Virus record (IMG/VR): IMGVR_UViG_3300026292_000003 | Span: 124,001 to 188,000 of that record | DNA length: 64,000 nucleotides | From: a virus | Strand: one strand, 5' to 3' | Shown here: one piece after another, positions 1 to 64,000 of the stretch | Layout of the letters: each line of letters starts with the position of its first letter | How positions within the stretch are numbered: position 1 is the first letter of the stretch | The notes under the pieces: generated by a model | Told to the model about the DNA's origin: nothing | Seen by the model: only the letters and a program-made list of their open reading frames with translations | The model's database searches: none | Position numbers and translations under genes: made by a program

Positions 1-2
1 GA

Positions 3-89
3 TTTAAGCTAGATTTAGCGATGGCCAAGCAAGGTCAAGCGGTTCAGAAGATGAATGAGGCGAAAAAACAGATCAAATCCTGCCTATAA
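3..89 (+). CDS. 3' end of an unidentified protein (truncated by window start)
   Basis: An open frame enters the window at base 3 and stops at TAA 87-89, giving the last 28 residues, which are Lys/Gln-rich and end in KSCL. It lies 43 bp before the scaffold-like gene and ends just before a late promoter. Too little is present to name it; it could also be a chance frame, but the lack of a stop and the tight spacing favour a real C-terminus. Confidence 0.5.
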   Translation, partial: FKLDLAMAKQGQAVQKMNEAKKQIKSCL

Positions 90-90
90 G

Positions 91-98
91 CATAAATA
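91..98 (+). promoter_or_regulatory. T4-type late promoter (CATAAATA)
   Basis: CATAAATA, one base from the T4 late consensus TATAAATA, sits 35 bp before the scaffold-like gene in a 43-bp intergenic gap. The same octamer recurs in front of virion-type and lysis genes throughout the window. Confidence 0.6.
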
Positions 99-132
99 CA
101 ATATATTACAAAAAACCTGAAGGGGTCAAATT

Positions 133-891
133 ATGGATTTAAACAATTTAAAAGTAAACAAAATAACGAAATTAGATTCAGCTCTAAAAGAGGTATTTGG
201 TGTTAACTTTAACTTTGGTGCAGACGGTGCCAAACTACAAAAAGTTAAAACATTTACAGAATCTAAAATTAAGTCATTACGTGATAATGGTATCGCAGTA
301 AATGACAAACAATATCAGAAGTTATTGTTAGTATTAGAAGGTATAAAAGAAGCTATGTCAAATAAACCAGTAATGGAAAGCGAATTAGACCAAGCTGAAG
401 TACTTCTAGCCGCAAAACAAATGGCTGACGACTTACAAAAAATGGCTGAAAATTTAGCAAGTATGCAAGTAGAAGAATTAATGAGTATCACTAACGCAAT
501 GAAAGAAGAAGTTGGTGTTGCAGAAGCTGAAACATTTTCACAAAGTGCAGAGATGGCAATTGGTACAGCTCTTGAAGCAGTTAAAAAAGCCAACGATGAT
601 GTAAGTAACGCAGTATTAGTAGCACAAGGTCAAGCACCAGAAACAGATATGAGTATGGAGCCTGCACCAGAAGCACCTATGGATATGGATGCACCTGCTG
701 AAGAACCAGCTGGTGATGATTTTGAAGGTGTTGATGCCGCTAGTGCAGAGTCAGATGCTGAAGGTAGAGAGATGAAAGAAGAATCAGTCGATCCTTATCT
801 TAAAGCAATCAAGATGGTTAAAGAAGCACAATCAGAAGGTAAAGTTAGCAAAGACGTTCTTAAAAGAGCATTTGCGGAACTAAAGAGGTAG
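133..891 (+). CDS. Acidic coiled-coil protein, possible prohead scaffold
   Basis: This 252-residue protein is strongly acidic and rich in Ala, Glu, Lys and Met, with long predicted helices over residues 1-165, a low-complexity Pro/Met/Asp/Glu segment at about 170-210, and a short basic helix at the C-terminus (KRAFAELKR). That composition, with a late promoter upstream and structural genes downstream, fits capsid-assembly scaffolding proteins such as T4 gp22, whose sequences diverge greatly. Start ATG 133 has an AAGGGG ribosome site. No catalytic motif is seen. The scaffold role is inference; a different virion-associated helical protein is possible. Confidence 0.4.
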   Translation: MDLNNLKVNKITKLDSALKEVFGVNFNFGADGAKLQKVKTFTESKIKSLRDNGIAVNDKQYQKLLLVLEGIKEAMSNKPVMESELDQAEVLLAAKQMADDLQKMAENLASMQVEELMSITNAMKEEVGVAEAETFSQSAEMAIGTALEAVKKANDDVSNAVLVAQGQAPETDMSMEPAPEAPMDMDAPAEEPAGDDFEGVDAASAESDAEGREMKEESVDPYLKAIKMVKEAQSEGKVSKDVLKRAFAELKR

Positions 892-895
892 TAAC

Positions 896-1225
896 GTGAG
901 GTACGCTGAACTCTTCGAATTAAATTCTGAAGTAGATTCAAAAGTAATTGATCTGCTTTCAATTCTAAGTAGCGAAGGCGTTGATAATATTCCTCTCGAA
1001 ACTTTAGTTAATGAGCTTAAGGCTATGGGTGTTGATGCTGATGTTGAATCATTATTTGATGAGATATCAAATTTACCTATAGTTAATAATATAAAAGATG
1101 GAATGGTTTATTTTAATACTTCAAGTCTTGATGCTAGTAATTTAAACAAGGTTGACCCCGAAAAAGCAGATAAGACCGTAACTAATATGGCTAAGAAGCA
1201 AGTTAAAAAAGAGTTAAACAAATGA
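896..1225 (+). CDS. Small acidic protein of unknown function in virion operon
   Basis: A 109-residue acidic protein starts at GTG 896, four bases after the previous stop, with AGAGG upstream, and overlaps the next start by four bases (ATGA). The body (residues 10-75) reads like a small helical domain; the tail is Lys-rich (QVKKELNK). The N-terminus MRYAELFEL loosely resembles the short leader that targets T4 internal proteins into the prohead, but this is only a visual likeness. Co-transcription with the scaffold-like gene suggests a head-assembly or structural role. Confidence 0.55.
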   Translation: MRYAELFELNSEVDSKVIDLLSILSSEGVDNIPLETLVNELKAMGVDADVESLFDEISNLPIVNNIKDGMVYFNTSSLDASNLNKVDPEKADKTVTNMAKKQVKKELNK

Positions 1226-1839
1226 GTGTAGGACTAAACGCGGCACAAGCAAGATCAAAAGCATCACAAGATATGATTGTGTTTACTGAAACGCAAGAAA
1301 TAATGAAAGCAATTATTTCAGAAAGTGCATTAGGTAATTTTGAAGCATATGTAGATGATGCTACAACAATGACAGAAGCTACTCCAAGTATTCAAAAAAT
1401 TGGAACACAATTAAATCCAACAATTACAGTAGGCGACACTCTTATATTTGATAATAATACAATCACACTAGGTACTACAGGAACATCATTAAATGCAATA
1501 GTTGCAGATATTAATGATGCAAACGTCGCAGGATTGACAGCATCAAAAGATAGTAGTTATCTTGTACTTACTATTTCAGAGCCACAAGGTTCTACATGGT
1601 CATATGAGATAGGTGCAGGTACTGCAAATACAGCTCTTGGATTTGTAGCAGGTGTATACAGTATAGCAAATCCATCAAGTGTTGATTATTTTAATATTTG
1701 GCAAGGTACTGCTACTGATCGTGGATTAACAAATCAAATGGAACAAGTAATTAAATATTTCCAAAACCTAGGATACAAAATAGAAAGACTAACCAATACT
1801 AATACCAGTAAAACTTTTAAATGGTATGTGTATTGGTAA
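1222..1839 (+). CDS. Putative virion structural protein
   Basis: A 205-residue protein with an Ala/Ser-rich helical N-terminus (about 1-60) and a beta-rich middle (about 70-145) of the form 'TITVGDTLIFD...LNAIVADIN...GLTAS', a pattern seen in adhesin, flagellar-hook-like and phage tail proteins. The end (FKWYVYW) is aromatic and resembles C-termini of baseplate or tail subunits. It shares an ATGA overlap with the upstream gene and is followed directly by an SGNH-like gene. Structural role is inferred from composition and context. Confidence 0.45.
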   Translation: MSVGLNAAQARSKASQDMIVFTETQEIMKAIISESALGNFEAYVDDATTMTEATPSIQKIGTQLNPTITVGDTLIFDNNTITLGTTGTSLNAIVADINDANVAGLTASKDSSYLVLTISEPQGSTWSYEIGAGTANTALGFVAGVYSIANPSSVDYFNIWQGTATDRGLTNQMEQVIKYFQNLGYKIERLTNTNTSKTFKWYVYW

Positions 1840-2580
1840 ATGAAAATCGCAATCATAGGCTGTAGTTATTCAGCATATTCTCACACAAACGTAGAAAAAG
1901 ATAGCTGGTCTTACCAGTTATATGAACGTTTCCCACAACATACATATTATAATTATGCATTAGGAGGTAGAGGTATAGACTATGCTCAATGGTGTATACT
2001 TGATGCAAAAATGAATGACGTGGATTTTGTTTTTGTAAATAGAACCTTTTATTCAAGAGTAAGTATGTTAAAAGATACTGATGAACCATTTAATGAATTT
2101 GGTTTTGATGATACATACGTAAATGAAAATTTTATTTTAAAATATATACGTGGTAATATGTTATGGAGAGGTACGTCTCAACCAGGAGTAGGAACAACAC
2201 GTGAAACAAAGCCACCAAATAATGAGAAACCTAGAAACTTTGTACATAATACATTAGACGAATTAGCAACATCAGAACATAGAAACTCTTGGCAAAAACA
2301 TTTATATAATAACATAGAAAAATTATACAATTTTAAACATTTTAGATTATTAGAATTTTTAAGAAGTGAACCTAATAATGTATGGAAAATGATGATAGAA
2401 GCACACGGCGGCGACGATGAAAAAATTAAAAGATCAGGACAAAACAGACATGAATGGTTATGGACTCGTGGATTAACTTTAGCACAAAATGATGATCACT
2501 GGAATAGAGAAGGTAATAAGTGGGTGTTAGAAAATTATATATTAGACAAAGAAACCATTGACATTTTAACAAAAGGATAG
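1840..2580 (+). CDS. SGNH/GDSL-like hydrolase
   Basis: The 246-residue product opens with MKIAIIGCSYSAYSH, which matches block I of SGNH hydrolases (G-x-S after a beta strand; nucleophile candidate Ser9). A Gly block follows at about residue 40 (ALGGRGID) and a C-terminal D-D-H-W-N segment at about 220 is placed where the catalytic Asp/His block lies, although the spacing is N-D-D-H rather than the usual D-x-x-H. Family members cleave esters on glycans and lipids. In phage structural operons such enzymes may act on host surface polysaccharide. ATG follows the previous stop with no gap, indicating translational coupling. Confidence 0.55.
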   Translation: MKIAIIGCSYSAYSHTNVEKDSWSYQLYERFPQHTYYNYALGGRGIDYAQWCILDAKMNDVDFVFVNRTFYSRVSMLKDTDEPFNEFGFDDTYVNENFILKYIRGNMLWRGTSQPGVGTTRETKPPNNEKPRNFVHNTLDELATSEHRNSWQKHLYNNIEKLYNFKHFRLLEFLRSEPNNVWKMMIEAHGGDDEKIKRSGQNRHEWLWTRGLTLAQNDDHWNREGNKWVLENYILDKETIDILTKG

Positions 2581-2586
2581 TAAACT

Positions 2587-3273
2587 ATGAGTATGCTTAA
2601 AATAAAATCCCCTTACGATTATAAAGAATTCAAAAGAACGTCAGTAGACGGTAAACGTCTTTATGAAAACCCTTGGGGTGATCCTGTTCCTAGTGTAACT
2701 ACTATTTTAAGTGCTACACAGTCAGCAGAAAAGAAAGCAGGACTTGCTAAATGGAAAAAACGTGTAGGTGATGCAGAAGCACAACGTATTGTAACTGAAG
2801 CATCTAATGTTGGATCTGTAATGCATAATATATTAGAAAAATGGTTTAAAAATGAAGAATATAATCCAGGAAATAATATGGTGCATAAACAAGCAAAAGG
2901 TATGGCACAGGTTGTAATAGATAATGTAGAACCCGATATTAATGAAGTATGGGGATCAGAGGTTAATTTAGTAGCAAAAGATTTATATGCAGGTACAACA
3001 GATTTAATAGGTGTATATAAAGGCAAAGAAACTATTATGGACTTTAAGCAGACTAATAAACCCAAAAAACGTGAATGGATTGATGACTATTTTATGCAAG
3101 GTGCGGCATATGCGAATGCTCATAATGAGATGTACGGAACAAACATATCAAATATAGCAGTTTTTATGTGTAGTAGAGCAGGTGAGTTTCAGCTATTTGA
3201 AGTAGATAGCACAGAATTTAAGCAATGGGAACTTAAATGGGCAGAACGTTTAGAACAGTTTTATAATCTATAA
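2587..3273 (+). CDS. PD-(D/E)XK nuclease, RecB/Cas4-like
   Basis: The 228-residue protein carries the PD-(D/E)XK core: G-T-T-D-L-I-G (Asp about 140), then I-M-D-F-K-Q (Asp and Lys about 154-156), then a Q-x3-Y-type helix motif in YFMQGAAYANAHNEMY (about 172-187). An early His in VMHNILEKW (about 80) fits the RecB-family upstream histidine. The family cleaves DNA with Mg2+. The gene lies between an SGNH-like gene and a tail-type gene; a role in DNA recombination or end processing is likely but not shown. ATG 2587 is chosen; ATG 2593 is a close alternative. Confidence 0.75.
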   Translation: MSMLKIKSPYDYKEFKRTSVDGKRLYENPWGDPVPSVTTILSATQSAEKKAGLAKWKKRVGDAEAQRIVTEASNVGSVMHNILEKWFKNEEYNPGNNMVHKQAKGMAQVVIDNVEPDINEVWGSEVNLVAKDLYAGTTDLIGVYKGKETIMDFKQTNKPKKREWIDDYFMQGAAYANAHNEMYGTNISNIAVFMCSRAGEFQLFEVDSTEFKQWELKWAERLEQFYNL

Positions 3274-3274
3274 A

Positions 3275-3282
3275 GATAAATA
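3275..3282 (+). promoter_or_regulatory. T4-type late promoter (GATAAATA)
   Basis: GATAAATA starts just after the stop of the nuclease gene and lies 22 bp before ATG 3305. This is the commonest form of the late octamer in the window. Confidence 0.65.
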
Positions 3283-3304
3283 CATTATATTTAAGGAATA
3301 AACA

Positions 3305-4060
3305 ATGACAACAACGACAGCTAGAATGACAGTTAGAAAAGGTAACTTGGCAGATTTGCCAAAGTTGCTACCGGGTGAATTTGGACTTGCACAAGATATT
3401 CAAAGATTATTTATAGGACAGGCTTCAGTAAATGGAACTTGTCAAGTAAGTAACAGTGACGCAACGACAGCTAAAGTAGAATTTACTTCAGCAAATGGCG
3501 ATCCTATTGATTTAGACTTAATAGCTAATTTAGATCAATATACATATGGAATAACAGTAAACCCAGCAAGTGATAATATTTCTATAACAGGTAATAACAT
3601 AACATTCAAAGATGCAGTTGCATCATTCTCGCATGGCTTATCTTCAGCTCCTACATCTAGTACAGTATTTGAACTTTACTATAATAAAGAAGTTGGCTAC
3701 CATGCAGAAGCATTCCCAAATCCAGTACAGTCGCAAAGTCTAAACAAACTGACTGCAGATTCTGCAGGACCTAAAGAATCAGGAATTGAATTTATTTGTG
3801 CTAATAAAGATAAGATTACAATTGATTATAGTTTAAAAACGGCGTCTGCTTCAAGACACGGACAGTTATTAATTCTAATTGATGACAATGCAGGCACTCC
3901 TACAACAAGCTCAATTAAAGATGTATATGACATTAGCAATGGCGCAATGCCATTAGTCTTTAGCCTTTCACATAATAGTACAGACAAATTTAGTTTAATG
4001 TTTGACACTACAGACCTTGATACCGTACATACATTCAAATACGTACAAAAATCATTTTAA
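3305..4060 (+). CDS. Phage fibre or collar-type structural protein with Mtd_N-like N-terminus
   Basis: In this 251-residue protein residues 10-38 (RKGNLADLPKLLPGEFGLA...RLFIG) match the short N-terminal motif of many fibre proteins (major tropism determinant N-terminal type: RxGxxAxLPxLxxGEfgxxxDtxrlfiG). The remainder is beta-rich, Ser/Thr-rich and lacks catalytic motifs. It has its own late promoter and an AAGGA ribosome site. A tail-fibre or whisker-like virion role is likely; receptor binding is not demonstrated. Confidence 0.65.
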   Translation: MTTTTARMTVRKGNLADLPKLLPGEFGLAQDIQRLFIGQASVNGTCQVSNSDATTAKVEFTSANGDPIDLDLIANLDQYTYGITVNPASDNISITGNNITFKDAVASFSHGLSSAPTSSTVFELYYNKEVGYHAEAFPNPVQSQSLNKLTADSAGPKESGIEFICANKDKITIDYSLKTASASRHGQLLILIDDNAGTPTTSSIKDVYDISNGAMPLVFSLSHNSTDKFSLMFDTTDLDTVHTFKYVQKSF

Positions 4061-4064
4061 ATAA

Positions 4065-4499
4065 ATGGACGAAGTATGGCAGTTGCCACCTAGACAAAGA
4101 ATTCAAAAGTGGCGAGAATTAAGAAAACGGATTTGTGAATATTCCAACATCTTAGAACAATTACAAGTTGTTTTAGATTTTTGGAATAGTACACCGATAG
4201 GTGTTAGAAAAGTTGACTTATATGATGAATCAACTTGGTCCACACCTTGGGAAATGCTACACCAAAATGATTATGATGAAAATGTTGTTTCATTGGGTAT
4301 GGCATACACGTTACACTATAGTAATATTGCCTGTAGATTATTGCTTGTACAAAATGTGGAAAAAAATGATATAAAGTTAATAGTTTTAGTTGACAACAAG
4401 TACATTTTAAACTATACTTATAACGTAATAGACACCACTGACATCGTAGCTGAAGTAGATATACTAAAAGATATTGATGTGAGTACATTAAGCAAATAG
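4065..4499 (+). CDS. Conserved phage-type protein, function unknown
   Basis: A 144-residue protein beginning MDEVWQLPPRQRIQKWRELR, i.e. a basic helix with a 'LPPRxR...WR' opening followed by a helical hairpin to about residue 50 and a mixed alpha/beta C-terminal half. ATG 4065 lies four bases after the preceding stop. No catalytic or binding motif is recognised. Its position between a fibre-type gene and nrdA, in the late-promoter unit, suggests a virion or assembly role. Confidence 0.5.
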   Translation: MDEVWQLPPRQRIQKWRELRKRICEYSNILEQLQVVLDFWNSTPIGVRKVDLYDESTWSTPWEMLHQNDYDENVVSLGMAYTLHYSNIACRLLLVQNVEKNDIKLIVLVDNKYILNYTYNVIDTTDIVAEVDILKDIDVSTLSK

Positions 4500-4555
4500 T
4501 TATCTATAAAACTACTTGAGTAAATACAAAAAACTATTTGAGAAAAACGGACAAA

Positions 4556-6865
4556 ATGAACATTATAATTAATAAACGAGACGGAACAAAGGAAGAGCTA
4601 GACTTAGAAAAAATGCACAAAGTTGTATTTTATGCTTGTGAAGATATTGCTGGTGTAAGTGCTAGTGAAGTAGAAATTAAAAGTCATTTACAATTCTATG
4701 ATGGGATTGAAAGTGCAGATATACAAGAAACATTAATCAAAGCGGCGGCTGATCTTATTTCAGAAGAAACACCAAATTATCAATGGGTAGCTGGTAGACT
4801 TATTAATTACCATTTACGTAAACAAGTTTATGATAAATTTGAACCACCACATTTACGAGAGATAGCTCGTAAGAATGTTGATCGTGGTTTATACGATCCA
4901 GAATTTTTTTCTGTTTATAGTGAAGATGAAATTAATCAAATGCAAGAGTTCATTAAACATGAACGTGATGAAGATATGACATATGCGGCCATGGAACAGT
5001 TCCGTGGAAAGTATCTAGTACAAAATAGAGCAACAGGTGAAATTTTTGAAACACCACAAGTATGTTATATGATGATCTCAGCAACATTGTTTAGTCAATA
5101 TCCAAAAGAAGAAAGAATGAAATGGGTTAAAGATTACTATGACGCAATTAGTAATTTTGATATTAGTTTGCCTACGCCAGTAATGGCAGGTGTACGTACA
5201 CCACAAAGACAATTCTCTTCTTGCGTTCTAGTAGAAACTGATGATGATTTAGATAGTATTAATGCTACATCATCTGCTATTGTAAAATATGTTTCTCAAA
5301 AGGCAGGTATTGGTATAGGCGCAGGTTCTATTCGTGCCATTGGATCAAAAATTAGAAAAGGTGACGCAACACATACAGGTGTTATTCCATTTTATAAATT
5401 ATTTCAAAGTTCTGTTAAGTCGTGTAGTCAAGGTGGAGTACGTGGCGGAGCGGCAACATTATATTATCCGATATGGCATTTAGAAGTTGAAGACTTACTT
5501 GTTTTAAAAAACAATAAAGGTACAGAAGATAACAGAGTACGTCATATGGATTATGGTGTACAGTTTAATAAAGTAATGTACGAACGTCTACTTACAAATG
5601 GAGACATCACTCTTTTCTCACCTGCAGATGTTCCAGGTCTATATGATGCATTTTTTGAAGATCAAGACAAGTTTAAAGAGTTGTATGAAAAAGCAGAAAA
5701 GAAAAATGGAATTAGAAAAAAAGTTCTTAAAGCATCTGAGTTATTTGGAATGTTTATGGAAGAACGTAAAAATACAGGAAGAGTTTATTTAATGAATGTA
5801 GATCATGCTAATTCGCATGGTTCATTTAAACCTGAAGTAGCACCTATTAAACAAAGTAATTTATGTTGTGAAATTAATTTACCTACTAAACCTTTGTATA
5901 GTGTTAGAGATAAAGAAGGTGAAATTAGTTTATGTACGTTAAGTGCAATCAATTGGGGAAACATCACTGAACCTAGTAAGTTTAAAAAAGTTTGTAGACT
6001 AGCAGTACGTGGATTAGATGCATTATTAGATTATCAACAGTATCCGGTATTAGCGGCAGAATTAAGTACAATGAAACGTAGACCTTTAGGCATAGGAATT
6101 ATTAACTTCGCTTATTGGTTAGCAAAAAATGATTTAACATATCAAAATATTGGCAAACGTGGATTAGCTAAAGTAGACGAATGGGCAGAAGCTTGGAGTT
6201 ATTATCTAATTGAAGCTAGTGTAGAACTTGCAGAAGAATATGGACCAATAACTGGCACAGGTGAAACAAGATACGGAGATGGTATTACACCTAATATGAC
6301 ATACAAAAAAGAAGTAGATGAGCTAGTAGCTCATAAAGAACGTTTACCTTGGGACGAATTACGTGAAAGATTAAGAAACAGTGGTATACGTAACAGTACG
6401 TTAATGGCTTTAATGCCTGCTGAAACTTCAGCACAAATAAGCAATAGTACTAACGGAGTTGAACCTCCTCGTGCCTTTGTAAGTGTAAAGCAATCTAAAC
6501 ATGGTGTTTTAAAACAGGTTGTACCCGGATATGCACGTTTAAAGAATAAATATGATCTGTTATGGTCTCAAAAAAGTCCAGAAGGTTATTTAAAGATTAT
6601 GGCTGTATTACAAAAGTACATAGATCAAGGTATTAGTGTAAATACTAGTTATAACCCGGAGTTTTTTCCAGATGAAAAAATTCCATTAAGTGTAATGCTA
6701 CAACATCTTGTAATGTTTTACAAGTACGGTGGCAAACAGTTGTATTATTTTAATACATATGACGGTCAAGGTGAAATTGAATTTAAAGATAAGACATCTA
6801 AGAGCCGTGAAGATTTTGAAACAGATGAACAGTACGACGACTATTGTGAAAGTTGCGTAATATAG
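4556..6865 (+). CDS. nrdA: Ribonucleoside-diphosphate reductase class I, alpha subunit
   Basis: The 769-residue product is full length for class Ia NrdA. An ATP-cone-like N-terminus (INKRDGTKEELDLEKM) is followed by the ten-stranded barrel: SSCVLVETDDDLDSI carries the first active-site Cys, QSNLCCEI the radical Cys, and SLCTLSAINWGN the second redox Cys; ALMPAETSAQISNSTNG is the conserved substrate-phosphate region. The C-terminal CESC pair that passes electrons from glutaredoxin is present. It makes deoxynucleotides with the NrdB encoded 10 bp downstream. ATG 4556 with AAACGGA upstream is preferred over TTG 4538. Confidence 0.97.
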   Translation: MNIIINKRDGTKEELDLEKMHKVVFYACEDIAGVSASEVEIKSHLQFYDGIESADIQETLIKAAADLISEETPNYQWVAGRLINYHLRKQVYDKFEPPHLREIARKNVDRGLYDPEFFSVYSEDEINQMQEFIKHERDEDMTYAAMEQFRGKYLVQNRATGEIFETPQVCYMMISATLFSQYPKEERMKWVKDYYDAISNFDISLPTPVMAGVRTPQRQFSSCVLVETDDDLDSINATSSAIVKYVSQKAGIGIGAGSIRAIGSKIRKGDATHTGVIPFYKLFQSSVKSCSQGGVRGGAATLYYPIWHLEVEDLLVLKNNKGTEDNRVRHMDYGVQFNKVMYERLLTNGDITLFSPADVPGLYDAFFEDQDKFKELYEKAEKKNGIRKKVLKASELFGMFMEERKNTGRVYLMNVDHANSHGSFKPEVAPIKQSNLCCEINLPTKPLYSVRDKEGEISLCTLSAINWGNITEPSKFKKVCRLAVRGLDALLDYQQYPVLAAELSTMKRRPLGIGIINFAYWLAKNDLTYQNIGKRGLAKVDEWAEAWSYYLIEASVELAEEYGPITGTGETRYGDGITPNMTYKKEVDELVAHKERLPWDELRERLRNSGIRNSTLMALMPAETSAQISNSTNGVEPPRAFVSVKQSKHGVLKQVVPGYARLKNKYDLLWSQKSPEGYLKIMAVLQKYIDQGISVNTSYNPEFFPDEKIPLSVMLQHLVMFYKYGGKQLYYFNTYDGQGEIEFKDKTSKSREDFETDEQYDDYCESCVI

Positions 6866-6875
6866 AGGGAAATTA

Positions 6876-8003
6876 ATGGGCGTTATAAATGTAAAAAATG
6901 AAAAATACCATACAGAAGCAAATGCTTTCTTAGATGGTGATTTAGGATTTCAAAGGTATGATACATTAAAGTATAAACAATTTGATAAACTAACAGATAA
7001 ACAGTTAGGTTTCTTTTGGAGACCTGAAGAAGTAGATGTAAGTAAAGATGCAAAAGACTTTAAAGATCTTACCGAGCATGAACAACATATTTTTACAAGT
7101 AATCTAAAACGTCAGATTCTATTAGATAGTGTACAAGGTAGAGCTCCTAATGAAGCATTTAGTCCTATTGTCAGTTTACCAGAATTAGAAAATTGGATTA
7201 TTACTTGGACATTTAGTGAAACAATTCATAGTAGAAGTTATACACATATTATTAGAAATGTATATGCTAATCCTACTAAGATATTTGATGAGCTAACAGA
7301 CAGTCAAGAGATTTTAGATTGTGCTGGAGATATTTCTAAATATTACGACAGCTTAATTGAATTAACAAGTTATTATAATTTACTAGGTGAAGGAAAACAT
7401 ACAGTAAACGGTAAAAAAGTTGAAATAGATATGTATGACTTAAAGAAAAAATTATGGTTAACTTTAAATAGTGTTAACATATTAGAAGGTATTAGATTTT
7501 ATGTTTCATTCGCTTGTAGCTGGGCATTCGCTGAGCTTAAGAAAATGGAAGGTAATGCTAAAATAATTAAGTTTATTGCACGTGACGAAAATGTTCATCT
7601 TGCAAGTACACAATACCTTTTATCAAAAGTACTACCAAAAGAAGATCCAGACTTTGAAAAGATTAGAGTAGAATGTCAACAAGAAGTTACTCAAATGTTT
7701 ATTGATGCAGTAGATCAAGAAAAGCAATGGGCAGACTATTTGTTTAAAGATGGAAGTATGATTGGACTTAATTCAAAATTATTACAAGATTATATTGAGT
7801 GGATTTGTTGTAAACGTATGACAGCATTGGGTATGAAGTGTCCTTATAGCCCAGGTCAAACTAATCCATTACCATGGACACAAAAATGGATTGCAGGAGC
7901 AGAAGTCCAAGTAGCACCACAAGAAACTGAAATTAGTTCTTATGTAATTGGTGGTGTTAAAAAAGATGTAGGTGAAGATACATTTGAAGGAATGAGTTTA
8001 TAA
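6876..8003 (+). CDS. nrdB: Ribonucleoside-diphosphate reductase class I, beta subunit
   Basis: At 375 residues this equals E. coli NrdB (376). Iron ligands and the radical site are visible: Asp in RQILLDSVQGR, Glu and His in WTFSETIHSRSYTH, whose Tyr is the radical-bearing residue, and Glu/His in RDENVHLAS. The protein houses the di-iron tyrosyl radical used by NrdA. An AGAGG ribosome site precedes ATG 6876. With nrdA and glutaredoxin it forms a three-gene dNTP-supply operon. Confidence 0.97.
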   Translation: MGVINVKNEKYHTEANAFLDGDLGFQRYDTLKYKQFDKLTDKQLGFFWRPEEVDVSKDAKDFKDLTEHEQHIFTSNLKRQILLDSVQGRAPNEAFSPIVSLPELENWIITWTFSETIHSRSYTHIIRNVYANPTKIFDELTDSQEILDCAGDISKYYDSLIELTSYYNLLGEGKHTVNGKKVEIDMYDLKKKLWLTLNSVNILEGIRFYVSFACSWAFAELKKMEGNAKIIKFIARDENVHLASTQYLLSKVLPKEDPDFEKIRVECQQEVTQMFIDAVDQEKQWADYLFKDGSMIGLNSKLLQDYIEWICCKRMTALGMKCPYSPGQTNPLPWTQKWIAGAEVQVAPQETEISSYVIGGVKKDVGEDTFEGMSL

Positions 8004-8258
8004 ATGATAGAGATATGGGGTAAACCACAATGTGGTTATTGCGATGCCGCAAAAAGATTATGTGAATCAAGAAATTATGAATTCGTCTATAAACAATTAG
8101 GCGTAGATTTTAATAGGGAACAAGTTTTCGAAAACTTCCCTGAAGCTAGAACATTTCCACAAATTAAAATATATGGTAAAGTAATTGGTGGATATGATCA
8201 GTTTCTAAAATACATTGAGGATACTGGTTTTAATGGAACTGGTGAATCAACAGGATAA
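8004..8258 (+). CDS. Glutaredoxin
   Basis: An 84-residue thioredoxin-fold protein with the redox pair C-G-Y-C at residues 10-13, the cis-Pro signature TFPQI at about 50-54 and the Gly-Gly turn IGGY at about 61. It starts at ATG directly after the nrdB stop, which implies that it re-reduces the phage NrdA C-terminal CESC pair. Classical dithiol type. Confidence 0.93.
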   Translation: MIEIWGKPQCGYCDAAKRLCESRNYEFVYKQLGVDFNREQVFENFPEARTFPQIKIYGKVIGGYDQFLKYIEDTGFNGTGESTG

Positions 8259-8261
8259 TAT

Positions 8262-8567
8262 ATGTTAATAGAAACACAATACCAAGTAGGTGATGTAGTA
8301 AGTATTAAACTTTCTTCAGGTGAAGAAATGATTGCAAGGTTAGACACAGAAACTGATGAAACAGTTACGTTAGCTAAACCTTACATACTTGTTGCCGCAC
8401 AAAACGGCATGGCCCTAGCGCCTTATATGTTTACCGTTAGTCCAGATACTAAGATCAAATTAAAGATAAATAGTATTATATGCATAGTTAAATCAGCGAA
8501 AGATGCAAGTGATATGTATATAAAACAAAGTACAGGATTAACAGTAGCAAATGCAAAAAGTTCATAG
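8262..8567 (+). CDS. Small beta-barrel (Sm/SH3-like) phage protein
   Basis: The 101-residue sequence begins with a beta pattern typical of Sm-like or SH3-like barrels (YQVGDVVSIKLSSGEEMIARL, then TVTLAKPYIL). Comparable proteins occur next to tail genes in T4-like marine phages, but whether this one binds RNA or is a virion part cannot be decided. Its end overlaps the PAAR gene by 17 bp. Confidence 0.5.
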   Translation: MLIETQYQVGDVVSIKLSSGEEMIARLDTETDETVTLAKPYILVAAQNGMALAPYMFTVSPDTKIKLKINSIICIVKSAKDASDMYIKQSTGLTVANAKSS

Positions 8568-8835
8568 ACACGGAGATAAACGTTCATGTGGTGCATCAAC
8601 AGAAGCACAAGGATATAGTAACGTTTTTGTAAACAACCAACCTATTAGTGTTGATCGAGATCCAAACAGTCATGGTGGCGGTGCTCTTAATGCACAATGC
8701 AACAATGTATTTGTAGGCAACAAATTAGTGGTTGTCGTTCCAAACAATTCAGATGCAGATAGACTATGTCCATTACCTGGACATTGCAATCCAAAATCAG
8801 ATAGTGGTAGTCCTGACGTTTATATAGGACAATAA
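8551..8835 (+). CDS. PAAR-motif tail spike tip protein
   Basis: A 94-residue protein with the PAAR repeat pattern: HRHGDKRSCG near the N-terminus, NVFVNNQPISVDRDPNSHGG, then NVFVGNKLVVVV and a C-terminal DVYIG strand. Spread His and Cys residues (H5, H7, C13, C51, C74, C80 region) could bind the metal that stabilises PAAR cones. Such proteins cap the membrane-piercing needle of contractile tails (T4 gp5.4). The start overlaps the preceding gene. Confidence 0.85.
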   Translation: MQKVHRHGDKRSCGASTEAQGYSNVFVNNQPISVDRDPNSHGGGALNAQCNNVFVGNKLVVVVPNNSDADRLCPLPGHCNPKSDSGSPDVYIGQ

Positions 8836-8836
8836 C

Positions 8837-9034
8837 ATGATTAAGAATTTAAAAGATCTAATCATAGTAGCTCTAACTATAGGGGTACTTACATTGCTAG
8901 GTGTTATTATAATTGGCGACTATTATGTTGCCTTACAAGAAAATAGACCAGTAGATGAATCAGTAATCACTTTAATGAAAATGTCATTAACAGGAATGAT
9001 TGGAATTATTGCAGGTTACATAGGATCAAAATAA
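8837..9034 (+). CDS. Small two-helix membrane protein
   Basis: A 65-residue protein with two hydrophobic segments, about residues 8-27 ([20 protein letters not shown]) and 45-62 ([18 protein letters not shown]), separated by a charged loop. Size and topology fit small holin-like or inner-membrane proteins common in T4-like marine phages. It sits between the spike tip and a collagen-like structural gene rather than beside the endolysin, so a lysis role is only one possibility. Confidence 0.55.
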
Positions 9035-9035
9035 A

Positions 9036-10673
9036 ATGAGTGTAGGTGATTTTAAAGACGGTTTAGAAGATTTTAACGATTACATTAACGGTACCAAAGT
9101 TGATATACCAACTGGTAGAGTAGATGTAGATGTTAACGATGGTACAATCACTGCACAAACTCAAGCATACAGTTTAAAAGAAATTATTTGTAGTTTATTA
9201 GCAGGTAATGGAATTAGGTTACCTAACTTACAAATATGTTTAAAAGTTAACCTTGGTAGATTAATACCAGAAATTCCCGAAGCACTAGCAGATTTAAGAG
9301 GAGCATTAGAAGATGCAGAAAAAGCTCTTGACGATTTTATTGCACATACAAATATTGATAATGCATTAGGTAGATTAAATTCTGCCGTTGCTGAATTTGC
9401 GGCCATTGCAAATATGATTAACTTCTGTGGTACACCTGTTGTACCTAGAGCTATTCCAAATGTTTTAAGAGATGCAATGGGTAGTTTTATAGGTGCAGGT
9501 AAAGGTATACTTGATACATTAGGAACTATGGCAGATGGTGACATAGGCGGATGTATAGGAACAGATGGTAAATTTAATCCTAACTTATTTACAAGTGGTA
9601 TATTAAAACGTTTAGGCGATCAATTTGATGACCTTGCTAATTTACCAGCGAGTGTTAAACAAGGAATAATTGATGACCTAAATGCTTTCAAAAATGATAT
9701 TGAAAACTTAATTGAATTTGAGAATAACTTTAAAGGTTCAAGTTCAACAGGTGGTAGTATATTTGCTCCTACAAATAGAGTAAACACAAATGTTGGTGTA
9801 GCAGTTGATAATGATAATATGACACTAGCAAAAAGTCAACAATATGCTAGTAACTTACAATCACTATATAATAGTTTAAAAGCATACGAAGTAGATGAAG
9901 CAGGAAATAATATATTTTCATATTTACTTGAACCAGAATTAATAGCAAAATTAGAAAATGATGGTGCTCCTACAGTAGCACTAGCAGAAAGACAACCAAT
10001 ATATGATCATTGTGGAAGGGTAACAGGATATACTCAAAGAAGTATTCAAGCAGTACAAGAAACAAGTGTAGGTGACCCTGCACAAACTAATACACAACCA
10101 GGATTAGCAGGATTGGCTGAAAGTGGTACAGTAGTTACTTCGCCTCCTGCAACAACAACAAATTTAGGCGGTGGTGGTAGCATTAGTTCAACTTCAACTT
10201 CAAGTACAGGAGCAGATGGTGCAACAGGACCACAAGGCCCAGAAGGTCCACAAGGTCCACAAGGAGATACAGGACCACAAGGACCACAAGGAGATACAGG
10301 ACCTCAAGGTCCACAAGGAGATACAGGACCACAAGGACCACAAGGAGCAACAGGTCCTCAAGGACCACAAGGACCAGCTGGTTCAGGTGGAAGTGGTGGA
10401 AGTTATCCAACAACCCCGACATTTACAAGTGTAACAACAAATGATCTTACAGTTACAGGTACAGGAAACGTAGTATTTGAAAGTGGTAATAACTTATCAC
10501 TAACTGCGGCACAAAGAGTAGAAATAACAGGAAAGGTGCCAATGAAACTTGCAACAATGACAACAGTAGAAAGAAATCAAATAGCATCACCAGAAAGTGG
10601 TGATATGATTTATAATACTGATATTAATAAGTTTCAAGGTTACGCCAATAATGCGTGGGTGAACTTAAATTGA
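9036..10673 (+). CDS. Collagen-like virion structural protein
   Basis: The 545-residue protein has an alpha-helical N-terminal region (1-250) with a T4-like structural flavour, a Ser/Thr/Gly-rich linker, then 19 uninterrupted Gly-X-Y triplets (about residues 392-448) dominated by GPQ and GDT, and a C-terminal beta domain ending [15 protein letters not shown]...WVNLN, a fibre-tail motif. Collagen triplets form trimeric stalks in phage fibres. It lies between the spike tip and a subtilisin-like protease, which overlaps its 3' end. Probably a tail-associated fibre or baseplate protein. Confidence 0.8.
10209..10379 (+). repeat. Collagen-like Gly-X-Y triplet repeat
   Basis: Nineteen in-frame Gly-X-Y codon triplets inside the structural gene, built mainly from a GPQ-GPQ-GDT nine-residue unit repeated three to four times. 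The DNA is a 27-bp imperfect tandem repeat and may vary in copy number. Confidence 0.95.
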
Positions 10674-12178
10674 TAGAAAAAGAATATATTGTTACATTAA
10701 AGAAAGACGTTGACTACCAAAAGTTTAACGAAGAAATGGTACAGTCAACTGGTGCTGGTTCTATTCCCAATAGAACAGTAGATGTAGCTGATGCTAGACC
10801 AGGTAGTAAAAGAAATACACACTATGCCTTAACAGAAGCAGAAGTAATTCAATTAAGAAATGATCCTAGAGTAGACGCAGTAGAAATCCCACCAGAACAA
10901 AGAACAGATATTTCACCTGAACCTTTAGCCATACAAAACGGAAATTTTTTAAAAACAACATCTGATGCTGGCAGTTATATGAATTGGGGAATGCGTAGAT
11001 GTATTGAAAGAGATAATCCATATTCAGGCTCAAACCCAAGCAGTAGCCAGTTTGCTTATACACTAGATGGCACAGGAGTAGATATAGTCGTACAAGATAC
11101 TGGTGTACAAGTAGGACACCCTGAATTTGATGATGCAGATGGAAATAGTAGAATACAACAAATAAATTGGTATACAGAAGCTGGAGTAAGCGGATCAATG
11201 CCATCTAGTTTTTATTCAGATTACAATGGTCACGGAACACACGTTACAGGTACAGTAGCAGGTATAAACTATGGCTGGGCTAAAAATGCACGTATCTATT
11301 CAATGAAAATACCTCTAGGTACTGGCGGAAGTGGTATTTCTATTACATCATCATTTGATCTTATAAAATTATGGCATAGAAATAAACCTATCACAAGTAC
11401 AGGATATAGAAGACCAACTATAGTCAATATGAGTTGGGGATATGGAAGAAGTTTTAGTGGTATCACTGGTGGTAATTACAGAGGAACCAGTTGGACAGGA
11501 ACTAGTAAAAGAACTGATTATGGAATGGTAGGAAGTGCATTCTATAGTAGACACCCGGTAAGATTATCAGTCTATGATGCAGATGTTGACGAATTGAATG
11601 ATGAAGGAATACACGTCTGTATAGCGGCAGGTAACTCTAGTCAAAAAATTGACGAAGTTGGCGGTGTTGATTATAACAATTATTATAACACTAGTAATTT
11701 TAGTGGAGGAAGTAGCAGAATATATTATCATAGAGGTGGATCTCCTTTTGGTACAGATGCTATGATGGTTGGTAATCTAGATAGTAATATACACAGTGGT
11801 GGATTAGAACAAAAAGCAAGTTCAAGTGAAACCGGTCCAGGAATTACAGTATATGCACCAGGAACAAATATAATGAGTGCGTGGAAAAGTACAGGCGGAA
11901 TGCCATATCATCTTAATAGTTCACATAGACAAAATAATATCACAGGTACAAGTATGGCAAGTCCACAGGTTTGTGGATTAGGTGCTTGTATACTACAATT
12001 AGAACCTTACCATACTGCTGAATCATTAAAACAGAAGATTAGAAACTTGGCAACCCAAGATAAAATATTTTCAACAGGTCAAGATGACGATTATACTAAC
12101 AGTAGATCCATACTAAATTCGGCGAATAAACTGCTATATACGCCTTTTAACAGTGGTTATCCTATAAAGACAAGTTAA
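10655..12178 (+). CDS. Subtilisin-like serine protease (S8) with I9-type propeptide
   Basis: The 507-residue protein has a propeptide-like domain (about 5-85: EYIVTLKK...VDAVEI, inhibitor I9 pattern) and an S8 catalytic domain with the full triad: Asp in [14 protein letters not shown] (about 147), His in [13 protein letters not shown] (about 192), Ser in [11 protein letters not shown] (about 430). The oxyanion Asn lies in CIAAGNSS. There is no signal peptide, so it acts in the cytoplasm or virion. It overlaps the collagen-like gene by 19 bp from GTG 10655; TTG 10670 (a TTGA overlap) is an equally plausible start. Possible roles are maturation of virion proteins or degradation of host proteins. 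Confidence 0.9.
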
Positions 12179-12231
12179 TGTACATAGAAGTAAAAAACAT
12201 TGAAAAAACCAATAAAAATAACATTTCTTGG

Positions 12232-12260
12232 TTGACAAAAGAAGCTCTTGCTTGTATATT
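12232..12260 (+). promoter_or_regulatory. Sigma70-type promoter
   Basis: TTGACA (12232-12237), a 17-bp spacer and TATATT (12255-12260), 31 bp before the next start. This near-consensus host-type element recurs before small and RNA genes in the window. Confidence 0.75.
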
Positions 12261-12291
12261 AATACTAATAAACAATTAATGGAAGGTAATT

Positions 12292-12675
12292 ATGACTAGA
12301 ATAATTTTTACAATGGCAGTGATATTAGGAATGGCAGGTTCAGCAAATGCTGAATTTAATCCAAAAAATCCTAAAGCATTAATGTGTTCACCGTTTTTTG
12401 CAACGGCGTCAGTAAATGGCGTACACAATCAAGAAATGAGTGATAGCATACTTAAACAAAGTTATGAAAAAGGTGAATATCAGTTATGGCTATATACACC
12501 GGAATATACAATGATTAAAGATTCTAAACCACCACATCATACGTGGATAGGTGTAAAATCTGAAAATGGTGTTACTACAGTAGCTGAAATGAATTTCGTT
12601 TCAATGTATCACACTATAACATCAACGGCAGGTAACAACGTAGGTATACTTGTTAATAAATGCGAAAAAAGATAG
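12292..12675 (+). CDS. Secreted protein of unknown function
   Basis: A 127-residue product with a clear Sec signal peptide: charged MTR, hydrophobic core IIFTMAVILGMAG, and an A-N-A-E cleavage site at about residue 20. The mature part has two Cys (about 32 and 124) that could pair in the periplasm. It has its own sigma70-type promoter and an AAGG ribosome site, implying expression early or independently of late genes. No family is recognised; a periplasmic role during infection, for example superinfection exclusion, is speculation. Confidence 0.7.
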   Translation: MTRIIFTMAVILGMAGSANAEFNPKNPKALMCSPFFATASVNGVHNQEMSDSILKQSYEKGEYQLWLYTPEYTMIKDSKPPHHTWIGVKSENGVTTVAEMNFVSMYHTITSTAGNNVGILVNKCEKR

Positions 12676-12713
12676 GCAACTAAAGGCTAATATAAGTAAT
12701 AGAGTAAAATAAT

Positions 12714-12995
12714 ATGAGAGCAACAAAATACGAAGACGGGATTAAACGGATCAAAGCTAAGATCGAAGTACCAATGTGTGTCGACGATGTTAGTAAATAT
12801 ATCCTGAGTGCTCTTACTAGTAATATTGTAGATTTAGCAAAAATTCAGAAACTTAACAAAAGAGAATTATTGCAATTAGCAAAAGACGAAGTAAGGCATA
12901 AAGGAACCGGTAAAATTTCTATTGAAACTGTTGACAATGATACAAAAGTTATAGTAAAGAACTATGTAAAGCAGATGTTTCCTGAGTTACAATAG
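12714..12995 (+). CDS. Small protein of unknown function
   Basis: A 93-residue mixed-charge protein with alternating short strands and helices (ISIETVDNDTKVIVKNYVKQM at the C-terminus) and no recognised motif. Its stop overlaps the GTG of the next gene by one base, so the two are translationally coupled. Confidence 0.6.
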   Translation: MRATKYEDGIKRIKAKIEVPMCVDDVSKYILSALTSNIVDLAKIQKLNKRELLQLAKDEVRHKGTGKISIETVDNDTKVIVKNYVKQMFPELQ

Positions 12996-13204
12996 TGGGC
13001 GACGACTTAGACATTCTAGACAGATATGAGAAACTGGCTAACGATATTAATGACATATATCAAAAGTCAGAAGATCTTGTAAGCAGTTACACTTATGATG
13101 ATGAACGAGATACGTTCATTGATCCCTGGTCTCAAATGGAAGATGTACTTGGAGTAGATATATTACTGCAAGTGGCAAAGGTTAATAGACAAGTTCAAAA
13201 CTGA
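12995..13204 (+). CDS. Small acidic protein of unknown function
   Basis: A 69-residue, strongly acidic, mainly helical protein starting at GTG 12995, which shares a base with the upstream TAG stop. It ends 14 bp before tRNA-Thr. No motif is recognised; the coupling suggests joint function with the previous small protein. Confidence 0.6.
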   Translation: MGDDLDILDRYEKLANDINDIYQKSEDLVSSYTYDDERDTFIDPWSQMEDVLGVDILLQVAKVNRQVQN

Positions 13205-13218
13205 ACTAATTAAATTAT

Positions 13219-13294
13219 GCCGTTATAGCTCAGCTGGTAGAGCAACTGATTTGTAATCAGTAGGTCCGCGGTTCGAATCCGTGTAACGGCACCA
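13219..13294 (+). tRNA. tRNA-Thr (TGT)
   Basis: A full cloverleaf with an encoded CCA. The 7-bp acceptor stem pairs GCCGTTA with TAACGGC, the D arm starts GCTC, the anticodon loop TTTGTAA gives TGT (reads ACA), and the T arm contains GTTCGAATC. Confidence 0.97.
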
Positions 13295-13304
13295 TCAAGT
13301 ATTT

Positions 13305-13389
13305 GCCCTTGTGGTGGAATTGGTAGACACGTAGGTCTTAGGAACCTATGCTTCACGGCGTAAGAGTTCGAGTCTCTTCGAGGGCACCA
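13305..13389 (+). tRNA. tRNA-Leu (TAG)
   Basis: An 85-nt class II tRNA with a long variable arm and encoded CCA. Acceptor GCCCTTG/CGAGGGC, anticodon stem TAGGT/ACCTA, and loop CTTAGGA giving anticodon TAG (reads CUA). Confidence 0.96.
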
Positions 13390-13647
13390 AATCGGGTTGT
13401 GCCGTAATACACACGTTTAACACTCACGGTTAAGTGTTAAGGACTATAACGAGACGGACGACTTACACTAGTAACAAAAAACATACACAAAGGATAAAAC
13501 AGGACCGGGCCCTTTTGAAATAAGCCCAACGTAGGACATACACAAAACTAAATATAATTATAAAAAGAATTTACAAGAAGTAAAGGAGACATTGAAGTAA
13601 GCACTCAAGTAGGTTTATAAACGGTGTGTAGCATAAGAAAGGAATTT
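13390..13647 (+). other. 258-bp non-coding stretch with hairpins and a direct repeat (possible structured RNA leader)
   Basis: No convincing ORF occurs between tRNA-Leu and ATG 13648. The stretch contains an 8-bp inverted repeat (TTAACACT/AGTGTTAA, about 13421-13444) with an 8-nt loop, a GGGC/GCCC hairpin near 13508-13528, and an 11-bp direct repeat ACATACACAAA at 13481-13491 and 13536-13546 flanking that hairpin. Ribosome-site-like AAGGAG occurs at 13581 without an ORF. It may be a processed RNA or a long leader; identity unknown. Confidence 0.4.
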
Positions 13648-13854
13648 ATGTTGAAAGAAGTAATGATAAATGCGGCGAAGAAACACGCCGAAGCAGAAAT
13701 TGACCTTCATAAAGCCAACATAGAAGTCTATATGCAACAAGTGGTTGGAATTGGTGAACATTCAGATATTATTGAAACGATCCAAAAAGAATTAGACAAA
13801 ATGGCTATGGCACATGATAGACTTGAGATGCTTAATAAGTATTTCAATGCATAA
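13648..13854 (+). CDS. Small helical protein of unknown function
   Basis: A 68-residue, charged, almost wholly helical protein (MLKEVMINAAKKHAEAEIDL...MLNKYFNA). ATG 13648 with AAAGGA is preferred over upstream GTG 13624, which lacks a ribosome site. A strong hairpin terminator follows directly. No family recognised. Confidence 0.65.
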   Translation: MLKEVMINAAKKHAEAEIDLHKANIEVYMQQVVGIGEHSDIIETIQKELDKMAMAHDRLEMLNKYFNA

Positions 13855-13860
13855 AAATTT

Positions 13861-13891
13861 AAGTTAACACATTTTTGTGTGTTAACTTTTC
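13861..13891 (+). terminator. Rho-independent terminator
   Basis: A perfect 11-bp inverted repeat (AAGTTAACACA/TGTGTTAACTT) with a TTTTTG loop is followed by TTC. It lies between the small helical gene and tRNA-Ala. Confidence 0.8.
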
Positions 13892-13895
13892 TTAT

Positions 13896-13971
13896 GGGGG
13901 ATTAGCTCAGTAGGGAGAGCGCCTGATTTGCATTCAGGAGGTCGCAGGTTCGATTCCTGTATCCTCCACCA
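13896..13971 (+). tRNA. tRNA-Ala (TGC)
   Basis: Acceptor GGGGGAT/ATCCTCC (one G-U), D arm GCTC, anticodon stem CCTGA/TCAGG with loop TTTGCAT giving TGC (reads GCA), T arm GGTTCGATTCC, encoded CCA. Confidence 0.97.
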
Positions 13972-13989
13972 ACTTTTAAGAGAACTATT

Positions 13990-14097
13990 TTGCCTTTTTA
14001 TACAGAACGTATTACAATTTATAAAGAACCTAAGCCAAAGTGGCCTTGGGTAGTAGTGGCAATTTTAATAATAATGGTAGTATTATGGATATTATAA
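13990..14097 (+). CDS. Predicted 35-residue membrane micro-protein
   Basis: TTG 13990 opens a 35-residue frame with AAGAGA upstream. Residues 1-18 are polar and basic (PFYTERITIYKEPKPK) and residues 19-35 form one hydrophobic helix ending WIL. The stop overlaps the ATG of the next gene by 13 bp, as expected for a coupled pair. Too short for family assignment; the composition is clearly non-random. Confidence 0.45.
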   Translation: MPFYTERITIYKEPKPKWPWVVVAILIIMVVLWIL

Positions 14098-15029
14098 TTT
14101 ATCAAAATAACACAGGATCAGCACCAGCAATTAATTGGTGGCTATCACAAGAACTAAACATAGGTCCAGAGTTTTATGCATTTAATGATGGATATTGTAG
14201 ACCTAGAGGACATCATGTAGGAGGAGTAGTAATTGAAGATAGTAACTCACCTTACCACGAAAAGCATAGAGAATCAATTAACTTATTAGAATCACAAAAT
14301 GAAGAATCAAATCACGAAACACAACACCTTGTAGTAAATGGTAAATTAACAAAACCAGAAATAAAACAACAAGGAACTATAGATGTAACAAAACCTTTTA
14401 TTAAAGATAAAAGTAAATTTGATTATTTTGTTTGGAGTAATTATGGTGGCAATTTAGTTAATCCTGAAACTATAATTAAAGCAGATAAAACTTTATTAGT
14501 TGATAATAGTGTAGCAGAACAATTATTTTTTTATATAAGTCAATATGCTTTCGCTTGGATTGAAACACCTGATGACATATCAGAACAAACAGAATCGTGG
14601 ATACAAGAACATCCTAGTATTAATAATTGGAAAGAAATATGGTATAAAAAACACCACAACAATGTTCTTGCAAAATGGAAAGATGGTGACTTAAAATATA
14701 TGTGGCAATTAAACTTTGCTCACAATGATTTAAGAACTGCTATAGAAAATGGTAAAGAAGATATTGAATTTATTAATGCAGATGATCATCAAAGATTATT
14801 TGAAGTAAAAAAACAAGAAGAAGATTTTTCAGAAACACTTTTCTCATATACAAATAAAGAAGTAGATCATATTGTTGTAGGAGATGATTGGTTTACTAAA
14901 ACAGAAGACATTATGGCATATTTGGGAATAGTTAATTCATTTAGATTAAAAAAGTTCTTAATTGATTACATCAAAGTGTATAAACAAAAGAAACAGTTAT
15001 ATACAGACACCTTCTCAAAATATCTATAA
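14085..15029 (+). CDS. Sulfotransferase-like protein of unknown substrate
   Basis: The 314-residue protein opens with a beta strand and Gly/Ser-rich loop plus a Trp-rich helix (IIIYQNNTGSAPAINWWLSQEL), resembling the nucleotide-binding entry of the paralogues at 16281, 16963 and 48416. Its C-terminus (VVGDDWFTKTEDIMAYLGIVNS) fits the sulfotransferase-type ending 'dW...teelm.yLgi'. The canonical PAPS-binding residues are not clearly conserved, so activity is uncertain. ATG 14085 overlaps the upstream micro-protein. Likely a member of this phage's expanded sulfotransferase-like group. Confidence 0.4.
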   Translation: MDIIIYQNNTGSAPAINWWLSQELNIGPEFYAFNDGYCRPRGHHVGGVVIEDSNSPYHEKHRESINLLESQNEESNHETQHLVVNGKLTKPEIKQQGTIDVTKPFIKDKSKFDYFVWSNYGGNLVNPETIIKADKTLLVDNSVAEQLFFYISQYAFAWIETPDDISEQTESWIQEHPSINNWKEIWYKKHHNNVLAKWKDGDLKYMWQLNFAHNDLRTAIENGKEDIEFINADDHQRLFEVKKQEEDFSETLFSYTNKEVDHIVVGDDWFTKTEDIMAYLGIVNSFRLKKFLIDYIKVYKQKKQLYTDTFSKYL

Positions 15030-15043
15030 ATAAACAAGATTAT

Positions 15044-15119
15044 TCCTCGATAGCTCAGTTGGTAGAGCAGTTGACTGTTAATCAATTGGTCGCAGGTTCG
15101 AGTCCTGCTCGAGGAGCCA
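15044..15119 (+). tRNA. tRNA-Asn (GTT)
   Basis: Acceptor TCCTCGA/TCGAGGA, D arm GCTC, anticodon loop CTGTTAA giving GTT (reads AAC/AAU), T arm GGTTCGAGTCC, encoded CCA. A TATAAATA octamer (15025-15032) lies just upstream, at the end of the preceding gene. Confidence 0.97.
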
Positions 15120-15120
15120 G

Positions 15121-15195
15121 GCGGGCGTAGCTCAGTGGTAGAGCGATTCGTTGCCAACGAATAGGTCGTCGGTTCGACCCCGATCGCCCGCTCCA
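15121..15195 (+). tRNA. tRNA-Gly (GCC)
   Basis: Acceptor GCGGGCG/CGCCCGC, anticodon stem ATTCG/CGAAT with loop TTGCCAA giving GCC (reads GGC/GGU), T arm GGTTCGACCCC, encoded CCA. Only one base separates it from tRNA-Asn. Confidence 0.97.
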
Positions 15196-15201
15196 AATTT
15201 T

Positions 15202-15278
15202 GGCTCTGTAGCTCAGTTGGTTAGAGCATCCGACTCATATTCGGAAGGTCAGAAGTTCGAATCTTCTCAGAGCTACCA
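15202..15278 (+). tRNA. tRNA-Met (CAT), elongator type (Ile2 not excluded)
   Basis: Acceptor GGCTCTG/CAGAGCT (terminal G-U), D arm GCTC, anticodon stem TCCGA/TCGGA with loop CTCATAT giving CAT, T arm AGTTCGAATCT, encoded CCA. The paired 1-72 position argues against initiator tRNA. A lysidine-modified tRNA-Ile2 shares this anticodon and cannot be ruled out by eye. Confidence 0.93.
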
Positions 15279-15282
15279 AACC

Positions 15283-15290
15283 GATAAATA
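15283..15290 (+). promoter_or_regulatory. T4-type late promoter (GATAAATA)
   Basis: GATAAATACATTATA lies 17 bp before ATG 15308, immediately after the tRNA cluster. Confidence 0.6.
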
Positions 15291-15307
15291 CATTATAGGA
15301 AAAAATA

Positions 15308-15784
15308 ATGAGAAACATTTATATAATATTAATTTTATCAGCAGTACTTACAATACTTCATTTGTTATATGCTCCAGCAATAGCAAAAGAAATAGAAATG
15401 AAAGTATACAATTACGAAATCACAAGAGTAATTGATGGAGACACAGTAGCATTTGCGGCACCATTTCTTCCAGCACCACTTAAACAAGAATTAAGTATAA
15501 GAGTATATGGAGTTGATACTCCAGAAAAAGGTTGGAGAGCAGAATGTGAGTCAGAAGCAAAATGGGGTGAAAAAGCTTCGCAGTTTACTAAAGATCAATT
15601 AAACAATGCTAAAAAATTACAAGTAGCCATTGCTAAATGGGATAAATTTGGTGGTAGAGTTTTAGGTGATATTATCATTGATGGCAAAAGTCTTAGACGT
15701 ATGCTTATTGAAAATGGATTTGCCAGAGAATATTACGGTGACAAAAAAGAAACTTGGTGTAAGCCAAAAAGACAAAAATCTTAG
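15308..15784 (+). CDS. Membrane-anchored or secreted thermonuclease (SNase-like)
   Basis: The 158-residue protein has an N-terminal hydrophobic helix (residues 4-26, IYIILILSAVLTILHLLYAPA with an AIAKE-type cleavage site) and an SNase domain: VIDGDTV (about 44-50, metal-binding Asp), YGVDTPEKG (about 75-83, catalytic region), and DKFGGRVLGD (about 118-127). SNases cleave DNA and RNA with Ca2+. Export suggests action in the periplasm, perhaps on incoming DNA of competing phage. A second, cytoplasmic SNase-like protein is encoded at 26892. Confidence 0.85.
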   Translation: MRNIYIILILSAVLTILHLLYAPAIAKEIEMKVYNYEITRVIDGDTVAFAAPFLPAPLKQELSIRVYGVDTPEKGWRAECESEAKWGEKASQFTKDQLNNAKKLQVAIAKWDKFGGRVLGDIIIDGKSLRRMLIENGFAREYYGDKKETWCKPKRQKS

Positions 15785-15786
15785 TA

Positions 15787-15815
15787 TTGACATCTAATCA
15801 AAACAATAGTATAAT
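15787..15815 (+). promoter_or_regulatory. Sigma70-type promoter for tRNA pair
   Basis: TTGACA (15787-15792), 17-bp spacer, TATAAT (15810-15815): both hexamers are perfect consensus. It lies 14 bp before tRNA-Asp and drives the Asp/Glu tRNA pair. Confidence 0.88.
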
Positions 15816-15829
15816 AATAACTTAATTTA

Positions 15830-15906
15830 GGGGGTGTAGCTCAGTTGGTTAGAGCGCCTGCCTGTCACGCAGGAGGTCGAGGGTTCGAGTCCCTTCACTC
15901 TCGCCA
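15830..15906 (+). tRNA. tRNA-Asp (GTC)
   Basis: Acceptor GGGGGTG/CACTCTC (two G-U pairs), anticodon stem CCTGC/GCAGG with loop CTGTCAC giving GTC (reads GAC/GAU), T arm GGTTCGAGTCC, encoded GCCA end. Confidence 0.96.
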
Positions 15907-15911
15907 CAAAT

Positions 15912-15986
15912 GGTCCCTTCGTCTATCGGTTAGGACACATGGTTTTCATCCATGAAAGAGGAGTTCGATTCTCCTAGGGACTACCA
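15912..15986 (+). tRNA. tRNA-Glu (TTC)
   Basis: Acceptor GGTCCCT/AGGGACT (terminal G-U), D arm GTCT, anticodon stem CATGG/CCATG with loop TTTTCAT giving TTC (reads GAA), T arm AGTTCGATTCT, encoded CCA. Confidence 0.96.
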
Positions 15987-15999
15987 AAATTTAGAATTT

Positions 16000-16007
16000 C
16001 ATAAATA
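16000..16007 (+). promoter_or_regulatory. T4-type late promoter (CATAAATA)
   Basis: CATAAATAACATATAAT lies 31 bp before ATG 16039, after tRNA-Glu. Confidence 0.55.
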
Positions 16008-16038
16008 ACATATAATAACTCCAAAGGAAATTCTAAAT

Positions 16039-16284
16039 ATGAAGATACGTTACTATCATAAGATTGACGGCTTTAGATGGGCTGGTTTTATATTGGCCAT
16101 GTTAAGTGCATATCTATTGAGTGGTGGTAATGCTGAAGTTCAATGGGTAGGTTGGGGTGTAGCTTGTTTTTCTTGTACCATATGGTTATATATGGGATAT
16201 AAAGACAAAGACATACCTAGAGCTTTAATGGAACTGATGTATTTGTGTCTTGCAATTAGAGGAATAATAAACTGGTTACAATGA
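16039..16284 (+). CDS. Small three-helix membrane protein
   Basis: The 81-residue protein has three hydrophobic segments (about 11-29, 33-52 and 61-79), the second ending IWLYMGYKDKD. Three-helix units of this kind occur in PnuC and SemiSWEET-type transporters, and the loop-plus-third-helix pattern is reminiscent of PnuC, but the protein is too short and divergent to assign transport. AAGGA precedes the start, and its stop overlaps the next ATG by four bases. Confidence 0.5.
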   Translation: MKIRYYHKIDGFRWAGFILAMLSAYLLSGGNAEVQWVGWGVACFSCTIWLYMGYKDKDIPRALMELMYLCLAIRGIINWLQ

Positions 16285-16970
16285 AAAATATAGAATGCCA
16301 CCTGTGTGTACACAGTCAAGGGTATTATGGTAATTTATTTGTCTGGTTCTTTAACTTACACAAAGGACTTTTACCTGCACCTTTACGTCCACGACTAACG
16401 GTGAAAAGCAATGCAGATGATCAAGGAGACTACAGTAAAGAAAACTTTGCTAAAGGGTTCTTTCATTTTAGACCTGATGATTATCATAAATGGTTTGTAG
16501 AAGATAATACTTGGGAAGAATTTTTAGAAAGTATTAGTAACAGACAAAAAGAACATGATTGGTTGCCTGAACTTAATTTTAATAAGATAGTATTAAAAAC
16601 ACATATTCACGCACCACATAAATTATATAAATTAGATTTATATAAAAAAATTAATCCAACAGTTATATATAATTTAACAGTTGATAGAAGTAATACAGAA
16701 TTTTTTGAAAAACTTGTTAATAGATTAAGATTATTAAATACACATAACGATCATGTAAGTACTTCTTTTTTATTAGAACAATATGATATTGCAAGTGAAG
16801 CTATAAACAATATTAGAAAAAATTATACAGTATGTGATGTAGATGTAGATAAACTTTTATTTAAGTATGATATAGAAGAATATAAAAAAGTTTTAAAGTA
16901 TTTAAATACACACCCTGTAGATAAATGGAATTATAAATTAAAATATGCAAAGGAATTAATAGGTGAATAA
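16281..16970 (+). CDS. Sulfotransferase-like paralogue 1
   Basis: A 229-residue protein with the group's opening signature, strand plus loop plus Trp/Phe-rich helix (HLCVHSQGYYGNLFVWFFNLH), and a C-terminal signature (DVDVDKLLFKYDIEEYKKVLKYLNTHP). Overall order resembles sulfotransferases, where the N-terminal loop binds PAPS phosphate and the C-terminus has 'yeDL..dp.e....i..fL'. A direct paralogue overlaps it downstream. Substrate unknown; modification of a glycan or small molecule is a guess. Confidence 0.4.
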   Translation: MKNIECHLCVHSQGYYGNLFVWFFNLHKGLLPAPLRPRLTVKSNADDQGDYSKENFAKGFFHFRPDDYHKWFVEDNTWEEFLESISNRQKEHDWLPELNFNKIVLKTHIHAPHKLYKLDLYKKINPTVIYNLTVDRSNTEFFEKLVNRLRLLNTHNDHVSTSFLLEQYDIASEAINNIRKNYTVCDVDVDKLLFKYDIEEYKKVLKYLNTHPVDKWNYKLKYAKELIGE

Positions 16971-17691
16971 AACAGAATGTCATTTGCTTATGCATACGGC
17001 TTGTATGAGTGGTAATATGTTTTTATGGTTTATGTCACAACATGATGGATTCTTAGATGGCCAATGTTGGGGTAGAGACAGAATGATAGATAAGTTTTGG
17101 GGACAAAAATCTGAAAAACCTTTACACTTCTCAGTTGAACTTCATAATCTTTGGAAAGTAGTAAAAGGAGAATCAAGAAATACTCCTCACTTACACACAA
17201 ACAATGATACAATAGGTTGGGATGAACACGTTATATATTCGTACATAACTGCCAGTAAAGAAAAAGGAAGAATTAAAAACGTAAAAACTTTTACTAAAAT
17301 TGCCTGTAAGCCTAATTTGTTACACAATGTTAAAGAATGTATGAAAGAAGGTGGCATTGAGCAAATATTTAATAAAGTAACACCAGAATGTTTGTATCTA
17401 TTAGATTGTGAAAACCCAGAACATTTTCAAAGAATAGTTGAAAGAGCAAACAGACTAAGACCGTATGGTGAGTTAAAGAATAAATTATTGTTAGAAGATA
17501 ATTTGGAAGGGCAACGTGAACAAACAGAATTTTTAAAAAAGCATTGTTCTGTATGTACAGTTGATATAGGAAAATTAATGTTTGACTATGATGACAAAGA
17601 ATACAATAAGGTTGCTGAAGCATTAAATTCAAACCCATTAAGAAATTGGAAAGAATTAATTAAGGATAAAATGGACGTATACGATGGCTAA
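16963..17691 (+). CDS. Sulfotransferase-like paralogue 2
   Basis: A 242-residue protein starting at GTG 16963 (AAAGGA upstream), overlapping paralogue 1 by 8 bp. It shares the opening HLLMHTACMSGNMFLWFMSQHDGF and the ending VDIGKLMFDYDDKEYNKVAEALNSNPLRNW with its neighbour and with the protein at 48416, which indicates tandem duplication and divergence. Low confidence in enzyme class. It overlaps the ferredoxin-NADP reductase gene by 8 bp. Confidence 0.42.
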   Translation: MNKTECHLLMHTACMSGNMFLWFMSQHDGFLDGQCWGRDRMIDKFWGQKSEKPLHFSVELHNLWKVVKGESRNTPHLHTNNDTIGWDEHVIYSYITASKEKGRIKNVKTFTKIACKPNLLHNVKECMKEGGIEQIFNKVTPECLYLLDCENPEHFQRIVERANRLRPYGELKNKLLLEDNLEGQREQTEFLKKHCSVCTVDIGKLMFDYDDKEYNKVAEALNSNPLRNWKELIKDKMDVYDG

Positions 17692-18466
17692 AATAAAAGA
17701 AAGAGTATTAGAAGTAAAGCATTATACTGACACATTGTTTTACTTTAAAACAACAAGAGACCCAGGCACTAGATTTATTGATGGTGAATTTATGATGGTA
17801 GGGTTAGATAATTGGTCAGAAAAATTACAAAGAAATAAGCCTATTATGAGAGCTTATAGTGTAGTAAGCCCTAATCATCAAGAACATTTAGAGTTCTATA
17901 GTATTAAAATTCCAGATGGACCACTAACTAGTAAGTTAAAAGATATTAAAATTGGTGACGAAATTGAAGTAAATACAAAAAGTACAGGAACATTAATTAA
18001 TCAAAATATGTTACCTGGACGTAACTTATACTTGATGGCTACAGGTACTGGTATAGCACCATTTATGAGTATTGCTAGAGGATTAGATACTTATAAACAT
18101 TATGAAAAGGTTATTATAGTATGGGGAGCAAGATATTTAAAAGAACTACCTTTTAAAGAATATTTAGAAGGGTTGAACGATGATCCAATATATGGACAGA
18201 TAACACAAAACAAACTTTGTACATATATGACCACTACACGTGAGGAAAGTGAAAACGAAGGACGAGTTACAACCGCACTATACGAAGGTAAGATTCAAAA
18301 GAAACTAGGGCTAGAACCGTTAGATGCGGAAAACGATAGAGTCATGATTTGCGGTTCAATGCCTATGAATTTAGAATTACAAGAATTCTTAGAAGATAAA
18401 GGATTCAAAGAAGGCACCATGAAGGAGCCTGGTACATATGTACTAGAAAAGGCATTTGTAGGATAG
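17684..18466 (+). CDS. fpr: Ferredoxin/flavodoxin-NADP(+) reductase
   Basis: At 260 residues this has the length and layout of bacterial Fpr. FAD domain: RAYSVVSP (about 56-63, the RxYS flavin motif) and the loop GPLTSKL. NADP domain: GTGIAPFMSI (about 121-130), ICGSMPMN (about 226-233), and the C-terminal EKAFVG, the style seen in alphaproteobacterial Fpr. It shuttles electrons between NADPH and ferredoxin or flavodoxin. It is co-transcribed with sulfotransferase-like genes and a 2OG-oxygenase-like gene. Likely partners in the window are the Rieske-type protein or the radical SAM enzymes, by inference. Confidence 0.93.
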   Translation: MAKIKERVLEVKHYTDTLFYFKTTRDPGTRFIDGEFMMVGLDNWSEKLQRNKPIMRAYSVVSPNHQEHLEFYSIKIPDGPLTSKLKDIKIGDEIEVNTKSTGTLINQNMLPGRNLYLMATGTGIAPFMSIARGLDTYKHYEKVIIVWGARYLKELPFKEYLEGLNDDPIYGQITQNKLCTYMTTTREESENEGRVTTALYEGKIQKKLGLEPLDAENDRVMICGSMPMNLELQEFLEDKGFKEGTMKEPGTYVLEKAFVG

Positions 18467-18476
18467 GAGTATAAAA

Positions 18477-19196
18477 ATGAGAACAGAAGAAGATAAAGAG
18501 AAGGTACTTGATAGATATAAACCTACCAAATATATGGTTGGTGCTGTCACGCCAGCAATGATTGAATACTTGTTAGATCATTTTCGTGGCTCTGAAAAAA
18601 TTATAAAATATAAAGAAGCTGGATCAAAAGGACCTGTAGTAATGAATTACAGTCCTGACAGAGAAGGTCCTAAAGAATGGTTTGAACCAGTACAAGAATT
18701 AGTATGGGATATATTAGGATCAAACTGTTATGTATGGGGAAGTAATATATTTAGAGTAGAGAAACCGCATATTGCACACAATGATGATTATCACGAAAAA
18801 ATTTATCCTATATATAAAACGTTAGTATTACCTTTAGAAATAAGTAAACCAACAAACTTTATAACATTTGATCAAGCATATTTAGACGGACCTGTTAAGT
18901 TATTTAGAGGATACGATCCTATACCAGAAAGTTTTTATAATAAGAGTTTAACAGATTATTCAAATATTGTTAATTATACTGATAAACCTTTTGATAAAGA
19001 AACACACGAGAAATATTTGTCTCATATACCAATTGAAGCATTGCATGGTTTAACTGTAGAAAAGGTAGTACCTTGGGTACCAGGAAATGCTATTGTATTT
19101 GATATGGGTAGAATACATTCAGCATCAAACTTTGTAGCTGAAGGTATAAGTCATAAGATAGGTTACAGTATATTTACTGCCAAAGATTTTAACTAA
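18477..19196 (+). CDS. 2OG-Fe(II) oxygenase-like protein
   Basis: The 239-residue protein carries the double-stranded beta-helix metal triad: HND (H-x-D, about residues 101-103 in PHIAHNDDYH) and a distal His in DMGRIHSASNF (about 207), followed by HKIGYSIFT, where a basic residue would hold 2-oxoglutarate. This fits phytanoyl-CoA-dioxygenase or prolyl-hydroxylase-like folds. GGAG sits 7 bp upstream of ATG 18477. Substrate unknown. A second such protein is encoded at 25388. Confidence 0.6.
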   Translation: MRTEEDKEKVLDRYKPTKYMVGAVTPAMIEYLLDHFRGSEKIIKYKEAGSKGPVVMNYSPDREGPKEWFEPVQELVWDILGSNCYVWGSNIFRVEKPHIAHNDDYHEKIYPIYKTLVLPLEISKPTNFITFDQAYLDGPVKLFRGYDPIPESFYNKSLTDYSNIVNYTDKPFDKETHEKYLSHIPIEALHGLTVEKVVPWVPGNAIVFDMGRIHSASNFVAEGISHKIGYSIFTAKDFN

Positions 19197-19281
19197 ATAG
19201 TATAGTAGGTTATTTTGGCCCGGGATTGAAAATCTTATAGGACAAAAGCCAGCGGAAGAGACCTATTTAGTGGAGAAGAAG
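19197..19281 (+). other. Structured 5' leader
   Basis: The 85 bp before ATG 19282 can fold with TAGGT (about 19204-19208) against ACCTA (about 19261-19265) and TTGGC against GCCAG inside, enclosing a GC-rich CCCGGG element. It ends in TGGAGAAGAAGATGA, a 15-bp string shared exactly with the leader of the gene at 34458. Possible regulatory leader; no known riboswitch is recognised. Confidence 0.4.
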
Positions 19282-19533
19282 ATGAGTTTAATAGGACACA
19301 ACTCAAAAACTAAATTAATAATAGATATTACTGATATCTATGATCAACGTGACAGAAAGAAAAAAGAATTAAAGTTCTACACTTTAGAACTTGAAAAACT
19401 AATGGCAAAGTTAGGTATGATACAACAAGACATTGGTGTAACAGAAACTATTATTAGATTAATAGAAAACGAACAAATACTTGATTTACAAGAAGCCATA
19501 AGAGAAAAAAGAAGATTAAAACCAAAGGAATAA
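19282..19533 (+). CDS. Small coiled-coil protein with IGHNS N-terminus
   Basis: An 83-residue protein opening MSLIGHNSKTK, a short N-terminal motif common to many small alphaproteobacterial and phage proteins, followed by a charged coiled coil (about 20-80). ATG 19282 with GGAGAAG is preferred over GTG 19270. Function unknown; DNA binding is possible by analogy with GapR-type proteins, but no specific residues support it. Confidence 0.55.
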   Translation: MSLIGHNSKTKLIIDITDIYDQRDRKKKELKFYTLELEKLMAKLGMIQQDIGVTETIIRLIENEQILDLQEAIREKRRLKPKE

Positions 19534-19534
19534 A

Positions 19535-20287
19535 ATGAATACATTATATCTAGTATGCAGTCATAGCTGTCTTAGTCAAATGGAAGTACCGTATTTGCTA
19601 AACAATAGTCCAAATTTACATGGTACAAGTCAAGCAGGTGAACATTGGGCTTCATACGAACTTGATGGTAAAGCAATAGATCACGAGCCAGGTATTTTAG
19701 GTAAAATAAGAGTACATGATGACTATTGGAATATAGAAGGAGGTGATAGTCAATATTACAATCATACAGTAAGAAACACTATGGAAATAACAGTTCCACA
19801 ATTAGATGGACTATTAAATTTAATTAATAACAAAAGTATAGCAGTATTATTACACGCCCAAAATTATCATGAAATATGGAAATGGAGTAGAAACCTTCCT
19901 GTTATTATGATTAGAACTGCTATAGACGAATGGGATGGAAACGTAGTACATTGGGCGGCAAGAGAATATAATACTCTTATGTTAGATTCTAAAAATAATA
20001 ATAACAGTACTGACAGTCATGCATGGCCAGGAGTAAAAGAAGTAGTAGACAAATTTCAATCTAAAAAATCATATAATAATTTAATTGATGATTGTGAAGG
20101 AGATATTATTCTTAAACAAAGTCAATGGACAACACTAGAAGGTTTAGATACATTATGGAAAACTGTAGGTATCGATGCACCAGATCAAAATTGGATAAAT
20201 CAATATTATGAAGATTTTCAAAATCATCAAGAAATTGATAAAACAGTAGCAACAGAATTAACGAATGAATATAATCGTAGATCATAA
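19535..20287 (+). CDS. Sulfotransferase-like protein, divergent member
   Basis: The 250-residue protein starts with a strand (TLYLVCSHSCLSQMEVPYLL), has a central VLLHAQNYHEIWKWSRNLPVIMIRT region resembling the sulfotransferase strand that carries the 3'-phosphate contact (RxxxD: RTAIDEWDGN), and ends with W-T-T-L-E-G-L...VGIDAP..WI. This fits the general sulfotransferase order but lacks a clear P-loop. It follows the IGHNS gene with 1 bp spacing. Substrate unknown. Confidence 0.38.
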   Translation: MNTLYLVCSHSCLSQMEVPYLLNNSPNLHGTSQAGEHWASYELDGKAIDHEPGILGKIRVHDDYWNIEGGDSQYYNHTVRNTMEITVPQLDGLLNLINNKSIAVLLHAQNYHEIWKWSRNLPVIMIRTAIDEWDGNVVHWAAREYNTLMLDSKNNNNSTDSHAWPGVKEVVDKFQSKKSYNNLIDDCEGDIILKQSQWTTLEGLDTLWKTVGIDAPDQNWINQYYEDFQNHQEIDKTVATELTNEYNRRS

Positions 20288-20648
20288 CAACGTAGTTTTA
20301 TTTTCAGAAACAATTAAAATATATCTTTTTAAGAAAGAAAAAGAAGTAAAGATATCTTTTAAAATTACTGATTATGTAGTTACAAATATAAAAGTAACTC
20401 AAGAACAGTTTGAAGAAATACTAGCCAACTGGAAAGTAGAAGATGGCATACAAGGTATGGAAACAAAAGACTGTGGTAAACTTTGGTGGTTTTATAATGA
20501 CTGTGGTCCTAGACCAGCACGTCTACCAGCAAGTTATGTAAATGTAAGTTTTAGAAGATATAGTTTTAGATTTTCTGTAGCCGAAATGGTTAAACTAAAG
20601 GAAGAATATTTTAGACAGAAAAATAACAAAATGCATTGGGACGAATGA
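20265..20648 (+). CDS. Protein of unknown function
   Basis: A 127-residue protein with a beta-rich N-terminal half (NNVVLFSETIKIYLF, VKISFKITDYVV) and a basic aromatic middle (KLWWFYNDCGPRPARLP). It overlaps the preceding gene by 23 bp and the next by 4 bp, so all three are translated as a unit. No motif recognised. Confidence 0.5.
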   Translation: MNIIVDHNNVVLFSETIKIYLFKKEKEVKISFKITDYVVTNIKVTQEQFEEILANWKVEDGIQGMETKDCGKLWWFYNDCGPRPARLPASYVNVSFRRYSFRFSVAEMVKLKEEYFRQKNNKMHWDE

Positions 20649-21748
20649 GAGAACATTTAAAAAATTTAAAAGCACACAGTTTAGACATATGTGTAGGTTG
20701 GCACTTACACGATGATCTAGATGGCTTTGTAAAAGGTTTTTCACAAAACTTAATAGAGTATTATCATAAACAATTAGAAGATTATGGAGTACAACAGTTT
20801 ATTGGTGACTCTGTAGATGATTTAAGAAATATAGCTGACATAAATGGTTTTAAAAGAGTACTAGTTATAAAGCAAGGGCAAGTGTTTCATAACTTTAGTC
20901 AGTTTATGACTGATGTATCAAAAGCAGAAACTGGTACAGTAATATTTCCTGATTCATTTGATGGTGTGTTAGATTTTAATAATCCAGATACAGATAATAT
21001 GTCAAAGTTAATTGATATGTTAAATTTACAGGTTTCGTTTGTAGCAAATACAGATAATGCAAACCTTGCTAGACGTTATATGTCAGTAGATAAAGATATT
21101 AAGTTTACAAAATTAATTACAAGTGCAGGAGGATTAAATCCTATATTATATCCGTTTGCATTAAACTTTGGTGCAGGTACAAATGTTGATGTTGTAGATA
21201 TAAGCAACATAGCATTAATAAATGCAAAACGTTGGGTTACTGAATGGGATGGGCATCAACAAGATGTTTTAAGTTTCGTGGATAAATTGATTAAATCAAT
21301 GTCACCTAGTATACATCAAGAAGCATTTATTACACGTGGTGCTAGAATGAAGAATGATATGCAATACTTGTTAGACGAACAAGAAGGATTTGATTTATGG
21401 TTTGATGCTGAATTTCCTGGAATACAATATAATTATTATAAGCACGATTTCTTTAATACTAAAGATAATGCAAGATTGGTAAAAATGATATCAAATAATA
21501 TAGGTAATGTTTATATACATTTAAGCAACATATTTGATTATCAAGCTACGGCATTTTATTACAGTTTAAAAACAAGAATACAATTATTAAATAATTTTAT
21601 AAGTTTAATAAAATCAAATAACCTTGGCAAAAAGGTTATGATAGCATATGTGGATCCACAAGGACAACACAAGCCAACTCCTATGTGGGTTGATGATATC
21701 GTGACCCAAGATATGCTACCTAAATTCCAAGTATTTCCTTGGCAATAA
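20645..21748 (+). CDS. Methyltransferase-like paralogue ('FPWQ' family)
   Basis: The 367-residue protein starts at ATG 20645 in an ATGA overlap (an upstream TTG at 20636 is less likely). It has a nucleotide-sugar-like N-terminal region (FKRVLVIKQGQVFHNF) and a Rossmann-like segment, TSAGGLNPILYPFALNFGAGTN then VDVVDIS (about 170-205), where SAM-dependent methyltransferases carry motifs I and II. The C-terminal block is IYIHLSNIFDYQATAFYYSL...FPWQ. The minus-strand protein at 41579 shares all three blocks in the same order, so the two are paralogues. Catalytic function is unproved. Confidence 0.45.
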   Translation: MREHLKNLKAHSLDICVGWHLHDDLDGFVKGFSQNLIEYYHKQLEDYGVQQFIGDSVDDLRNIADINGFKRVLVIKQGQVFHNFSQFMTDVSKAETGTVIFPDSFDGVLDFNNPDTDNMSKLIDMLNLQVSFVANTDNANLARRYMSVDKDIKFTKLITSAGGLNPILYPFALNFGAGTNVDVVDISNIALINAKRWVTEWDGHQQDVLSFVDKLIKSMSPSIHQEAFITRGARMKNDMQYLLDEQEGFDLWFDAEFPGIQYNYYKHDFFNTKDNARLVKMISNNIGNVYIHLSNIFDYQATAFYYSLKTRIQLLNNFISLIKSNNLGKKVMIAYVDPQGQHKPTPMWVDDIVTQDMLPKFQVFPWQ

Positions 21749-21792
21749 TCCAAAAAATCGCATAAAATAAGGGTATTTTTTTCTCTTTTTCT

Positions 21793-21840
21793 GGTTGACA
21801 TTTATACCAAGATGTCTTATTATATATGTATAGTTAGAAA
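21793..21840 (+). promoter_or_regulatory. Sigma70-type promoter, copy 1 of a 48-bp exact repeat
   Basis: TTGACA (21795-21800), 17-bp spacer, TATTAT (21818-21823), then TAGTTAGAAA. The 48 bp at 21793-21840 are identical to 24163-24210. It drives the small-gene and ligase operon. Confidence 0.88.
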
Positions 21841-21851
21841 AAGGAGAATAT

Positions 21852-22085
21852 ATGAAACTAGTAGAACAAATGGAAATGGAAGATTTAAGAGCTGAATTAC
21901 AAGAGCTTAAATTAGGCTTAGGTGGAATTGGCACAAAAGATATTATGAGAATGCATAATATAGAAGATGAAATTGATTGGAGACAGGAAAGCGGATTTGC
22001 TGATTATACTGCTCAAGAAATACAAGATGAGTTAATTGAAAAAGGTGACATTACTGAAAAATATATACAGGAAGAGGTAATATAA
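21852..22085 (+). CDS. Small acidic helical protein of unknown function
   Basis: A 77-residue, Glu-rich helical protein with Met-rich segments, first gene behind promoter copy 1 with AAGGAG. Its TAA shares a base with the next ATG. No family recognised. Confidence 0.65.
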   Translation: MKLVEQMEMEDLRAELQELKLGLGGIGTKDIMRMHNIEDEIDWRQESGFADYTAQEIQDELIEKGDITEKYIQEEVI

Positions 22086-22348
22086 TGAGACATTTTAAAA
22101 TTAATCCATATTTGGTTAAAAAAGGTTTTTATGTTAGTTCAATGTATTGGGGAGATTTACCCGGTGATGGATTTAAACTTATTTCAAGTGATGTTGTAGC
22201 AGGTCCTTTTAAAACTGCTGAAAGAGCACACGAAATTATGGAAAAGAATTTTAATTCTAATCCAATGGAATATGCAGTACACGGTCCAGCTAAAACTCCA
22301 AATGGAGATATTTGGTATAACAAAAATTACTATGGGGAGATTGTTTAG
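22085..22348 (+). CDS. Small protein of unknown function
   Basis: An 87-residue alpha/beta protein with aromatic residues (FYVSSMYWGDLPGDGF) and a central helix (TAERAHEIMEKNF). Single-base overlaps at both ends place it in the ligase operon. The pattern 'VAGPFKTAERAHEIM' resembles small host-takeover or WGR-adjacent proteins but gives no function. Confidence 0.6.
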   Translation: MRHFKINPYLVKKGFYVSSMYWGDLPGDGFKLISSDVVAGPFKTAERAHEIMEKNFNSNPMEYAVHGPAKTPNGDIWYNKNYYGEIV

Positions 22349-23460
22349 TGGAAAACATTACAAAACTAGAAACTTTATATAAAAGAGATACAACAGGTAA
22401 AGTCCGTATTTGGGAAGTTGAATACGGACATACAGGTGATACTGCTGGTACAAGAACTATTAGTGGTACACAAGATGGTCAAAAAGTTACTAGTGAATGG
22501 AATATAAGCACTCCTAAAAATGTAGGTAGAGCAAATGCCACTACTGCATTATCACAAGCACAATTTGAAGCACAGGCTTTATGGGATAAGAGAGTTGAAA
22601 AAGAGTATTTTACAGATGTAAGTAAAATTGACTCTTATGAAAAGTTTAAGCCAATGTTGGCACAAGACTATACTAAAAGACCACAGAGTAGTGGATACAG
22701 TCAACCTAAATTAGATGGTATCAGATGTATAGTAGATAAAAATGGAATGTGGACTAGAGCTGGAAAGCCTATTAATAGTTGTCCTCATATTTTTGAATCA
22801 TTAAAAACATTTATAGATGCAAATCCAAATATGATTATAGATGGTGAATTATATAATCATGAACTAAAAGCAGATTTTAATAAAATTACAAGTCTTGTTA
22901 GAAAAGTAAAATGTAGACCTAATGAGATTGCTGAAGCAAAAGAGTTAGTACAATATCACGTATATGATTGTTTTGATAGTAATAATCCTACTGCTAATTT
23001 TGTAGATAGAGTTAAAGTATTAAAAGAATTAAAAGATGAATATATCAGACCTGTAAGAACTGATATTTGCGAAACTCAGGAAGAATTAGATGTTTGTTAT
23101 AGTGACTATATGGAAAATGGTTATGAAGGACAAATGGTTAGAAACAATACACCTTATGAAAACAAAAGAAGTAAGAACTTGCTAAAAAGAAAAGAGTTCA
23201 AATCTGAAGAATATAAGGTTGTTGAAATGTTAGAAGGACAAGGTAACTGGTCAGGTTACACAAAAAGATTTGTACTTGAACTTCCAGATGGAAGACAGTT
23301 TGGAAGTGGTGTTAGAGGACAACAAGCACAATTAAAAGAATTATGGGAATCAAAAGAAACGCCAGATTGGGCTACTTGCAGATTCTTTGATTATACTCCA
23401 GATGGTGTTCCAAGATTTCCTGTAATAGTTGATTATGGAAAAGGACAAAGGGAGGACTAA
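22348..23460 (+). CDS. ATP-dependent DNA ligase with N-terminal WGR-like domain
   Basis: The 370-residue protein has an N-terminal WGR-like region (about 8-90: GKVRIWEVEYG...VGRANATTALSQA) followed by a nucleotidyltransferase core: motif I Q-P-K-L-D-G-I-R (about 118-125, Lys adenylated), motif III IIDGELY (about 162-168), motif IV YEGQMVR (about 258-264), motif V LLKRKEFK (about 279-286), and a C-terminal OB-like domain. It seals DNA nicks using ATP. GTG start overlaps the previous stop. All catalytic residues are present, unlike the T4-like relative at 35059. Confidence 0.9.
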   Translation: MENITKLETLYKRDTTGKVRIWEVEYGHTGDTAGTRTISGTQDGQKVTSEWNISTPKNVGRANATTALSQAQFEAQALWDKRVEKEYFTDVSKIDSYEKFKPMLAQDYTKRPQSSGYSQPKLDGIRCIVDKNGMWTRAGKPINSCPHIFESLKTFIDANPNMIIDGELYNHELKADFNKITSLVRKVKCRPNEIAEAKELVQYHVYDCFDSNNPTANFVDRVKVLKELKDEYIRPVRTDICETQEELDVCYSDYMENGYEGQMVRNNTPYENKRSKNLLKRKEFKSEEYKVVEMLEGQGNWSGYTKRFVLELPDGRQFGSGVRGQQAQLKELWESKETPDWATCRFFDYTPDGVPRFPVIVDYGKGQRED

Positions 23461-23813
23461 TGATAGAGTATAAAAAAGATAATCCGCATAAGGATATTGG
23501 AAAACAAAAGTTTAGAATTAGAACAAATTATTCTGCTTGGGTAGAATATGATGTTATAGCTGATTCTAAAGATGAAGCTATGGACAAGATGATTGAACAT
23601 GGCGGAATTGATAAAATTGAATGGTCAGATGGCTGTTTAGGTGATGCAGAAGTTTATGCTTGTGATCATAATTTTGTAGAACATGGTGATATTCAAAAAG
23701 TAGCAGAATGTGTACCATATGAAGATACTGATATTGACACAGGTGAAGAAATGCTAAATTATGAAGATCCAGAATGGACTTCAGATGATTTTAGATGGAA
23801 AACAGAGGAGTAA
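23460..23813 (+). CDS. Acidic protein of unknown function
   Basis: A 117-residue protein that is basic at the N-terminus and very acidic at the C-terminus (YEDTDIDTGEEMLNYEDPEW). A central strand-helix pattern (WVEYDVIADSKDEAMDKMIEHG) looks like a small alpha/beta fold. ATG overlaps the ligase stop (GGAGG upstream). An acidic DNA-mimic-like tail is possible; there is no specific evidence. Confidence 0.6.
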   Translation: MIEYKKDNPHKDIGKQKFRIRTNYSAWVEYDVIADSKDEAMDKMIEHGGIDKIEWSDGCLGDAEVYACDHNFVEHGDIQKVAECVPYEDTDIDTGEEMLNYEDPEWTSDDFRWKTEE

Positions 23814-23816
23814 TAA

Positions 23817-23978
23817 ATGTTTCAAGTAATCTATATCCCACGTATTCATGATGAAGTTGCAGTAGCAGAATTTGCAACCAAAAGTGAAGCAGAGGCCTAT
23901 ATGGAAATTATTAAAGAAAAAAGGCCAAAAGCATATCCACACCATTATATTAAGGAGCAAAAAGATGGAAGTAACTAA
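23817..23978 (+). CDS. 53-residue small protein
   Basis: ATG 23817, preceded by AGAGGAG, opens a 53-residue frame: a strand (FQVIYIPRI), an Ala/Glu-rich helix (EAEAYMEIIKEKRP) and a basic tail. It overlaps the next start by 14 bp, in line with the compact operon. Function unknown. Confidence 0.6.
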   Translation: MFQVIYIPRIHDEVAVAEFATKSEAEAYMEIIKEKRPKAYPHHYIKEQKDGSN

Positions 23979-24126
23979 AGAAACAATAGATCTATATAAA
24001 AAGAGAGTAGCTAATTGTATTAAGGCCGCTAAAATGGCTGATAAAGACAGTTGGGCTTATAATTTCTGGATGCAAACTGCATCAAAAATTACAAAAAAAA
24101 TTGAAAGAATGAGAAAACCCTTGTAA
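23965..24126 (+). CDS. 53-residue basic helical protein
   Basis: ATG 23965 with AAGGAG at 23953 opens a 53-residue Lys-rich helical protein (MEVTKETIDLYKKRVANCI...RMRKPL). The stop codon lies inside the loop of the operon terminator. Function unknown; the basic surface could bind nucleic acid. Confidence 0.6.
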   Translation: MEVTKETIDLYKKRVANCIKAAKMADKDSWAYNFWMQTASKITKKIERMRKPL

Positions 24127-24140
24127 ATAAAGGGTTTTTT
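24114..24140 (+). terminator. Rho-independent terminator overlapping a stop codon
   Basis: AAAACCCTT and AAGGGTTTT form a 9-bp stem with a 7-nt loop followed by TT. The loop contains the TAA of the preceding gene. Confidence 0.85.
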
Positions 24141-24162
24141 ATTTAACTTTTTTTGATTAAAA

Positions 24163-24210
24163 GGTTGACATTTATACCAAGATGTCTTATTATATATGTA
24201 TAGTTAGAAA
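24163..24210 (+). promoter_or_regulatory. Sigma70-type promoter, copy 2 of a 48-bp exact repeat
   Basis: TTGACA (24165-24170), 17-bp spacer, TATTAT (24188-24193), identical over 48 bp to 21793-21840. It starts the next operon straight after the terminator. Confidence 0.88.
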
Positions 24211-24228
24211 CAAAGAAGGAGAATATAA

Positions 24229-24564
24229 ATGCAAAAAGAAATAAACACTTTAATCCAAGCGATTAAAACAGACTACATTAATTGGACTACTAATAATGGG
24301 ACAAAAGAAATGAGTAGTTATAGTAAAGATGTAGTTGATTCAATGGAAGATAATATCCAAGTTAAAGAAGGTAAGAAATACATTAAGATTATCAGAGAAA
24401 ATAGTGTTTGGGGTTTTATATCTAAAGTAGATTTCAAACATTTTAGAAAAGGTGATATTCTTAAAGCGGCAGGTTGGAATGCTCCTGCACTTAATGCTCC
24501 AAGAGGTAACATTTTAGATGGTGGATATACTGTTAGATGGACAGGTCCACTTTACTTAAACTAG
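24229..24564 (+). CDS. Small protein of unknown function
   Basis: A 111-residue protein with a helical N-terminus and a beta-rich C-terminal half (KKYIKIIRENSVWGFISK, ILKAAGWNAPALNAPRGNIL). First gene of the operon behind promoter copy 2, with AAGGAG. The 'GDILKAAGWNAPALN..RGNI' pattern recalls small proteins seen in many aquatic phages. No function assigned. Confidence 0.6.
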   Translation: MQKEINTLIQAIKTDYINWTTNNGTKEMSSYSKDVVDSMEDNIQVKEGKKYIKIIRENSVWGFISKVDFKHFRKGDILKAAGWNAPALNAPRGNILDGGYTVRWTGPLYLN

Positions 24565-24568
24565 GAAT

Positions 24569-25084
24569 ATGGAATTGATTAGAAGAGCACTTGAATTTTC
24601 TACTGCGGCACACGCCGCAGTAGGCCAGAAAAGAAAGTATACGGGTGAAGATTATATTGTTCACCCTATTGCCGTTTCTGAGATTGTTGCGGCTTTTGGT
24701 GGATCAAAAGAAATGGTAGCCGCGGCCTTGTTACATGATACAGTAGAAGATACTAATGTAACCAGAGAGCAAATTGCTGAAGAATTTGGTTGGAAGATTT
24801 TTAAGTTAGTTGTAGAATTAACTGATGTAACTAAACCAGAAGATGGTAATAGAGCAACACGTAAAGCTATAGAAGCTAAACGTTTAGGTATGGCTAGTAA
24901 AGAAGCACAAATGATTAAACTAGCAGATCTTATTGATAACACAAAAACAATAGTAAAACATGATCCTAAATTTGCAGAAGTTTATATAAAAGAAAAAATA
25001 GATCTATTAGAGGCTATGGATAAAGTTCATGGTACAGATTTGTATATGAAAGCTAACCTTCAATTACAGGAAGTGCATGATTGA
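24569..25084 (+). CDS. HD-domain ppGpp hydrolase-like protein (MESH1/SpoT hydrolase type)
   Basis: The 171-residue protein is a single HD domain with the SpoT/MESH1 pattern: RKYTGEDYIVHP (about 22-33), LLHDTVEDT (about 54-62, metal-binding HD), LTDVTKP, and IKLADLIDNT (about 117-126). These residues bind Mn2+ and remove the 3'-pyrophosphate from (p)ppGpp. No synthetase domain is present. It would lower the alarmone and keep transcription and translation active in a starved host. A broader nucleotide pyrophosphohydrolase role is possible. Confidence 0.85.
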   Translation: MELIRRALEFSTAAHAAVGQKRKYTGEDYIVHPIAVSEIVAAFGGSKEMVAAALLHDTVEDTNVTREQIAEEFGWKIFKLVVELTDVTKPEDGNRATRKAIEAKRLGMASKEAQMIKLADLIDNTKTIVKHDPKFAEVYIKEKIDLLEAMDKVHGTDLYMKANLQLQEVHD

Positions 25085-25190
25085 AATTGTTGAATTGTTT
25101 ATGTCAGCACCTATGGAATTACAGATAATATTATTATTTGGTATTGTAGTAGCTATATATGAAGTAGTAAAAAAGAAGGATAAATATTAA
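25077..25190 (+). CDS. 37-residue membrane micro-protein
   Basis: ATG 25077 opens a 37-residue frame overlapping the HD gene by 8 bp. Residues 13-30 are hydrophobic (MELQIILLFGIVVAIYEV) and the tail is Lys-rich, a typical single-span topology. Function unknown. Confidence 0.5.
   Translation: MIEIVELFMSAPMELQIILLFGIVVAIYEVVKKKDKY
25179..25186 (+). promoter_or_regulatory. Possible T4-type late promoter (GATAAATA)
   Basis: GATAAATA inside the last codons of the micro-protein and 5 bp before ATG 25192. Position is unusual because little room is left for a leader. Confidence 0.35.
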
Positions 25191-25191
25191 T

Positions 25192-25401
25192 ATGATAACA
25201 TTAGAAATGACTATTATTCTTGTTGCATTTACCATTGCCTGTGCATATTTTAATTACAGAAGCGGACATAGAGAAGGTGTAATGCAAGGTATGGAACTTA
25301 CCCTAAGATTGTTACAAGCTGACAATAAAATAAGAATTGTTCGAACCAAAGATGGTAATGAAGAAATTCTACCCATCGAGGTTCATAGTGACAAGTCATA
25401 A
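25192..25401 (+). CDS. Small single-span membrane protein
   Basis: A 69-residue protein with a membrane segment at about 4-20 (LEMTIILVAFTIACAYF) and a charged cytoplasmic tail (RSGHREGVMQGMELTLRLL). It overlaps the next gene's start. Function unknown. Confidence 0.6.
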   Translation: MITLEMTIILVAFTIACAYFNYRSGHREGVMQGMELTLRLLQADNKIRIVRTKDGNEEILPIEVHSDKS

Positions 25402-26218
25402 ATTACTTCCATTAGAAGATATATTTTTATACCAAGAACTTGGTGAATGGCCAATGGTTGATTCACACCTGTTATCTACTACATATAAAGATAGATGGGA
25501 AATGGCTGATAAGCTATTTGCTGAATTAAATAGAGATCTTTTTGATAAAGTAAATGAAGAAAAAGAATACGAACATTGGCAAGATCCAAAAATACCAGAA
25601 AAGAGTTTTTCAAAGAAATATTCAGGTTCAGCATTAAGCTATGATAATGATTATATGGTAGGACCTCACGATTGGGATAATGAGTCAAAAATAGGCGATT
25701 ACGTGCAACGTAGAAAGGCGTATATTTACGATTGGACTAAAGATGGGCTACAACATACTACAGAAGCTATAGATTACTTTGTGGGTATGCATGAAGCTTT
25801 TAAACCGGTACTAGAACACTATTTGTCTGAATGTTATTCTGACCAACTTGATTTAATAGAGAAATTACTTTACAAACTTATGATTATACAGTATAATAAT
25901 CCTAAAGCCACAGAAGAAAACATAGTTCAACATAGGAAGTTCAACACAGAACGTTTTGGTGATGAACATTGTGATGAAACTTTGGGTGGATTACATTTAG
26001 GTGAAAATTATGCTGAATTTAGAGCGAAGAATACAAAGTCAAATAATTGGGAATTGCTACATCAATTAACTAATAATAAGATGTTATGGATGTTTGGAGA
26101 GAATGCAGAACGTAGTGGATTAATACCAACATACCATGGAATGCAACATAACCCAGGAATAGGCTTAAATACTAGATATAGTATAATATTTGATTTACAA
26201 GCAAGATATAAACAATAG
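25388..26218 (+). CDS. 2OG-Fe(II) oxygenase-like protein, second copy
   Basis: The 276-residue protein (GTG 25388, GAGG upstream) ends in an oxygenase-like core: [15 protein letters not shown] (H-x-D about 200-202) and [21 protein letters not shown] (distal His about 255, Arg for 2-oxoglutarate about 265). The N-terminal 180 residues are helical and of unknown fold. Similar motifs appear in collagen-lysyl and prolyl hydroxylase-like phage proteins. It sits directly upstream of clpP. Substrate unknown. Confidence 0.5.
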
Positions 26219-26226
26219 GAGATACA

Positions 26227-26814
26227 ATGCTTATACCAACAGTAATAGAAACAACGGGTCGCGGTGAACGTGCATACGACATTTACAGTCGTTTGCTTAA
26301 AGACCGAATTGTAATGCTTAATGGCGAAGTTAACGACCATTCAGCTCAATTAATAGTAGCACAGATGCTATTTTGTGAGTCACAGAATAATGCAGAAGAT
26401 ATAAATTTTTATATCAATAGCCCAGGCGGTGCAGTAACCGCAGGTCTTGCAATTTACGATACAATGCAGTTTATTAAATCTCCAGTAAGCACAATCGTAT
26501 TAGGTCAGGCTTGTAGTATGGGTAGTTTTCTTGCAATGGCAGGAGAACCAGGTAAACGTAATATATTACCTAATGCTAGAACTATGATTCACCAACCAAG
26601 TGGCGGTGCAGGTGGACAAGCTACAGATATGGAAATACAAGTAAAAGAGATTATTAAAATAAAAGAGAAATTAACAAAAATTTATGAAAAGCATAACACC
26701 GCTAATAAGTCATATGATGAGTTAAGCCAAGCTATGGAGAGAGACAATTATCTAAGTGCAGACGAAGCAGTAGCCTTCGGTTTAGCTGATAAAGTAGTTT
26801 CTAGTAAAACATAG
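26227..26814 (+). CDS. clpP: ATP-dependent Clp protease proteolytic subunit
   Basis: At 195 residues this matches bacterial ClpP (about 195-205). Catalytic Ser is in [11 protein letters not shown] (about 98), His in [11 protein letters not shown] (about 123), and Asp in [12 protein letters not shown] (about 172). INSPGG (about 65-70) is the oxyanion region. It forms the tetradecameric chamber fed by ClpX or ClpA, both encoded in this window. AGGAG precedes the start. A full active protease appears to be encoded, not a scaffold-cleaving derivative. Confidence 0.95.
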
Positions 26815-26891
26815 TACTTTTTAAATCTTAAATATTGAATAAATACATGGCATAGACTATATCTATGTTATTAAAAGAATTGTGAAATTAT

Positions 26892-27251
26892 ATGTATACT
26901 TACAATGCGAAACTAATCAGGGTCATTGATGGTGATACTGTAGATTTAGAAATCGATCTAGGGTTTGATCTATCTATTAGACAGCGACTTAAACTATATG
27001 GTGTAGGTACACCTGATAGTAGATCAGCTGATACTGATACAAAACAAAAAGGCTTAGAAGCTAAACAACGTCTTACTGAATTACTACCAAGACAGTTTAA
27101 GATTACCACTATCCTTAATAAAAGAGGAAAGTATGGTAGAGTGTTAGGTACTATATTCCTAACAGATAAAGATACAGGTAAAGAAGTAAACGTTAACGAA
27201 CTAATGGTCACAGAAGGCCATGCAGTTAAGTATACTATTCAAGGGAAATAA
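26892..27251 (+). CDS. Thermonuclease-like protein (SNase fold), cytoplasmic
   Basis: A 119-residue SNase domain without a signal peptide: LIRVIDGDTVDLEIDLGF (about 8-25), LKLYGVGTPDSR (about 34-45; the usual YGVDTPE Asp is Gly here), and GKYGRVLGTIFL (about 78-89). The lost Asp suggests weak or altered nuclease activity. It is 77 bp downstream of clpP, with an AATAAATAC late-like element at about 26838. It differs from the exported thermonuclease at 15308. Confidence 0.75.
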   Translation: MYTYNAKLIRVIDGDTVDLEIDLGFDLSIRQRLKLYGVGTPDSRSADTDTKQKGLEAKQRLTELLPRQFKITTILNKRGKYGRVLGTIFLTDKDTGKEVNVNELMVTEGHAVKYTIQGK

Positions 27252-27254
27252 TAT

Positions 27255-29024
27255 ATGAGGTATTTTGGTTATTGGACAATATTAGTAGCATTGGCAATCA
27301 GTGCAGTAGCGGCCTACTACAGTATCGTTGGCCTAGTTGCTATATTTTCTGCGGCTATGATACCTATTATTATCATGGGTTCCGTATTAGAAATTGGTAA
27401 ACTAACGTCGGCAGTTTGGTTACACTTAAATTGGCGGCAGGCACCCATTCTTATTAAAACGTATCTATCCGTGGCAGTATTGTTGCTTATGTTTATCACA
27501 AGTATGGGTATATTTGGCTTTTTAAGTAAAGCACATATCCAGCAAACAAGTCTAGCCACGGAGAACGTAGCACAAATAGAAATTATTGAAGATAGTATTG
27601 TTAGAATCAAACAAGACGTAGTTAGATTTGAAAATAAAATTAAAGAATATGAGAACAAAGATGATAAAATTGATACTACAATACAAGATAAGATTGCACT
27701 AGAGCAAGAAAGAATTAATACCGCATATGACGGTGTTAATCCTTCTATTGAAGAGTTAAACAAACGTATTGAAAAGCAGTTAGCTGACAGAGAAAAGACT
27801 ATTGAACCATACACACGTGAATTAGATAAGATTCAAAGTGATTTAGCATTAATAGATCAATATGTAGCAGATGAAGAAATTAAAAAGCTACAAGGTATGA
27901 TTGGTGCTAGGCAAGATGGTAGATATGGTAGTAGAACTGCTAAAGCAGTTAAAGAGTATAGAGAAACTTTAAATACACGTAAAGACGAAATTTTAAAAAT
28001 TATAAACAACATAAAAACACAGGAAGATCCAGTAATTACTGATGCTAGAAATGAGATCAAGAGACTAAGAGCATTAGCAGAACAACAGATTGCTGATTCA
28101 AATGAATTGATTACTAGACTCAGATCACAGTTAGGCCAGGGGCAAGTAGAAGATAGTACAGAAGAGATAATACTATTAAGAGATAATATTAATGCATCTA
28201 ACACAGAACTCAGCGAATTATATACTAAAAAAATTGCGTTAGAGGGAGAGAGTAGACAATTAGAAGCAGAAGTAGGCCCGGTTAAATATATTGCAGAATT
28301 AATATATGGCGACGAAGCAACAAGAAATATGCTGGAAGACGCCGTTAGATTTGTTATGTTAATTCTTGTGTTTGTTTTTGACCCGTTGGCCATTGTACTT
28401 GTTATTTCAGGTATCATATTGGTAGAAAGGAATGCCAGGCCAGGCAAAAAGACAAAAATCTTAAATGAAAAAACAGTACAAGAAGAACAAGCTAAACCTA
28501 TCAAAGACAGCGACATCGGAGAAAATGATACAGATATTGAGAGCGGGCCAGAAGCTACCGAAGAGTCTGATGTACAAGATGAAATTCTGGAACAAGAAGA
28601 AGTAATTGAACGTGTTCCTATGACAGAGGAAGAAGAGTATGCCAATGCAGGTATCACTAAAGAAGAAGCAGAAAAAGATCCTGAAATCTACAAAGACGAA
28701 GAAGGCAAAGAATATACAGTTGATGCAAAAACTGGAGAACGTAAGTATGTAATCAACAAAGTACAATGGGAACTAAATAAAAAAGAGAGAGCGGCGGCAA
28801 GAAAAGAAAAGAAACAATTAGTAGATAAAATTGTTGCTGAAATGAGAAGTACAGGAAGTTGGCCAGGTACAAGCTATATGGAAGGCGAAGGTGTTGTTAA
28901 AAAGAAAATTGAACAAATATTTGCCGACGATGCATCTTTAGAGTTAAAAGAACTTATGTCAAGAGCAGATGATTCAGTACTACAAGAAGTATATAACGAA
29001 ATATTAAAAGATACTAAAAAATGA
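27255..29024 (+). CDS. Large coiled-coil inner-membrane protein with peptidoglycan-binding-like motif
   Basis: The 589-residue protein has N-terminal membrane helices (about 5-45 and 72-95), a long coiled coil (about 105-340), a short peptidoglycan-binding-like motif inside it (KKLQGMIGARQDGRYGSRTAKAV, about 212-234), a further membrane pair (about 363-390), and an acidic Glu-rich cytoplasmic tail. Similar proteins exist in T4-like cyanophages without known function. It may span the envelope or scaffold the membrane in infected cells. Four-base spacing from the thermonuclease. Confidence 0.65.
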   Translation: MRYFGYWTILVALAISAVAAYYSIVGLVAIFSAAMIPIIIMGSVLEIGKLTSAVWLHLNWRQAPILIKTYLSVAVLLLMFITSMGIFGFLSKAHIQQTSLATENVAQIEIIEDSIVRIKQDVVRFENKIKEYENKDDKIDTTIQDKIALEQERINTAYDGVNPSIEELNKRIEKQLADREKTIEPYTRELDKIQSDLALIDQYVADEEIKKLQGMIGARQDGRYGSRTAKAVKEYRETLNTRKDEILKIINNIKTQEDPVITDARNEIKRLRALAEQQIADSNELITRLRSQLGQGQVEDSTEEIILLRDNINASNTELSELYTKKIALEGESRQLEAEVGPVKYIAELIYGDEATRNMLEDAVRFVMLILVFVFDPLAIVLVISGIILVERNARPGKKTKILNEKTVQEEQAKPIKDSDIGENDTDIESGPEATEESDVQDEILEQEEVIERVPMTEEEEYANAGITKEEAEKDPEIYKDEEGKEYTVDAKTGERKYVINKVQWELNKKERAAARKEKKQLVDKIVAEMRSTGSWPGTSYMEGEGVVKKKIEQIFADDASLELKELMSRADDSVLQEVYNEILKDTKK

Positions 29025-29473
29025 AATTAGATAATAGTTCTTATACGGTTACTCCTCCAGATCTAATGTTAACAGAACACGGTGTAAGTATTCTAGTTTC
29101 TAGTACCGACGAAAAGTTAATAAAAAAAGTAAAAGATATATTTGAAAAATATATCGCAACAAGCATTGTATTCTATATACAACAAAAACCAACAAACTCA
29201 AATACCCTACCATGGCTATGGAATGTATCAAAAACTTGTGAATTTATGATCATTGATCTTGATACCTGTGCAGAACCAGATATAATTGCAGGATTAATGA
29301 AATCAAGAGACGGTGAGAATACTGTACTATTTTACAGTGATAAGTACACTAGAAGAGATACAATAAAACTAATAAACGCAACAGGCGAAAATTTAGTAGT
29401 CACTAGGATGGAAGATATACATAACTATATAAGGTTACAAATGAACCCAGAGTATTTTGATGAGACCAAATGA
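29021..29473 (+). CDS. Conserved phage-type protein of unknown function
   Basis: A 150-residue alpha/beta protein with receiver-like alternation (GVSILVSSTDEKLIKKVKDIF, CEFMIIDLDTCAEPDIIAGLM, NTVLFYSDKY). An IIDLD segment sits where a response regulator holds its phosphorylated Asp, but the Lys of that family is not evident. It overlaps clpX by 14 bp and the membrane-protein gene by 4 bp, linking it to both. Confidence 0.5.
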   Translation: MKLDNSSYTVTPPDLMLTEHGVSILVSSTDEKLIKKVKDIFEKYIATSIVFYIQQKPTNSNTLPWLWNVSKTCEFMIIDLDTCAEPDIIAGLMKSRDGENTVLFYSDKYTRRDTIKLINATGENLVVTRMEDIHNYIRLQMNPEYFDETK

Positions 29474-30671
29474 TATAATCTGCAATTTTTGCGGAAAAAG
29501 TAGAACCCAAGTAAAAAAATTATTAGCAGGTGAGAATTCTAATCACATCTGTTCAGATTGCGTTGAGCTATGTTATGGTATTCTACAAAACAATGAAGTT
29601 AAAATAGAAAACACAATTCAAAAGAAATTTGTTCTTCCTACACCTAGAGAAATACACAAACATTTAGATGATTATGTTATAAGTCAAGATAAAGCAAAAA
29701 AGACTTTAAGTGTAGCAGTATATAATCATTATAAGAGAATAACATCAAATACAAAAACAAAATTACAAAAAGGCAACGTGTTTATGGCAGGTCCTACAGG
29801 AACTGGTAAAACACTAATGGCACAAACACTAGCCAATCATTTAGATGTACCATTTGTAGTTACTGATGCTACAGTTATTACAGAAAGTGGATACGCAGGT
29901 GAAGATGCAGAAGTGTTAATACACAAATTGTTTCAAGCGGCAGATTATGATATAGAAAGAGCAGAACGTGGAATAATATATATTGACGAAATAGATAAAA
30001 AAGCAAAACGTAATGATTTTGTTAGTTTAAGCAGAGATGTAAGTGGAGAAGGAGTTCAACAAAGTTTATTAAAACTAATAGAAGGTTCTAAAGTAACAGT
30101 ACCTAACAAGCCTCAAAGTAACCCAGAAAAAGTAGTTGTTGATACAACAAATATATTGTTTATTGTTGGTGGTGCATTTGTTGGGTTAGATGAAGTAGTT
30201 GCTAATAGACTTGGTAAATCAAAAATTGGTTTTAATGGCGAAGAAGGACATAAGATAGAAAATTGGACAGATTACTTACAAACTAAAGACTTGGTAAAGT
30301 ATGGATTAATACCAGAGTTTATTGGTAGATTTGCAAGTACTAACGTGTTAAGTAATTTAACCAAGGAAGACCTGGTAAAGATATTAATAGAACCAAAAGA
30401 TGCTATAGTAGAGCAGATCAAAGAGTTATTTTTACTTGACAAAATACAAATAGAGTTTAAAATGGAAGCATTGGAAGAGGTAGCAGATATAGCAATAAAA
30501 GAAGAAATTGGAGCCAGAGGGTTACGTAAGATACTCGATGGTGCATTACTTGAATTGCAATATAGATTACCAGAATTATTTAACGAAGGTATAAGAAAAA
30601 TTATTATTACAAAGAATGTTATTTCTAAAAACGAAGAACCACACTATATCAAAGGCAAAAATGCAACATAA
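29460..30671 (+). CDS. clpX: ATP-dependent Clp protease ATP-binding subunit ClpX
   Basis: The 403-residue protein (ATG 29460; TTG 29457 just upstream) is full-length ClpX. Cys residues 8, 11, 31 and 34 form the N-terminal zinc finger; Walker A GPTGTGKT (110-117), Walker B IIYIDEIDK (about 170-178), sensor 2 GARGLR (about 353). The ClpP-docking IGF loop is present (SKIGFNGEEG, about 257). It unfolds tagged proteins and feeds ClpP; ssrA-tagged products are classic clients. It overlaps the infC start by 11 bp, linking proteolysis and translation genes in one operon. Confidence 0.96.
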   Translation: MRPNDIICNFCGKSRTQVKKLLAGENSNHICSDCVELCYGILQNNEVKIENTIQKKFVLPTPREIHKHLDDYVISQDKAKKTLSVAVYNHYKRITSNTKTKLQKGNVFMAGPTGTGKTLMAQTLANHLDVPFVVTDATVITESGYAGEDAEVLIHKLFQAADYDIERAERGIIYIDEIDKKAKRNDFVSLSRDVSGEGVQQSLLKLIEGSKVTVPNKPQSNPEKVVVDTTNILFIVGGAFVGLDEVVANRLGKSKIGFNGEEGHKIENWTDYLQTKDLVKYGLIPEFIGRFASTNVLSNLTKEDLVKILIEPKDAIVEQIKELFLLDKIQIEFKMEALEEVADIAIKEEIGARGLRKILDGALLELQYRLPELFNEGIRKIIITKNVISKNEEPHYIKGKNAT

Positions 30672-31182
30672 ACGTTTTAAGAGAAAAGATCTGAAGCCTT
30701 TATATACTGCTAACGAAAGAATTAGATTTCCAGAAATTAGAGTTTCCTTACCAGATGGCGATAGTCAGGTCATGTCTACAAAGGAAGCCTTAGCAAAAGC
30801 AAAAGAAATGCAGTTAGACTTAATACTAATAGCTGAAAAAGCACAGCCACCAGTATGTAGAATAGTCTCACTCAATAAACATTTGTATGAGCTAAAGCAA
30901 AAAGAAAAACTGGCTAAAAAGAAACAACGCGAAAGCATTGTAGAAGTCAAAGAAATACGTATGGGTGTTAATATTGATACTCATGATTTGGAAACAAAAG
31001 CTAATATGGCTCGTAAGTTCTTAGACAAAAATAATAAACTAACAGTTATAGTGACAATGAAAGGCAGAGAACGTAGTAGGCCGGAGTCTGCTAAAGAAGT
31101 ACTAAATACATTTGCTGATAAACTTGGAATTAAATACGAGCAAGTCAGTATTCAGAGTCACAGAATAACTGGAAAAACATAG
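30661..31182 (+). CDS. infC: Translation initiation factor IF-3
   Basis: At 173 residues this is full-length IF-3 (typical 170-180). The N-domain has NERIRFPEIRV and the C-cap PPVCRIV; the linker is Lys-rich (KKKQRE), and the C-domain has VKEIRMGVNIDTHDLETKANMA and KGRERSRPE. IF-3 binds the 30S subunit, prevents subunit joining and proofreads start codons. ATG 30661 (AAAGG upstream) is within clpX. Placed directly before rpsU, it would let the phage bias initiation toward its own mRNAs, many of which use GTG or TTG starts. Confidence 0.95.
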   Translation: MQHKRFKRKDLKPLYTANERIRFPEIRVSLPDGDSQVMSTKEALAKAKEMQLDLILIAEKAQPPVCRIVSLNKHLYELKQKEKLAKKKQRESIVEVKEIRMGVNIDTHDLETKANMARKFLDKNNKLTVIVTMKGRERSRPESAKEVLNTFADKLGIKYEQVSIQSHRITGKT

Positions 31183-31188
31183 AAAAAT

Positions 31189-31476
31189 ATGGCATATAAT
31201 AGAAATAATAAAAATTACACCAGTAGTTGGCAGTCAAACGATAGACGCCCTAGACGTGAAGATAAACCTAAAGTTGGAGGTCTAACCGTTGAAGTAAGAA
31301 ACGGAAATCTTGAACAGGCTTTAAGAAGACTGAAAAAGATGATAGCCAAAGAAGGTTTAATGCAAGAAGTTCGTGACCGTAGATACTTTATAAGTAATAC
31401 GGAAAAAAGACTGAAAGCAGAAGCGGCTGGAAAAGCTAGACATCGTAGACGTATCGCTAAAGATAATCCAAAGTAA
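31189..31476 (+). CDS. rpsU: Ribosomal protein bS21
   Basis: A 95-residue bS21 with the full conserved block VEVRNGNLEQALRRLKKM (about 30-47), EVRDRRYFISNTEKR (about 56-70) and a basic tail, preceded by a 25-residue N-terminal extension of Asn, Arg and Ser. bS21 sits near the anti-Shine-Dalgarno on the 30S subunit and assists initiation. Six bases separate it from infC, so initiation factor and ribosomal protein are co-expressed. Phage bS21 is known in pelagiphages. Confidence 0.96.
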   Translation: MAYNRNNKNYTSSWQSNDRRPRREDKPKVGGLTVEVRNGNLEQALRRLKKMIAKEGLMQEVRDRRYFISNTEKRLKAEAAGKARHRRRIAKDNPK

Positions 31477-31493
31477 ATCTTATACTTTTATAG

Positions 31494-31501
31494 TATAAAT
31501 A
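31494..31501 (+). promoter_or_regulatory. T4-type late promoter (TATAAATA, perfect consensus)
   Basis: TATAAATA in the 47-bp gap between rpsU and clpS, 22 bp before the start of clpS, with AGGAGG at 31511. A perfect match to the T4 late promoter. Confidence 0.7.
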
Positions 31502-31523
31502 TAGTGTAGTAGGAGGTATAGTT

Positions 31524-31826
31524 ATGACAAGAACTCAAGAGACGGGTGTTGCAGAGATTACCAAGTTAAAATCTCCACCTAAGTATTGTGTAATATTACT
31601 CAATGACGATTCTACTCCTATGGAGTTTGTTATTAATATATGTCAAACTATATTCAACAAGACTAAAGCAAAAGCAGAAGCTATTACATTAGAAGTACAT
31701 AAAAAAGGTAAAGGCGTAGCAGGAGTTTATAGTTACGAAGTAGCAGAACAGAAATGTGTAGAAACTGTAACCGAAGCAAGAAGAAACGGCTTTCCTTTAG
31801 ATGTTACATTAGAAAAAACAGAGTAA
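31524..31826 (+). CDS. clpS: ATP-dependent Clp protease adaptor ClpS
   Basis: The 100-residue adaptor shows all hallmarks: PPKYCVILLNDDSTPMEFV (about 18-36, with the two Asp that bind the N-degron amine), the helix QTIFNKTKAKAEAITLEVHKKGKGVAGVYSYE (His about 60), and the tail ARRNGFPLDVTLE. ClpS delivers N-degron proteins to ClpA and blocks ssrA-tag degradation by ClpAP. ClpA is encoded at 54107. Strong ribosome site (AGGAGG). Confidence 0.95.
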   Translation: MTRTQETGVAEITKLKSPPKYCVILLNDDSTPMEFVINICQTIFNKTKAKAEAITLEVHKKGKGVAGVYSYEVAEQKCVETVTEARRNGFPLDVTLEKTE

Positions 31827-31838
31827 GTTAAAACAAAT

Positions 31839-32408
31839 ATGAAAATCGCAATCACGCAACGTGTGATTGACTTTCGAAATGGTCCATATGACAGCATAGA
31901 TCACGGATTTTATGATATGTTCAATGGACATATATTAAGGCCCATTCCAAACCACTTAGATCATTATCAGACAGAAATAATAGTCAGCAGTGATATTGTA
32001 GTGTTTACAGGTGGCAATAGTATGATACCTGGAAATTGGCAATATAATGAAAACAGATTAAGAGTCGAAAAGCACACGTTAGATTTAGCAAGATTATATA
32101 ACAAACCTATTTTAGGAATAAGCAGAGGATGCCAATTCTTGACCGTAAGTCTTGGCGGTAGTATTAAAGAAAATGGTAGACATAAGGAAGATCATATCGT
32201 ATATTATAATGATAGTGAAGTTAAAGTTTGTAGTAGGCATGAAGAGATATTAGATAAAATACCTACAGGTGCCACTTGTTTAGCTACAGATAAAGATGGT
32301 AATTGCGAAAGTTGGAAATTAGATAACATTATAACAGTATTATGGCACCCAGAAAGAATGAATACACATTGGCTACCATATGAAGCATATGGAATATTAG
32401 GAATATAA
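31839..32408 (+). CDS. Class I glutamine amidotransferase-like protein (C26 type)
   Basis: The 189-residue protein has a GATase core: VVFTGGNS (about 54-61), nucleophile elbow GISRGCQFLTVSLGG (about 87-101; Cys about 92), and LWHPERMN (about 168-175) carrying His and Glu of the triad. These enzymes hydrolyse gamma-glutamyl bonds or release ammonia. No partner synthetase is adjacent, so a stand-alone gamma-glutamyl hydrolase (PuuD-like) is plausible. Thirteen bases downstream of clpS. Confidence 0.75.
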   Translation: MKIAITQRVIDFRNGPYDSIDHGFYDMFNGHILRPIPNHLDHYQTEIIVSSDIVVFTGGNSMIPGNWQYNENRLRVEKHTLDLARLYNKPILGISRGCQFLTVSLGGSIKENGRHKEDHIVYYNDSEVKVCSRHEEILDKIPTGATCLATDKDGNCESWKLDNIITVLWHPERMNTHWLPYEAYGILGI

Positions 32409-32684
32409 ATGATAAAAATATTAAATTTTTTTAAAGAAAGCTATGCTAAAGATAGGCTAGCCTTTTATGCAGAAATAGTAGAGACAACAGTTCTTATTAT
32501 GGCAAGTGCAATATTAAGTTTTACAATACTTGACCCTGCTACAGAAATTTTTATTCCATTATATTTGCTAGGTAGTATACTTGCAGTATTCAGTACATAC
32601 AGACGTGGTAGTAGTGCAGTTGTACTATGTACGTGGTTTACTCTAATGAACGGCTGGGCTTTTATACAGTTGTTTATATTATAA
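32409..32684 (+). CDS. Small three-helix membrane protein
   Basis: A 91-residue protein with hydrophobic segments at about 25-44 (VLIMASAILSFTILD), 50-63 and 74-90, and a charged N-terminus. Starts immediately after the amidotransferase stop. Function unknown. Confidence 0.6.
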   Translation: MIKILNFFKESYAKDRLAFYAEIVETTVLIMASAILSFTILDPATEIFIPLYLLGSILAVFSTYRRGSSAVVLCTWFTLMNGWAFIQLFIL

Positions 32685-32695
32685 GGATTATTTAA

Positions 32696-33124
32696 ATGAA
32701 AATAGGATTTACTTGTTCAACATTTGATTTACTACACGCCGGGCATATTGCTATGTTGCGAGAAGCTAAAGCACAATGTGATTATTTAATAATAGGATTG
32801 CAAACAGATCCTACAATAAGCAGACCAACAAAGAATTCACCTATACAAACAGTTGTAGAAAGATATACACAATTAAAAGCAGTAGGGTATGTAGATGAAA
32901 TAATTCCATATACTACTGAACAAGATTTAGAAGATATACTTTCTATGTATAATATTGATGTAAGGGTATTAGGAGAAGAATATAGAGAAAAAGATTTTAC
33001 AGGAAAAGATATCTGTAAGCAGAGAGATATTGCTCTATACTTTAATAAGCGAGATCACAGGTTCAGTTCAACAGAATTGAGGCAACGTGTTAACACAAAG
33101 GAAATGAAAAATGAGAGTGCGTGA
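32696..33124 (+). CDS. Cytidylyltransferase-like nucleotidyltransferase (TagD type)
   Basis: The 142-residue protein starts with GFTCSTFDLLHAGHIAML (about 3-20), containing the nucleotide-binding H-x-G-H, has an RYTQLKAVGYVDEII segment (about 61-75) and ends with RFSSTELRQRV, the ISSTxxR-type phosphate-binding motif. The family transfers CMP to glycerol-3-phosphate or related phosphates. It may build a modified nucleotide or surface precursor. AAGGA precedes ATG 32696; its end overlaps guaC by 14 bp. Confidence 0.85.
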   Translation: MKIGFTCSTFDLLHAGHIAMLREAKAQCDYLIIGLQTDPTISRPTKNSPIQTVVERYTQLKAVGYVDEIIPYTTEQDLEDILSMYNIDVRVLGEEYREKDFTGKDICKQRDIALYFNKRDHRFSSTELRQRVNTKEMKNESA

Positions 33125-34232
33125 AGAAGTTAAACTAAATTTTGAAGATGTATTAATGGAACCAAAACGTTCTACATTAGGTAGTAGACGTGACGTACAA
33201 ATGACTAGAAAGTTTACATTTAGAAACTCTGGTAAAGTGATTGACTTCTGTCCTATATTTGCTAGTAATATGGATGGTGTAGGTACATTTGAAGTAGCTA
33301 AAGTATTACAAGAACATAAAATGATGACTGTAATTACAAAAAGTACACCACTAGAAGAATGGAAAGCGGCCGCTGGTACAGGTTTAAGAATGCAAAGTAT
33401 AAGTGTATGTACAGGTACAAATAAAATGTGGGACCCAGATGCACCAGACTATGCTAATATGAAAGCAGTACTAGAAGCATTTCCTGATGTAAAAATGATT
33501 ACTGTAGATGTTGCTAATGCTTATCACGAGAATTTTGTAGACTTTATTAAGATGATTAGAGATGAATATCCTGATAAAGTTATTGTAGCAGGTAACGTAG
33601 TTACACCAGAGATGGTAGAAGAATTAATTATAAACGGTGCTGACGTAGTTAAAATTGGTATTGGACCAGGCTCAGTATGTACAACAAGAACAATGACAGG
33701 TATTGGAGTACCACAGTTTTCAGCTATATTAGAATGTGCAGATGCGGCAAATGGCGTTGATGGACATATTATGGCAGATGGTGGTTGTGTACACCCAGGA
33801 GATATTGCAAAAGCACTTGGTGGTGGAGCTCATATGGTTATGATAGGTGGTATGTTAGCAGGACACAAAGAAGGTGGTGGTAAACTTATCACTAAACATA
33901 CAGCCACAGGTGGTGCGTATAAAACACCTGAGGGAACATATGTTCCTTATTATGAAGAACAACAGTTTGTTGAGTTCTACGGAATGAGTTCAGATCGTGC
34001 TAGAGAGAAGCATGGCAAACGAAAAGATGGATATAGAGGTAACGAAGGTAGACATATTGTTATGCCTTACAGAGGACCTATTAATGACACAGTTGAGAAT
34101 ATACTAGGTGGTGTTAGATCAGCGGCCACTTATATTGGAGCAAGACGTTTAAAGGATATGCCAAAGTGTGCAACATTCGTAAGAACAAATAATGTTATCA
34201 ATAGAACTTACGAGCAATTCACAGTAAAATAA
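33111..34232 (+). CDS. guaC: GMP reductase
   Basis: The 373-residue protein is a TIM-barrel IMPDH/GMPR family member; the catalytic loop KIGIGPGSVCTTRTMTGIGVPQ (about 182-203, Cys about 191) and YGMSSDRAREKHG (about 288-300) match GuaC rather than IMPDH, and no CBS domains are present. It reduces GMP to IMP and ammonia using NADPH, allowing guanine salvage into adenine nucleotides. About 25 residues longer than E. coli GuaC, with an insertion around ITKHTATGGAYKTPEG. Fits the phage's AT-rich genome. Confidence 0.9.
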   Translation: MRVREEVKLNFEDVLMEPKRSTLGSRRDVQMTRKFTFRNSGKVIDFCPIFASNMDGVGTFEVAKVLQEHKMMTVITKSTPLEEWKAAAGTGLRMQSISVCTGTNKMWDPDAPDYANMKAVLEAFPDVKMITVDVANAYHENFVDFIKMIRDEYPDKVIVAGNVVTPEMVEELIINGADVVKIGIGPGSVCTTRTMTGIGVPQFSAILECADAANGVDGHIMADGGCVHPGDIAKALGGGAHMVMIGGMLAGHKEGGGKLITKHTATGGAYKTPEGTYVPYYEEQQFVEFYGMSSDRAREKHGKRKDGYRGNEGRHIVMPYRGPINDTVENILGGVRSAATYIGARRLKDMPKCATFVRTNNVINRTYEQFTVK

Positions 34233-34457
34233 GTATTGCTCAAAATGCATAACAGCCTTTACTAATTAAAACATCAGTTTTTTTCACTTCCGTGATAAAT
34301 AGAAGTGAAGACAAAAAAGCGACCTCAGCTTATAAAAAATGAGTGGCACTAGGGAAAGACCAGGGCGTGCCGACGCCTCAAAACCGACTGACACCGGAAA
34401 AGACTGGAATTGGATTCTTTCCCGAGAATGAATCCCAAAAAATTAATGGAGAAGAAG
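34233..34457 (+). other. 225-bp non-coding leader with nested hairpins and a late promoter
   Basis: No ORF is supported here. TTCACTTC/GAAGTGAA (about 34274-34309) forms a stem with the promoter in the loop; further downstream are CTCA/TGAG, GGCAC/GTGCC (about 34344-34371) and GGATTC/GAATCC (about 34412-34435). The leader ends with TGGAGAAGAAGATGA, shared exactly with 19268-19283. Transcription from the promoter at 34294 would give a leader of about 150 nt. A structured regulatory RNA is possible; no known class recognised. Confidence 0.4.
34294..34301 (+). promoter_or_regulatory. T4-type late promoter (GATAAATA)
   Basis: GATAAATAGAAGTGAAG, placed in the loop of an 8-bp inverted repeat, about 157 bp before ATG 34458. 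Confidence 0.6.
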
Positions 34458-34685
34458 ATGACTCGAACTTTGAGTGCTCTTGTAACGGCGATTTCTGATG
34501 CGTTAACCCCAAAAGGATCAACAGACTCGCAATTACTACTTTGGGCTAAAACAGAATATGGTAATGACTGGCAGTATGCATACAGATGGATGAAAGAGAA
34601 TCCTGGTACTGTACCTTTTAATAAACCAGTTGTAAAAATAGAAGTACAGAAGGATAAAGAACATGATGAATACTTTGGTGTCTAA
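34458..34685 (+). CDS. Small protein of unknown function
   Basis: A 75-residue protein (MTRTLSALVTAISDALTPKG...). ATG 34458 follows GGAGAAG; an upstream ATG at 34410 would place coding sequence over the hairpin leader. The WAKTEYGNDWQYAYRWMKENPG segment looks like a compact helical domain. It overlaps the next start by 23 bp. Confidence 0.6.
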   Translation: MTRTLSALVTAISDALTPKGSTDSQLLLWAKTEYGNDWQYAYRWMKENPGTVPFNKPVVKIEVQKDKEHDEYFGV

Positions 34686-34851
34686 TTATTGTGCTATATG
34701 TGAAGCAGTATCACATTGGACAAGAAGATTTTTCGCAAGATTACTAGAAACTTTTGAAACAGTAGGGAAAGCAAGAGCTTCCGCAGAACTAACCCGACAA
34801 GGGTATCATAAAGAAGCAAAGGCGTTGATGTGCGATGTTAAAAGCGATTAA
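34663..34851 (+). CDS. Small Arg-rich helical protein
   Basis: A 62-residue protein with a basic helix (SHWTRRFFARLLETFETVG) and the ending ARASAELTRQGYHKEAKALM. The second part resembles very small alphaproteobacterial proteins (DUF1127-like and relatives) used in RNA and phosphate regulation, but the match is weak. It overlaps both neighbours, forming a four-gene chain of micro-proteins. Confidence 0.5.
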   Translation: MMNTLVSNYCAICEAVSHWTRRFFARLLETFETVGKARASAELTRQGYHKEAKALMCDVKSD

Positions 34852-34969
34852 GAAATTTTTTAAAAATATAACTATGTCAGAAAGCGAACGTTATCTAGCA
34901 AATTCAGTAGATTTAGTTGACCTTGAAAGAAGACAACGAGAATTAAGAACTAAAGGATTTAGAGTATAA
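34835..34969 (+). CDS. 44-residue DUF3563-like micro-protein
   Basis: ATG 34835 opens a 44-residue frame within the previous gene's end. The C-terminal half ERYLANSVDLVDLERRQREL matches the conserved core of the DUF3563 family (YLaqatDlvDLErRmReL), small proteobacterial proteins of unknown function. The N-terminus is basic and amphipathic (MLKAIKKFFKN). Confidence 0.6.
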   Translation: MLKAIKKFFKNITMSESERYLANSVDLVDLERRQRELRTKGFRV

Positions 34970-35013
34970 TGTGGCCTTATACAGAAGAAGAGAACGATTT
35001 TTTAAGTAAATAG
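34969..35013 (+). CDS. Candidate 14-residue micro-ORF (MWPYTEEENDFLSK)
   Basis: ATG 34969 overlaps the TAA of the DUF3563-like gene and encodes MWPYTEEENDFLSK before TAG. The sequence reads like the N-terminal stretch of short alphaproteobacterial proteins that begin MWP[FY]T. It could be a genuine micro-peptide, the remnant of a longer gene, or chance. The TAATG arrangement favours translation. Confidence 0.3.
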   Translation: MWPYTEEENDFLSK

Positions 35014-35045
35014 TACCATTGCTCATAAACTATAGTGTTAACTAG

Positions 35046-35053
35046 CATAAATA
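35046..35053 (+). promoter_or_regulatory. T4-type late promoter (CATAAATA)
   Basis: CATAAATAG, 5 bp before ATG 35059, so a transcript from it would have almost no leader. Confidence 0.45.
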
Positions 35054-35058
35054 GTAGT

Positions 35059-36030
35059 ATGAGCAAGGTACATTTACTATCACAAATTATTACAAGTTTA
35101 CAACAGGAAACTACTCAGCAAGGCAAATATAACATATTAAGCCAATATGAAAAAGAAGCTATTCTGAAAAGAGTAGTAAGTATAGCCTATAATCCTTGGA
35201 TAGATTTAGAAATGCAAAACTTTGAACCCAAAAGAATGGGCAAAAAGTTTGGTATGAGTATACCTAAATTTTTACATATCATTGATGATATGATTGAAGA
35301 TAAATTCACACAAAAAGAAAAAGAGTTTTCTTGTCAAATGGCAATGATGCATATAAATGTTACAGAAGCAGAGTTGTTTATTAAGTTAGTTAGGCAAGAG
35401 TTAGATTTAGGATTAACAGACGAAACTATTAATAAAGTTTGGCCTGGGCTTGTAATGAGTTATCCTATAAGTTACCCAAGTGCAAAAGATTATAAATCGT
35501 TTAATCAATTTCCAGCCGCGGTACAGCCAGTTAGTAGAGGACTAAGAGTAAATATTATAATTCACAAAAATACAGTATCATACAAGGACAAGCTAGGGCA
35601 GGACATATTAGGTTGGGAAATATACAATGAACAATTTATTAATCTTGCACAAGGGAACAATACAGTATTTGATGGTCACGCAGTAGTAGCAAAAGGTCCA
35701 CAAATAGTTGAAACAGATAATCAAAAAGTATTAGAAGCAGATCCTAAAGACGTTAGATTTATGTTATGGGATGTAATTAGATTTGATGGATTTATAAAAG
35801 GTGAAGATACTAGAGTTGGTTATAACTGGCGTCATAACGGCATAGAACATATGCAGATACTAGCAATAGAGAAAAATAAACAACCTTGTTATGATTTAGT
35901 ACGTGCTGACCTTGTAGGTAGTCAAGAACAATTAGAACTTTCAGTAAGTAAAATGAAACCTTGTGTTATTAAAGCATTAGATGGTACGTGGAAACACGGT
36001 ATTGACAATTCGCAAATTATTATTAATTAA
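35059..36030 (+). CDS. Degenerate T4 gp30-like DNA ligase relative, probably inactive
   Basis: The 323-residue protein aligns by eye to T4 gp30: YEKEAILKRVVSIAYNP at the N-terminus, RQELDLGLTDETINKVWPGLV (T4: RDLECGASVSIANKVWPGLI), and RFMLWDVIRFDGF (T4: KFQVWDYVPL). At the active site T4 reads Q-L-K-A-D-G-A-R, whereas here it is Q-P-V-S-R-G-L-R, so the adenylated Lys and its Asp are gone; motif III is DGH instead of DGE. It is also about 160 residues shorter. Ligase activity is therefore unlikely; a DNA-binding or regulatory role is possible. ATG 35059 is chosen; the upstream GTG 35035 would span the promoter. Confidence 0.7.
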   Translation: MSKVHLLSQIITSLQQETTQQGKYNILSQYEKEAILKRVVSIAYNPWIDLEMQNFEPKRMGKKFGMSIPKFLHIIDDMIEDKFTQKEKEFSCQMAMMHINVTEAELFIKLVRQELDLGLTDETINKVWPGLVMSYPISYPSAKDYKSFNQFPAAVQPVSRGLRVNIIIHKNTVSYKDKLGQDILGWEIYNEQFINLAQGNNTVFDGHAVVAKGPQIVETDNQKVLEADPKDVRFMLWDVIRFDGFIKGEDTRVGYNWRHNGIEHMQILAIEKNKQPCYDLVRADLVGSQEQLELSVSKMKPCVIKALDGTWKHGIDNSQIIIN

Positions 36031-36790
36031 GTCTTCCAACAATTCTTTTAATATATTTTGATCCTAGATGATCATAAAGTCCATCAAATAATTGAAATTT
36101 AGTCCAAGCCTTAATTGTACCTCTACCCTTATCAACAAATCTTTGCCACCAAGTAGTATTAGTTTTAATCTTCATATCGTATGTCATATAATATAATTTA
36201 CCTACGTGTGAGTAGTATCCAAATGGTGGTACTTGACATACAATGTCGTTATTATTAACAAACCTATAAGCTTCTATTTCGTCAAACTGTTTACCCCATT
36301 CTCTATCTCCAACACGTGGACTTCCATAAGTGTAAAGAACTGCATTTTTATATCCTAGCTCAACTAATCTACTTATTACAATAGTAGCCATTGCGGCTCC
36401 TAAACTATGTCCTGTAATAATAAACCTATCTTTTTTATTTTTAGTTTTTAACCATTTTGTAATAGAAGGCCAAAGTTTATCAACTTCACCTTTAAATCCA
36501 GCATGAACGTTTCCTTCAGTTTCACTATCTGCAGGCCATGCTTTAATGTCTGCTAATATGTCTTTAAATGATGTAGGTTCAGTTCCTCTAAATGCTAATA
36601 CATTATAATATGGTGTAGATATTCCATAACCTTGTGCATTTTCTACTTCAAAGTATTTTATTTTTTTAAATTTTAGATTTTGCTCTTTTAAATAGTTTTC
36701 TAAAGTAGCATGGTCTTCGTATGCATATTCACATATGTTGGCACATATTTCTGCAAACATCCAATCTATATTATTTTTCTGGGTGCTCAA
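36023..36790 (-). CDS. Class 3 lipase (alpha/beta hydrolase)
   Basis: The 255-residue protein has the lipase-3 pattern: LAFRGTEPTSFKDILADI (about 66-83, oxyanion region), VHAGFKGEV, nucleophile elbow FIITGHSLGAAMA (about 122-134, Ser about 128), TYGSPRVGD, NNNDIVCQVPPFGY (Asp about 178) and SHVGKLYYM (His about 189). No signal peptide is seen. It would hydrolyse lipid esters, perhaps host membrane lipids late in infection. Its start overlaps the MscS-like gene upstream by 20 bp; its end overlaps the degenerate ligase gene tail to tail by 8 bp. Confidence 0.88.
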   Translation of the reverse strand: MSTQKNNIDWMFAEICANICEYAYEDHATLENYLKEQNLKFKKIKYFEVENAQGYGISTPYYNVLAFRGTEPTSFKDILADIKAWPADSETEGNVHAGFKGEVDKLWPSITKWLKTKNKKDRFIITGHSLGAAMATIVISRLVELGYKNAVLYTYGSPRVGDREWGKQFDEIEAYRFVNNNDIVCQVPPFGYYSHVGKLYYMTYDMKIKTNTTWWQRFVDKGRGTIKAWTKFQLFDGLYDHLGSKYIKRIVGRLN

Positions 36791-37088
36791 TGATCTTCTC
36801 CAGTTTATGCGTAGGTATTCGTTTGTTGTCTATATAACGCCAAACCTTTCCTCTGCCATTACTTACTTGAAATATCGTTTCTCTATAACCTATACTTATT
36901 ATAGTAGCTTTTTCGCCATCTAGGAATACTATATCACCTGGTTCAAAACCTGGTTTCATTTTCCAACGTATACTGGCAATAAGATCACCAACAAGTTCCT
37001 TTACCCATAAAGCTACAAGGGCGGTAAGACCTAGTGCTATAATAGGTGCAAGAATGTTTGATAATTCAAGGGTTTGTTCTTCTAACAT
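36771..37088 (-). CDS. Small membrane protein with MscS-like beta domain
   Basis: The 105-residue protein has one membrane helix (about 12-35, ILAPIIALGLTALVALWVKEL) and a beta domain (FEPGDIVFLDGEKATIISIGYRET...IPTHKL, about 48-97) with the layout of the MscS middle domain. It lacks the other MscS helices, so it may form small oligomers or interfere with host mechanosensitive channels. Paired with the lipase in a minus-strand operon. Confidence 0.6.
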   Translation of the reverse strand: MLEEQTLELSNILAPIIALGLTALVALWVKELVGDLIASIRWKMKPGFEPGDIVFLDGEKATIISIGYRETIFQVSNGRGKVWRYIDNKRIPTHKLEKIIEHPEK

Positions 37089-37093
37089 AAAAC

Positions 37094-37101
37094 TATTTAT
37101 C
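37094..37101 (-). promoter_or_regulatory. T4-type late promoter, minus strand (GATAAATA)
   Basis: The minus strand reads AAAAGATAAATAGTTTTATG: GATAAATA five bases before the ATG of the MscS-like gene. No ribosome site fits between, suggesting a near-leaderless transcript. Confidence 0.6.
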
Positions 37102-37109
37102 TTTTCTGC

Positions 37110-37138
37110 TTGACACTAAGGTTAAAATAGCTTATAAT
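37110..37138 (+). promoter_or_regulatory. Sigma70-type promoter
   Basis: TTGACA (37110-37115), 17-bp spacer, TATAAT (37133-37138), perfect consensus, driving the peroxiredoxin gene and diverging from the minus-strand late promoter. Confidence 0.85.
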
Positions 37139-37190
37139 GAGTACATAATTTGGCACAAAGAAGTGCAATTTAACAGAGAGTTATACTATT

Positions 37191-37724
37191 ATGAAAGGTT
37201 TAAAGATACCGTCAGTTACTTTTAGAGTTAGACAAGGTGACGAAGAAGTACCGGGAGAAGCTGGTTGTCCTATTGGAGGAGAATGGATTACTACAACAAC
37301 AGATGATTACTTCAAAGGTAAACGTATTGTATTGTTTAGTTTACCAGGTGCATTTACACCAACTTGTTCCTCAAAGCAGTTACCGGGTTTTGAAGGAAAT
37401 TATGAGACAATTAAGGCAAAAAACATTGATGAGATTTACTGCATAAGTGTAAATGACAGTTTCGTTATGAATGCTTGGGCAGAAAAAATGCAAATTAAAA
37501 ATGTTAAAATGATTCCAGATGGCTCAGGAAACTTTACTAGGTTTATGGGTATGCTAATTGGAAAGAACCATTTAGGATTTGGAATGCGTAGTTGGAGATA
37601 TATGGCAGTTATTAACGATGGAGTTGTTGAACATTGGTGGCAAGAACCAGGAATCAATAACGAAGGTGATGATAACGATCCATATGGAGAAACTTCTCCA
37701 GAAAATTTAATGAAAACTTTATAA
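37191..37724 (+). CDS. Peroxiredoxin (Prx5/AhpE-like)
   Basis: The 177-residue thioredoxin-fold protein carries the peroxidatic motif LPGAFTPTCSSKQLPGFE (about 46-63; Cys about 54, with Thr and Arg-side contacts), the strand IYCISVNDSFVMNAWAEK and the RSWRYMAVINDGVVEHWWQEP region of the Prx5 group. It reduces hydrogen peroxide and organic peroxides using thiol donors, possibly the phage glutaredoxin. Own sigma70-type promoter suggests early expression. Confidence 0.92.
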   Translation: MKGLKIPSVTFRVRQGDEEVPGEAGCPIGGEWITTTTDDYFKGKRIVLFSLPGAFTPTCSSKQLPGFEGNYETIKAKNIDEIYCISVNDSFVMNAWAEKMQIKNVKMIPDGSGNFTRFMGMLIGKNHLGFGMRSWRYMAVINDGVVEHWWQEPGINNEGDDNDPYGETSPENLMKTL

Positions 37725-37734
37725 AGAGAATATT

Positions 37735-38259
37735 TTGAAACAAGTAAAAGATACAATTAATAATTTCTTTAAATGGGTAAAAGGTACAGAATTAGTAGAG
37801 CTAACAGATATAGATGTTTCTGAAGATCCTGTAAGACCTGAATTAACACTTGAGTGGAGATTATCTGCTGAAAGAAAGATTTATGGACTTAAATTTGAGG
37901 ATAGCATAGAAGCAATAGTTTGTGTAGCATATACTAATGAAGTACCAATTACTGTTAGAGAAATGGACTATATGAGTCAGGTAGCTTGTCAAGAAAACCA
38001 ATCTGGTTCTATTGCAGTAGCTTATACAGTATGGTCAAGAAAAAGAGGAGCAGGTAAAGAGATAATTAATAAGTTACACGAGTTTTTAGTTAGCGAAAGA
38101 ACTGCGACGAAACGATTAGTAACATTGTCTCCTCTCACGCCTATGGCAACACATTTTCATATTAAAAATGGTGCAAAACAAATAAGTATTAATGATACTA
38201 CACAAAATTTTGAATATAGTTTAGTAAATTCAAAAACAAATTATAGTACATATAATTAA
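37735..38259 (+). CDS. GNAT-like N-acetyltransferase
   Basis: The 174-residue protein (TTG start, AGAGAA upstream) has a GNAT-type core: strands IEAIVCVAYT and SIAVAYTVWS, then SRKRGAGKEIINKLHEFL (about 102-119), where Arg/Gly residues would hold acetyl-CoA pyrophosphate, then RLVTLSPLTPMATHFHIKNGA. Similar proteins occur in T4-like cyanophages. Substrate unknown. It is 10 bp after the peroxiredoxin stop. Confidence 0.65.
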   Translation: MKQVKDTINNFFKWVKGTELVELTDIDVSEDPVRPELTLEWRLSAERKIYGLKFEDSIEAIVCVAYTNEVPITVREMDYMSQVACQENQSGSIAVAYTVWSRKRGAGKEIINKLHEFLVSERTATKRLVTLSPLTPMATHFHIKNGAKQISINDTTQNFEYSLVNSKTNYSTYN

Positions 38260-38279
38260 AAAATTAATCCACAATTCGG

Positions 38280-38307
38280 TTGACAATTAAACTTTTACGT
38301 GTATAAA
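38280..38307 (+). promoter_or_regulatory. Sigma70-type promoter of the tmRNA, overlapped by a late-like octamer
   Basis: TTGACA (38280-38285), 16-bp spacer and TATAAA (38302-38307). TATAAATA (38302-38309) also matches the late promoter, so the RNA could be made both early and late. Confidence 0.75.
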
Positions 38308-38313
38308 TATACA

Positions 38314-38604
38314 AGTAAGCGATGAAGCGACTTAACGGTAGACTGGACCTCGGGGCAGTACCGAGCAGGTCCACCATAAACACTTTGTAGTTACCAGAAC
38401 TAGATGGTACCCTAAAGTAAGGACAGACGCAGAGTGTTTATGATGGGCCTGAATTAGGATCGACAGATATTATAGGGAAGTGGAGTTTACCGGGTGATTG
38501 CGTAATTGATCAAATTTTATAAACGCAGAAGATAATTTTGCAATAGCGGCCTAATTTAGGCACGTAGGGGTGGGAACTACCTGGCAACAGAAGTGCCACT
38601 GTAT
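38314..38604 (+). ncRNA. ssrA: Circularly permuted two-piece tmRNA (10Sa RNA)
   Basis: The gene encodes the 3' acceptor piece first (about 38314-38376, ending CAGGTCC-ACCA) and the coding piece second (38445 to about 38604, starting GGGCCTGAATTAGGATCGACAG). The ends pair: GGGCCTG (38445-38451) with CAGGTCC (38366-38372), one G-U. A 9-bp helix 2 joins CGGTAGACT (38336-38344) to AGTTTACCG (38484-38492). The intervening segment carries TAAACACT (38377-38384) against AGTGTTTA (38433-38440), a processing stem. The tag frame starts at GCA 38525: A-E-D-N-F-A-I-A-A-stop (38525-38554). Downstream GGCAC/GTGCC (38559-38597) gives a pseudoknot-like hairpin. Such permutation is typical of Alphaproteobacteria. 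Confidence 0.93.
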
Positions 38605-38628
38605 TCTTTAGAATTCAGTTACTACAAA

Positions 38629-38647
38629 AAGATAAACTTCTTATCTT
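38629..38647 (+). terminator. Hairpin terminator after tmRNA
   Basis: AAGATAA/TTATCTT, a 7-bp stem with loop ACTTC, followed by TATAT. Weak but correctly placed after the tmRNA 3' end. Confidence 0.5.
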
Positions 38648-38665
38648 TATATCAAGGAAATATAT

Positions 38666-39259
38666 ATGAAATATATAATGACAGCGGCGTTCGTCGCTTT
38701 TATGTTTTCTACTGCTAACGCAGAAGATTACAACAATACATCAATAACTATGGCCGCAGAAGGACCTGAATATGGTGTAGAATTATCAACAAATGACACT
38801 ACAAGAAAAGTAAGTGTCTACAATACTAATGGCGCATTAGATCTAGGAGTACAGTTATTAGATAACGGCACTAACACAGATTTTAATGTATCTGTTGGTA
38901 AGACTATCGATAGAAATATTGGAATGGCAGAATCACCATTAGCTACAGTTTATGTATCTGCAGAAGCTGAGTATAATTGGGGCGATAGTTTTACTAAAAA
39001 CGAAATGCATTTTACTCCTAAAATTGGAGCTAAAAAAGCTATTGGAAACCTAACACCATTTGGTGAAATAGGTTACGGTCTAAAATCAATTGAAGGTGAT
39101 TATCTTGATATTGATAGAGACACACCGTTTGCTGAAATCGGTACATCAGTTGGTCTAACTGATAATACGTCATTAAAAGCATCAGTAACACAATCAATGA
39201 ATACTGATTGGGAAAAGACTGATCGTGAAATTGGACTAAAGCTGACAGTTCAGTTTTAA
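38666..39259 (+). CDS. Outer-membrane beta-barrel-like protein with signal peptide
   Basis: The 197-residue protein has a Sec signal peptide (KYIMTAAFVAFMFSTANA-ED, cleavage about 19/20), alternating polar/apolar strands throughout (for example YGVELSTND, LDLGVQLLDN, FGEIGYGLKS, IGTSVGLTDN), and a C-terminal strand ending LKLTVQF; the terminal Phe is the recognition signal for the BAM assembly complex. This fits an 8- to 10-strand barrel. It could block superinfection or alter permeability. It directly follows the tmRNA and probably shares its promoter read-through. Confidence 0.75.
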   Translation: MKYIMTAAFVAFMFSTANAEDYNNTSITMAAEGPEYGVELSTNDTTRKVSVYNTNGALDLGVQLLDNGTNTDFNVSVGKTIDRNIGMAESPLATVYVSAEAEYNWGDSFTKNEMHFTPKIGAKKAIGNLTPFGEIGYGLKSIEGDYLDIDRDTPFAEIGTSVGLTDNTSLKASVTQSMNTDWEKTDREIGLKLTVQF

Positions 39260-39269
39260 TTAATTAGGT

Positions 39270-39299
39270 TGCGGGTTACCCTTTACACAAAAACCCGCA
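39270..39299 (+). terminator. Possible terminator hairpin
   Basis: TGCGGGTT/AACCCGCA, an 8-bp GC-rich stem with a 14-nt loop, followed by only TTTCC. It lies between the barrel gene and the next late promoter. Confidence 0.5.
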
Positions 39300-39304
39300 T
39301 TTCC

Positions 39305-39312
39305 GATAAATA
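39305..39312 (+). promoter_or_regulatory. T4-type late promoter (GATAAATA)
   Basis: GATAAATATTATAGAC, 28 bp before ATG 39341. Confidence 0.65.
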
Positions 39313-39340
39313 TTATAGACAGGCAAGAGGAGATTTTATC

Positions 39341-40420
39341 ATGCCGCCTAGAAATCATAAAAATTGGTTAGCAAAACCAAACGTAGAATATGTAAGTAGT
39401 GAAATATATTCAGATCAAAAAATTTTCGAAGAAGAAATAAAACATATCTTTAGTAAGGTATGGGTACCAGTATGCCATACAAGTGAAATGAATATGACTG
39501 GTTGTTTTAGAACAACACAAATTGCATTTCAAAATATAATTGTTATTAAATTTAGTAGTGGAATTGTTAGAGCATTTCATAATAAAGATGTAACAAAAGT
39601 ATCAGGTATGGATATGTCGCTTTGTTATCATGCATTAAGTTGGAAAGAATTGCCGTGCGAAATAAAGCATGGTGGAATGGTATGGGTAACTTTAGATACA
39701 GAAACAACACAGAGTGTAGATCAATGGACGGCTGGTGCATTTGATTGTATTAGTGATGCAATTGATGCAGAAGACTTAGAAGTATTTCATTACCATAAAG
39801 CAATTATACCAACAAACTATAAACTATGGCATGATACAAATAGTGAATTTTATCATGACTTTATGCATTATTTTAATAGAGTAACTGGTTTTAATGATGA
39901 ATATTTTGCTAGAAAAAATATTCCATTTGATAACGGTCACGTAAATGTAAGTAGCTTTACAGTTAATTATACAGAATTTAATAAAGATGGTGACCGAGGA
40001 GAATTAAGTTTTCCTAACTTACCACCAAACCAATGGTATATGGTAGACTTGTTTCCAGGGTTTAATTTTAATTTGCGTGGTAGTGCGTATCGTAGTGATA
40101 GTGTTACTCCACTAGGGCCTAATAGCACACTTATAGAGTTTAGGGGCTATGGGCTAGAAAAAGATACTAAAGAAGAACGTGAAACTCGTATCAAACATCA
40201 CAATACTATATGGGGACCTTTTGGACGTAATTTGCACGAAGACTTAATTGGAGTTACAGGGCAAGGAGTATCAATGGCAGAAGGCACAGAAAAAAGAAAC
40301 ATTTTACATGGTAGGCACGAAAATGGAACTATACATGATGAGGTTGGTATGAGGCATTATTACGCAGAGTGGGGAAAACACGTAAACTTAGATCCTTCTA
40401 ATCCTATTATTAGTACTTGA
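39341..40420 (+). CDS. Rieske non-heme iron oxygenase-like protein with incomplete cluster motif
   Basis: The 359-residue protein follows ring-hydroxylating oxygenase alpha-subunit order: VSSEIYSDQKIFEEEIKHIFSKVWVPVCH (about 19-46), ITTQIAFQNIIVIK and AFHNKD, LCYHALSWKE where the C-P-Y-H-G-W Rieske block would be (about 94-103), and a catalytic segment LWHDTNSEFYHDFMHYFNR (about 164-182) with facial His/Asp candidates. The first Rieske C-x-H pair is missing (HNKD instead of CxHRG), so the 2Fe-2S site is probably altered or lost. ATG 39341 with AAGAGGAG is preferred over an upstream ATG at 39269. It could receive electrons from the Fpr at 17684. Confidence 0.6.
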   Translation: MPPRNHKNWLAKPNVEYVSSEIYSDQKIFEEEIKHIFSKVWVPVCHTSEMNMTGCFRTTQIAFQNIIVIKFSSGIVRAFHNKDVTKVSGMDMSLCYHALSWKELPCEIKHGGMVWVTLDTETTQSVDQWTAGAFDCISDAIDAEDLEVFHYHKAIIPTNYKLWHDTNSEFYHDFMHYFNRVTGFNDEYFARKNIPFDNGHVNVSSFTVNYTEFNKDGDRGELSFPNLPPNQWYMVDLFPGFNFNLRGSAYRSDSVTPLGPNSTLIEFRGYGLEKDTKEERETRIKHHNTIWGPFGRNLHEDLIGVTGQGVSMAEGTEKRNILHGRHENGTIHDEVGMRHYYAEWGKHVNLDPSNPIIST

Positions 40421-40444
40421 CATTATTCTTAAATCTGTTAATAT
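40417..40444 (+). promoter_or_regulatory. Sigma70-type promoter for tRNA-Arg
   Basis: TTGACA (40417-40422), 16-bp spacer, TAATAT (40439-40444), overlapping the end of the upstream gene and 6 bp before tRNA-Arg. Confidence 0.7.
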
Positions 40445-40450
40445 GTATGT

Positions 40451-40527
40451 GGACCATTAGCTCAGCTGGATAGAGCGCCTGTCTACGGAACAGGAGGCCA
40501 GGAGTTCGAATCTCTTATGGTCCGCCA
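40451..40527 (+). tRNA. tRNA-Arg (ACG)
   Basis: Acceptor GGACCAT/ATGGTCC, anticodon stem CCTGT/ACAGG with loop CTACGGA giving ACG (read as ICG after TadA editing, decoding CGU/CGC/CGA), T arm AGTTCGAATCT, encoded CCA. Confidence 0.96.
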
Positions 40528-40530
40528 AAA

Positions 40531-40538
40531 GATAAATA
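40531..40538 (+). promoter_or_regulatory. T4-type late promoter (GATAAATA)
   Basis: GATAAATAGACGAGTG, 5 bp before the GTG start of speD and 3 bp after tRNA-Arg. Confidence 0.5.
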
Positions 40539-40543
40539 GACGA

Positions 40544-40945
40544 GTGAAACTGCTAGAGCATAAGCATATTATAATAAGAGCGGAAGTACTTGATCCGCCA
40601 CGTGCAGAAAACCCTACAAGTGAACAAGTAAAAACTCTGATCAATGATATTGGAATGAAAATTATGATGGGTCCTTTTGCCCAAAGATCAGAAATGGTAG
40701 GTAATGCAGGACTTACAGTAGCAACAATTATAGAAACATCACACGTAATACTACATACCTGGGATGAAGTGCATCCAGCATTAATGCAATTAGATGTTTA
40801 TACTTGCAGTCATTTAGATCCTAAAATAGTTTTTAAATGGCTAGAACAATTCAAGCCAACCAAAATAGATTACAAATATATTGATAGGGAATTTAAGTTA
40901 GATCTTAAACGGAAAAAGATACCTTTCCATATTGAACAGGATTAG
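40544..40945 (+). CDS. speD: S-adenosylmethionine decarboxylase (SpeD)
   Basis: The 133-residue protein has the bacterial SpeD core: ETSHVILHTWDEVHPALMQLDVYTCS (about 64-89). Ser in T-S-H is the site of self-cleavage that creates the pyruvoyl group; His in LHTW and Cys in YTCS are the conserved catalytic partners. It makes decarboxylated SAM for spermidine synthesis, which can neutralise packaged DNA. GTG 40544 is chosen; an in-frame upstream start would fall inside tRNA-Arg. The 3' end overlaps the minus-strand gene at 40905 by 41 bp. Confidence 0.88.
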   Translation: MKLLEHKHIIIRAEVLDPPRAENPTSEQVKTLINDIGMKIMMGPFAQRSEMVGNAGLTVATIIETSHVILHTWDEVHPALMQLDVYTCSHLDPKIVFKWLEQFKPTKIDYKYIDREFKLDLKRKKIPFHIEQD

Positions 40946-41594
40946 TTAAATATCTTTTAATATATTTTTTAGCGACATCTTCGTTATGCCAATGTTCGTG
41001 TGACACTTGTTTTAAATCTTCACACCAAAAAATATTAATAAACCCATTCTTTTTATAGTGTTCGTGTTGATATGTATCATCTACTAGTGATTCACTATAC
41101 GTGGAAATTAAAACTTCATTAGGAACATGATTATTATATGTTAATCCATTCCAAGCATCGTCTACATTATTAAATTTTGTATAAGGCAATTCTTTTGTAG
41201 TACCATAATCAGGAAAATTAAAATCTAAAACTATACATTCAGTAGATAAATTTTGTGCCCATCTTGCATTTAATCTACTTACACCTGGGTGGCAAAAAGT
41301 ATTACCAGGTTCTCTTCTTACTATTGGTTTGTATACTATGGATTGATCAGCCATCCATAAACATTGAACAGCACCTCTTACACGTCGGTGAAAGTCATCT
41401 ATTAAATGATTGTCTGTATAATGTTTCCAATTAATATTATTGTGATAGTTCCTTATAAACCTAGTCCATTCTTTTGGTCTTTCTAAGTAACGTTCTTCGG
41501 TATCTGTTATATCAGCAGTACCTATGTTACCTCCACGTTCTATAAGGTTATAGTAAAACTTTTTAAAATTATTATATGCTAAATTTTCTGCCAT
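40905..41594 (-). CDS. Protein of unknown function, coupled to methyltransferase-like paralogue
   Basis: A 229-residue protein rich in His, Trp, Asn and Tyr, with a VRGAVQCLWMADQSIVYKP segment (about 70-90) and TECIVLDFNFPDYG (about 118-131). No recognised catalytic motif. Its ATG overlaps the end of the upstream minus-strand gene by 16 bp, implying coupled translation. Its 3' end overlaps speD by 41 bp. May act with the methyltransferase-like protein. Confidence 0.5.
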   Translation of the reverse strand: MAENLAYNNFKKFYYNLIERGGNIGTADITDTEERYLERPKEWTRFIRNYHNNINWKHYTDNHLIDDFHRRVRGAVQCLWMADQSIVYKPIVRREPGNTFCHPGVSRLNARWAQNLSTECIVLDFNFPDYGTTKELPYTKFNNVDDAWNGLTYNNHVPNEVLISTYSESLVDDTYQHEHYKKNGFINIFWCEDLKQVSHEHWHNEDVAKKYIKRYLTNPVQYGKVSFSV

Positions 41595-42949
41595 GGAAAT
41601 AGTTTTGATAAGTATGGAAATTTTGGATCTTCATTAACTAAATTAATGTCAAATCCTCTAGTAACAAATTTATCAGGATGTTTATTAAAGAAATCTATAT
41701 AATCACTTTCAAGTCTTAGTCTAATATTTTTACTATATAGTATTGAATTAATTTCATAGTTAAAAGCATTACTTACATCGATAAAAACTTTTTTATCACT
41801 ATCCCAATCTATTTCATCTTTTAATTCTTTTTTTATTCTTGCTATTGCCATAAGATCAAGAACTCTAAATTCGTGTTTAAATGTTTTATAAGTTGTATTC
41901 CACCATTTTACAAAATCTTCACCTAGTCCTTCTATATACTCGTCATTAAAATGTAAGTCTTTTTCGCATACAAATCTACTGCCAATTATAGGATTTTCTT
42001 TTTTATAATCCTTAACAAATTTAGACCAATTTCTTCCGTCCCAATTATTACTAATATACCATTGCATATGTACTGCAACAGTATCAATATCGTATGCAAC
42101 AAGTTTTCCGCCTTCTTCTAAGTTATTAATATATGCATTTGCTATCGGACTTATTCCACCGCTGGTACTATAAACAGTTTTACATTTATGATCTTTTTTT
42201 ATAGTATCTAGTGATTCAGTATTTGCACTATACCATCTTGCGTCCCATAAATCATGACCTACTTGAAATAGTTTTTCATAATGGTCCATCATTTCGCCGT
42301 ACAAATATTCTTTTCCATCTCTTAAATTATCATCCCATATACCAACTTTTTTACCTTGTTCCATAGCAACACGTAACAAGTTATGTCCTTGCCATTTGCC
42401 ACTTGCTTGTACAGTTTCATTTGTAGCCCATATTTCTGTGGGGTTATATGTCTGATCTCTTTTTCCTAATGTTACTTCACTTCTACGTATTTTTGGTGCA
42501 GTCCAATCTATATCGTCAAATTGATTTTCACCAAATTCTGGTCTTCCACTAGCAACCCACCATTCTAAATCAATGAACATACATTGAGGATGAATTTGCC
42601 ACCATCTATGTTTTCTATCTAATATGTGTCCTACAATAACACAATCTTTATATTGGTTATTCCAGTATTCTTTTGACTTTTCAATAAAATTACGTAGTAT
42701 TATACCTTGCTTACAAATAAGTAATTTTTTAAATCCAGTATCATATGCAATACTACATAGCTTAACAAACTCGTTTGCTTGTATTTGAGGTATACGTCTA
42801 TATTTAAAACTGTAAAAATCAAGAAGATTTTGAGTTATACCTTCGGTAGCTTTATCTTTTATTTTGTCGTTTAATAGCCAACCAATACCACAGTTGTCTG
42901 GTAGCTTGTCAGCAGTATGGTCAAACTGGAATATTTTTTCATGTCTCAT
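41579..42949 (-). CDS. Methyltransferase-like paralogue ('FPWQ' family), minus strand
   Basis: The 456-residue protein parallels that at 20645: GFKKLLICKQGIILRNF (vs GFKRVLVIKQGQVFHNF), TSGGISPIANAYINNLEEGGKLVAYDID (vs SAGGLNPILYPFALNF..VDVVDIS), and FIDVSNAFNYEINSILYS...FPWQ at the C-terminus. The Rossmann-like segment resembles SAM-binding motifs. It is about 90 residues longer, with an inserted Trp-rich region (KHRWWQIHPQ). ATG 42949 with AAAGG is preferred over ATG 42979. Confidence 0.45.
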   Translation of the reverse strand: MRHEKIFQFDHTADKLPDNCGIGWLLNDKIKDKATEGITQNLLDFYSFKYRRIPQIQANEFVKLCSIAYDTGFKKLLICKQGIILRNFIEKSKEYWNNQYKDCVIVGHILDRKHRWWQIHPQCMFIDLEWWVASGRPEFGENQFDDIDWTAPKIRRSEVTLGKRDQTYNPTEIWATNETVQASGKWQGHNLLRVAMEQGKKVGIWDDNLRDGKEYLYGEMMDHYEKLFQVGHDLWDARWYSANTESLDTIKKDHKCKTVYSTSGGISPIANAYINNLEEGGKLVAYDIDTVAVHMQWYISNNWDGRNWSKFVKDYKKENPIIGSRFVCEKDLHFNDEYIEGLGEDFVKWWNTTYKTFKHEFRVLDLMAIARIKKELKDEIDWDSDKKVFIDVSNAFNYEINSILYSKNIRLRLESDYIDFFNKHPDKFVTRGFDINLVNEDPKFPYLSKLFPWQKI

Positions 42950-42982
42950 ATTTTGAACCTTTTTATTAACATAGTACATTAC

Positions 42983-42990
42983 TATTTATT
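42983..42990 (-). promoter_or_regulatory. Late-type promoter, minus strand (AATAAATA)
   Basis: The minus strand reads GATAATAAATAGTAATG; AATAAATA is one base off the GATAAATA form. It sits 33 bp before the chosen start at 42949. Confidence 0.45.
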
Positions 42991-43015
42991 ATCTTTAATA
43001 AATCAAATTAAGTAG

Positions 43016-43044
43016 TTGACAACGACTACAAATGATGTTATATT
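43016..43044 (+). promoter_or_regulatory. Sigma70-type promoter
   Basis: TTGACA (43016-43021), 17-bp spacer, TATATT (43039-43044), 29 bp before ATG 43074 and divergent from the minus-strand late promoter. Confidence 0.82.
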
Positions 43045-43073
43045 ATTAACATTGAATGAGAAGGAAAACGGAT

Positions 43074-43292
43074 ATGATTACAAGCAGACAGGTAGTTGAG
43101 ATAATCAACGAAGAGATTGATAAGAATAATGAAGATAGTATCCGTAAGGCACTACAGAAGGTTAAAGATAGAATTGAGTTTCTTGAAGAATTAGAATTTG
43201 TTCATCAGCACAAACAACCAGTGTATGATGCTAGAAAATCTGAAGAACAGAAAGAAACTGCACAAAAACAGTTTAACGAGTATTTTAAATAG
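43074..43292 (+). CDS. Small helical protein of unknown function
   Basis: A 72-residue, charged, helical protein (MITSRQVVEIINEEIDKNN...). ATG 43074 with AAGGA is preferred over ATG 43056. First gene behind a sigma70-type promoter. No motif beyond a coiled-coil tendency at 20-45. Confidence 0.6.
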   Translation: MITSRQVVEIINEEIDKNNEDSIRKALQKVKDRIEFLEELEFVHQHKQPVYDARKSEEQKETAQKQFNEYFK

Positions 43293-43294
43293 CC

Positions 43295-43462
43295 ATGGAG
43301 TACAGTGAACTAATAAACAAAATTCAAGTGCTAACGGAATCAGTAGAGGTATTCCGGAGTCGTATACAAGAACATGACACCGGATACCTGTACACTACCA
43401 TAAGCACAATTGAAGACTACATAGAAGAACTTGAAAAACAAGTTAAATCCTTAGATCATTAA
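43295..43462 (+). CDS. 55-residue coiled-coil protein
   Basis: ATG 43295 follows the previous stop by 2 bp and encodes 55 residues forming two amphipathic helices (LINKIQVLTESVEVFRSRI, TISTIEDYIEELEKQV). Composition and spacing support a real gene. Function unknown. Confidence 0.55.
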   Translation: MEYSELINKIQVLTESVEVFRSRIQEHDTGYLYTTISTIEDYIEELEKQVKSLDH

Positions 43463-43486
43463 AGTAAAAAAAGTACCAAAAAGATG

Positions 43487-43515
43487 TTGACAAGTCGGTA
43501 ACATTATCGTACTAT
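43487..43515 (+). promoter_or_regulatory. Sigma70-type promoter
   Basis: TTGACA (43487-43492), 17-bp spacer, TACTAT (43510-43515), 28 bp before the next start. Confidence 0.75.
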
Positions 43516-43543
43516 GTATATAAATTAAACAGAAGAGACGCAA

Positions 43544-43834
43544 ATGAAACTACAAGATCTTAAAATGGTACAAACTACAGTTCCTAATGGGGTTCAGGCC
43601 CTAGTGAAGTTTGGGCCCCATTACGAGCTGAGCATTGTCAAGAACGATGTCTCATATGGTGGCAAAATGGGACTATACGAAATTGCAGTATTTCTAGATA
43701 ACCAAATGACAGAACTACCCGGCATCACAGAGTCCGGAGATACAGTCAAAGGATTCCTTACAGAAGATAATGTAAATGATATCCTATCCTCAATGACCCA
43801 ATTGACAAAAAGGGAACCTCAACAAACAAACTAA
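43544..43834 (+). CDS. Small protein of unknown function
   Basis: A 96-residue protein with a beta-rich N-terminal half (GVQALVKFGPHYELSIVKND) and a helical second half. Codon choice around 43590-43630 (GGGCCCC, GGGGTT) is richer in GC than neighbouring genes. Own promoter; followed by two tRNAs. Confidence 0.6.
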   Translation: MKLQDLKMVQTTVPNGVQALVKFGPHYELSIVKNDVSYGGKMGLYEIAVFLDNQMTELPGITESGDTVKGFLTEDNVNDILSSMTQLTKREPQQTN

Positions 43835-43843
43835 TCAGCTATA

Positions 43844-43920
<77 letters not shown>

Positions 43921-43926
43921 ATTTAT

Positions 43927-44012
43927 GCGAGTGTGGCGGAATAGGTAGACGCAACGGACTTAAAATCCGTTATCTTTATGGTGTGTGGGTTCGAGTCCCT
44001 CCACTCGCACCA
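43927..44012 (+). tRNA. tRNA-Leu (TAA)
   Basis: An 86-nt class II tRNA: acceptor GCGAGTG/CACTCGC, anticodon stem ACGGA/TCCGT with loop CTTAAAA giving TAA (reads UUA), long variable arm, T arm GGTTCGAGTCC, encoded CCA. Confidence 0.96.
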
Positions 44013-44029
44013 AATTGGAGTCCTGTATT

Positions 44030-44037
44030 GATAAATA
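44030..44037 (+). promoter_or_regulatory. T4-type late promoter (GATAAATA)
   Basis: GATAAATATTATC, 19 bp before ATG 44057. Confidence 0.6.
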
Positions 44038-44056
44038 TTATCTAAAAAGGAGATTT

Positions 44057-44257
44057 ATGGCAGGATTTAAAGCAACAAGAGGACAAAGAACTCATAACTG
44101 GAAACGTATGCTAAATGGTATTGAGATTAAACCTTGTATGTACGTTAATGAGAATGGTAAAAAAACAATGGCTGGATCAGTTGATGGTGAAGTAATCAGA
44201 GACAGTAACGGAAAAGTATTACCGTATAGATCAATTCAACACACATCGATGGAATAG
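44057..44257 (+). CDS. Small basic protein of unknown function
   Basis: A 66-residue basic protein (AGFKATRGQRTHNWKRML...) with AAGGAG upstream of ATG 44057. A beta-hairpin-like middle (KPCMYVNENGKKTMAGSVDG) recalls small virion decoration proteins, but no assignment is justified. Confidence 0.55.
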   Translation: MAGFKATRGQRTHNWKRMLNGIEIKPCMYVNENGKKTMAGSVDGEVIRDSNGKVLPYRSIQHTSME

Positions 44258-44259
44258 TC

Positions 44260-44493
44260 ATGTGGAAGATTATAGCAGTAATCTGTATCCTTGAGTGGCC
44301 AGATTACACAATGAATTCTGAGCTGGTGTGTAGAATGTTTGAAGATTCAACAGATGCGAGATTTCAAACTAAAGAAGAGTGTGATAAATCAGCAATAATA
44401 AAGTATAACAATACTTTAGATAGTTTTGAAAAATATCGTGAAACTTTTGAATCGTTAGAAGTTGCGTGTGTGAGAACAAAAAATGAAGTTTAA
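44260..44493 (+). CDS. Small Cys-containing protein, possibly exported
   Basis: A 77-residue protein with a short hydrophobic start (WKIIAVICIL) and Cys residues at about 9, 24, 41 and 70 in a C-x15-C type spacing that suggests disulfides in the periplasm. The signal is short, so export is uncertain. Ends 4 bp into the convergent minus-strand gene. Confidence 0.5.
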   Translation: MWKIIAVICILEWPDYTMNSELVCRMFEDSTDARFQTKEECDKSAIIKYNNTLDSFEKYRETFESLEVACVRTKNEV

Positions 44494-44969
44494 ATATGAC
44501 CTTGAGATCTTAATAGCCATATAAACCCAACAGTTACACCACCTAACAATACTACTAAAAATACAATTAATGCACCATCTATAAGTGCCTGTTTTCTTTC
44601 TTGTTGTTTGTAAATTGTTTCTTCTCTTTCTTGTCTAATCTTTCTTCGCATTTCAATTAGTTCTTTCCACGTGCCAAATCCATAACGCCAATTTAATAGT
44701 GTTTGTAATTCTGCTTCTTGTTCTTTAATTGTTTTTTCGTGGATTAATAATGCAAGAGCTTCTTCTTCAACACTACCTGCTTGAAATAATTTTTTAAATA
44801 GGGGAGGTTTTTGATTATTTTGTTTGGCTTTTCTAACGTCACTTACTGCACCAAACCATTTTCCCATTTGGCCTACAACGTTTTCGAAATCTTGCCCAAC
44901 GGTTACTGCTCTCTTAATTGTATTAAAAGCCGTGGTCGCTACCGCGATCGCTGAAATTGGATCTACTAT
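44490..44969 (-). CDS. Phage-type membrane-tailed protein, probable ATA start
   Basis: The first ATG (44867) gives 125 residues, but the frame stays open upstream with a conserved-looking extension (VDPISAIAVATTAFNTIKRAV...DFENVVGQM). The minus-strand Shine-Dalgarno AAGGAG (44983-44978) is 8 bp before ATA 44969, the only start with a ribosome site, giving 160 residues. The protein has a helical N-terminus, a charged coiled coil (about 70-125) and a C-terminal membrane helix (LIVFLVVLLGGVTVGFIWLL). The N-terminal pattern resembles a conserved T4-like cyanophage protein. Confidence 0.5.
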   Translation of the reverse strand: MVDPISAIAVATTAFNTIKRAVTVGQDFENVVGQMGKWFGAVSDVRKAKQNNQKPPLFKKLFQAGSVEEEALALLIHEKTIKEQEAELQTLLNWRYGFGTWKELIEMRRKIRQEREETIYKQQERKQALIDGALIVFLVVLLGGVTVGFIWLLRSQGHI

Positions 44970-45046
44970 TGGTTTGACTCCTTACTTAACTATATGTATT
45001 TAATACATATATAACCAACATTAAACCCGTATTTAAACGAAATATC

Positions 45047-45086
45047 TTGACAATTTCTTTTATAATGTTTATAATAAGCATAAATA
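45047..45086 (+). promoter_or_regulatory. Tandem sigma70-type and T4-late promoters
   Basis: TTGACA (45047-45052), 17-bp spacer, TATAAT (45070-45075), then CATAAATA (45079-45086) three bases later. Serves the gene at 45111 and probably the holin-like and endolysin genes at early and late times. A 21-bp perfect palindrome lies just upstream (44991-45011). Confidence 0.8.
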
Positions 45087-45110
45087 CAACGTATTCAAAA
45101 GGAACGAAAT

Positions 45111-45290
45111 ATGACTTTTATACATTCGACTAACGATATTAAGTCTAAGGTTATGGTAATCTTAGATAAGATAGAGTTACTCCAAGAAGCTGAAGTGTTA
45201 GGTAACACAGATTCAAAAAAACACCTGGTAGACGATATCAGAGCTCTTGCGAGAGAAATTGCTAACGATAACGTTAGCAACGTAAAATAG
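45111..45290 (+). CDS. 59-residue helical protein
   Basis: ATG 45111 (AAGGAACG upstream) encodes 59 residues, mostly one helical hairpin (DIKSKVMVILDKIELLQEAEVL, HLVDDIRALAREI). First gene of the lysis unit. Function unknown. Confidence 0.65.
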   Translation: MTFIHSTNDIKSKVMVILDKIELLQEAEVLGNTDSKKHLVDDIRALAREIANDNVSNVK

Positions 45291-45303
45291 AGGAGAAAAT
45301 ATT

Positions 45304-45474
45304 ATGTTTTCATGGATTAAAGATAGATTTGCAGAACGTACATCTCTAGATGGCGGAATGCTAATTGCAGTAGGTGTAATTGGATTGTTCTTTTCGGCAA
45401 TAATTCCAATGAACCTAATTTGTTGGGCCGCTATAGGTTATGGCGCCTGGACACTATTAAAGTCAGAAGGATAA
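45304..45474 (+). CDS. Holin-like small membrane protein
   Basis: ATG 45304, preceded by AGGAGAAA, encodes 56 residues with a basic N-terminus (FSWIKDRFAER) and two hydrophobic helices (about 19-35 and 37-52). It lies 6 bp upstream of the endolysin, the classic holin position. The function is inferred from topology and position only. Confidence 0.6.
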   Translation: MFSWIKDRFAERTSLDGGMLIAVGVIGLFFSAIIPMNLICWAAIGYGAWTLLKSEG

Positions 45475-45480
45475 TAATAA

Positions 45481-45933
45481 ATGGCCTTTAAATTAAGTAA
45501 GAGAAGTCTATCAAGGCTTGACGGTGTTAACCCAAAATTAGTAAAAGTTGTAACAACGGCTATTACTATGTCCAAGATTGATTTTGGAGTAATATGCGGT
45601 CTACGAACAATAGAAGAACAACGTGAGCTCGTTGCTAAAGGTGCATCACAGACAATGAAGTCTAAACACATCGATGGCAATGCAGTTGACTTAATGGCTT
45701 ATATTGGTAGTAGAGGATCATGGGAAATGAACTTATATGATGATATCGCTGATGCAATGAAAATTGCCGCAGATGAGCATAACATCCAAATCAGATGGGG
45801 TGCCGCTTGGCATATCACTGATCTAAGAGAATGGGATAGTTCAATGCAGGACGCAATGAATGCCTACATCGACCTAAGAAGAAGTCAAGGTCGAAGACCA
45901 TTCATAGATGGACCGCATTTTGAACTAATGTAG
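45481..45933 (+). CDS. Endolysin, M15C L-Ala-D-Glu peptidase-like
   Basis: The 150-residue zinc peptidase has SKHIDGNAVDLMAY (about 60-73; His and Asp ligands), an IRWGAAW strand (about 102-108) and GPHFEL (about 144-149; second zinc His), as in Ply500-type enzymes. It cleaves the peptide stem of peptidoglycan at lysis. Codons here are more GC-rich than the flanks. No signal peptide, so it needs a holin. Confidence 0.93.
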   Translation: MAFKLSKRSLSRLDGVNPKLVKVVTTAITMSKIDFGVICGLRTIEEQRELVAKGASQTMKSKHIDGNAVDLMAYIGSRGSWEMNLYDDIADAMKIAADEHNIQIRWGAAWHITDLREWDSSMQDAMNAYIDLRRSQGRRPFIDGPHFELM

Positions 45934-45937
45934 GATT

Positions 45938-47125
45938 TTGACTCAGAATAATCACAGCACTAGTTGGTGTCCTATACCGTTTAATGCTATTTCGTTTCAC
46001 CCAACCGGCAATTTAACTCGTTGTATGATGAGCAATACGCCGATGGGTGAAACCTTTGACAGCCCTCAGATGCAAAAACTGCGTCATGATATGTTGGCTG
46101 GCACCTGGGATAAAGAAGGGTGTATGACTTGTTGGAAAAAAGAACAACAAGGTAATATAAGTCAAAGACAAAAGTGGTTACAACGTAGTCCCTCAGATTT
46201 CAAAAATACAGATGGATTTATAAAACCAAAAATAACAGGAAACCCTGTTAATCACCTTTTTATTAACTATAGCAATATATGTAATTTTAAGTGTAGAATG
46301 TGTGGACCAGATTATAGTACTAGTCTAATACCAGAGCATAAACATTTACATACAATAGGATTACGTAAAGAAGTAAAAATAGAAAATATTAAAAATAGAA
46401 ATTTTATTAATACATATCTAAAAGAAAATCCAGAAAGTTTAAAAGATGTAACTAGTATATGGATAACAGGTGGCGAACCCTTTATGGACGATAACTGTTA
46501 TGATTTAATTGACATACTAGCTGAAAATGGAAATGAATTTGAAACAGATATGGTTATTACTACAAATGGCTCTAAAGTAGATTTAGATAAGTTACAAAAA
46601 TTTGAGAATTTAAAATTCTTTGAATTAGATTTAAGTATTGATGCACCTAATACTATGTTTGAGTATATGCGTAGTGCAGGCGTATTTACTTGGGATCAAA
46701 TGAGTAAGTTAATTGATGATTTAACTTATTTTAAAAAACAGAATAGTAGTTGGTTTCATATGTGTTTTAATGCTAGTATACAAGCATATAATTACGATAC
46801 AATACTTGAATTTGATTCAGTATGTAGGAAAGCAGGAGCATTGAACAATACTAGAATGTTAATATTTCCAGAACATTTTAGACTCAACGTACTACCTTAT
46901 AAATATAGAAAAGAACAATTTGATAAAATCTATGATTATAAAGTAGTAAATGATCCAAGGTTTAAAAGAACTCATATGGATATATGCAAAAATCTTTTAC
47001 AAGAACAAGCAAATGAAACTGTAATCAGTAGATTTAAAGAACTTACGATAGCACAAGACAAGTATAGAAAAATGTCTATAAAAGACTTCCATCCACGGTT
47101 AGCGGAGTTTATATATGAAAAATAA
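45938..47125 (+). CDS. Radical SAM protein with SPASM/Twitch-like Cys block, paralogue 1
   Basis: The 395-residue protein (TTG 45938) has an N-terminal Cys block (WCPIPFNAISFHPTGNLTRC, then GCMTCW, about 10-66) and a radical SAM core with C-N-F-K-C-R-M-C (about 117-124), WITGGEPF (about 171-178) and ITTNGS. The C-x3-C-x2-C binds the 4Fe-4S cluster that splits SAM; the extra Cys suggest an auxiliary cluster of Twitch type. Substrate unknown. Such enzymes are common in marine T4-like phages. Overlaps paralogue 2 by 11 bp. Confidence 0.88.
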   Translation: MTQNNHSTSWCPIPFNAISFHPTGNLTRCMMSNTPMGETFDSPQMQKLRHDMLAGTWDKEGCMTCWKKEQQGNISQRQKWLQRSPSDFKNTDGFIKPKITGNPVNHLFINYSNICNFKCRMCGPDYSTSLIPEHKHLHTIGLRKEVKIENIKNRNFINTYLKENPESLKDVTSIWITGGEPFMDDNCYDLIDILAENGNEFETDMVITTNGSKVDLDKLQKFENLKFFELDLSIDAPNTMFEYMRSAGVFTWDQMSKLIDDLTYFKKQNSSWFHMCFNASIQAYNYDTILEFDSVCRKAGALNNTRMLIFPEHFRLNVLPYKYRKEQFDKIYDYKVVNDPRFKRTHMDICKNLLQEQANETVISRFKELTIAQDKYRKMSIKDFHPRLAEFIYEK

Positions 47126-48428
47126 TCAAAATGAAAACGGCTTATGGAGATTTGATCCAAAAAAGCACGTAGTTCCTGCTGACCAAATAGAAACAAAAGT
47201 AGTTGAAAACGATCAATGGAAAAATATACACAGTAACAGTTGGTGTCCAATTCCGTTTAATACAATAAGCTGGCATCCTAGTGGGCATATATCAAGATGT
47301 ATGATGAGTGACGACAATATGGGAACTCATTATGACAGTGAACATATGCAAAGGTTAAGAAGAGATATGTTAGCTGGTAAGTGGGATACTTATGGATGTA
47401 CTAGCTGTCTTAACAAAGAAAAGAAAGGTTATCGTAGTCAACGTATGAGTTGGCTAAGACATGATAAGATTAAGCATCTAGGAAATCCAGAACCTTATCG
47501 TAATCCAAAATTAACCGGTAATCAGATAAGTCATTTGTTTATTAATTTTTCAAATGTATGTAATTTTAAATGTAGAATGTGTAGTGCAAACTTTAGTAAT
47601 AGTTTGATACCTGAAAACAAGCATATGTTAGAAAAATTTCCACTTGAATATAAAAAGGTTCCACTTCAGAATCAAAAAAACTTTAATGATATTATTGGAT
47701 ATTTAGAAAAGAACTTAGACATACTACCTGGTATAAAAAGTATTTGGATGACAGGAGGAGAGCCCTTCATGACTGATGATCCATACAAACTGATTGACTT
47801 AATTGTAGAACACGGCAAGCCAGAAGAACTTGATATAGTTATTACTACAAATGGATCAAAATTAGATTTTGAAAAGTTAGAAAAGTTTAACAAAGTTAAA
47901 AAATTAACATTAGATTTAAGTATTGATGCAGTAGGACCTTTGTTTGAATATATGAGAAGTAATAAGGTTTATACTTGGAGTCAAATGGAAAATACTTGTG
48001 GTAAATTATATGAATATAAAAAAGTAAATAAGAAATGGTTTGATTTTTTTATTAATAGCAGTTACCAAATATTTAATTATGATAACTTATTAGAATTTTA
48101 CGATTTTATATATGATCATAAATGTGAAAGTAATATAAGAATGTTAATGTTTCCTGAACATTTTAGAGTGGGTAACTTGCCAAAAGTATTTAAAGATGAA
48201 GCTAGAGCAATGTGTGATAAGATAGAATTAAGGTATGGAAATAGAAATGTACATAAGATTAAAATTCTAGATGATATTAGAACTGCATTAGATATTGAAG
48301 AACCTTACTTACATAGAACTTTAAGAGTAGTACCAGAACAAGATAAATTTAGAGGAGTATACTTAACTGACTATCACGATAAACTAGCTGACTTAATATA
48401 TGGACCAAAACAATTATGCCTGTTTTAA
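47115..48428 (+). CDS. Radical SAM protein with SPASM/Twitch-like Cys block, paralogue 2
   Basis: The 437-residue protein repeats paralogue 1's layout: WCPIPFNTISWHPSGHISRC (about 43-62), GCTSCLNKEK, C-N-F-K-C-R-M-C (about 151-158), WMTGGEPF and ITTNGS, with a 35-residue N-terminal extension. The two are tandem duplicates that diverged and may form a heterodimer or act in sequence. Its last 13 bp overlap the sulfotransferase-like gene. Confidence 0.88.
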   Translation: MKNNQNENGLWRFDPKKHVVPADQIETKVVENDQWKNIHSNSWCPIPFNTISWHPSGHISRCMMSDDNMGTHYDSEHMQRLRRDMLAGKWDTYGCTSCLNKEKKGYRSQRMSWLRHDKIKHLGNPEPYRNPKLTGNQISHLFINFSNVCNFKCRMCSANFSNSLIPENKHMLEKFPLEYKKVPLQNQKNFNDIIGYLEKNLDILPGIKSIWMTGGEPFMTDDPYKLIDLIVEHGKPEELDIVITTNGSKLDFEKLEKFNKVKKLTLDLSIDAVGPLFEYMRSNKVYTWSQMENTCGKLYEYKKVNKKWFDFFINSSYQIFNYDNLLEFYDFIYDHKCESNIRMLMFPEHFRVGNLPKVFKDEARAMCDKIELRYGNRNVHKIKILDDIRTALDIEEPYLHRTLRVVPEQDKFRGVYLTDYHDKLADLIYGPKQLCLF

Positions 48429-49177
48429 CAAGACCTCAACATAGAACATACACAATAGTTTATAATACAGGATTACCTGGAGAATGGTTTTCTTGGTTTA
48501 TTAATATGCATCATGGATTTCCACGTATTGATTTATTAGATATTAGAACAGAAACTACAAAGCCTGGGCAAGAACCTATTGCACATCAAGGTAGAGTGTG
48601 GGTTCCAGAAAGTAGAAAATTTGAAAATCATGAAGGTGAATATTGGACTATTGAACGTAACCATTTTTATACTGCTATAGAAAAAGGTTTAGAAATGGGT
48701 GTAGGTGATTTTGATAAATTAATAATTAAAATACATCCATATCATTACTTAAATTATATATGGGATAATTTTAAAAAGATACATAACAAAGATACTAATA
48801 TAACAAATCATATTGTATTAGAAGTAAGCGATAAAGACATATTAGGTATACTAGAAGCTGATCATGAATTTTATCGTCCTAGGCATAGACCTAAGTTTCA
48901 ATATAGTGTTACTCCCCAATGGGAAGGATTGTCATATGATACAGATGGTGATCTACCTGTGTTTAATGACTTTAATGAAGGTTATGTACACTATAAAAGT
49001 CAATTTGAAGAAAAAGGTGTACACGTAGATAAGATAGATGTTGCAAAAATATTCCAACAAGATGTAAGTGAATACTATAAATTATTACATATATTAGATA
49101 GCCCACCTTTAAAAAAATGGAAAACCCTAGTAAAAGAATATACAGATTTTAGATTTGATGGTATAAAATTTACTTGA
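48416..49177 (+). CDS. Sulfotransferase-like paralogue 3
   Basis: The 253-residue protein belongs with those at 16281 and 16963: opening TIVYNTGLPGEWFSWFINMHHGF and ending DKIDVAKIFQQDVSEYYKLLHILDSPPLKKW. T-G-L-P-G-E-W sits where sulfotransferases hold the PAPS phosphosulfate loop. Coupled translation with the radical SAM pair suggests one pathway for the three. Substrate unknown. Confidence 0.42.
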   Translation: MPVLTRPQHRTYTIVYNTGLPGEWFSWFINMHHGFPRIDLLDIRTETTKPGQEPIAHQGRVWVPESRKFENHEGEYWTIERNHFYTAIEKGLEMGVGDFDKLIIKIHPYHYLNYIWDNFKKIHNKDTNITNHIVLEVSDKDILGILEADHEFYRPRHRPKFQYSVTPQWEGLSYDTDGDLPVFNDFNEGYVHYKSQFEEKGVHVDKIDVAKIFQQDVSEYYKLLHILDSPPLKKWKTLVKEYTDFRFDGIKFT

Positions 49178-49202
49178 CATTGATAAGAATAAGTGTTATA
49201 TT
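49174..49202 (+). promoter_or_regulatory. Sigma70-type promoter
   Basis: TTGACA (49174-49179, overlapping the previous stop), 17-bp spacer, TATATT (49197-49202), 30 bp before ATG 49233. Confidence 0.82.
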
Positions 49203-49232
49203 GTTAATACAATTTTGTAACGGAGTTATTTT

Positions 49233-49682
49233 ATGACTATGCATCTAGCACGTGGTCTTACCACGTTGAATACTAAAAAACGTAAAGCAAAGAAAAGAAA
49301 ATCTGCTGATCATTATATTGCTGGATGGCGTAAGCAAAATAAATTCTATAAAGAAAAAGGTTTAGAAATGATGACACTAGATGAATATATTGACTATGTT
49401 CATGGTGTCTATAAACCTAAACAAGAACCTCGAGCAGTACAAGCACCATGGCACCATACTGATTCTGCATATCATAGGGAATCCCCAAAAGTTCCTAGCA
49501 GTAATTCAAAGCATGGTATTGGTACTGCCACTAAAAGACCATCTATGCAATACACAGGTGAACGTAAACTAGTAGGTATTGCTATGATGCACAAAAGTAA
49601 TTTAGTTCCTGTATTTGCAGATGATGACGATAAAACAGGATCTAAACAAGCCACTGAAATCGCACAGATGCGAAGGAACTAA
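49233..49682 (+). CDS. Basic phage protein of unknown function
   Basis: A 149-residue protein, very basic at the N-terminus (TLNTKKRKAKKRKSADHYIAGWRKQNKF) and disordered in the middle (Pro, Ser, His-rich). The C-terminal KLVGIAMMHKSNLVPVF may fold. A nucleic-acid-binding early protein is plausible from charge and promoter. Confidence 0.55.
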   Translation: MTMHLARGLTTLNTKKRKAKKRKSADHYIAGWRKQNKFYKEKGLEMMTLDEYIDYVHGVYKPKQEPRAVQAPWHHTDSAYHRESPKVPSSNSKHGIGTATKRPSMQYTGERKLVGIAMMHKSNLVPVFADDDDKTGSKQATEIAQMRRN

Positions 49683-49686
49683 ATCA

Positions 49687-49989
49687 TTGGAAAGCAAAGT
49701 TTGGAGTGTGACTATAAATGGTCAGAACGATTGTGTTGTATTGACTGATTTTGAAGCAATGCAAGTCAAGATGAAATTTATGCCAGATATTGAGATGTAC
49801 GATATGACAGAACGTCATGGATTAAAACCAGCTCACTTGCATAAGTTAGATCGTAAAAAACAAAGCATACCAGGTCTATCTTGGATAGGTCCAGAACCTA
49901 CATACACTAAAGGCGTTGGTCCAGGTATGTTTGGTGGTGCGGCAGATATGATTTGGGAATTTAAGGACCTAATGGATATGGATATTTAA
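49687..49989 (+). CDS. Small protein of unknown function
   Basis: A 100-residue protein from TTG 49687 (AAGGA at 49674); an in-frame ATG at 49615 lies well inside the previous gene and has no ribosome site. The sequence VWSVTINGQNDCVVLTDFEAM suggests a small beta-alpha fold. Ends 1 bp before the HAD gene. Confidence 0.5.
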   Translation: MESKVWSVTINGQNDCVVLTDFEAMQVKMKFMPDIEMYDMTERHGLKPAHLHKLDRKKQSIPGLSWIGPEPTYTKGVGPGMFGGAADMIWEFKDLMDMDI

Positions 49990-49990
49990 T

Positions 49991-50572
49991 ATGGAAAAGA
50001 TTATTTTAACTGATGTAGACGGAGTTCTACTAGATTGGGAGACTGCTTTTTATGAATGGATGAAAAATAAAGGGTATGATGCAAAGAACGAAGGCATTTA
50101 TAATATGGAAGCTGTTTTTGAAATGCGACAGGATAAAACAAAAGCATTAATTAGAGAATTTAATAATAGTGCGTGGATGGCTTATTTACAACCATTACGA
50201 GATGCTAGAAGTGGGGTAGCTAAATTAGTAGAAGCAGGATATACGTTTCATGCTATAACTAGTATAAGTCTAGATCCTAATACAAAAGAATTGAGACAAC
50301 AAAACTTAGATAGTGTATTTGGTAAAGGTGTATTTACAAAACTTGTTTGTCTAGATACTGGTGCTGACAAAGATGATGCATTAGCTGAATATAAAGATAG
50401 TGGATTATATTGGATTGAAGACAAGACAATGAATGCTAATCTTGGAGCAAGATTAGGTCTTAAGAGTATACTTATTACTCATAACCACAATAAAAATGAT
50501 AGCGAATTAGATTCTTCTGTTCAACGAGCAGGCAAATGGACCGAAATAGTTGACATCGTTGTTAACTGTTAA
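49991..50572 (+). CDS. HAD-family phosphatase, 5'(3')-deoxyribonucleotidase-like
   Basis: The 193-residue protein shows HAD motif I TDVDGVLLDWE (about 7-17; nucleophile Asp8, acid Asp10), motif II FHAITSIS (about 86-93), and motif IV YWIEDKTMNAN (about 138-148). Length and the DVDGVLLDW form match cytosolic 5'-nucleotidases of the NT5C type seen in phages. It would dephosphorylate nucleotides. Its end overlaps phoH tail to tail by 4 bp. Confidence 0.8.
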   Translation: MEKIILTDVDGVLLDWETAFYEWMKNKGYDAKNEGIYNMEAVFEMRQDKTKALIREFNNSAWMAYLQPLRDARSGVAKLVEAGYTFHAITSISLDPNTKELRQQNLDSVFGKGVFTKLVCLDTGADKDDALAEYKDSGLYWIEDKTMNANLGARLGLKSILITHNHNKNDSELDSSVQRAGKWTEIVDIVVNC

Positions 50573-51318
50573 ATTTCGTTATCACCATAAATTGTTAGAA
50601 CTTCTGTTACTGCAACGTGTCTTTCTACGTCGCCTGTAGTAAATTCTACTACACCAATTAAATTACTTTGTTTTTGTTTTAACAATTTAATAAATTCTTT
50701 GAGGCCATTGTGTTCAAAGCCTCTATCATGTTGTGCTAAATCTCCTGTTACTATAATTTTTGAATTATCACCAATACGTGTTAGCAACATCTTCATTTGA
50801 GATGGTGTTGCATTTTGCATTTCGTCAGCAATAATCCAACTGTTTTTGAAAGTTCTACCTCTCATATAAGCAAGTGGTGCAATTTCAATAACATTGTCCT
50901 CGATCATAGACTCGATTCTTTTGGGTGACCAGTATTCTTCCATAACGTCAAAAATAGGTCTTGTCCATGGTGCCATTTTTTCAACAAGTGTTCCGGGTAG
51001 GAATCCGTGTTGTTCATCAACGGAAACAGCTGGTCTAGTAACAACGATTTTTTCGCACTCACCATTATTATATGCGTCAATCGCAGAAAGAACACCAAGT
51101 AAGGTTTTACCTGTACCTGCTGGACCCATAGAAAATACTATATTCTTTGTGTGGTCGTCAAGCATAGTTACATAGTCTTCTTGAGCTATGTTGCGTGGAA
51201 TTATAGTCACGTGTTTTTTTCGTTGCTTGAATGCTTCTTTTACGTGGATTACGTTACTGTTTTCGTAATGTTGTTGATAGTGTTGTTGTTTTTTTGTTTT
51301 TCGAGCTCGTTTAGCCAT
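50569..51318 (-). CDS. phoH: PhoH-like ATPase
   Basis: The 249-residue protein has Walker A GPAGTGKT (about 66-73), VTRPAVSVDEQHGFLPG (about 95-111), IIADEMQNA (about 164-172; Walker B) and IIVTGDLAQHD (about 189-199), the standard PhoH signature. It is common in marine phages and is thought to act on RNA or in phosphate stress. ATG 51318 with GGAG is chosen over 51363. The N-terminus is basic (MAKRARKTKKQQHYQQHY). Confidence 0.93.
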   Translation of the reverse strand: MAKRARKTKKQQHYQQHYENSNVIHVKEAFKQRKKHVTIIPRNIAQEDYVTMLDDHTKNIVFSMGPAGTGKTLLGVLSAIDAYNNGECEKIVVTRPAVSVDEQHGFLPGTLVEKMAPWTRPIFDVMEEYWSPKRIESMIEDNVIEIAPLAYMRGRTFKNSWIIADEMQNATPSQMKMLLTRIGDNSKIIVTGDLAQHDRGFEHNGLKEFIKLLKQKQSNLIGVVEFTTGDVERHVAVTEVLTIYGDNEI

Positions 51319-51412
51319 ATTAACTCCTGTATTCGGGATGGAAGGCCCAATTTGCCTGCTCATAAGTATTTAACATCGAAAATCTCTAATTAACTGAATG
51401 TTAAATAAAAGT

Positions 51413-51420
51413 GATAAATA
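51413..51420 (+). promoter_or_regulatory. T4-type late promoter (GATAAATA)
   Basis: GATAAATAATATAAAG, 19 bp before ATG 51440. Confidence 0.62.
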
Positions 51421-51439
51421 ATATAAAGTAAGGAATATT

Positions 51440-51967
51440 ATGATGGATCAAAATTACATATTAAACAATTTAAAAGCTAATACTAGTAGGAATAGTGCAT
51501 TAGAAACACTTATGAATTTAGAAAGTGTTATCGACCATGCTAACATATATGCCTATCCTAATTGGATAGAAGGTGAAGTAGTTGAAGGACCTCATATTGA
51601 TAGATATTGGGTTACAGTTACTTTAATGTATCCACATAAACTTATGCCAGATCCAGAAGGTGCTGAAAGATTGTTAAAACATGGTTGCAAAGTATACTAT
51701 GCTAAAGACGAATTAGAAACTGCGGCTAAATTAAAAAGTCCAGATGATAGTGAAGGTCAAGATAATGCTAGTGAAAGACGACCAGGACAAACTAGAGCTA
51801 AGGTAGTTAAAAAACCAATTTGGTTAGTTACATTAGTAGTACCAAGAAAATTTATGGATGATATTGAAGCTAGTAAATTAAGAATAGAAGACCAAGCTAT
51901 TAATAGTGATGCAGTAGAACAAGCAAACGTAGAGGCTATGGCACCACAACCTGAAGGTGAAGTATAA
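51440..51967 (+). CDS. Putative virion-associated protein
   Basis: A 175-residue protein with a helical N-terminus (YILNNLKANTSRNSALETL) and a core of strands (YWVTVTLMYPHKLMPDPEG, IWLVTLVVPRKFMDDI). The 'MYPHKLMPDPEGAERL..HGC...Y' segment resembles conserved structural proteins of T4-like marine phages. Late promoter and shared base with the next gene support a virion role. Confidence 0.5.
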   Translation: MMDQNYILNNLKANTSRNSALETLMNLESVIDHANIYAYPNWIEGEVVEGPHIDRYWVTVTLMYPHKLMPDPEGAERLLKHGCKVYYAKDELETAAKLKSPDDSEGQDNASERRPGQTRAKVVKKPIWLVTLVVPRKFMDDIEASKLRIEDQAINSDAVEQANVEAMAPQPEGEV

Positions 51968-52437
51968 TGAGTATTCAAAATAATGATTTAGAAGATTTAA
52001 TATCTACTGTAGTAAGCATAGACCAATATAAAAGTAAAATTGGTAAAGATGAGAATGTAGTGGTAATAGCATTTGATATAAAAGATAGCGACCCTGCAAA
52101 AGATTTAAGTCAATTTATTGAAACAGGACATGAATGTATTGATGTAGATGTTTCACCTGGACCAACTAAAGATGGTACATATAAAGTTTTTATAGAATTA
52201 GAAAGAAATAGTAAGTTATTTGATTCTATTGATAAGATATTAAAAGACATTTCAAGAGTTGATAATTTAGCAAAGGATTTTAGATTTAAAGCATACAAGA
52301 GTGGTGATGTTCCTAAATCATGGAGCAAAGACAACTTTGAAAGGTTTGTTATTAGTAGCAGTTACGATTATCTATTAGCAAATAATTCAGAAGCTAAAAA
52401 CATCACAGAAAGACTAAAATTCTTAAATAAATATTAG
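51967..52437 (+). CDS. Putative virion-associated protein, coupled partner
   Basis: A 156-residue protein of alternating strands and helices (ENVVVIAFDIKD, GTYKVFIELERN, YKSGDVPKSWSKDNFERFV), starting on the last base of the upstream stop (TAATG). No catalytic motif. The pair is probably co-translated structural or assembly proteins; it is followed after 3 bp by infA. Confidence 0.5.
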   Translation: MSIQNNDLEDLISTVVSIDQYKSKIGKDENVVVIAFDIKDSDPAKDLSQFIETGHECIDVDVSPGPTKDGTYKVFIELERNSKLFDSIDKILKDISRVDNLAKDFRFKAYKSGDVPKSWSKDNFERFVISSSYDYLLANNSEAKNITERLKFLNKY

Positions 52438-52440
52438 CAC

Positions 52441-52659
52441 ATGGCAAAACAAGAATCTATTAAATTTTCTGGTCGTGTGTTAGACTCGTTACCGGGTTCC
52501 TTTTTTAAAGTGGAACTAGATAACGGACACAAAATAACAGGTGTTATGAGTGGAAAGATCAGAAAAAATAATATCAAGATTTTGCCTGGCGATAAGGTTG
52601 ACATAGAAATGTCACCATACGATCTTAGTAAAGGTCGTATAGTTTTTAGGTATAAATAA
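52441..52659 (+). CDS. infA: Translation initiation factor IF-1
   Basis: The 72-residue protein matches bacterial IF-1 in length and sequence from end to end: [50 protein letters not shown] and [15 protein letters not shown], i.e. a single S1-like OB fold with the RNA-binding basic loop GKIRKN (about 37-42). It binds the 30S A site and enhances IF-2 and IF-3 activity. IF-1 in a phage is rare; here it joins IF-3 and bS21. Expressed from the late promoter at 51413 and followed by a late promoter overlapping its stop. Confidence 0.95.
52651..52658 (+). promoter_or_regulatory. T4-type late promoter (TATAAATA) overlapping the infA stop
   Basis: TATAAATA overlaps the TAA of infA and lies 5 bp before the ATG of the spanin-like gene. 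Confidence 0.5.
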
Positions 52660-52663
52660 AAAT

Positions 52664-53149
52664 ATGTTTGGAATATTTGGAAGACTAAAAGTTTATTTTA
52701 TAATGTTTGCGGCATTCGCAGTATTTGCCGGAGTCGCTTATTGGTACTATCAAAGTACACAAAAGCAGATTATAGCATATGCTAAAAATCAAGCAACATT
52801 AGAAACTACTGTAGAACTGCAAAAGCAGACTACATTAGCTCTACAAAAAGACCTAAAGAAAGCAAATGATGCATTAGTAACACTAACTGACGAATTTGCT
52901 GAAAGTAGAAAAAACGTTAAAGAATTGGAAACAATCTTTAATCAATCTAAAGATGGAACTAAAAGAGACTTCGGTGAAGAATCAATTAAGAACCCAGAAT
53001 ATATTGAGGGCGAAATTAATAAAGGTTCAAATCAAGTTTTCAGATGTTTTGAATTATTAAGTGGGCAGAAGCCTATGGAAGGTGATAAAAATGAAGAACA
53101 GTATATTAATTGTATTAATGGCACTACTAACTCTAACGGGTTGCAGTAG
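52664..53149 (+). CDS. i-spanin-like inner-membrane protein (Rz-type)
   Basis: A 161-residue protein with a short cytoplasmic start, one membrane helix (about 11-29, FIMFAAFAVFAGVAYWYY) and a long periplasmic coiled coil (about 32-105). An o-spanin-like lipoprotein gene starts inside its 3' end, the classic Rz/Rz1 arrangement. Role: fuse inner and outer membranes in the last step of lysis. Two Cys near the C-terminus (about 127, 149) may link dimers. Confidence 0.72.
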   Translation: MFGIFGRLKVYFIMFAAFAVFAGVAYWYYQSTQKQIIAYAKNQATLETTVELQKQTTLALQKDLKKANDALVTLTDEFAESRKNVKELETIFNQSKDGTKRDFGEESIKNPEYIEGEINKGSNQVFRCFELLSGQKPMEGDKNEEQYINCINGTTNSNGLQ

Positions 53150-53453
53150 TCTAAAAGTACCACAAATACTAAAAGTTAACACAGCACCTATAGAGAAACA
53201 TTCTTTAAAACTCCCTAAGGTTGATCAATATGATGCAAGATCATTGGAGTGGATAGTTCTTACTCCTGACAATGTAGACGAAGTGTTTGCAAAACTAAAA
53301 GCTAATAACATAGACCTCGTACTTTTTGCTGTAACTGATGATGGATACCAAAACTTATCGCTTAATATGGCTGATATAATTAAATTGGTAAAACAACAAA
53401 AATCCATTATAGCGGCTTACGAAAAGTACTTGGACAATGAAGAAGCTCAATAA
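53091..53453 (+). CDS. o-spanin-like lipoprotein (Rz1-type)
   Basis: ATG 53091 (GGTGAT upstream) encodes 120 residues with a lipoprotein signal [18 protein letters not shown] and lipobox L-T-G-C, then [10 protein letters not shown] and a helical C-terminus. It overlaps the i-spanin gene by 59 bp in another frame. It is longer than typical Rz1 and less Pro-rich, so a different lipoprotein cannot be excluded, but topology and position fit. Confidence 0.7.
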
Positions 53454-54114
53454 TCCTTGGTATATTCTTGGCGTTGAACCTAACGCATCGCTTACCGCGA
53501 TAAAAAAAGCATATAAAAGATTAGCAATTAGAATGCACCCAGACAAAGGTGGCTCTGTAGCTGATTGGTTAAATGTAAGTCAAGCATATGAAAAGATTTT
53601 AAAGAAAGAACACGTACCTGTAAAGAAAGGTAAAGATGTTAAATATGTTGATATATACTTAACTATACAACAACAAATAAATGGTTTTGAAGGCTTTGTA
53701 GTAATAGATGAAGAAAAAGAATTATATTTAAAAGTAAAAATACCAGCAGGTGCATTAAGAAATGATAAGTTTAGAGTAATACACAATGCTAAAAAGTACA
53801 TTATAAATATTAAAGAAAAAGCAGATAAAGTCTTTACAAGACAAGGAAATAATGTTATAGTATATAAAAAGTTAGATATAATAGACATAATGAAACAAAA
53901 ACCGTTTGTTGTTATATCTCCTTTAGGTGAATATCTCGAAGTACAAATTCCACCAAATACAGATTCTGGAAGTATAATTGTCGTAAAAGGACAAGGCTTA
54001 TACAACAGAAGAACAAAGAAAAGAGGAAACTTAAGAATTAACGTGAAAGTAAATATACCCACAGTGAACAAAGATAATGTTCAACAAATTATAAAAAGAT
54101 TAAAAGATGACTGA
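53437..54114 (+). CDS. DnaJ-like co-chaperone (J domain plus client-binding C-domain)
   Basis: The 225-residue protein has an N-terminal J domain ([34 protein letters not shown], about 5-40) with the essential H-P-D, and a C-terminal beta domain of DnaJ type (about 75-220: [44 protein letters not shown]). No zinc domain, so class B. It would stimulate host DnaK, perhaps for phage protein folding or replication. It overlaps the lipoprotein by 17 bp and clpA by 8 bp. Confidence 0.88.
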
Positions 54115-56368
54115 TATAGAAAAAATTGTTATAACTGCTATTAACCTAGCAAAGAAATTTAGACACGAGTATGTTACTATTGAACATTTGTCGGCTGTTA
54201 TATTAGATGACCCAGAAGTTCAAGCAATGTGTTATGAAGTACAAGCAGATCATGAACAGTTACAAATTTCATTAGTAAATTATTTAGAGCATGATTGTAA
54301 AGAATTAATAAAAAGTAAAAAAGAAGAACCTAATCCATTTAAGACTCAAATGTTAGAAAGGGTTTTTAACAGAGCATTAACTCAAGCATTGTTTCAAGGT
54401 AAGAAAGCAATTAATCAGTTAGATTTAGTATTAAGTATATTAGGTGAAGAACATAGTGTTGCGGCAACATATGCAGATCAATGTGGACTTAATAAAAATA
54501 AAGTTATGGCTTGGATGCAAGATACAGCTCAAGCACAAATTGATACAATATTTACAGCCATGCCACCAGGTATGGATCCTTATGGACACAATGGTCCACA
54601 AACTCCACTTGCAGTATTAAATCAATATTGTAATAATCTAAATGAAGCAAGTCAAGACTTTGATGATGTAGTAGGGCGTAGAGATGTGTTAAGAGATTTA
54701 GTTCAAACTGTAGCACGTAAGAAAAAATCAAATGCAGTATTAACAGGAGGCAGTGGTGTAGGTAAAACAGCCATTGTACAAGGATTAGCAAAATTAATTG
54801 TAGAAGGTAAAGTTCCTGAAGTTATAAAAAGTAAAACTGTATGGGAACTTGATATGACAAAACTAGTAGCTGGTACAAAATACAGAGGTGACTTTGAAGA
54901 ACGTATGAAGCAATTAGGAGAAGCATTACGAAAACAACCAGACATTATTTTATTCATAGATGAGATACATCAAATAATTGGTGCAGGTAGTACAAATCAA
55001 TCAATGGACGCAGGTAATATGTTAAAGCCTGCATTAGCAAGTGGAACATTAAAAGTTATTGGTGCTACAACAGATGAAGAATATAGAAGAGTATTTGAGA
55101 AAGAAACTGCATTAGCACGTAGGTTTACAAAAGTATCAGTAGATGAACCTAGTGTAAAAGATGCTAAAGAAGTATTAAAACATACTATAGTTTCTTATGA
55201 AGGATATCATGATGTAGAAATTACAGATGAGGCTTGTGAACTAGCAGTTGATTTAAGTCATCAATATATGTTTAATAAAAAGTTACCAGATAAAGCATTT
55301 GACATAGTTGATAGAGCCTGTGCATATAATACAATATTACCAGTAAAAGATAGATTAAAGGTTATTGGTGTAGATGAAATTAGAGCAGAAGTATCTAAAC
55401 TTACTACAATACCTGAAGAACATTTAGGACTTTCAAAAGATAAAGAAACTGCTACTAAACATAGCGAAGTAAGATCATTCTTAGAAAAAACTGTATTTGG
55501 ACAACAAGGTGCTATTAATCGTGTAGTTGATAGTATTACAGTTAGTATGGCAGGATTAAAAGATCCTGTTAAACCTATTGCAAGTTATTTGTTTACTGGT
55601 CCAACTGGTGTTGGTAAAACAGAATTAGCAAAAAGATTAGCACAAGCAATGACTATGAAACTGGTACGTTATGATATGGCAGAATATCAAGAACGTCATA
55701 CAGTATCAAAACTTATTGGATCACCTCCAGGATATGTAGGGTTTGCAGATGGAAAAGCAGGTGATGGTTTATTAATTACACAACTAGAAGATAATCCAAA
55801 TTGTGTACTATTATTAGACGAAGTAGAAAAAGCACACCCAGACTTAATGAGTGTATTATTAAGTTTATTAGACGAGGGTACAATTACAAGTAGTACTGGT
55901 AAAATAGTAAATGCAAAAAATGCAATAATTATTATGACTAGTAACTTAGGTGCCAGAGATGCGTCAATTAAAAGTATAGGTTTTAACGAAGAAACTTATA
56001 ATCACAAAGCAGTAGATGAAGCAATAAACAATTACTTCTCGCCAGAATTTCGTAATAGGCTTGATGGTATAGTAAAATTTAATTCATTATCACGTGAGAA
56101 TATGAACAGTATTGTTATTAAATTCTTAAATGAATTAGAGAGTTATGTAGCTCAAAGAAACATAGAAATTTCTTGGGGTCCTGCATTACAAACTATGCTA
56201 GAAGATAAAGGGTATGATCCTCAGATGGGAGCAAGGCCTTTAGCAAGACTAATTAACGAAAAAGTAAAACTTCCATTAGCTAAATACTTACTAGATAGAG
56301 AAGGTAAGAAAAAGCTAAACTTAACAGTTGATTGGAAGAAAGACGAGCTAGTAATTAATGGAAAATAA
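54107..56368 (+). CDS. clpA: ATP-dependent Clp protease ATP-binding subunit ClpA
   Basis: The 753-residue AAA+ unfoldase equals E. coli ClpA (758). N-domain about 1-140 with [11 protein letters not shown]; first AAA module with Walker A GGSGVGKT (about 218-225) and [15 protein letters not shown] (about 281-295); no long M-domain, excluding ClpB; second module with GPTGVGKT (about 497-504) and [13 protein letters not shown] (about 567-579). A ClpP-docking IGF loop ([11 protein letters not shown], about 622-632) is present. It works with the phage ClpP and ClpS. It follows a J-domain gene, joining chaperone and protease functions. Confidence 0.93.
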
Positions 56369-56981
56369 ACCAACATTAAAATTATTTTATGGATTATATG
56401 ATACTTGTATTAAGTTAAATTCCATTCCGCTAGGCTACGAATTCAGTTATAACAAATTTTCAAAAGATGCTCACTTTCCAGGTTGGAGAGGTGTAAAGCA
56501 TATTAATAGAAGCAAATCAACATATGATTGTTTAGTATATACATCAAGCAAATATATAATCAATGATATATTAAAAAATGATTTTTTACAAAGTAAGATA
56601 GTATCTATACAACGTCCTATAAGTCAAAAGCATAAAGAAATGTTAAAGAAGAAAGATAGGAAAGTTATTTTAAGAGAATCTCTATGGTTTGGCAAATATA
56701 AGCATAGAGTACAATGCACTCATAATTGGGATAGACCAGTTACAAAAGATGAGAGCTTTGAAATAGTACAATGGATATATAATAATTTTAAAAAATCTGA
56801 AACACGTATAGTTAATACTATGGGAGCTTATTTAGGTTATCACAGAAAAAACCAACGATTAGCACCTATTCCTACAGTTTTTACTACAAACGAAGAGACT
56901 ATAATGTTGTTTAAACTAACATTTAGTGATCGTTTGAACATGAATATAGAAACAATCATTCAGGTAAACGATATAGATTAG
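56358..56981 (+). CDS. Protein of unknown function
   Basis: A 207-residue basic protein (Lys/Arg-rich, for example KHKEMLKKKDRKVILRESLWF) with Trp-Arg motifs (HFPGWRGVKHI) and a VFTTNEETIMLFKLTF strand near the end. Overlaps clpA by 11 bp. No recognised motif; nucleic-acid binding is possible from charge. Confidence 0.5.
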   Translation: MENKPTLKLFYGLYDTCIKLNSIPLGYEFSYNKFSKDAHFPGWRGVKHINRSKSTYDCLVYTSSKYIINDILKNDFLQSKIVSIQRPISQKHKEMLKKKDRKVILRESLWFGKYKHRVQCTHNWDRPVTKDESFEIVQWIYNNFKKSETRIVNTMGAYLGYHRKNQRLAPIPTVFTTNEETIMLFKLTFSDRLNMNIETIIQVNDID

Positions 56982-56988
56982 ATAAATA
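56981..56988 (+). promoter_or_regulatory. T4-type late promoter (GATAAATA)
   Basis: GATAAATACTTGTAG, 23 bp before ATG 57012, overlapping the last base of the upstream stop region. Confidence 0.65.
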
Positions 56989-57011
56989 CTTGTAGATACA
57001 GGAGAACATAC

Positions 57012-57383
57012 ATGGCTAGTTCCATAATTTTATTAACAAATAAGAACGAATTATCATATACAAGTAACGCCGTTAAAGGCGACGGTTACTACGGTTTTAG
57101 TGATGGCTTACATACTATGAGCTTTCACGTAGTAAACTTTACAGGTAGAATACATTTAGAAGCTACAATCGTTGAGAATCCTACTGATGACGATTGGTTC
57201 CCTATCGAACTAGACGCAGTAACTCCTTATTACCAATTCACCGCTGAAACTGCAACCAAAGGTATTAGTTTTGAAGGAAACTTTGTATATTTAAGATGCA
57301 AAGTGGATAGAGCATACTTAGGTGCAAACTCATATGATCCTGCATTACATGGTTCAATTGACAAAGTGGTGGTTCTACTATAG
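57012..57383 (+). CDS. Small beta-rich virion protein
   Basis: A 123-residue protein of alternating beta strands (SIILLTNKNELSYTSN, MSFHVVNFTGRIHLEATIVENP, GNFVYLRCKV) with the look of a phage collar or decoration subunit. Late promoter and AGGAG site; 10 bp before the large fibre gene. Structural role inferred. Confidence 0.6.
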   Translation: MASSIILLTNKNELSYTSNAVKGDGYYGFSDGLHTMSFHVVNFTGRIHLEATIVENPTDDDWFPIELDAVTPYYQFTAETATKGISFEGNFVYLRCKVDRAYLGANSYDPALHGSIDKVVVLL

Positions 57384-57393
57384 GAGATAAACT

Positions 57394-59400
57394 TTGGCCA
57401 TTAAAGCATTCAGCGGCGGTATTCAAAATCAACCATTACCAGAAATTAACCTAGCTAATATTGCAGACGGTGATATCCTAGTCTATGATGTAAGCACAAA
57501 AGCATTTGAGAACACCGCAGGTAGTTTTACTACATTAGACCAAGTTAATGCTCTTATAGCAAACATTAACAGTGGTGGAACAGTAGATTTAAGTAACTAT
57601 GCTACCACAGCCTCACTTTCTACAGAAGTCACAAATTTGACAGCTTTAATTAACTCTAAGACTACTGAATCTTATGTAGATGCACAGATAGCCGCACTTC
57701 CTGGACCTACTGATTTAACTAACTATGTTACAAATTCAGATCTTGCGGCGGCAATAGCAAACTTTGATACTAGCACAGAAATTGATGGAAAAATTAATAC
57801 GGCTATTGCAAACGCCACATTCTTTGATGGCGATTACAATAACCTTTTTAACACTCCCCAAATTCCATCATTAACTGGATATGCTACACAAGTTTGGGTA
57901 CAACAACAAATTAATGCTATACCCGGTGGCGGTGGAGGTGGTTCAACAACACTAGATGGATTAACTGATGTTGATACTACAAGTGCAACAGCAGGTCAAG
58001 TATTAAAATATGATGGTAATTCATGGGCACCAGCAGATGATGCAACAACTGGAGGTGGCGGAACTGATGCAGATACATTAGATGGTTTTGATAGTTCTTA
58101 TTATTTAGATTATACTAACTTTACTAATACTCCAGCTCCTGTTACACCATTTAGTGGTGACTATGCAGACCTAACAAACAAGCCAACATTATTTGATGGA
58201 GCATATGCTTCGTTAAGTGGTGCACCAACTGTTCCAACAGATTTAAGTGATTTAACTGATACAACTAATTTATTATCAGGTGCGGCTTATACTGATGCAA
58301 GTGTAGATATACATATTAATAAAGCATCAGCGGCATCTGGTCAAGTATTAGGTTGGGATGGTTCAGATTATGTTTGGGTTAACAATGCAGGTGGAGGCGG
58401 CGGTGCTACTTCTTTAGGTGGACTAACAGATGTAAGTAATACTGCACCATCATCAGGAATGGTTTTAAAATGGAATGGTACTGAATGGGCTCCAGCAGTT
58501 GACGCAACTACAGGCGTTGGTGGAAGTAACTATGCAACAGAATCTTATGTAGATCAAAAATTAACAGAACGTGGACCACATTTTAGTGGTGACTATAATG
58601 ATTTAACAAACACACCTGTTTTATTCTCAGGTGACTATACTGACTTACTTAACAAACCAGCAGGTAATGCAGATTTAAGTTTACAACTTGTTGGTACTGA
58701 TTTACAATTATTAAATATAGAACCTGATCCAGATACAATTATTAGTTCAGTAAGTTTATCTTCATTAGGTGCGGCGATAGGTACTAGTATAGATTATACA
58801 GATTTACAAAACTTACCTAACTTGTTTAGCGGTGACTATAATGATTTAGTTAATAGACCAAATTTATTCTCAGGCAATTATGATGATTTAGCAAATAAAC
58901 CAGTAGTACCTAGTATTGCAGGATTAGCATCTACTGCTTATGTTGATGCGGCAGTTACTGGTGCAACAACAGGAGATAAAGTATTTGAAGGTAACGTAAG
59001 TCAAGTAGCAAAAGTTTCTAATGTTGTTGCGGCATCGCAAGATAATTATATTATATCTATTACAACAACAGATGCAACAATTACTGAAGCATTATTAATG
59101 AGTGGTAATAGAATAGAAATTGAAGATAATAGTACAGTTATGTACGATATTCATGTTGTAGGTGCAGATAGCACAGAACATCATGGTGTAAAAATTAAAG
59201 GAATCATAGATAGAACTAGTGGAACTACCGCATTAGTTGGTACTCCTGCTAAAGAAATATTAGTAGAAAATGATGATGGGTGGAATGCAGACGTTATTGC
59301 AGACACCGTAAATGGTAGTTTAAAGATTACAGTTCAAGGAGAAGCAAGTAGATCCGTACAATGGACTATATTTGTGGAACTAAAAACCGTAAAAAGATAG
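57394..59400 (+). CDS. Large tail-fibre-type protein with repeats
   Basis: The 668-residue protein (TTG start, AGGAGA upstream) has an N-terminal LPEINLANIADGDILVYD motif and at least seven repeats of the form FSGDY-x-DL-x-N-x-P (for example FDGDYNNLFNTP, FSGDYADLTNKP, FSGDYTDLLNKP, FSGNYDDLANKP), interspersed with Gly-rich linkers and 'SGQVLGWDGSDYVW'-type units. Such repeats form trimeric beta shafts of phage fibres. The C-terminal region (from about 545) is a separate beta domain. Confidence 0.85.
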   Translation: MAIKAFSGGIQNQPLPEINLANIADGDILVYDVSTKAFENTAGSFTTLDQVNALIANINSGGTVDLSNYATTASLSTEVTNLTALINSKTTESYVDAQIAALPGPTDLTNYVTNSDLAAAIANFDTSTEIDGKINTAIANATFFDGDYNNLFNTPQIPSLTGYATQVWVQQQINAIPGGGGGGSTTLDGLTDVDTTSATAGQVLKYDGNSWAPADDATTGGGGTDADTLDGFDSSYYLDYTNFTNTPAPVTPFSGDYADLTNKPTLFDGAYASLSGAPTVPTDLSDLTDTTNLLSGAAYTDASVDIHINKASAASGQVLGWDGSDYVWVNNAGGGGGATSLGGLTDVSNTAPSSGMVLKWNGTEWAPAVDATTGVGGSNYATESYVDQKLTERGPHFSGDYNDLTNTPVLFSGDYTDLLNKPAGNADLSLQLVGTDLQLLNIEPDPDTIISSVSLSSLGAAIGTSIDYTDLQNLPNLFSGDYNDLVNRPNLFSGNYDDLANKPVVPSIAGLASTAYVDAAVTGATTGDKVFEGNVSQVAKVSNVVAASQDNYIISITTTDATITEALLMSGNRIEIEDNSTVMYDIHVVGADSTEHHGVKIKGIIDRTSGTTALVGTPAKEILVENDDGWNADVIADTVNGSLKITVQGEASRSVQWTIFVELKTVKR

Positions 59401-59407
59401 CAAAGAT

Positions 59408-59415
59408 GATAAATA
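59408..59415 (+). promoter_or_regulatory. T4-type late promoter (GATAAATA)
   Basis: GATAAATAAATGTAG, 55 bp before ATG 59471, leaving room for a short leader. Confidence 0.65.
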
Positions 59416-59470
59416 AATGTAGTAGCAAAAGCTACAGAACATTAAATATACATTTTAAGGAGAACTAAAA

Positions 59471-59776
59471 ATGGCAACAAGAAATCCAGCAAACGTAATT
59501 GAGTTCGGTAAAGTTAACTTTGGCGCACCTATTACAGTATTCGCAATCGCATCTGCATCAGGTATCGATGGACAAGTAGCTCCAGGTGAAGACCTAGAGA
59601 AATTTGTAGAAGCAGTACAATCAAAAGGTACAGTTATCGGTCTAGGTGCTGAATCAGGTGGAGCATTCAACTGTTATGTTGAAAACTCTTCTTGGACAGC
59701 GGCTGACTTAGAAACAGCAGTTCAAGCATTAGGCGGAACTCTAGCTTCAGCAACAGTTACTGACGCAGGTCTATAA
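59471..59776 (+). CDS. Abundant-type small virion protein
   Basis: A 101-residue protein (NPANVIEFGKVNFGAPITVF...) with its own late promoter, strong AAGGAG site and a strong terminator. That single-gene unit and its GC-richer codon choice suggest high expression, as for a decoration or tube-type protein. No family recognised. Confidence 0.6.
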   Translation: MATRNPANVIEFGKVNFGAPITVFAIASASGIDGQVAPGEDLEKFVEAVQSKGTVIGLGAESGGAFNCYVENSSWTAADLETAVQALGGTLASATVTDAGL

Positions 59777-59805
59777 TATTTAAATTATAGATATTAAAAC
59801 AATTC

Positions 59806-59841
59806 AAAAGCCCAGTATACTTAATTGTGTACTGGGCTTTT
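59806..59841 (+). terminator. Rho-independent terminator
   Basis: AAAAGCCCAGTATAC and GTGTACTGGGCTTTT pair over 15 positions (one G-U) around a 6-nt loop and end in T-rich sequence. It isolates the small virion gene as a single transcript. Confidence 0.92.
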
Positions 59842-59853
59842 CCTTTGACGATA

Positions 59854-59861
59854 GATAAATA
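59854..59861 (+). promoter_or_regulatory. T4-type late promoter (GATAAATA)
   Basis: GATAAATACTATATA, 29 bp before ATG 59891. Confidence 0.65.
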
Positions 59862-59890
59862 CTATATACACACTATAGGAGTACAATAAA

Positions 59891-60253
59891 ATGTCAACAG
59901 ATATAAACAAAGACGGTAAAGTTTCATGGCTTGAAGCATTTCCTTATTGGTTTGATAAATTACGTATATTTCCAAGAATATTCATTTCTATGTATATCTA
60001 TTTGTTATACAGAGTAACTGAATGGTTTATGGCTTTGCCAGAACCAAGTATGCCACAAGCTGGTTTAGTAAGTGTTGTAGTTGGTGCCGGTGCGGCATGG
60101 TTTGGACTATATGTAAATAGTACAAGTGAGAATCCAGGTAAAATTGTAGTACAAACAACTGCAAGTCCTACTTCAACAAGCGGTTCCTCTTATTCAGGAG
60201 CGGCGTCAGCTGAAGCAGAATACTCAGATGAATATAAGGGTGGAAAATATTAA
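59891..60253 (+). CDS. Conserved T4-like phage membrane protein with EF-hand-like loop
   Basis: A 120-residue protein beginning with a DINKDGKVSWLEA loop (EF-hand-like D-x-N-x-D-G, residues 4-13), then two membrane helices (about 26-51 and 56-75) and a Ser/Gly/Ala-rich disordered tail. Related proteins are common in T4-like cyanophages; a holin-like role is sometimes proposed but is not shown. Confidence 0.55.
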   Translation: MSTDINKDGKVSWLEAFPYWFDKLRIFPRIFISMYIYLLYRVTEWFMALPEPSMPQAGLVSVVVGAGAAWFGLYVNSTSENPGKIVVQTTASPTSTSGSSYSGAASAEAEYSDEYKGGKY

Positions 60254-60804
60254 TGTATCAACATCATATTATATTAAAAACAAAAGAACCACTGGAAGCC
60301 AAACTCGTTGCTGAATGGTTAAAAACAGTAAAAGAGTTTGGACCAGATGATATTGCATTTGCATATCAGCACGGTGATCACGAAGTAAGTATGGAATATG
60401 GAACAAATGAAGAAAGTCCACTACCGCATAGTTACGTAGTTCCATTAAAAAGAGATATGACAGCAGATGAAACATTTGTTGTTGTTTCAGCTTGGGAATA
60501 CAAATATATGCCAGACTTTAATATAGAAATTTCTAATATGTATGATACAATGCAAGACTTTGAAATAGACATCGATGAAGATGTTAAACAAAAAGCAACA
60601 CTAGATCTTAACAAGTGGCATCATAATAGATGGCGTGACGAAATGTTAAAAGAAGGTTGGCATTATGGATTGTACTTTAGTTCAAAAAACAAAAGTCACC
60701 CTGCATTAAAAGATTGGGATTCATTACCAGAGAGTCATAGAAGAAGTCCACAGTTTAACAATAAAGAGATATTTGAATGGTTGCGTAAAAACGGCGTAGC
60801 ATAA
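60253..60804 (+). CDS. Protein with RyR-like C-terminal domain
   Basis: The 183-residue protein ends with NKWHHNRWRDEMLKEGWHYG...KNKSHPALKDWDSLPESHR (about 118-165), which fits the RyR domain pattern (H..W..ek...GW.yG......HP.l..wd.Lpe), a small helical fold found in phages and in ryanodine receptors. The N-terminal half is alpha/beta with an acidic stretch. Function unknown; RyR domains in phage proteins may bind nucleotide ligands. TAATG overlap with the upstream gene. Confidence 0.55.
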   Translation: MYQHHIILKTKEPLEAKLVAEWLKTVKEFGPDDIAFAYQHGDHEVSMEYGTNEESPLPHSYVVPLKRDMTADETFVVVSAWEYKYMPDFNIEISNMYDTMQDFEIDIDEDVKQKATLDLNKWHHNRWRDEMLKEGWHYGLYFSSKNKSHPALKDWDSLPESHRRSPQFNNKEIFEWLRKNGVA

Positions 60805-60805
60805 A

Positions 60806-61714
60806 ATGATATCTAAAAACGACTTTGTCGTACTTACAGAAGACGGACAAATCAAATCAACACAAACTCATTTCCTTATTAAGAATAATCTTACAGATTT
60901 TATAAGATGGGATTGCGAAGTATTTTCACACACAAAGAATATCAATTCACAAACTGGTAAAACAGGTTACACAGCCTGTGGTAATAAATCTACAACTTGT
61001 AACGTAGGAATATGCTCGTGTCCTACTGATATATATTTGCCTAAAGGTTTAAACGAGCATTGGCTTTTTTTATTAAGAGAAAAAGTTAGAAAATTATCTA
61101 CAAATGACATATTAGATAGTTACCAATTAGAAGATGGTAAAATTGTTGCTTGTGGTCAACTAGGATTATTAGTTAATACAAAATTTGTAGTAGACTGGAA
61201 CTTATTAAGAAGATGTAATTTTTCTTGTACCTATTGTGCTCCAGATATACACAGTTATACAAGTGAGTTTCCACCTTTTGAACAATTACAAAAAGAATTT
61301 AATGATATAAAAATTCCACAAGGTAAAGAAGCATATTTTAACCTAAATGGTGGTGAACCAACATTACACCCAAATATATTTGACATAGTAAAAATGTGTT
61401 ACAATGTTGGACACGTAGAACTATTATCAAATGGAACTGCTTCAGTTTCAATGTATAATGATTTACTTGATTATACTAAAATTAATATAAGTTTACACCA
61501 CGAATTAATTAACGAAAAACATATGAAAAAATTTGTTAAAATAGCTGAATTAAATAAAGGTGAATTAGTGTTTAAATACTTTAATACATTTGACGAAGAA
61601 AAATACAAAGAATACTTGGATAAATTATCAACATTTAACCATGTATCAATTATTACCAACAAACGTCTTATCTTACGTGGTCAACGTAACCAAGATAAAT
61701 CTTGGGCAACATAG
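60806..61714 (+). CDS. Radical SAM protein, third
   Basis: The 302-residue protein has an N-terminal Cys-rich segment (ACGNKSTTCNVGICSC, about 53-68), then a radical SAM core: R-C-N-F-S-C-T-Y-C (about 137-145, C-x3-C-x2-C), FNLNGGEPTLHP (about 180-191), and VELLSNGTA. It differs from the Twitch pair at 45938 and 47115 in size and Cys layout. Substrate unknown. Follows the RyR-like gene by 1 bp. Confidence 0.88.
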   Translation: MISKNDFVVLTEDGQIKSTQTHFLIKNNLTDFIRWDCEVFSHTKNINSQTGKTGYTACGNKSTTCNVGICSCPTDIYLPKGLNEHWLFLLREKVRKLSTNDILDSYQLEDGKIVACGQLGLLVNTKFVVDWNLLRRCNFSCTYCAPDIHSYTSEFPPFEQLQKEFNDIKIPQGKEAYFNLNGGEPTLHPNIFDIVKMCYNVGHVELLSNGTASVSMYNDLLDYTKINISLHHELINEKHMKKFVKIAELNKGELVFKYFNTFDEEKYKEYLDKLSTFNHVSIITNKRLILRGQRNQDKSWAT

Positions 61715-61715
61715 G

Positions 61716-61744
61716 TTGACTTCTATTTTATAATCTGTTATAAT
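61716..61744 (+). promoter_or_regulatory. Sigma70-type promoter
   Basis: TTGACT (61716-61721), 17-bp spacer, TATAAT (61739-61744), one mismatch from consensus, 23 bp before ATG 61768. Confidence 0.82.
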
Positions 61745-61767
61745 AAAGCTAACAAGGAAGGAAAAAA

Positions 61768-61971
61768 ATGACTAAAACTATAGCATCAATAATCGTCCTA
61801 GGATTTCTAGTAGGGTGTAGTGCAATACCAGAAAATCCAAGAATGTCTTTTGGTAAGAAATGTTCAGTTACTGAAGAAAATCAGGTTGCATATTCTTATG
61901 TATGGTTGTACAATAAAGACTCAGGACTAGAAGCAAATAAAGAAACTTGTAAAAAATTAGAAGAGAAGTAA
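61768..61971 (+). CDS. Small lipoprotein
   Basis: A 67-residue protein with a lipoprotein signal (TKTIASIIVLGFLVGC; lipobox V-G-C at 15-17) and a short mature domain with two more Cys (about 32, 61). Early-type promoter. It might block secondary infection at the outer membrane, as some phage lipoproteins do, but this is a guess. Confidence 0.68.
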   Translation: MTKTIASIIVLGFLVGCSAIPENPRMSFGKKCSVTEENQVAYSYVWLYNKDSGLEANKETCKKLEEK

Positions 61972-61977
61972 TATATA

Positions 61978-63003
61978 ATGACTTTAGGTAAAGTTGGTTT
62001 TGCTTGTAAGTATTTACATCACGATCAAACACAAAAGAAGAAAATCCTAGAGGAACTTCAAAGACCACTTACTGAAAAATGTACAACAGTAAGGTGGCTT
62101 AATAGTCAACATAGAGATGTAGCAGAGCAAAGGCTATGGGACATAATGGTCCATAATAGTCAAGCAGTTTACAACCTAATAGAATATGTTGGCAGTTTAC
62201 CAGAACGACAGAGAATGGTTAGGCTGGGCAGTAATCAACTGCCCGTCTATACTCAAGATGATTGGCGATATTTCTGGAAACGCACAGACGTAATTGATTA
62301 CGCAAATAAGTATTATAGTAGAGCAGGTGAACTTGCAAGGAAACTTGGTGTACGTCTTAGTATGCACCCAGGGCAATTTACAGTACTAGCAAGTGATAAT
62401 CCTGAAATTGTAGAACGTAGTATAGAGGAGTTTGAATATCATGCGAATATCATCAGGTGGATGGGCTACGGTAAGAGTTGGCAAGACTTCAAGTGTAACG
62501 TCCACATCTCAGGCAAAAAAGGTCCAGCCGGTATCAAAGCCGTCCTTCCAAGATTGTCTACAGAAGCAAGAAACTGTATTACTATTGAAAACGATGAAAA
62601 CTCGTGGGGCATCGATGCCTCGCTTGAACTTGAGAAGGAGGTAGCACTCGTTGCAGACATACACCACCACTGGGTTCATAGTGCCGGAGAGTATATACAC
62701 GTCAATGACGACAGAATTAAACGTATTATTGATTCTTGGCGTGGCGTTAGGCCTGTGTTGCATTATAGTGTTAGCCGTGAAGATTATATCAACTCGGATA
62801 ACAAAAGACATAGACCGGACTTTCAAGCCCTTATTGAGCAAGGATACAAAAAAGCCAAATTAAGAGCCCATAGCGACTATATGTGGAATACAGCCGTTAA
62901 CGAATGGGCTGGAACATTCCGTAAAGACTTTGATATCATGGTAGAAGCTAAAATGAAGAATTTAGCTAGTATCCCATTTGAGGAACAAACAGCTCTTATT
63001 TGA
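61978..63003 (+). CDS. uvsE: UV damage endonuclease (UvdE/UvsE)
   Basis: The 341-residue TIM-barrel nuclease carries the family motifs KVGFACKYLHH at the N-terminus, RLSMHPGQFTVLAS (about 123-136; metal-binding His), CNVHISGKKGPAG (about 169-181), ITIENDENSW (about 201-210; Glu ligand) and HHHWVHSAG (about 227-235). It nicks DNA 5' of UV photoproducts, suiting a phage of sunlit water. GC content is visibly higher than its neighbours, which suggests recent transfer. Confidence 0.9.
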   Translation: MTLGKVGFACKYLHHDQTQKKKILEELQRPLTEKCTTVRWLNSQHRDVAEQRLWDIMVHNSQAVYNLIEYVGSLPERQRMVRLGSNQLPVYTQDDWRYFWKRTDVIDYANKYYSRAGELARKLGVRLSMHPGQFTVLASDNPEIVERSIEEFEYHANIIRWMGYGKSWQDFKCNVHISGKKGPAGIKAVLPRLSTEARNCITIENDENSWGIDASLELEKEVALVADIHHHWVHSAGEYIHVNDDRIKRIIDSWRGVRPVLHYSVSREDYINSDNKRHRPDFQALIEQGYKKAKLRAHSDYMWNTAVNEWAGTFRKDFDIMVEAKMKNLASIPFEEQTALI

Positions 63004-63009
63004 TAAATA
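63002..63009 (+). promoter_or_regulatory. T4-type late promoter (GATAAATA)
   Basis: GATAAATACTAC overlaps the stop codon of uvsE and lies 20 bp before ATG 63030. Confidence 0.6.
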
Positions 63010-63029
63010 CTACAAATAGGAGATACATT

Positions 63030-63368
63030 ATGAATGATATTCAAAGATTAAAAGAACTTTCAGGCATCATATCTGAAGCACCAAAACCCGTAGCAAAAAT
63101 AAGCCAAGGCGGATTTATGGACTGGAAATATTCTAGTCGTGATGATATAATAGACTTGGGACATAGTGTAGCCGACTCATTAAAAGTAGAGGGTACATAT
63201 ACTCACGATTTAAACAAAGAATGGGAACAAACTGGTTACATTAATTTAGCTATGATACAGAATTGGGAAGAAATCAAAGGACAAATTCCAAGTGAAGATT
63301 TAGAACAAATTTTAGAAGATGAAGAAATTATCGAACCTGCAAGATGGTTAGATGTAGATTGGGTTTAA
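63030..63368 (+). CDS. Acidic protein of unknown function
   Basis: A 112-residue acidic protein starting MNDIQRLKELSGIISEAPKP, a short amphipathic helix followed by Pro-Lys, which loosely resembles the removable leaders that direct proteins into the T4 prohead. The rest is helical and Glu/Asp-rich. AGGAGA precedes ATG 63030. Late promoter upstream. Virion-internal protein is speculative. Confidence 0.55.
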   Translation: MNDIQRLKELSGIISEAPKPVAKISQGGFMDWKYSSRDDIIDLGHSVADSLKVEGTYTHDLNKEWEQTGYINLAMIQNWEEIKGQIPSEDLEQILEDEEIIEPARWLDVDWV

Positions 63369-63369
63369 T

Positions 63370-64000
63370 ATGAAATTTAATGATATAAAACAAATGCCAC
63401 AAGAAGGCGACATTGTAGGTTTAGAATTTGGCGATGTGATGATCGAATCTAAATTTGTGGAATATCTAGATGATGGTATCGTAGTAGAAATGGCTCCTAA
63501 AGGCGAACAACTATTAAAAGAATTTTTACCTCTTATACCTGCGGCAGTATGGGCAGGCGGTGCGGCGTGGAGTGCATATGATGCATGGCAGGCAAAAAAA
63601 GCATATGACAGAGGTGAAATTACAAAAGGTCAATTAGCAGGAAGAATTGGTACTGATGCGGCACTTACAATTATAGGTGGTGGATTAGCAAAAGGTGCAG
63701 TAAAAGCAACAAAAGCAGTAGCAAAAATGTTTAAGAAAAAACCAGATGTAAAAATTGATGTACCAAAAGTAGAACCAGTTAAAACAAATAATGTTCCAGT
63801 TAAAACAAACAATGTTCCAGTTAAAACAAATAATGTTCCAGTTAAAACAAACAATGTTCCAGTTTCAACAACTGGTGGAGCAGTAGCAGGTAAGACAACT
63901 AGTAAAGTAGTCACAAAGAAAGTTGACGATATAAAAAATAAAAATAAGAATAAAAAGAAGAAAAGTAAACTTAATAGATTTGGTGGTAACCTAGCACCAA
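63370..64000 (+). CDS. Repeat-containing protein, truncated by window end
   Basis: ATG 63370 opens a frame that runs off the window (210 codons seen). Residues 1-50 are alpha/beta (KFNDIKQMPQEGDIVGLEFGDVM), 54-75 a hydrophobic helix (FLPLIPAAVWAGGAAWSAYDA), then a Gly/Ala-rich stretch (about 90-115), a four-fold NNVPVKT repeat (about 137-163) and a Lys/Asn-rich basic tail. Possibly a virion or membrane-active protein. Confidence 0.6.
   Translation, partial: MKFNDIKQMPQEGDIVGLEFGDVMIESKFVEYLDDGIVVEMAPKGEQLLKEFLPLIPAAVWAGGAAWSAYDAWQAKKAYDRGEITKGQLAGRIGTDAALTIIGGGLAKGAVKATKAVAKMFKKKPDVKIDVPKVEPVKTNNVPVKTNNVPVKTNNVPVKTNNVPVSTTGGAVAGKTTSKVVTKKVDDIKNKNKNKKKKSKLNRFGGNLAP
63775..63864 (+). repeat. 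21-bp tandem repeat (four copies plus partial)
   Basis: Unit CCAGTTAAAACAAAYAATGTT repeats at 63775, 63796, 63817 and 63838 and encodes PVKTNNV; copies alternate T/C at one position. The partial fifth copy changes to PVSTTGG. Confidence 0.95.

Follow-up and report, generated by a model that had tools for sequence, protein, structure and literature searches.

A permuted two-piece tmRNA gene of alphaproteobacterial type, accompanied by Clp genes, in a large T4-like marine phage

Permuted tmRNA gene and promoter

The window analysed here, 64,000 nucleotides of viral DNA (bases 124001–188000 of a 221,643-base record), contains at 38280–38602 a permuted (two-piece) tmRNA gene of the alphaproteobacterial type, belonging to a large marine T4-like phage. 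Judged by its sequence, the phage carries a complete and well-conserved two-piece tmRNA, which we consider likely to function in ribosome rescue, with the tagged products passing mostly to host ClpXP or to a ClpAP.

Identification rests on two Rfam covariance models, both scoring about twice their gathering cut-offs: RF01849 gave 97.1 bits over 38260–38602 (cut-off 50, E = 3.1e-25) and RF04321 gave 98.3 bits over 38315–38554 (cut-off 47). ARAGORN likewise called a tmRNA* with the tag AEDNFAIAA. These calls confirm the original prediction, made from the letters alone, of a permuted two-piece tmRNA in a phage genome, and the proposed alphaproteobacterial layout, in which the acceptor piece precedes the coding piece (Table 1), is borne out by the sequence and the Rfam models. 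Within the window, RF01849 matched this gene only. The fold of the precursor RNA had a z-score of -4.46, none of 200 shuffled sequences being equally stable, and the stem described as flanking the removed segment is present, with 9 bp instead of the 8 bp claimed. Compared with RF01849 and RF04321, the window tmRNA has the same piece order, acceptor stem, T-loop, D-loop motif GGATCGAC and ACCTGGCAACAGAA; it differs in a shorter 3' part and in a T4-late-like TATAAATA promoter that overlaps the 5' flank included in the RF01849 model. Used as a DNA query against annotated phages, the gene returned no matches.

Table 1. Positions of the tmRNA gene parts, the promoter and the associated protein genes within the window
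Feature	Position	Strand	Evidence or remark
Promoter TTGACA-N16-TATAAATA	38280..38309	+	directly upstream of tmRNA; TATAAATA at 38302-38309
Acceptor piece, tRNA-like 3' half	38315..38376	+	RF04321 start 38315; ARAGORN 3' tRNA domain end 38376
T-arm	38349..38365	+	inside acceptor piece; T-loop GGCAGTA 38354-38360
Acceptor strand	38366..38372	+	inside acceptor piece; discriminator A and CCA 38373-38376
Removed intervening segment, 68 nt	38377..38444	+	closed by stem 38376-38384 / 38433-38441
Coding piece (mRNA-like)	38445..38602	+	opens with acceptor 5' strand GGGCCTG; approximate 3' end, from RF01849 match
Conserved ACCTGGCAACAGAA	close to coding-piece 3' end	+	
Tag frame AEDNFAIAA and TAA	38525..38554	+	GCA GAA GAT AAT TTT GCA ATA GCG GCC TAA; ARAGORN
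ClpP protease	26227..26814	+	PF00574 257 bits; 56% identical to E. coli ClpP; triad Ser, His, Asp visible in alignment
ClpX unfoldase	29457..30671	+	NF003745 502.6 bits, equivalog cut-off 359; zinc domain PF06689; IGF loop
Translation initiation factor IF-3	30616..31182	+	TIGR00168 131.8 bits, cut-off 60
ClpS adaptor	31524..31826	+	PF02617 103.7 bits; TATAAATA (31494-31501) ~22 nt before start codon
DnaJ-like co-chaperone	53437..54114	+	PF01556, PF00226 above cut-off; adjoins ClpA-like gene
ClpA-like double AAA+ unfoldase	54107..56368	+	TIGR02639 759.6 bits, under equivalog cut-off 993

The promoter pairs TTGACA, the consensus sigma-70 -35 box, with TATAAATA as the -10 element, which can also be read as the T4 late-promoter consensus. 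This combination occurs once in the window (0.03 expected), and its spacing places the predicted transcript start near 38315 (38314–38316), coinciding with the start of the RNA model. Most phage tmRNA genes of the alpha type retain TTGACA and TATAAATA, set at a near-constant distance from the acceptor piece; the genes with the tag ADENLALAA (L098, L102 and L063) have TATAAT-like boxes in place of TATAAATA. Across the phage genome TATAAATA is rarer than expected under a first-order model (13 copies in total against about 28 per strand), and copies precede TerL (one), ClpS (one) and the tmRNA, a rarity and placement to be expected of a reserved late promoter.

Conservation of helices, T-loop and tag

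Helix support was evaluated in 25 distinct phage tmRNAs, alpha-type or similar, gathered from viral contigs, by comparing the percentage of paired positions with that after 5000 partner swaps, a procedure that ignores sequence relatedness. The 7-bp acceptor stem joining the two pieces (38445–38451 / 38366–38372), already recognized in the sequence, was paired in all 25 homologues, with compensatory changes on both strands at pairs 4–7; G3.U70, the alanine identity pair, was invariant, as were the discriminator A and CCA. Two further inter-piece helices, both short, were recovered: CAG/CTG (38464–38466 / 38343–38345, 3 bp), 95% paired, and GTAAGC/GTTTAC (38315–38320 / 38485–38490, 5–6 bp), 94% paired, with no swap among the 5000 performing as well. 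A 9-bp helix 2 had also been proposed. The sole 9-bp complementarity found between the pieces, CGGTAGACT (38336–38344) with AGTTTACCG (38484–38492), is presumably the one intended; it pairs at 9/9 positions in the window, but in that sequence alone, since the homologues pair at 41% against 40% after partner swaps, and it was rejected. Free minimum-energy co-folding of the two pieces gave inconsistent helix 2 pairings (z-scores +0.7 to -4.9), so the anchored homologue comparison was used instead.

The T-loop, initially regarded as unusual, proved normal for its type, since nearly all alpha-type phage homologues share GGC[A/G]GTA unchanged, with a T-stem that varies in a compensatory manner around it, and the loop matches the Rfam consensus. 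Two genes of another type, on contigs L093 and L095, have a different T-loop (TGCAATT).

The tag frame contains both the resume codon and the Ala-Ala end, and in nearly all phage homologues it is open and ends in [ILMV]AA. The A-I-A-A ending highlighted in the original prediction is indeed uncommon but not unique, AIAA or AMAA endings being present in other phages and AEDNFAIAA itself being the tag of one-piece Clostridium and Lachnospiraceae tmRNAs. L093 and L095 carry the identical tag on a quite different tmRNA backbone; together with the one-piece genes, this indicates that the tag arose more than once. Reference bacterial genomes yielded matches to AEDNFAIAA in Firmicutes only, and thus the tag indicates no host.

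Collectively, the compensatory stem changes, open tag frames and conserved promoter across divergent phages show selection on the tmRNA. Covariation contradicts a host-derived, non-functional passenger, which we regard as highly improbable even though phages often pick up tRNA-like genes and at least 14 changes in tmRNA presence are needed on the ClpX tree.

Phage lineage, Clp genes and the ClpX association

Terminase (TerL) and capsid place this T4-like phage nearest to PA5oct, Phosso and Atu_ph07. Besides the genes in Table 1, the window holds host-like metabolic genes at 39269–40420, 40517–40945, 33111–34232 and 61978–63003 (Rieske-type oxygenase, SpeD-like, GMP-reductase-like and UvdE endonuclease), the SpeD-like and GMP-reductase-like assignments being made by eye only. 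In two further contigs of large phages, L106 (3070–3145) and L109 (1887–1961), tRNAs with a CUA anticodon (amber suppressor-like) lie near the tmRNA, which hints at stop-codon recoding in those phages. SmpB was detected in none of 51 viral records, namely that of the window phage and 50 others bearing ClpX; incompleteness of the window record could account for its absence there. Since no phage SmpB was found, SmpB of the host would be needed.

Among viral contigs bearing ClpX, 23 of the longest 50 had a permuted tmRNA, against 6 of 42 control contigs without ClpX, taken from the PhoH/terminase set (Fisher P 0.0015). The two genes lay less than 20 kb apart in 23 of 27 records (11.8 expected), and in 10 of 13 when only records above 100 kb were counted (2.7 expected). 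The link is suggestive only, because the contigs are fragmentary, the sets came from different queries and kinship was not removed. The ClpX tree offers few independent events that bear on a link between RKH and tmRNA presence.

The ClpX of the window phage lacks the E. coli-type features of ssrA recognition (GYVG and RKH): its pore-1 loop reads GYAG, and NKPQSNPEK stands where RKH is found. The change is shared by its clade of ten sequences (support 100), in which pore-1 is GYAG or GYIG, RKH is absent throughout and Thr199 of pore-2 is replaced by Ser, while the IGF loop that docks ClpP is retained. Most other phage ClpX proteins keep GYVG and an RKH-like loop. Four clade members have an ordinary ...MALAA tag, and therefore the tag has not changed in step with ClpX. 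A simple rule by which AIAA tags covary with the ClpX loops was rejected, given that GYAG relatives without RKH carry ALAA tags and that L061 combines an AIAA tag with GYVG and RKH.

Relation to known phage tmRNAs

Permuted tmRNAs have been published for the OM43 phage Melnitz, Pelagibacter phage Mosig and pelagimyophages, in a study that counted 53 phage two-piece tmRNAs, proposed an early promoter for the marine-phage genes and suggested a role for them (PMC9004378). The window tmRNA therefore belongs to a known kind and is an addition from a different large-phage lineage. It shares with these genes the two-piece alphaproteobacterial type and the T4-like marine setting, and differs in the larger T4-like lineage of its phage, the Clp gene set and the short AEDNFAIAA tag.

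Parallels in gene content are found among jumbo phages. The accessible part of PMC11242549 describes a tmRNA and a clpX adjoining IF-3 in Sinorhizobium phage AP-J-162, and proposes no link between tmRNA and protease. Sinorhizobium phage Phosso has a permuted tmRNA and a ClpX adjoining IF-3, with ClpS further along, so that the tmRNA and the ClpX–IF-3 pair are common to the window phage and both jumbo phages; in Atu_ph07, too, ClpX adjoins IF-3. Unlike the window ClpX, that of Phosso still has GYVG and a loop of RKN type. The distant Bacillus phage G, for which ssrA is listed (PMC4131195), also combines ssrA with a ClpX homologue. New here are the Clp/DnaJ/IF-3 gene set accompanying the tmRNA, the enrichment of tmRNAs with ClpX and the altered ClpX loops; no discussion of a tmRNA paired with a Clp set and altered ClpX loops was found in the literature searched, which lay mostly outside subscription journals.

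Proposed ribosome rescue and probable fate of tagged products

In the proposed mechanism, the tmRNA would be transcribed during infection from the strong promoter directly upstream, and host tRNA-processing enzymes would cut the precursor into the acceptor and coding pieces, which the acceptor stem and the two short helices would keep joined. Host AlaRS would charge it with alanine through G3.U70, and host SmpB would load it on ribosomes stalled at broken mRNAs, where the tag A-AEDNFAIAA would be added. The phage would gain extra ribosome rescue during the breakdown of host transcripts, and the tagged products would go to host ClpXP or a ClpAP more probably than to the phage's own ClpXP.

The original prediction had instead suggested retagging for the phage's own ClpXP. 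In this alternative, a self-contained disposal route, the phage would control both tag and protease, its tmRNA tagging products that its ClpXP, or the ClpA-like protein with ClpP, destroys. ClpX, ClpP, ClpS and a ClpA-like protein are indeed encoded in one genome, the ClpP-docking loop is kept, most other phage ClpX proteins retain the tag-recognizing loops and tmRNAs are enriched with and close to ClpX; yet shared ancestry or genome size may explain that enrichment and proximity. The proposal is weakened further by the ClpX loops of the window clade. In the accessible part of PMC7652416, the E. coli ClpX substitutions R228A and V154F raise KM for ssrA substrates at least 50-fold and T199S about 4-fold, R228A shifts the enzyme towards an N-degron substrate, human ClpXP, with different residues at Thr199 and His230, fails to degrade ssrA substrates, and V154A is not among the mutants reported. 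Because the loops of the phage ClpX are changed at the E. coli ssrA-contact sites, it is expected, by analogy, to handle ssrA tags poorly. We therefore consider self-contained disposal unlikely, albeit the strongest of the alternatives.

Distinctly less probable is that the phage tmRNA competes with that of the host so as to swap the tag, a short tag that may lack SspB contacts thereby slowing or redirecting degradation. At nine residues the tag is shorter than the ANDNYSPEMALAA-type tags of the closest kin, SspB was found in none of 15 phage records, and tmRNA is inhibited by a molecule that consists of the tRNA-like domain only and resembles that of phage DS6A (PMC4131195). Against this, the tag still ends in Ala-Ala, the main determinant for ClpX, and the closest kin have long canonical tags.

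Ribosome rescue with disposal mainly by the host thus remains the preferred reading. For the window clade, we tentatively suggest, as a possibility we hold with some doubt, that the phage tmRNA and a phage ClpXP whose substrate loops have been rebuilt represent a re-specified or divided degradation pathway, in which ClpX would have given up ssrA tags for other substrates, leaving tmRNA-tagged products to host proteases or phage ClpAP, and that tmRNA and Clp genes may form a recurrent proteostasis neighbourhood in large phages. Phage tmRNAs are known and their purpose is unexplained; a conserved tmRNA with its own promoter, located near phage ClpX, ClpP and ClpS and accompanied by a ClpX that has lost its tag-gripping loops, offers a clean test of whether such genes serve rescue, tagging or both.
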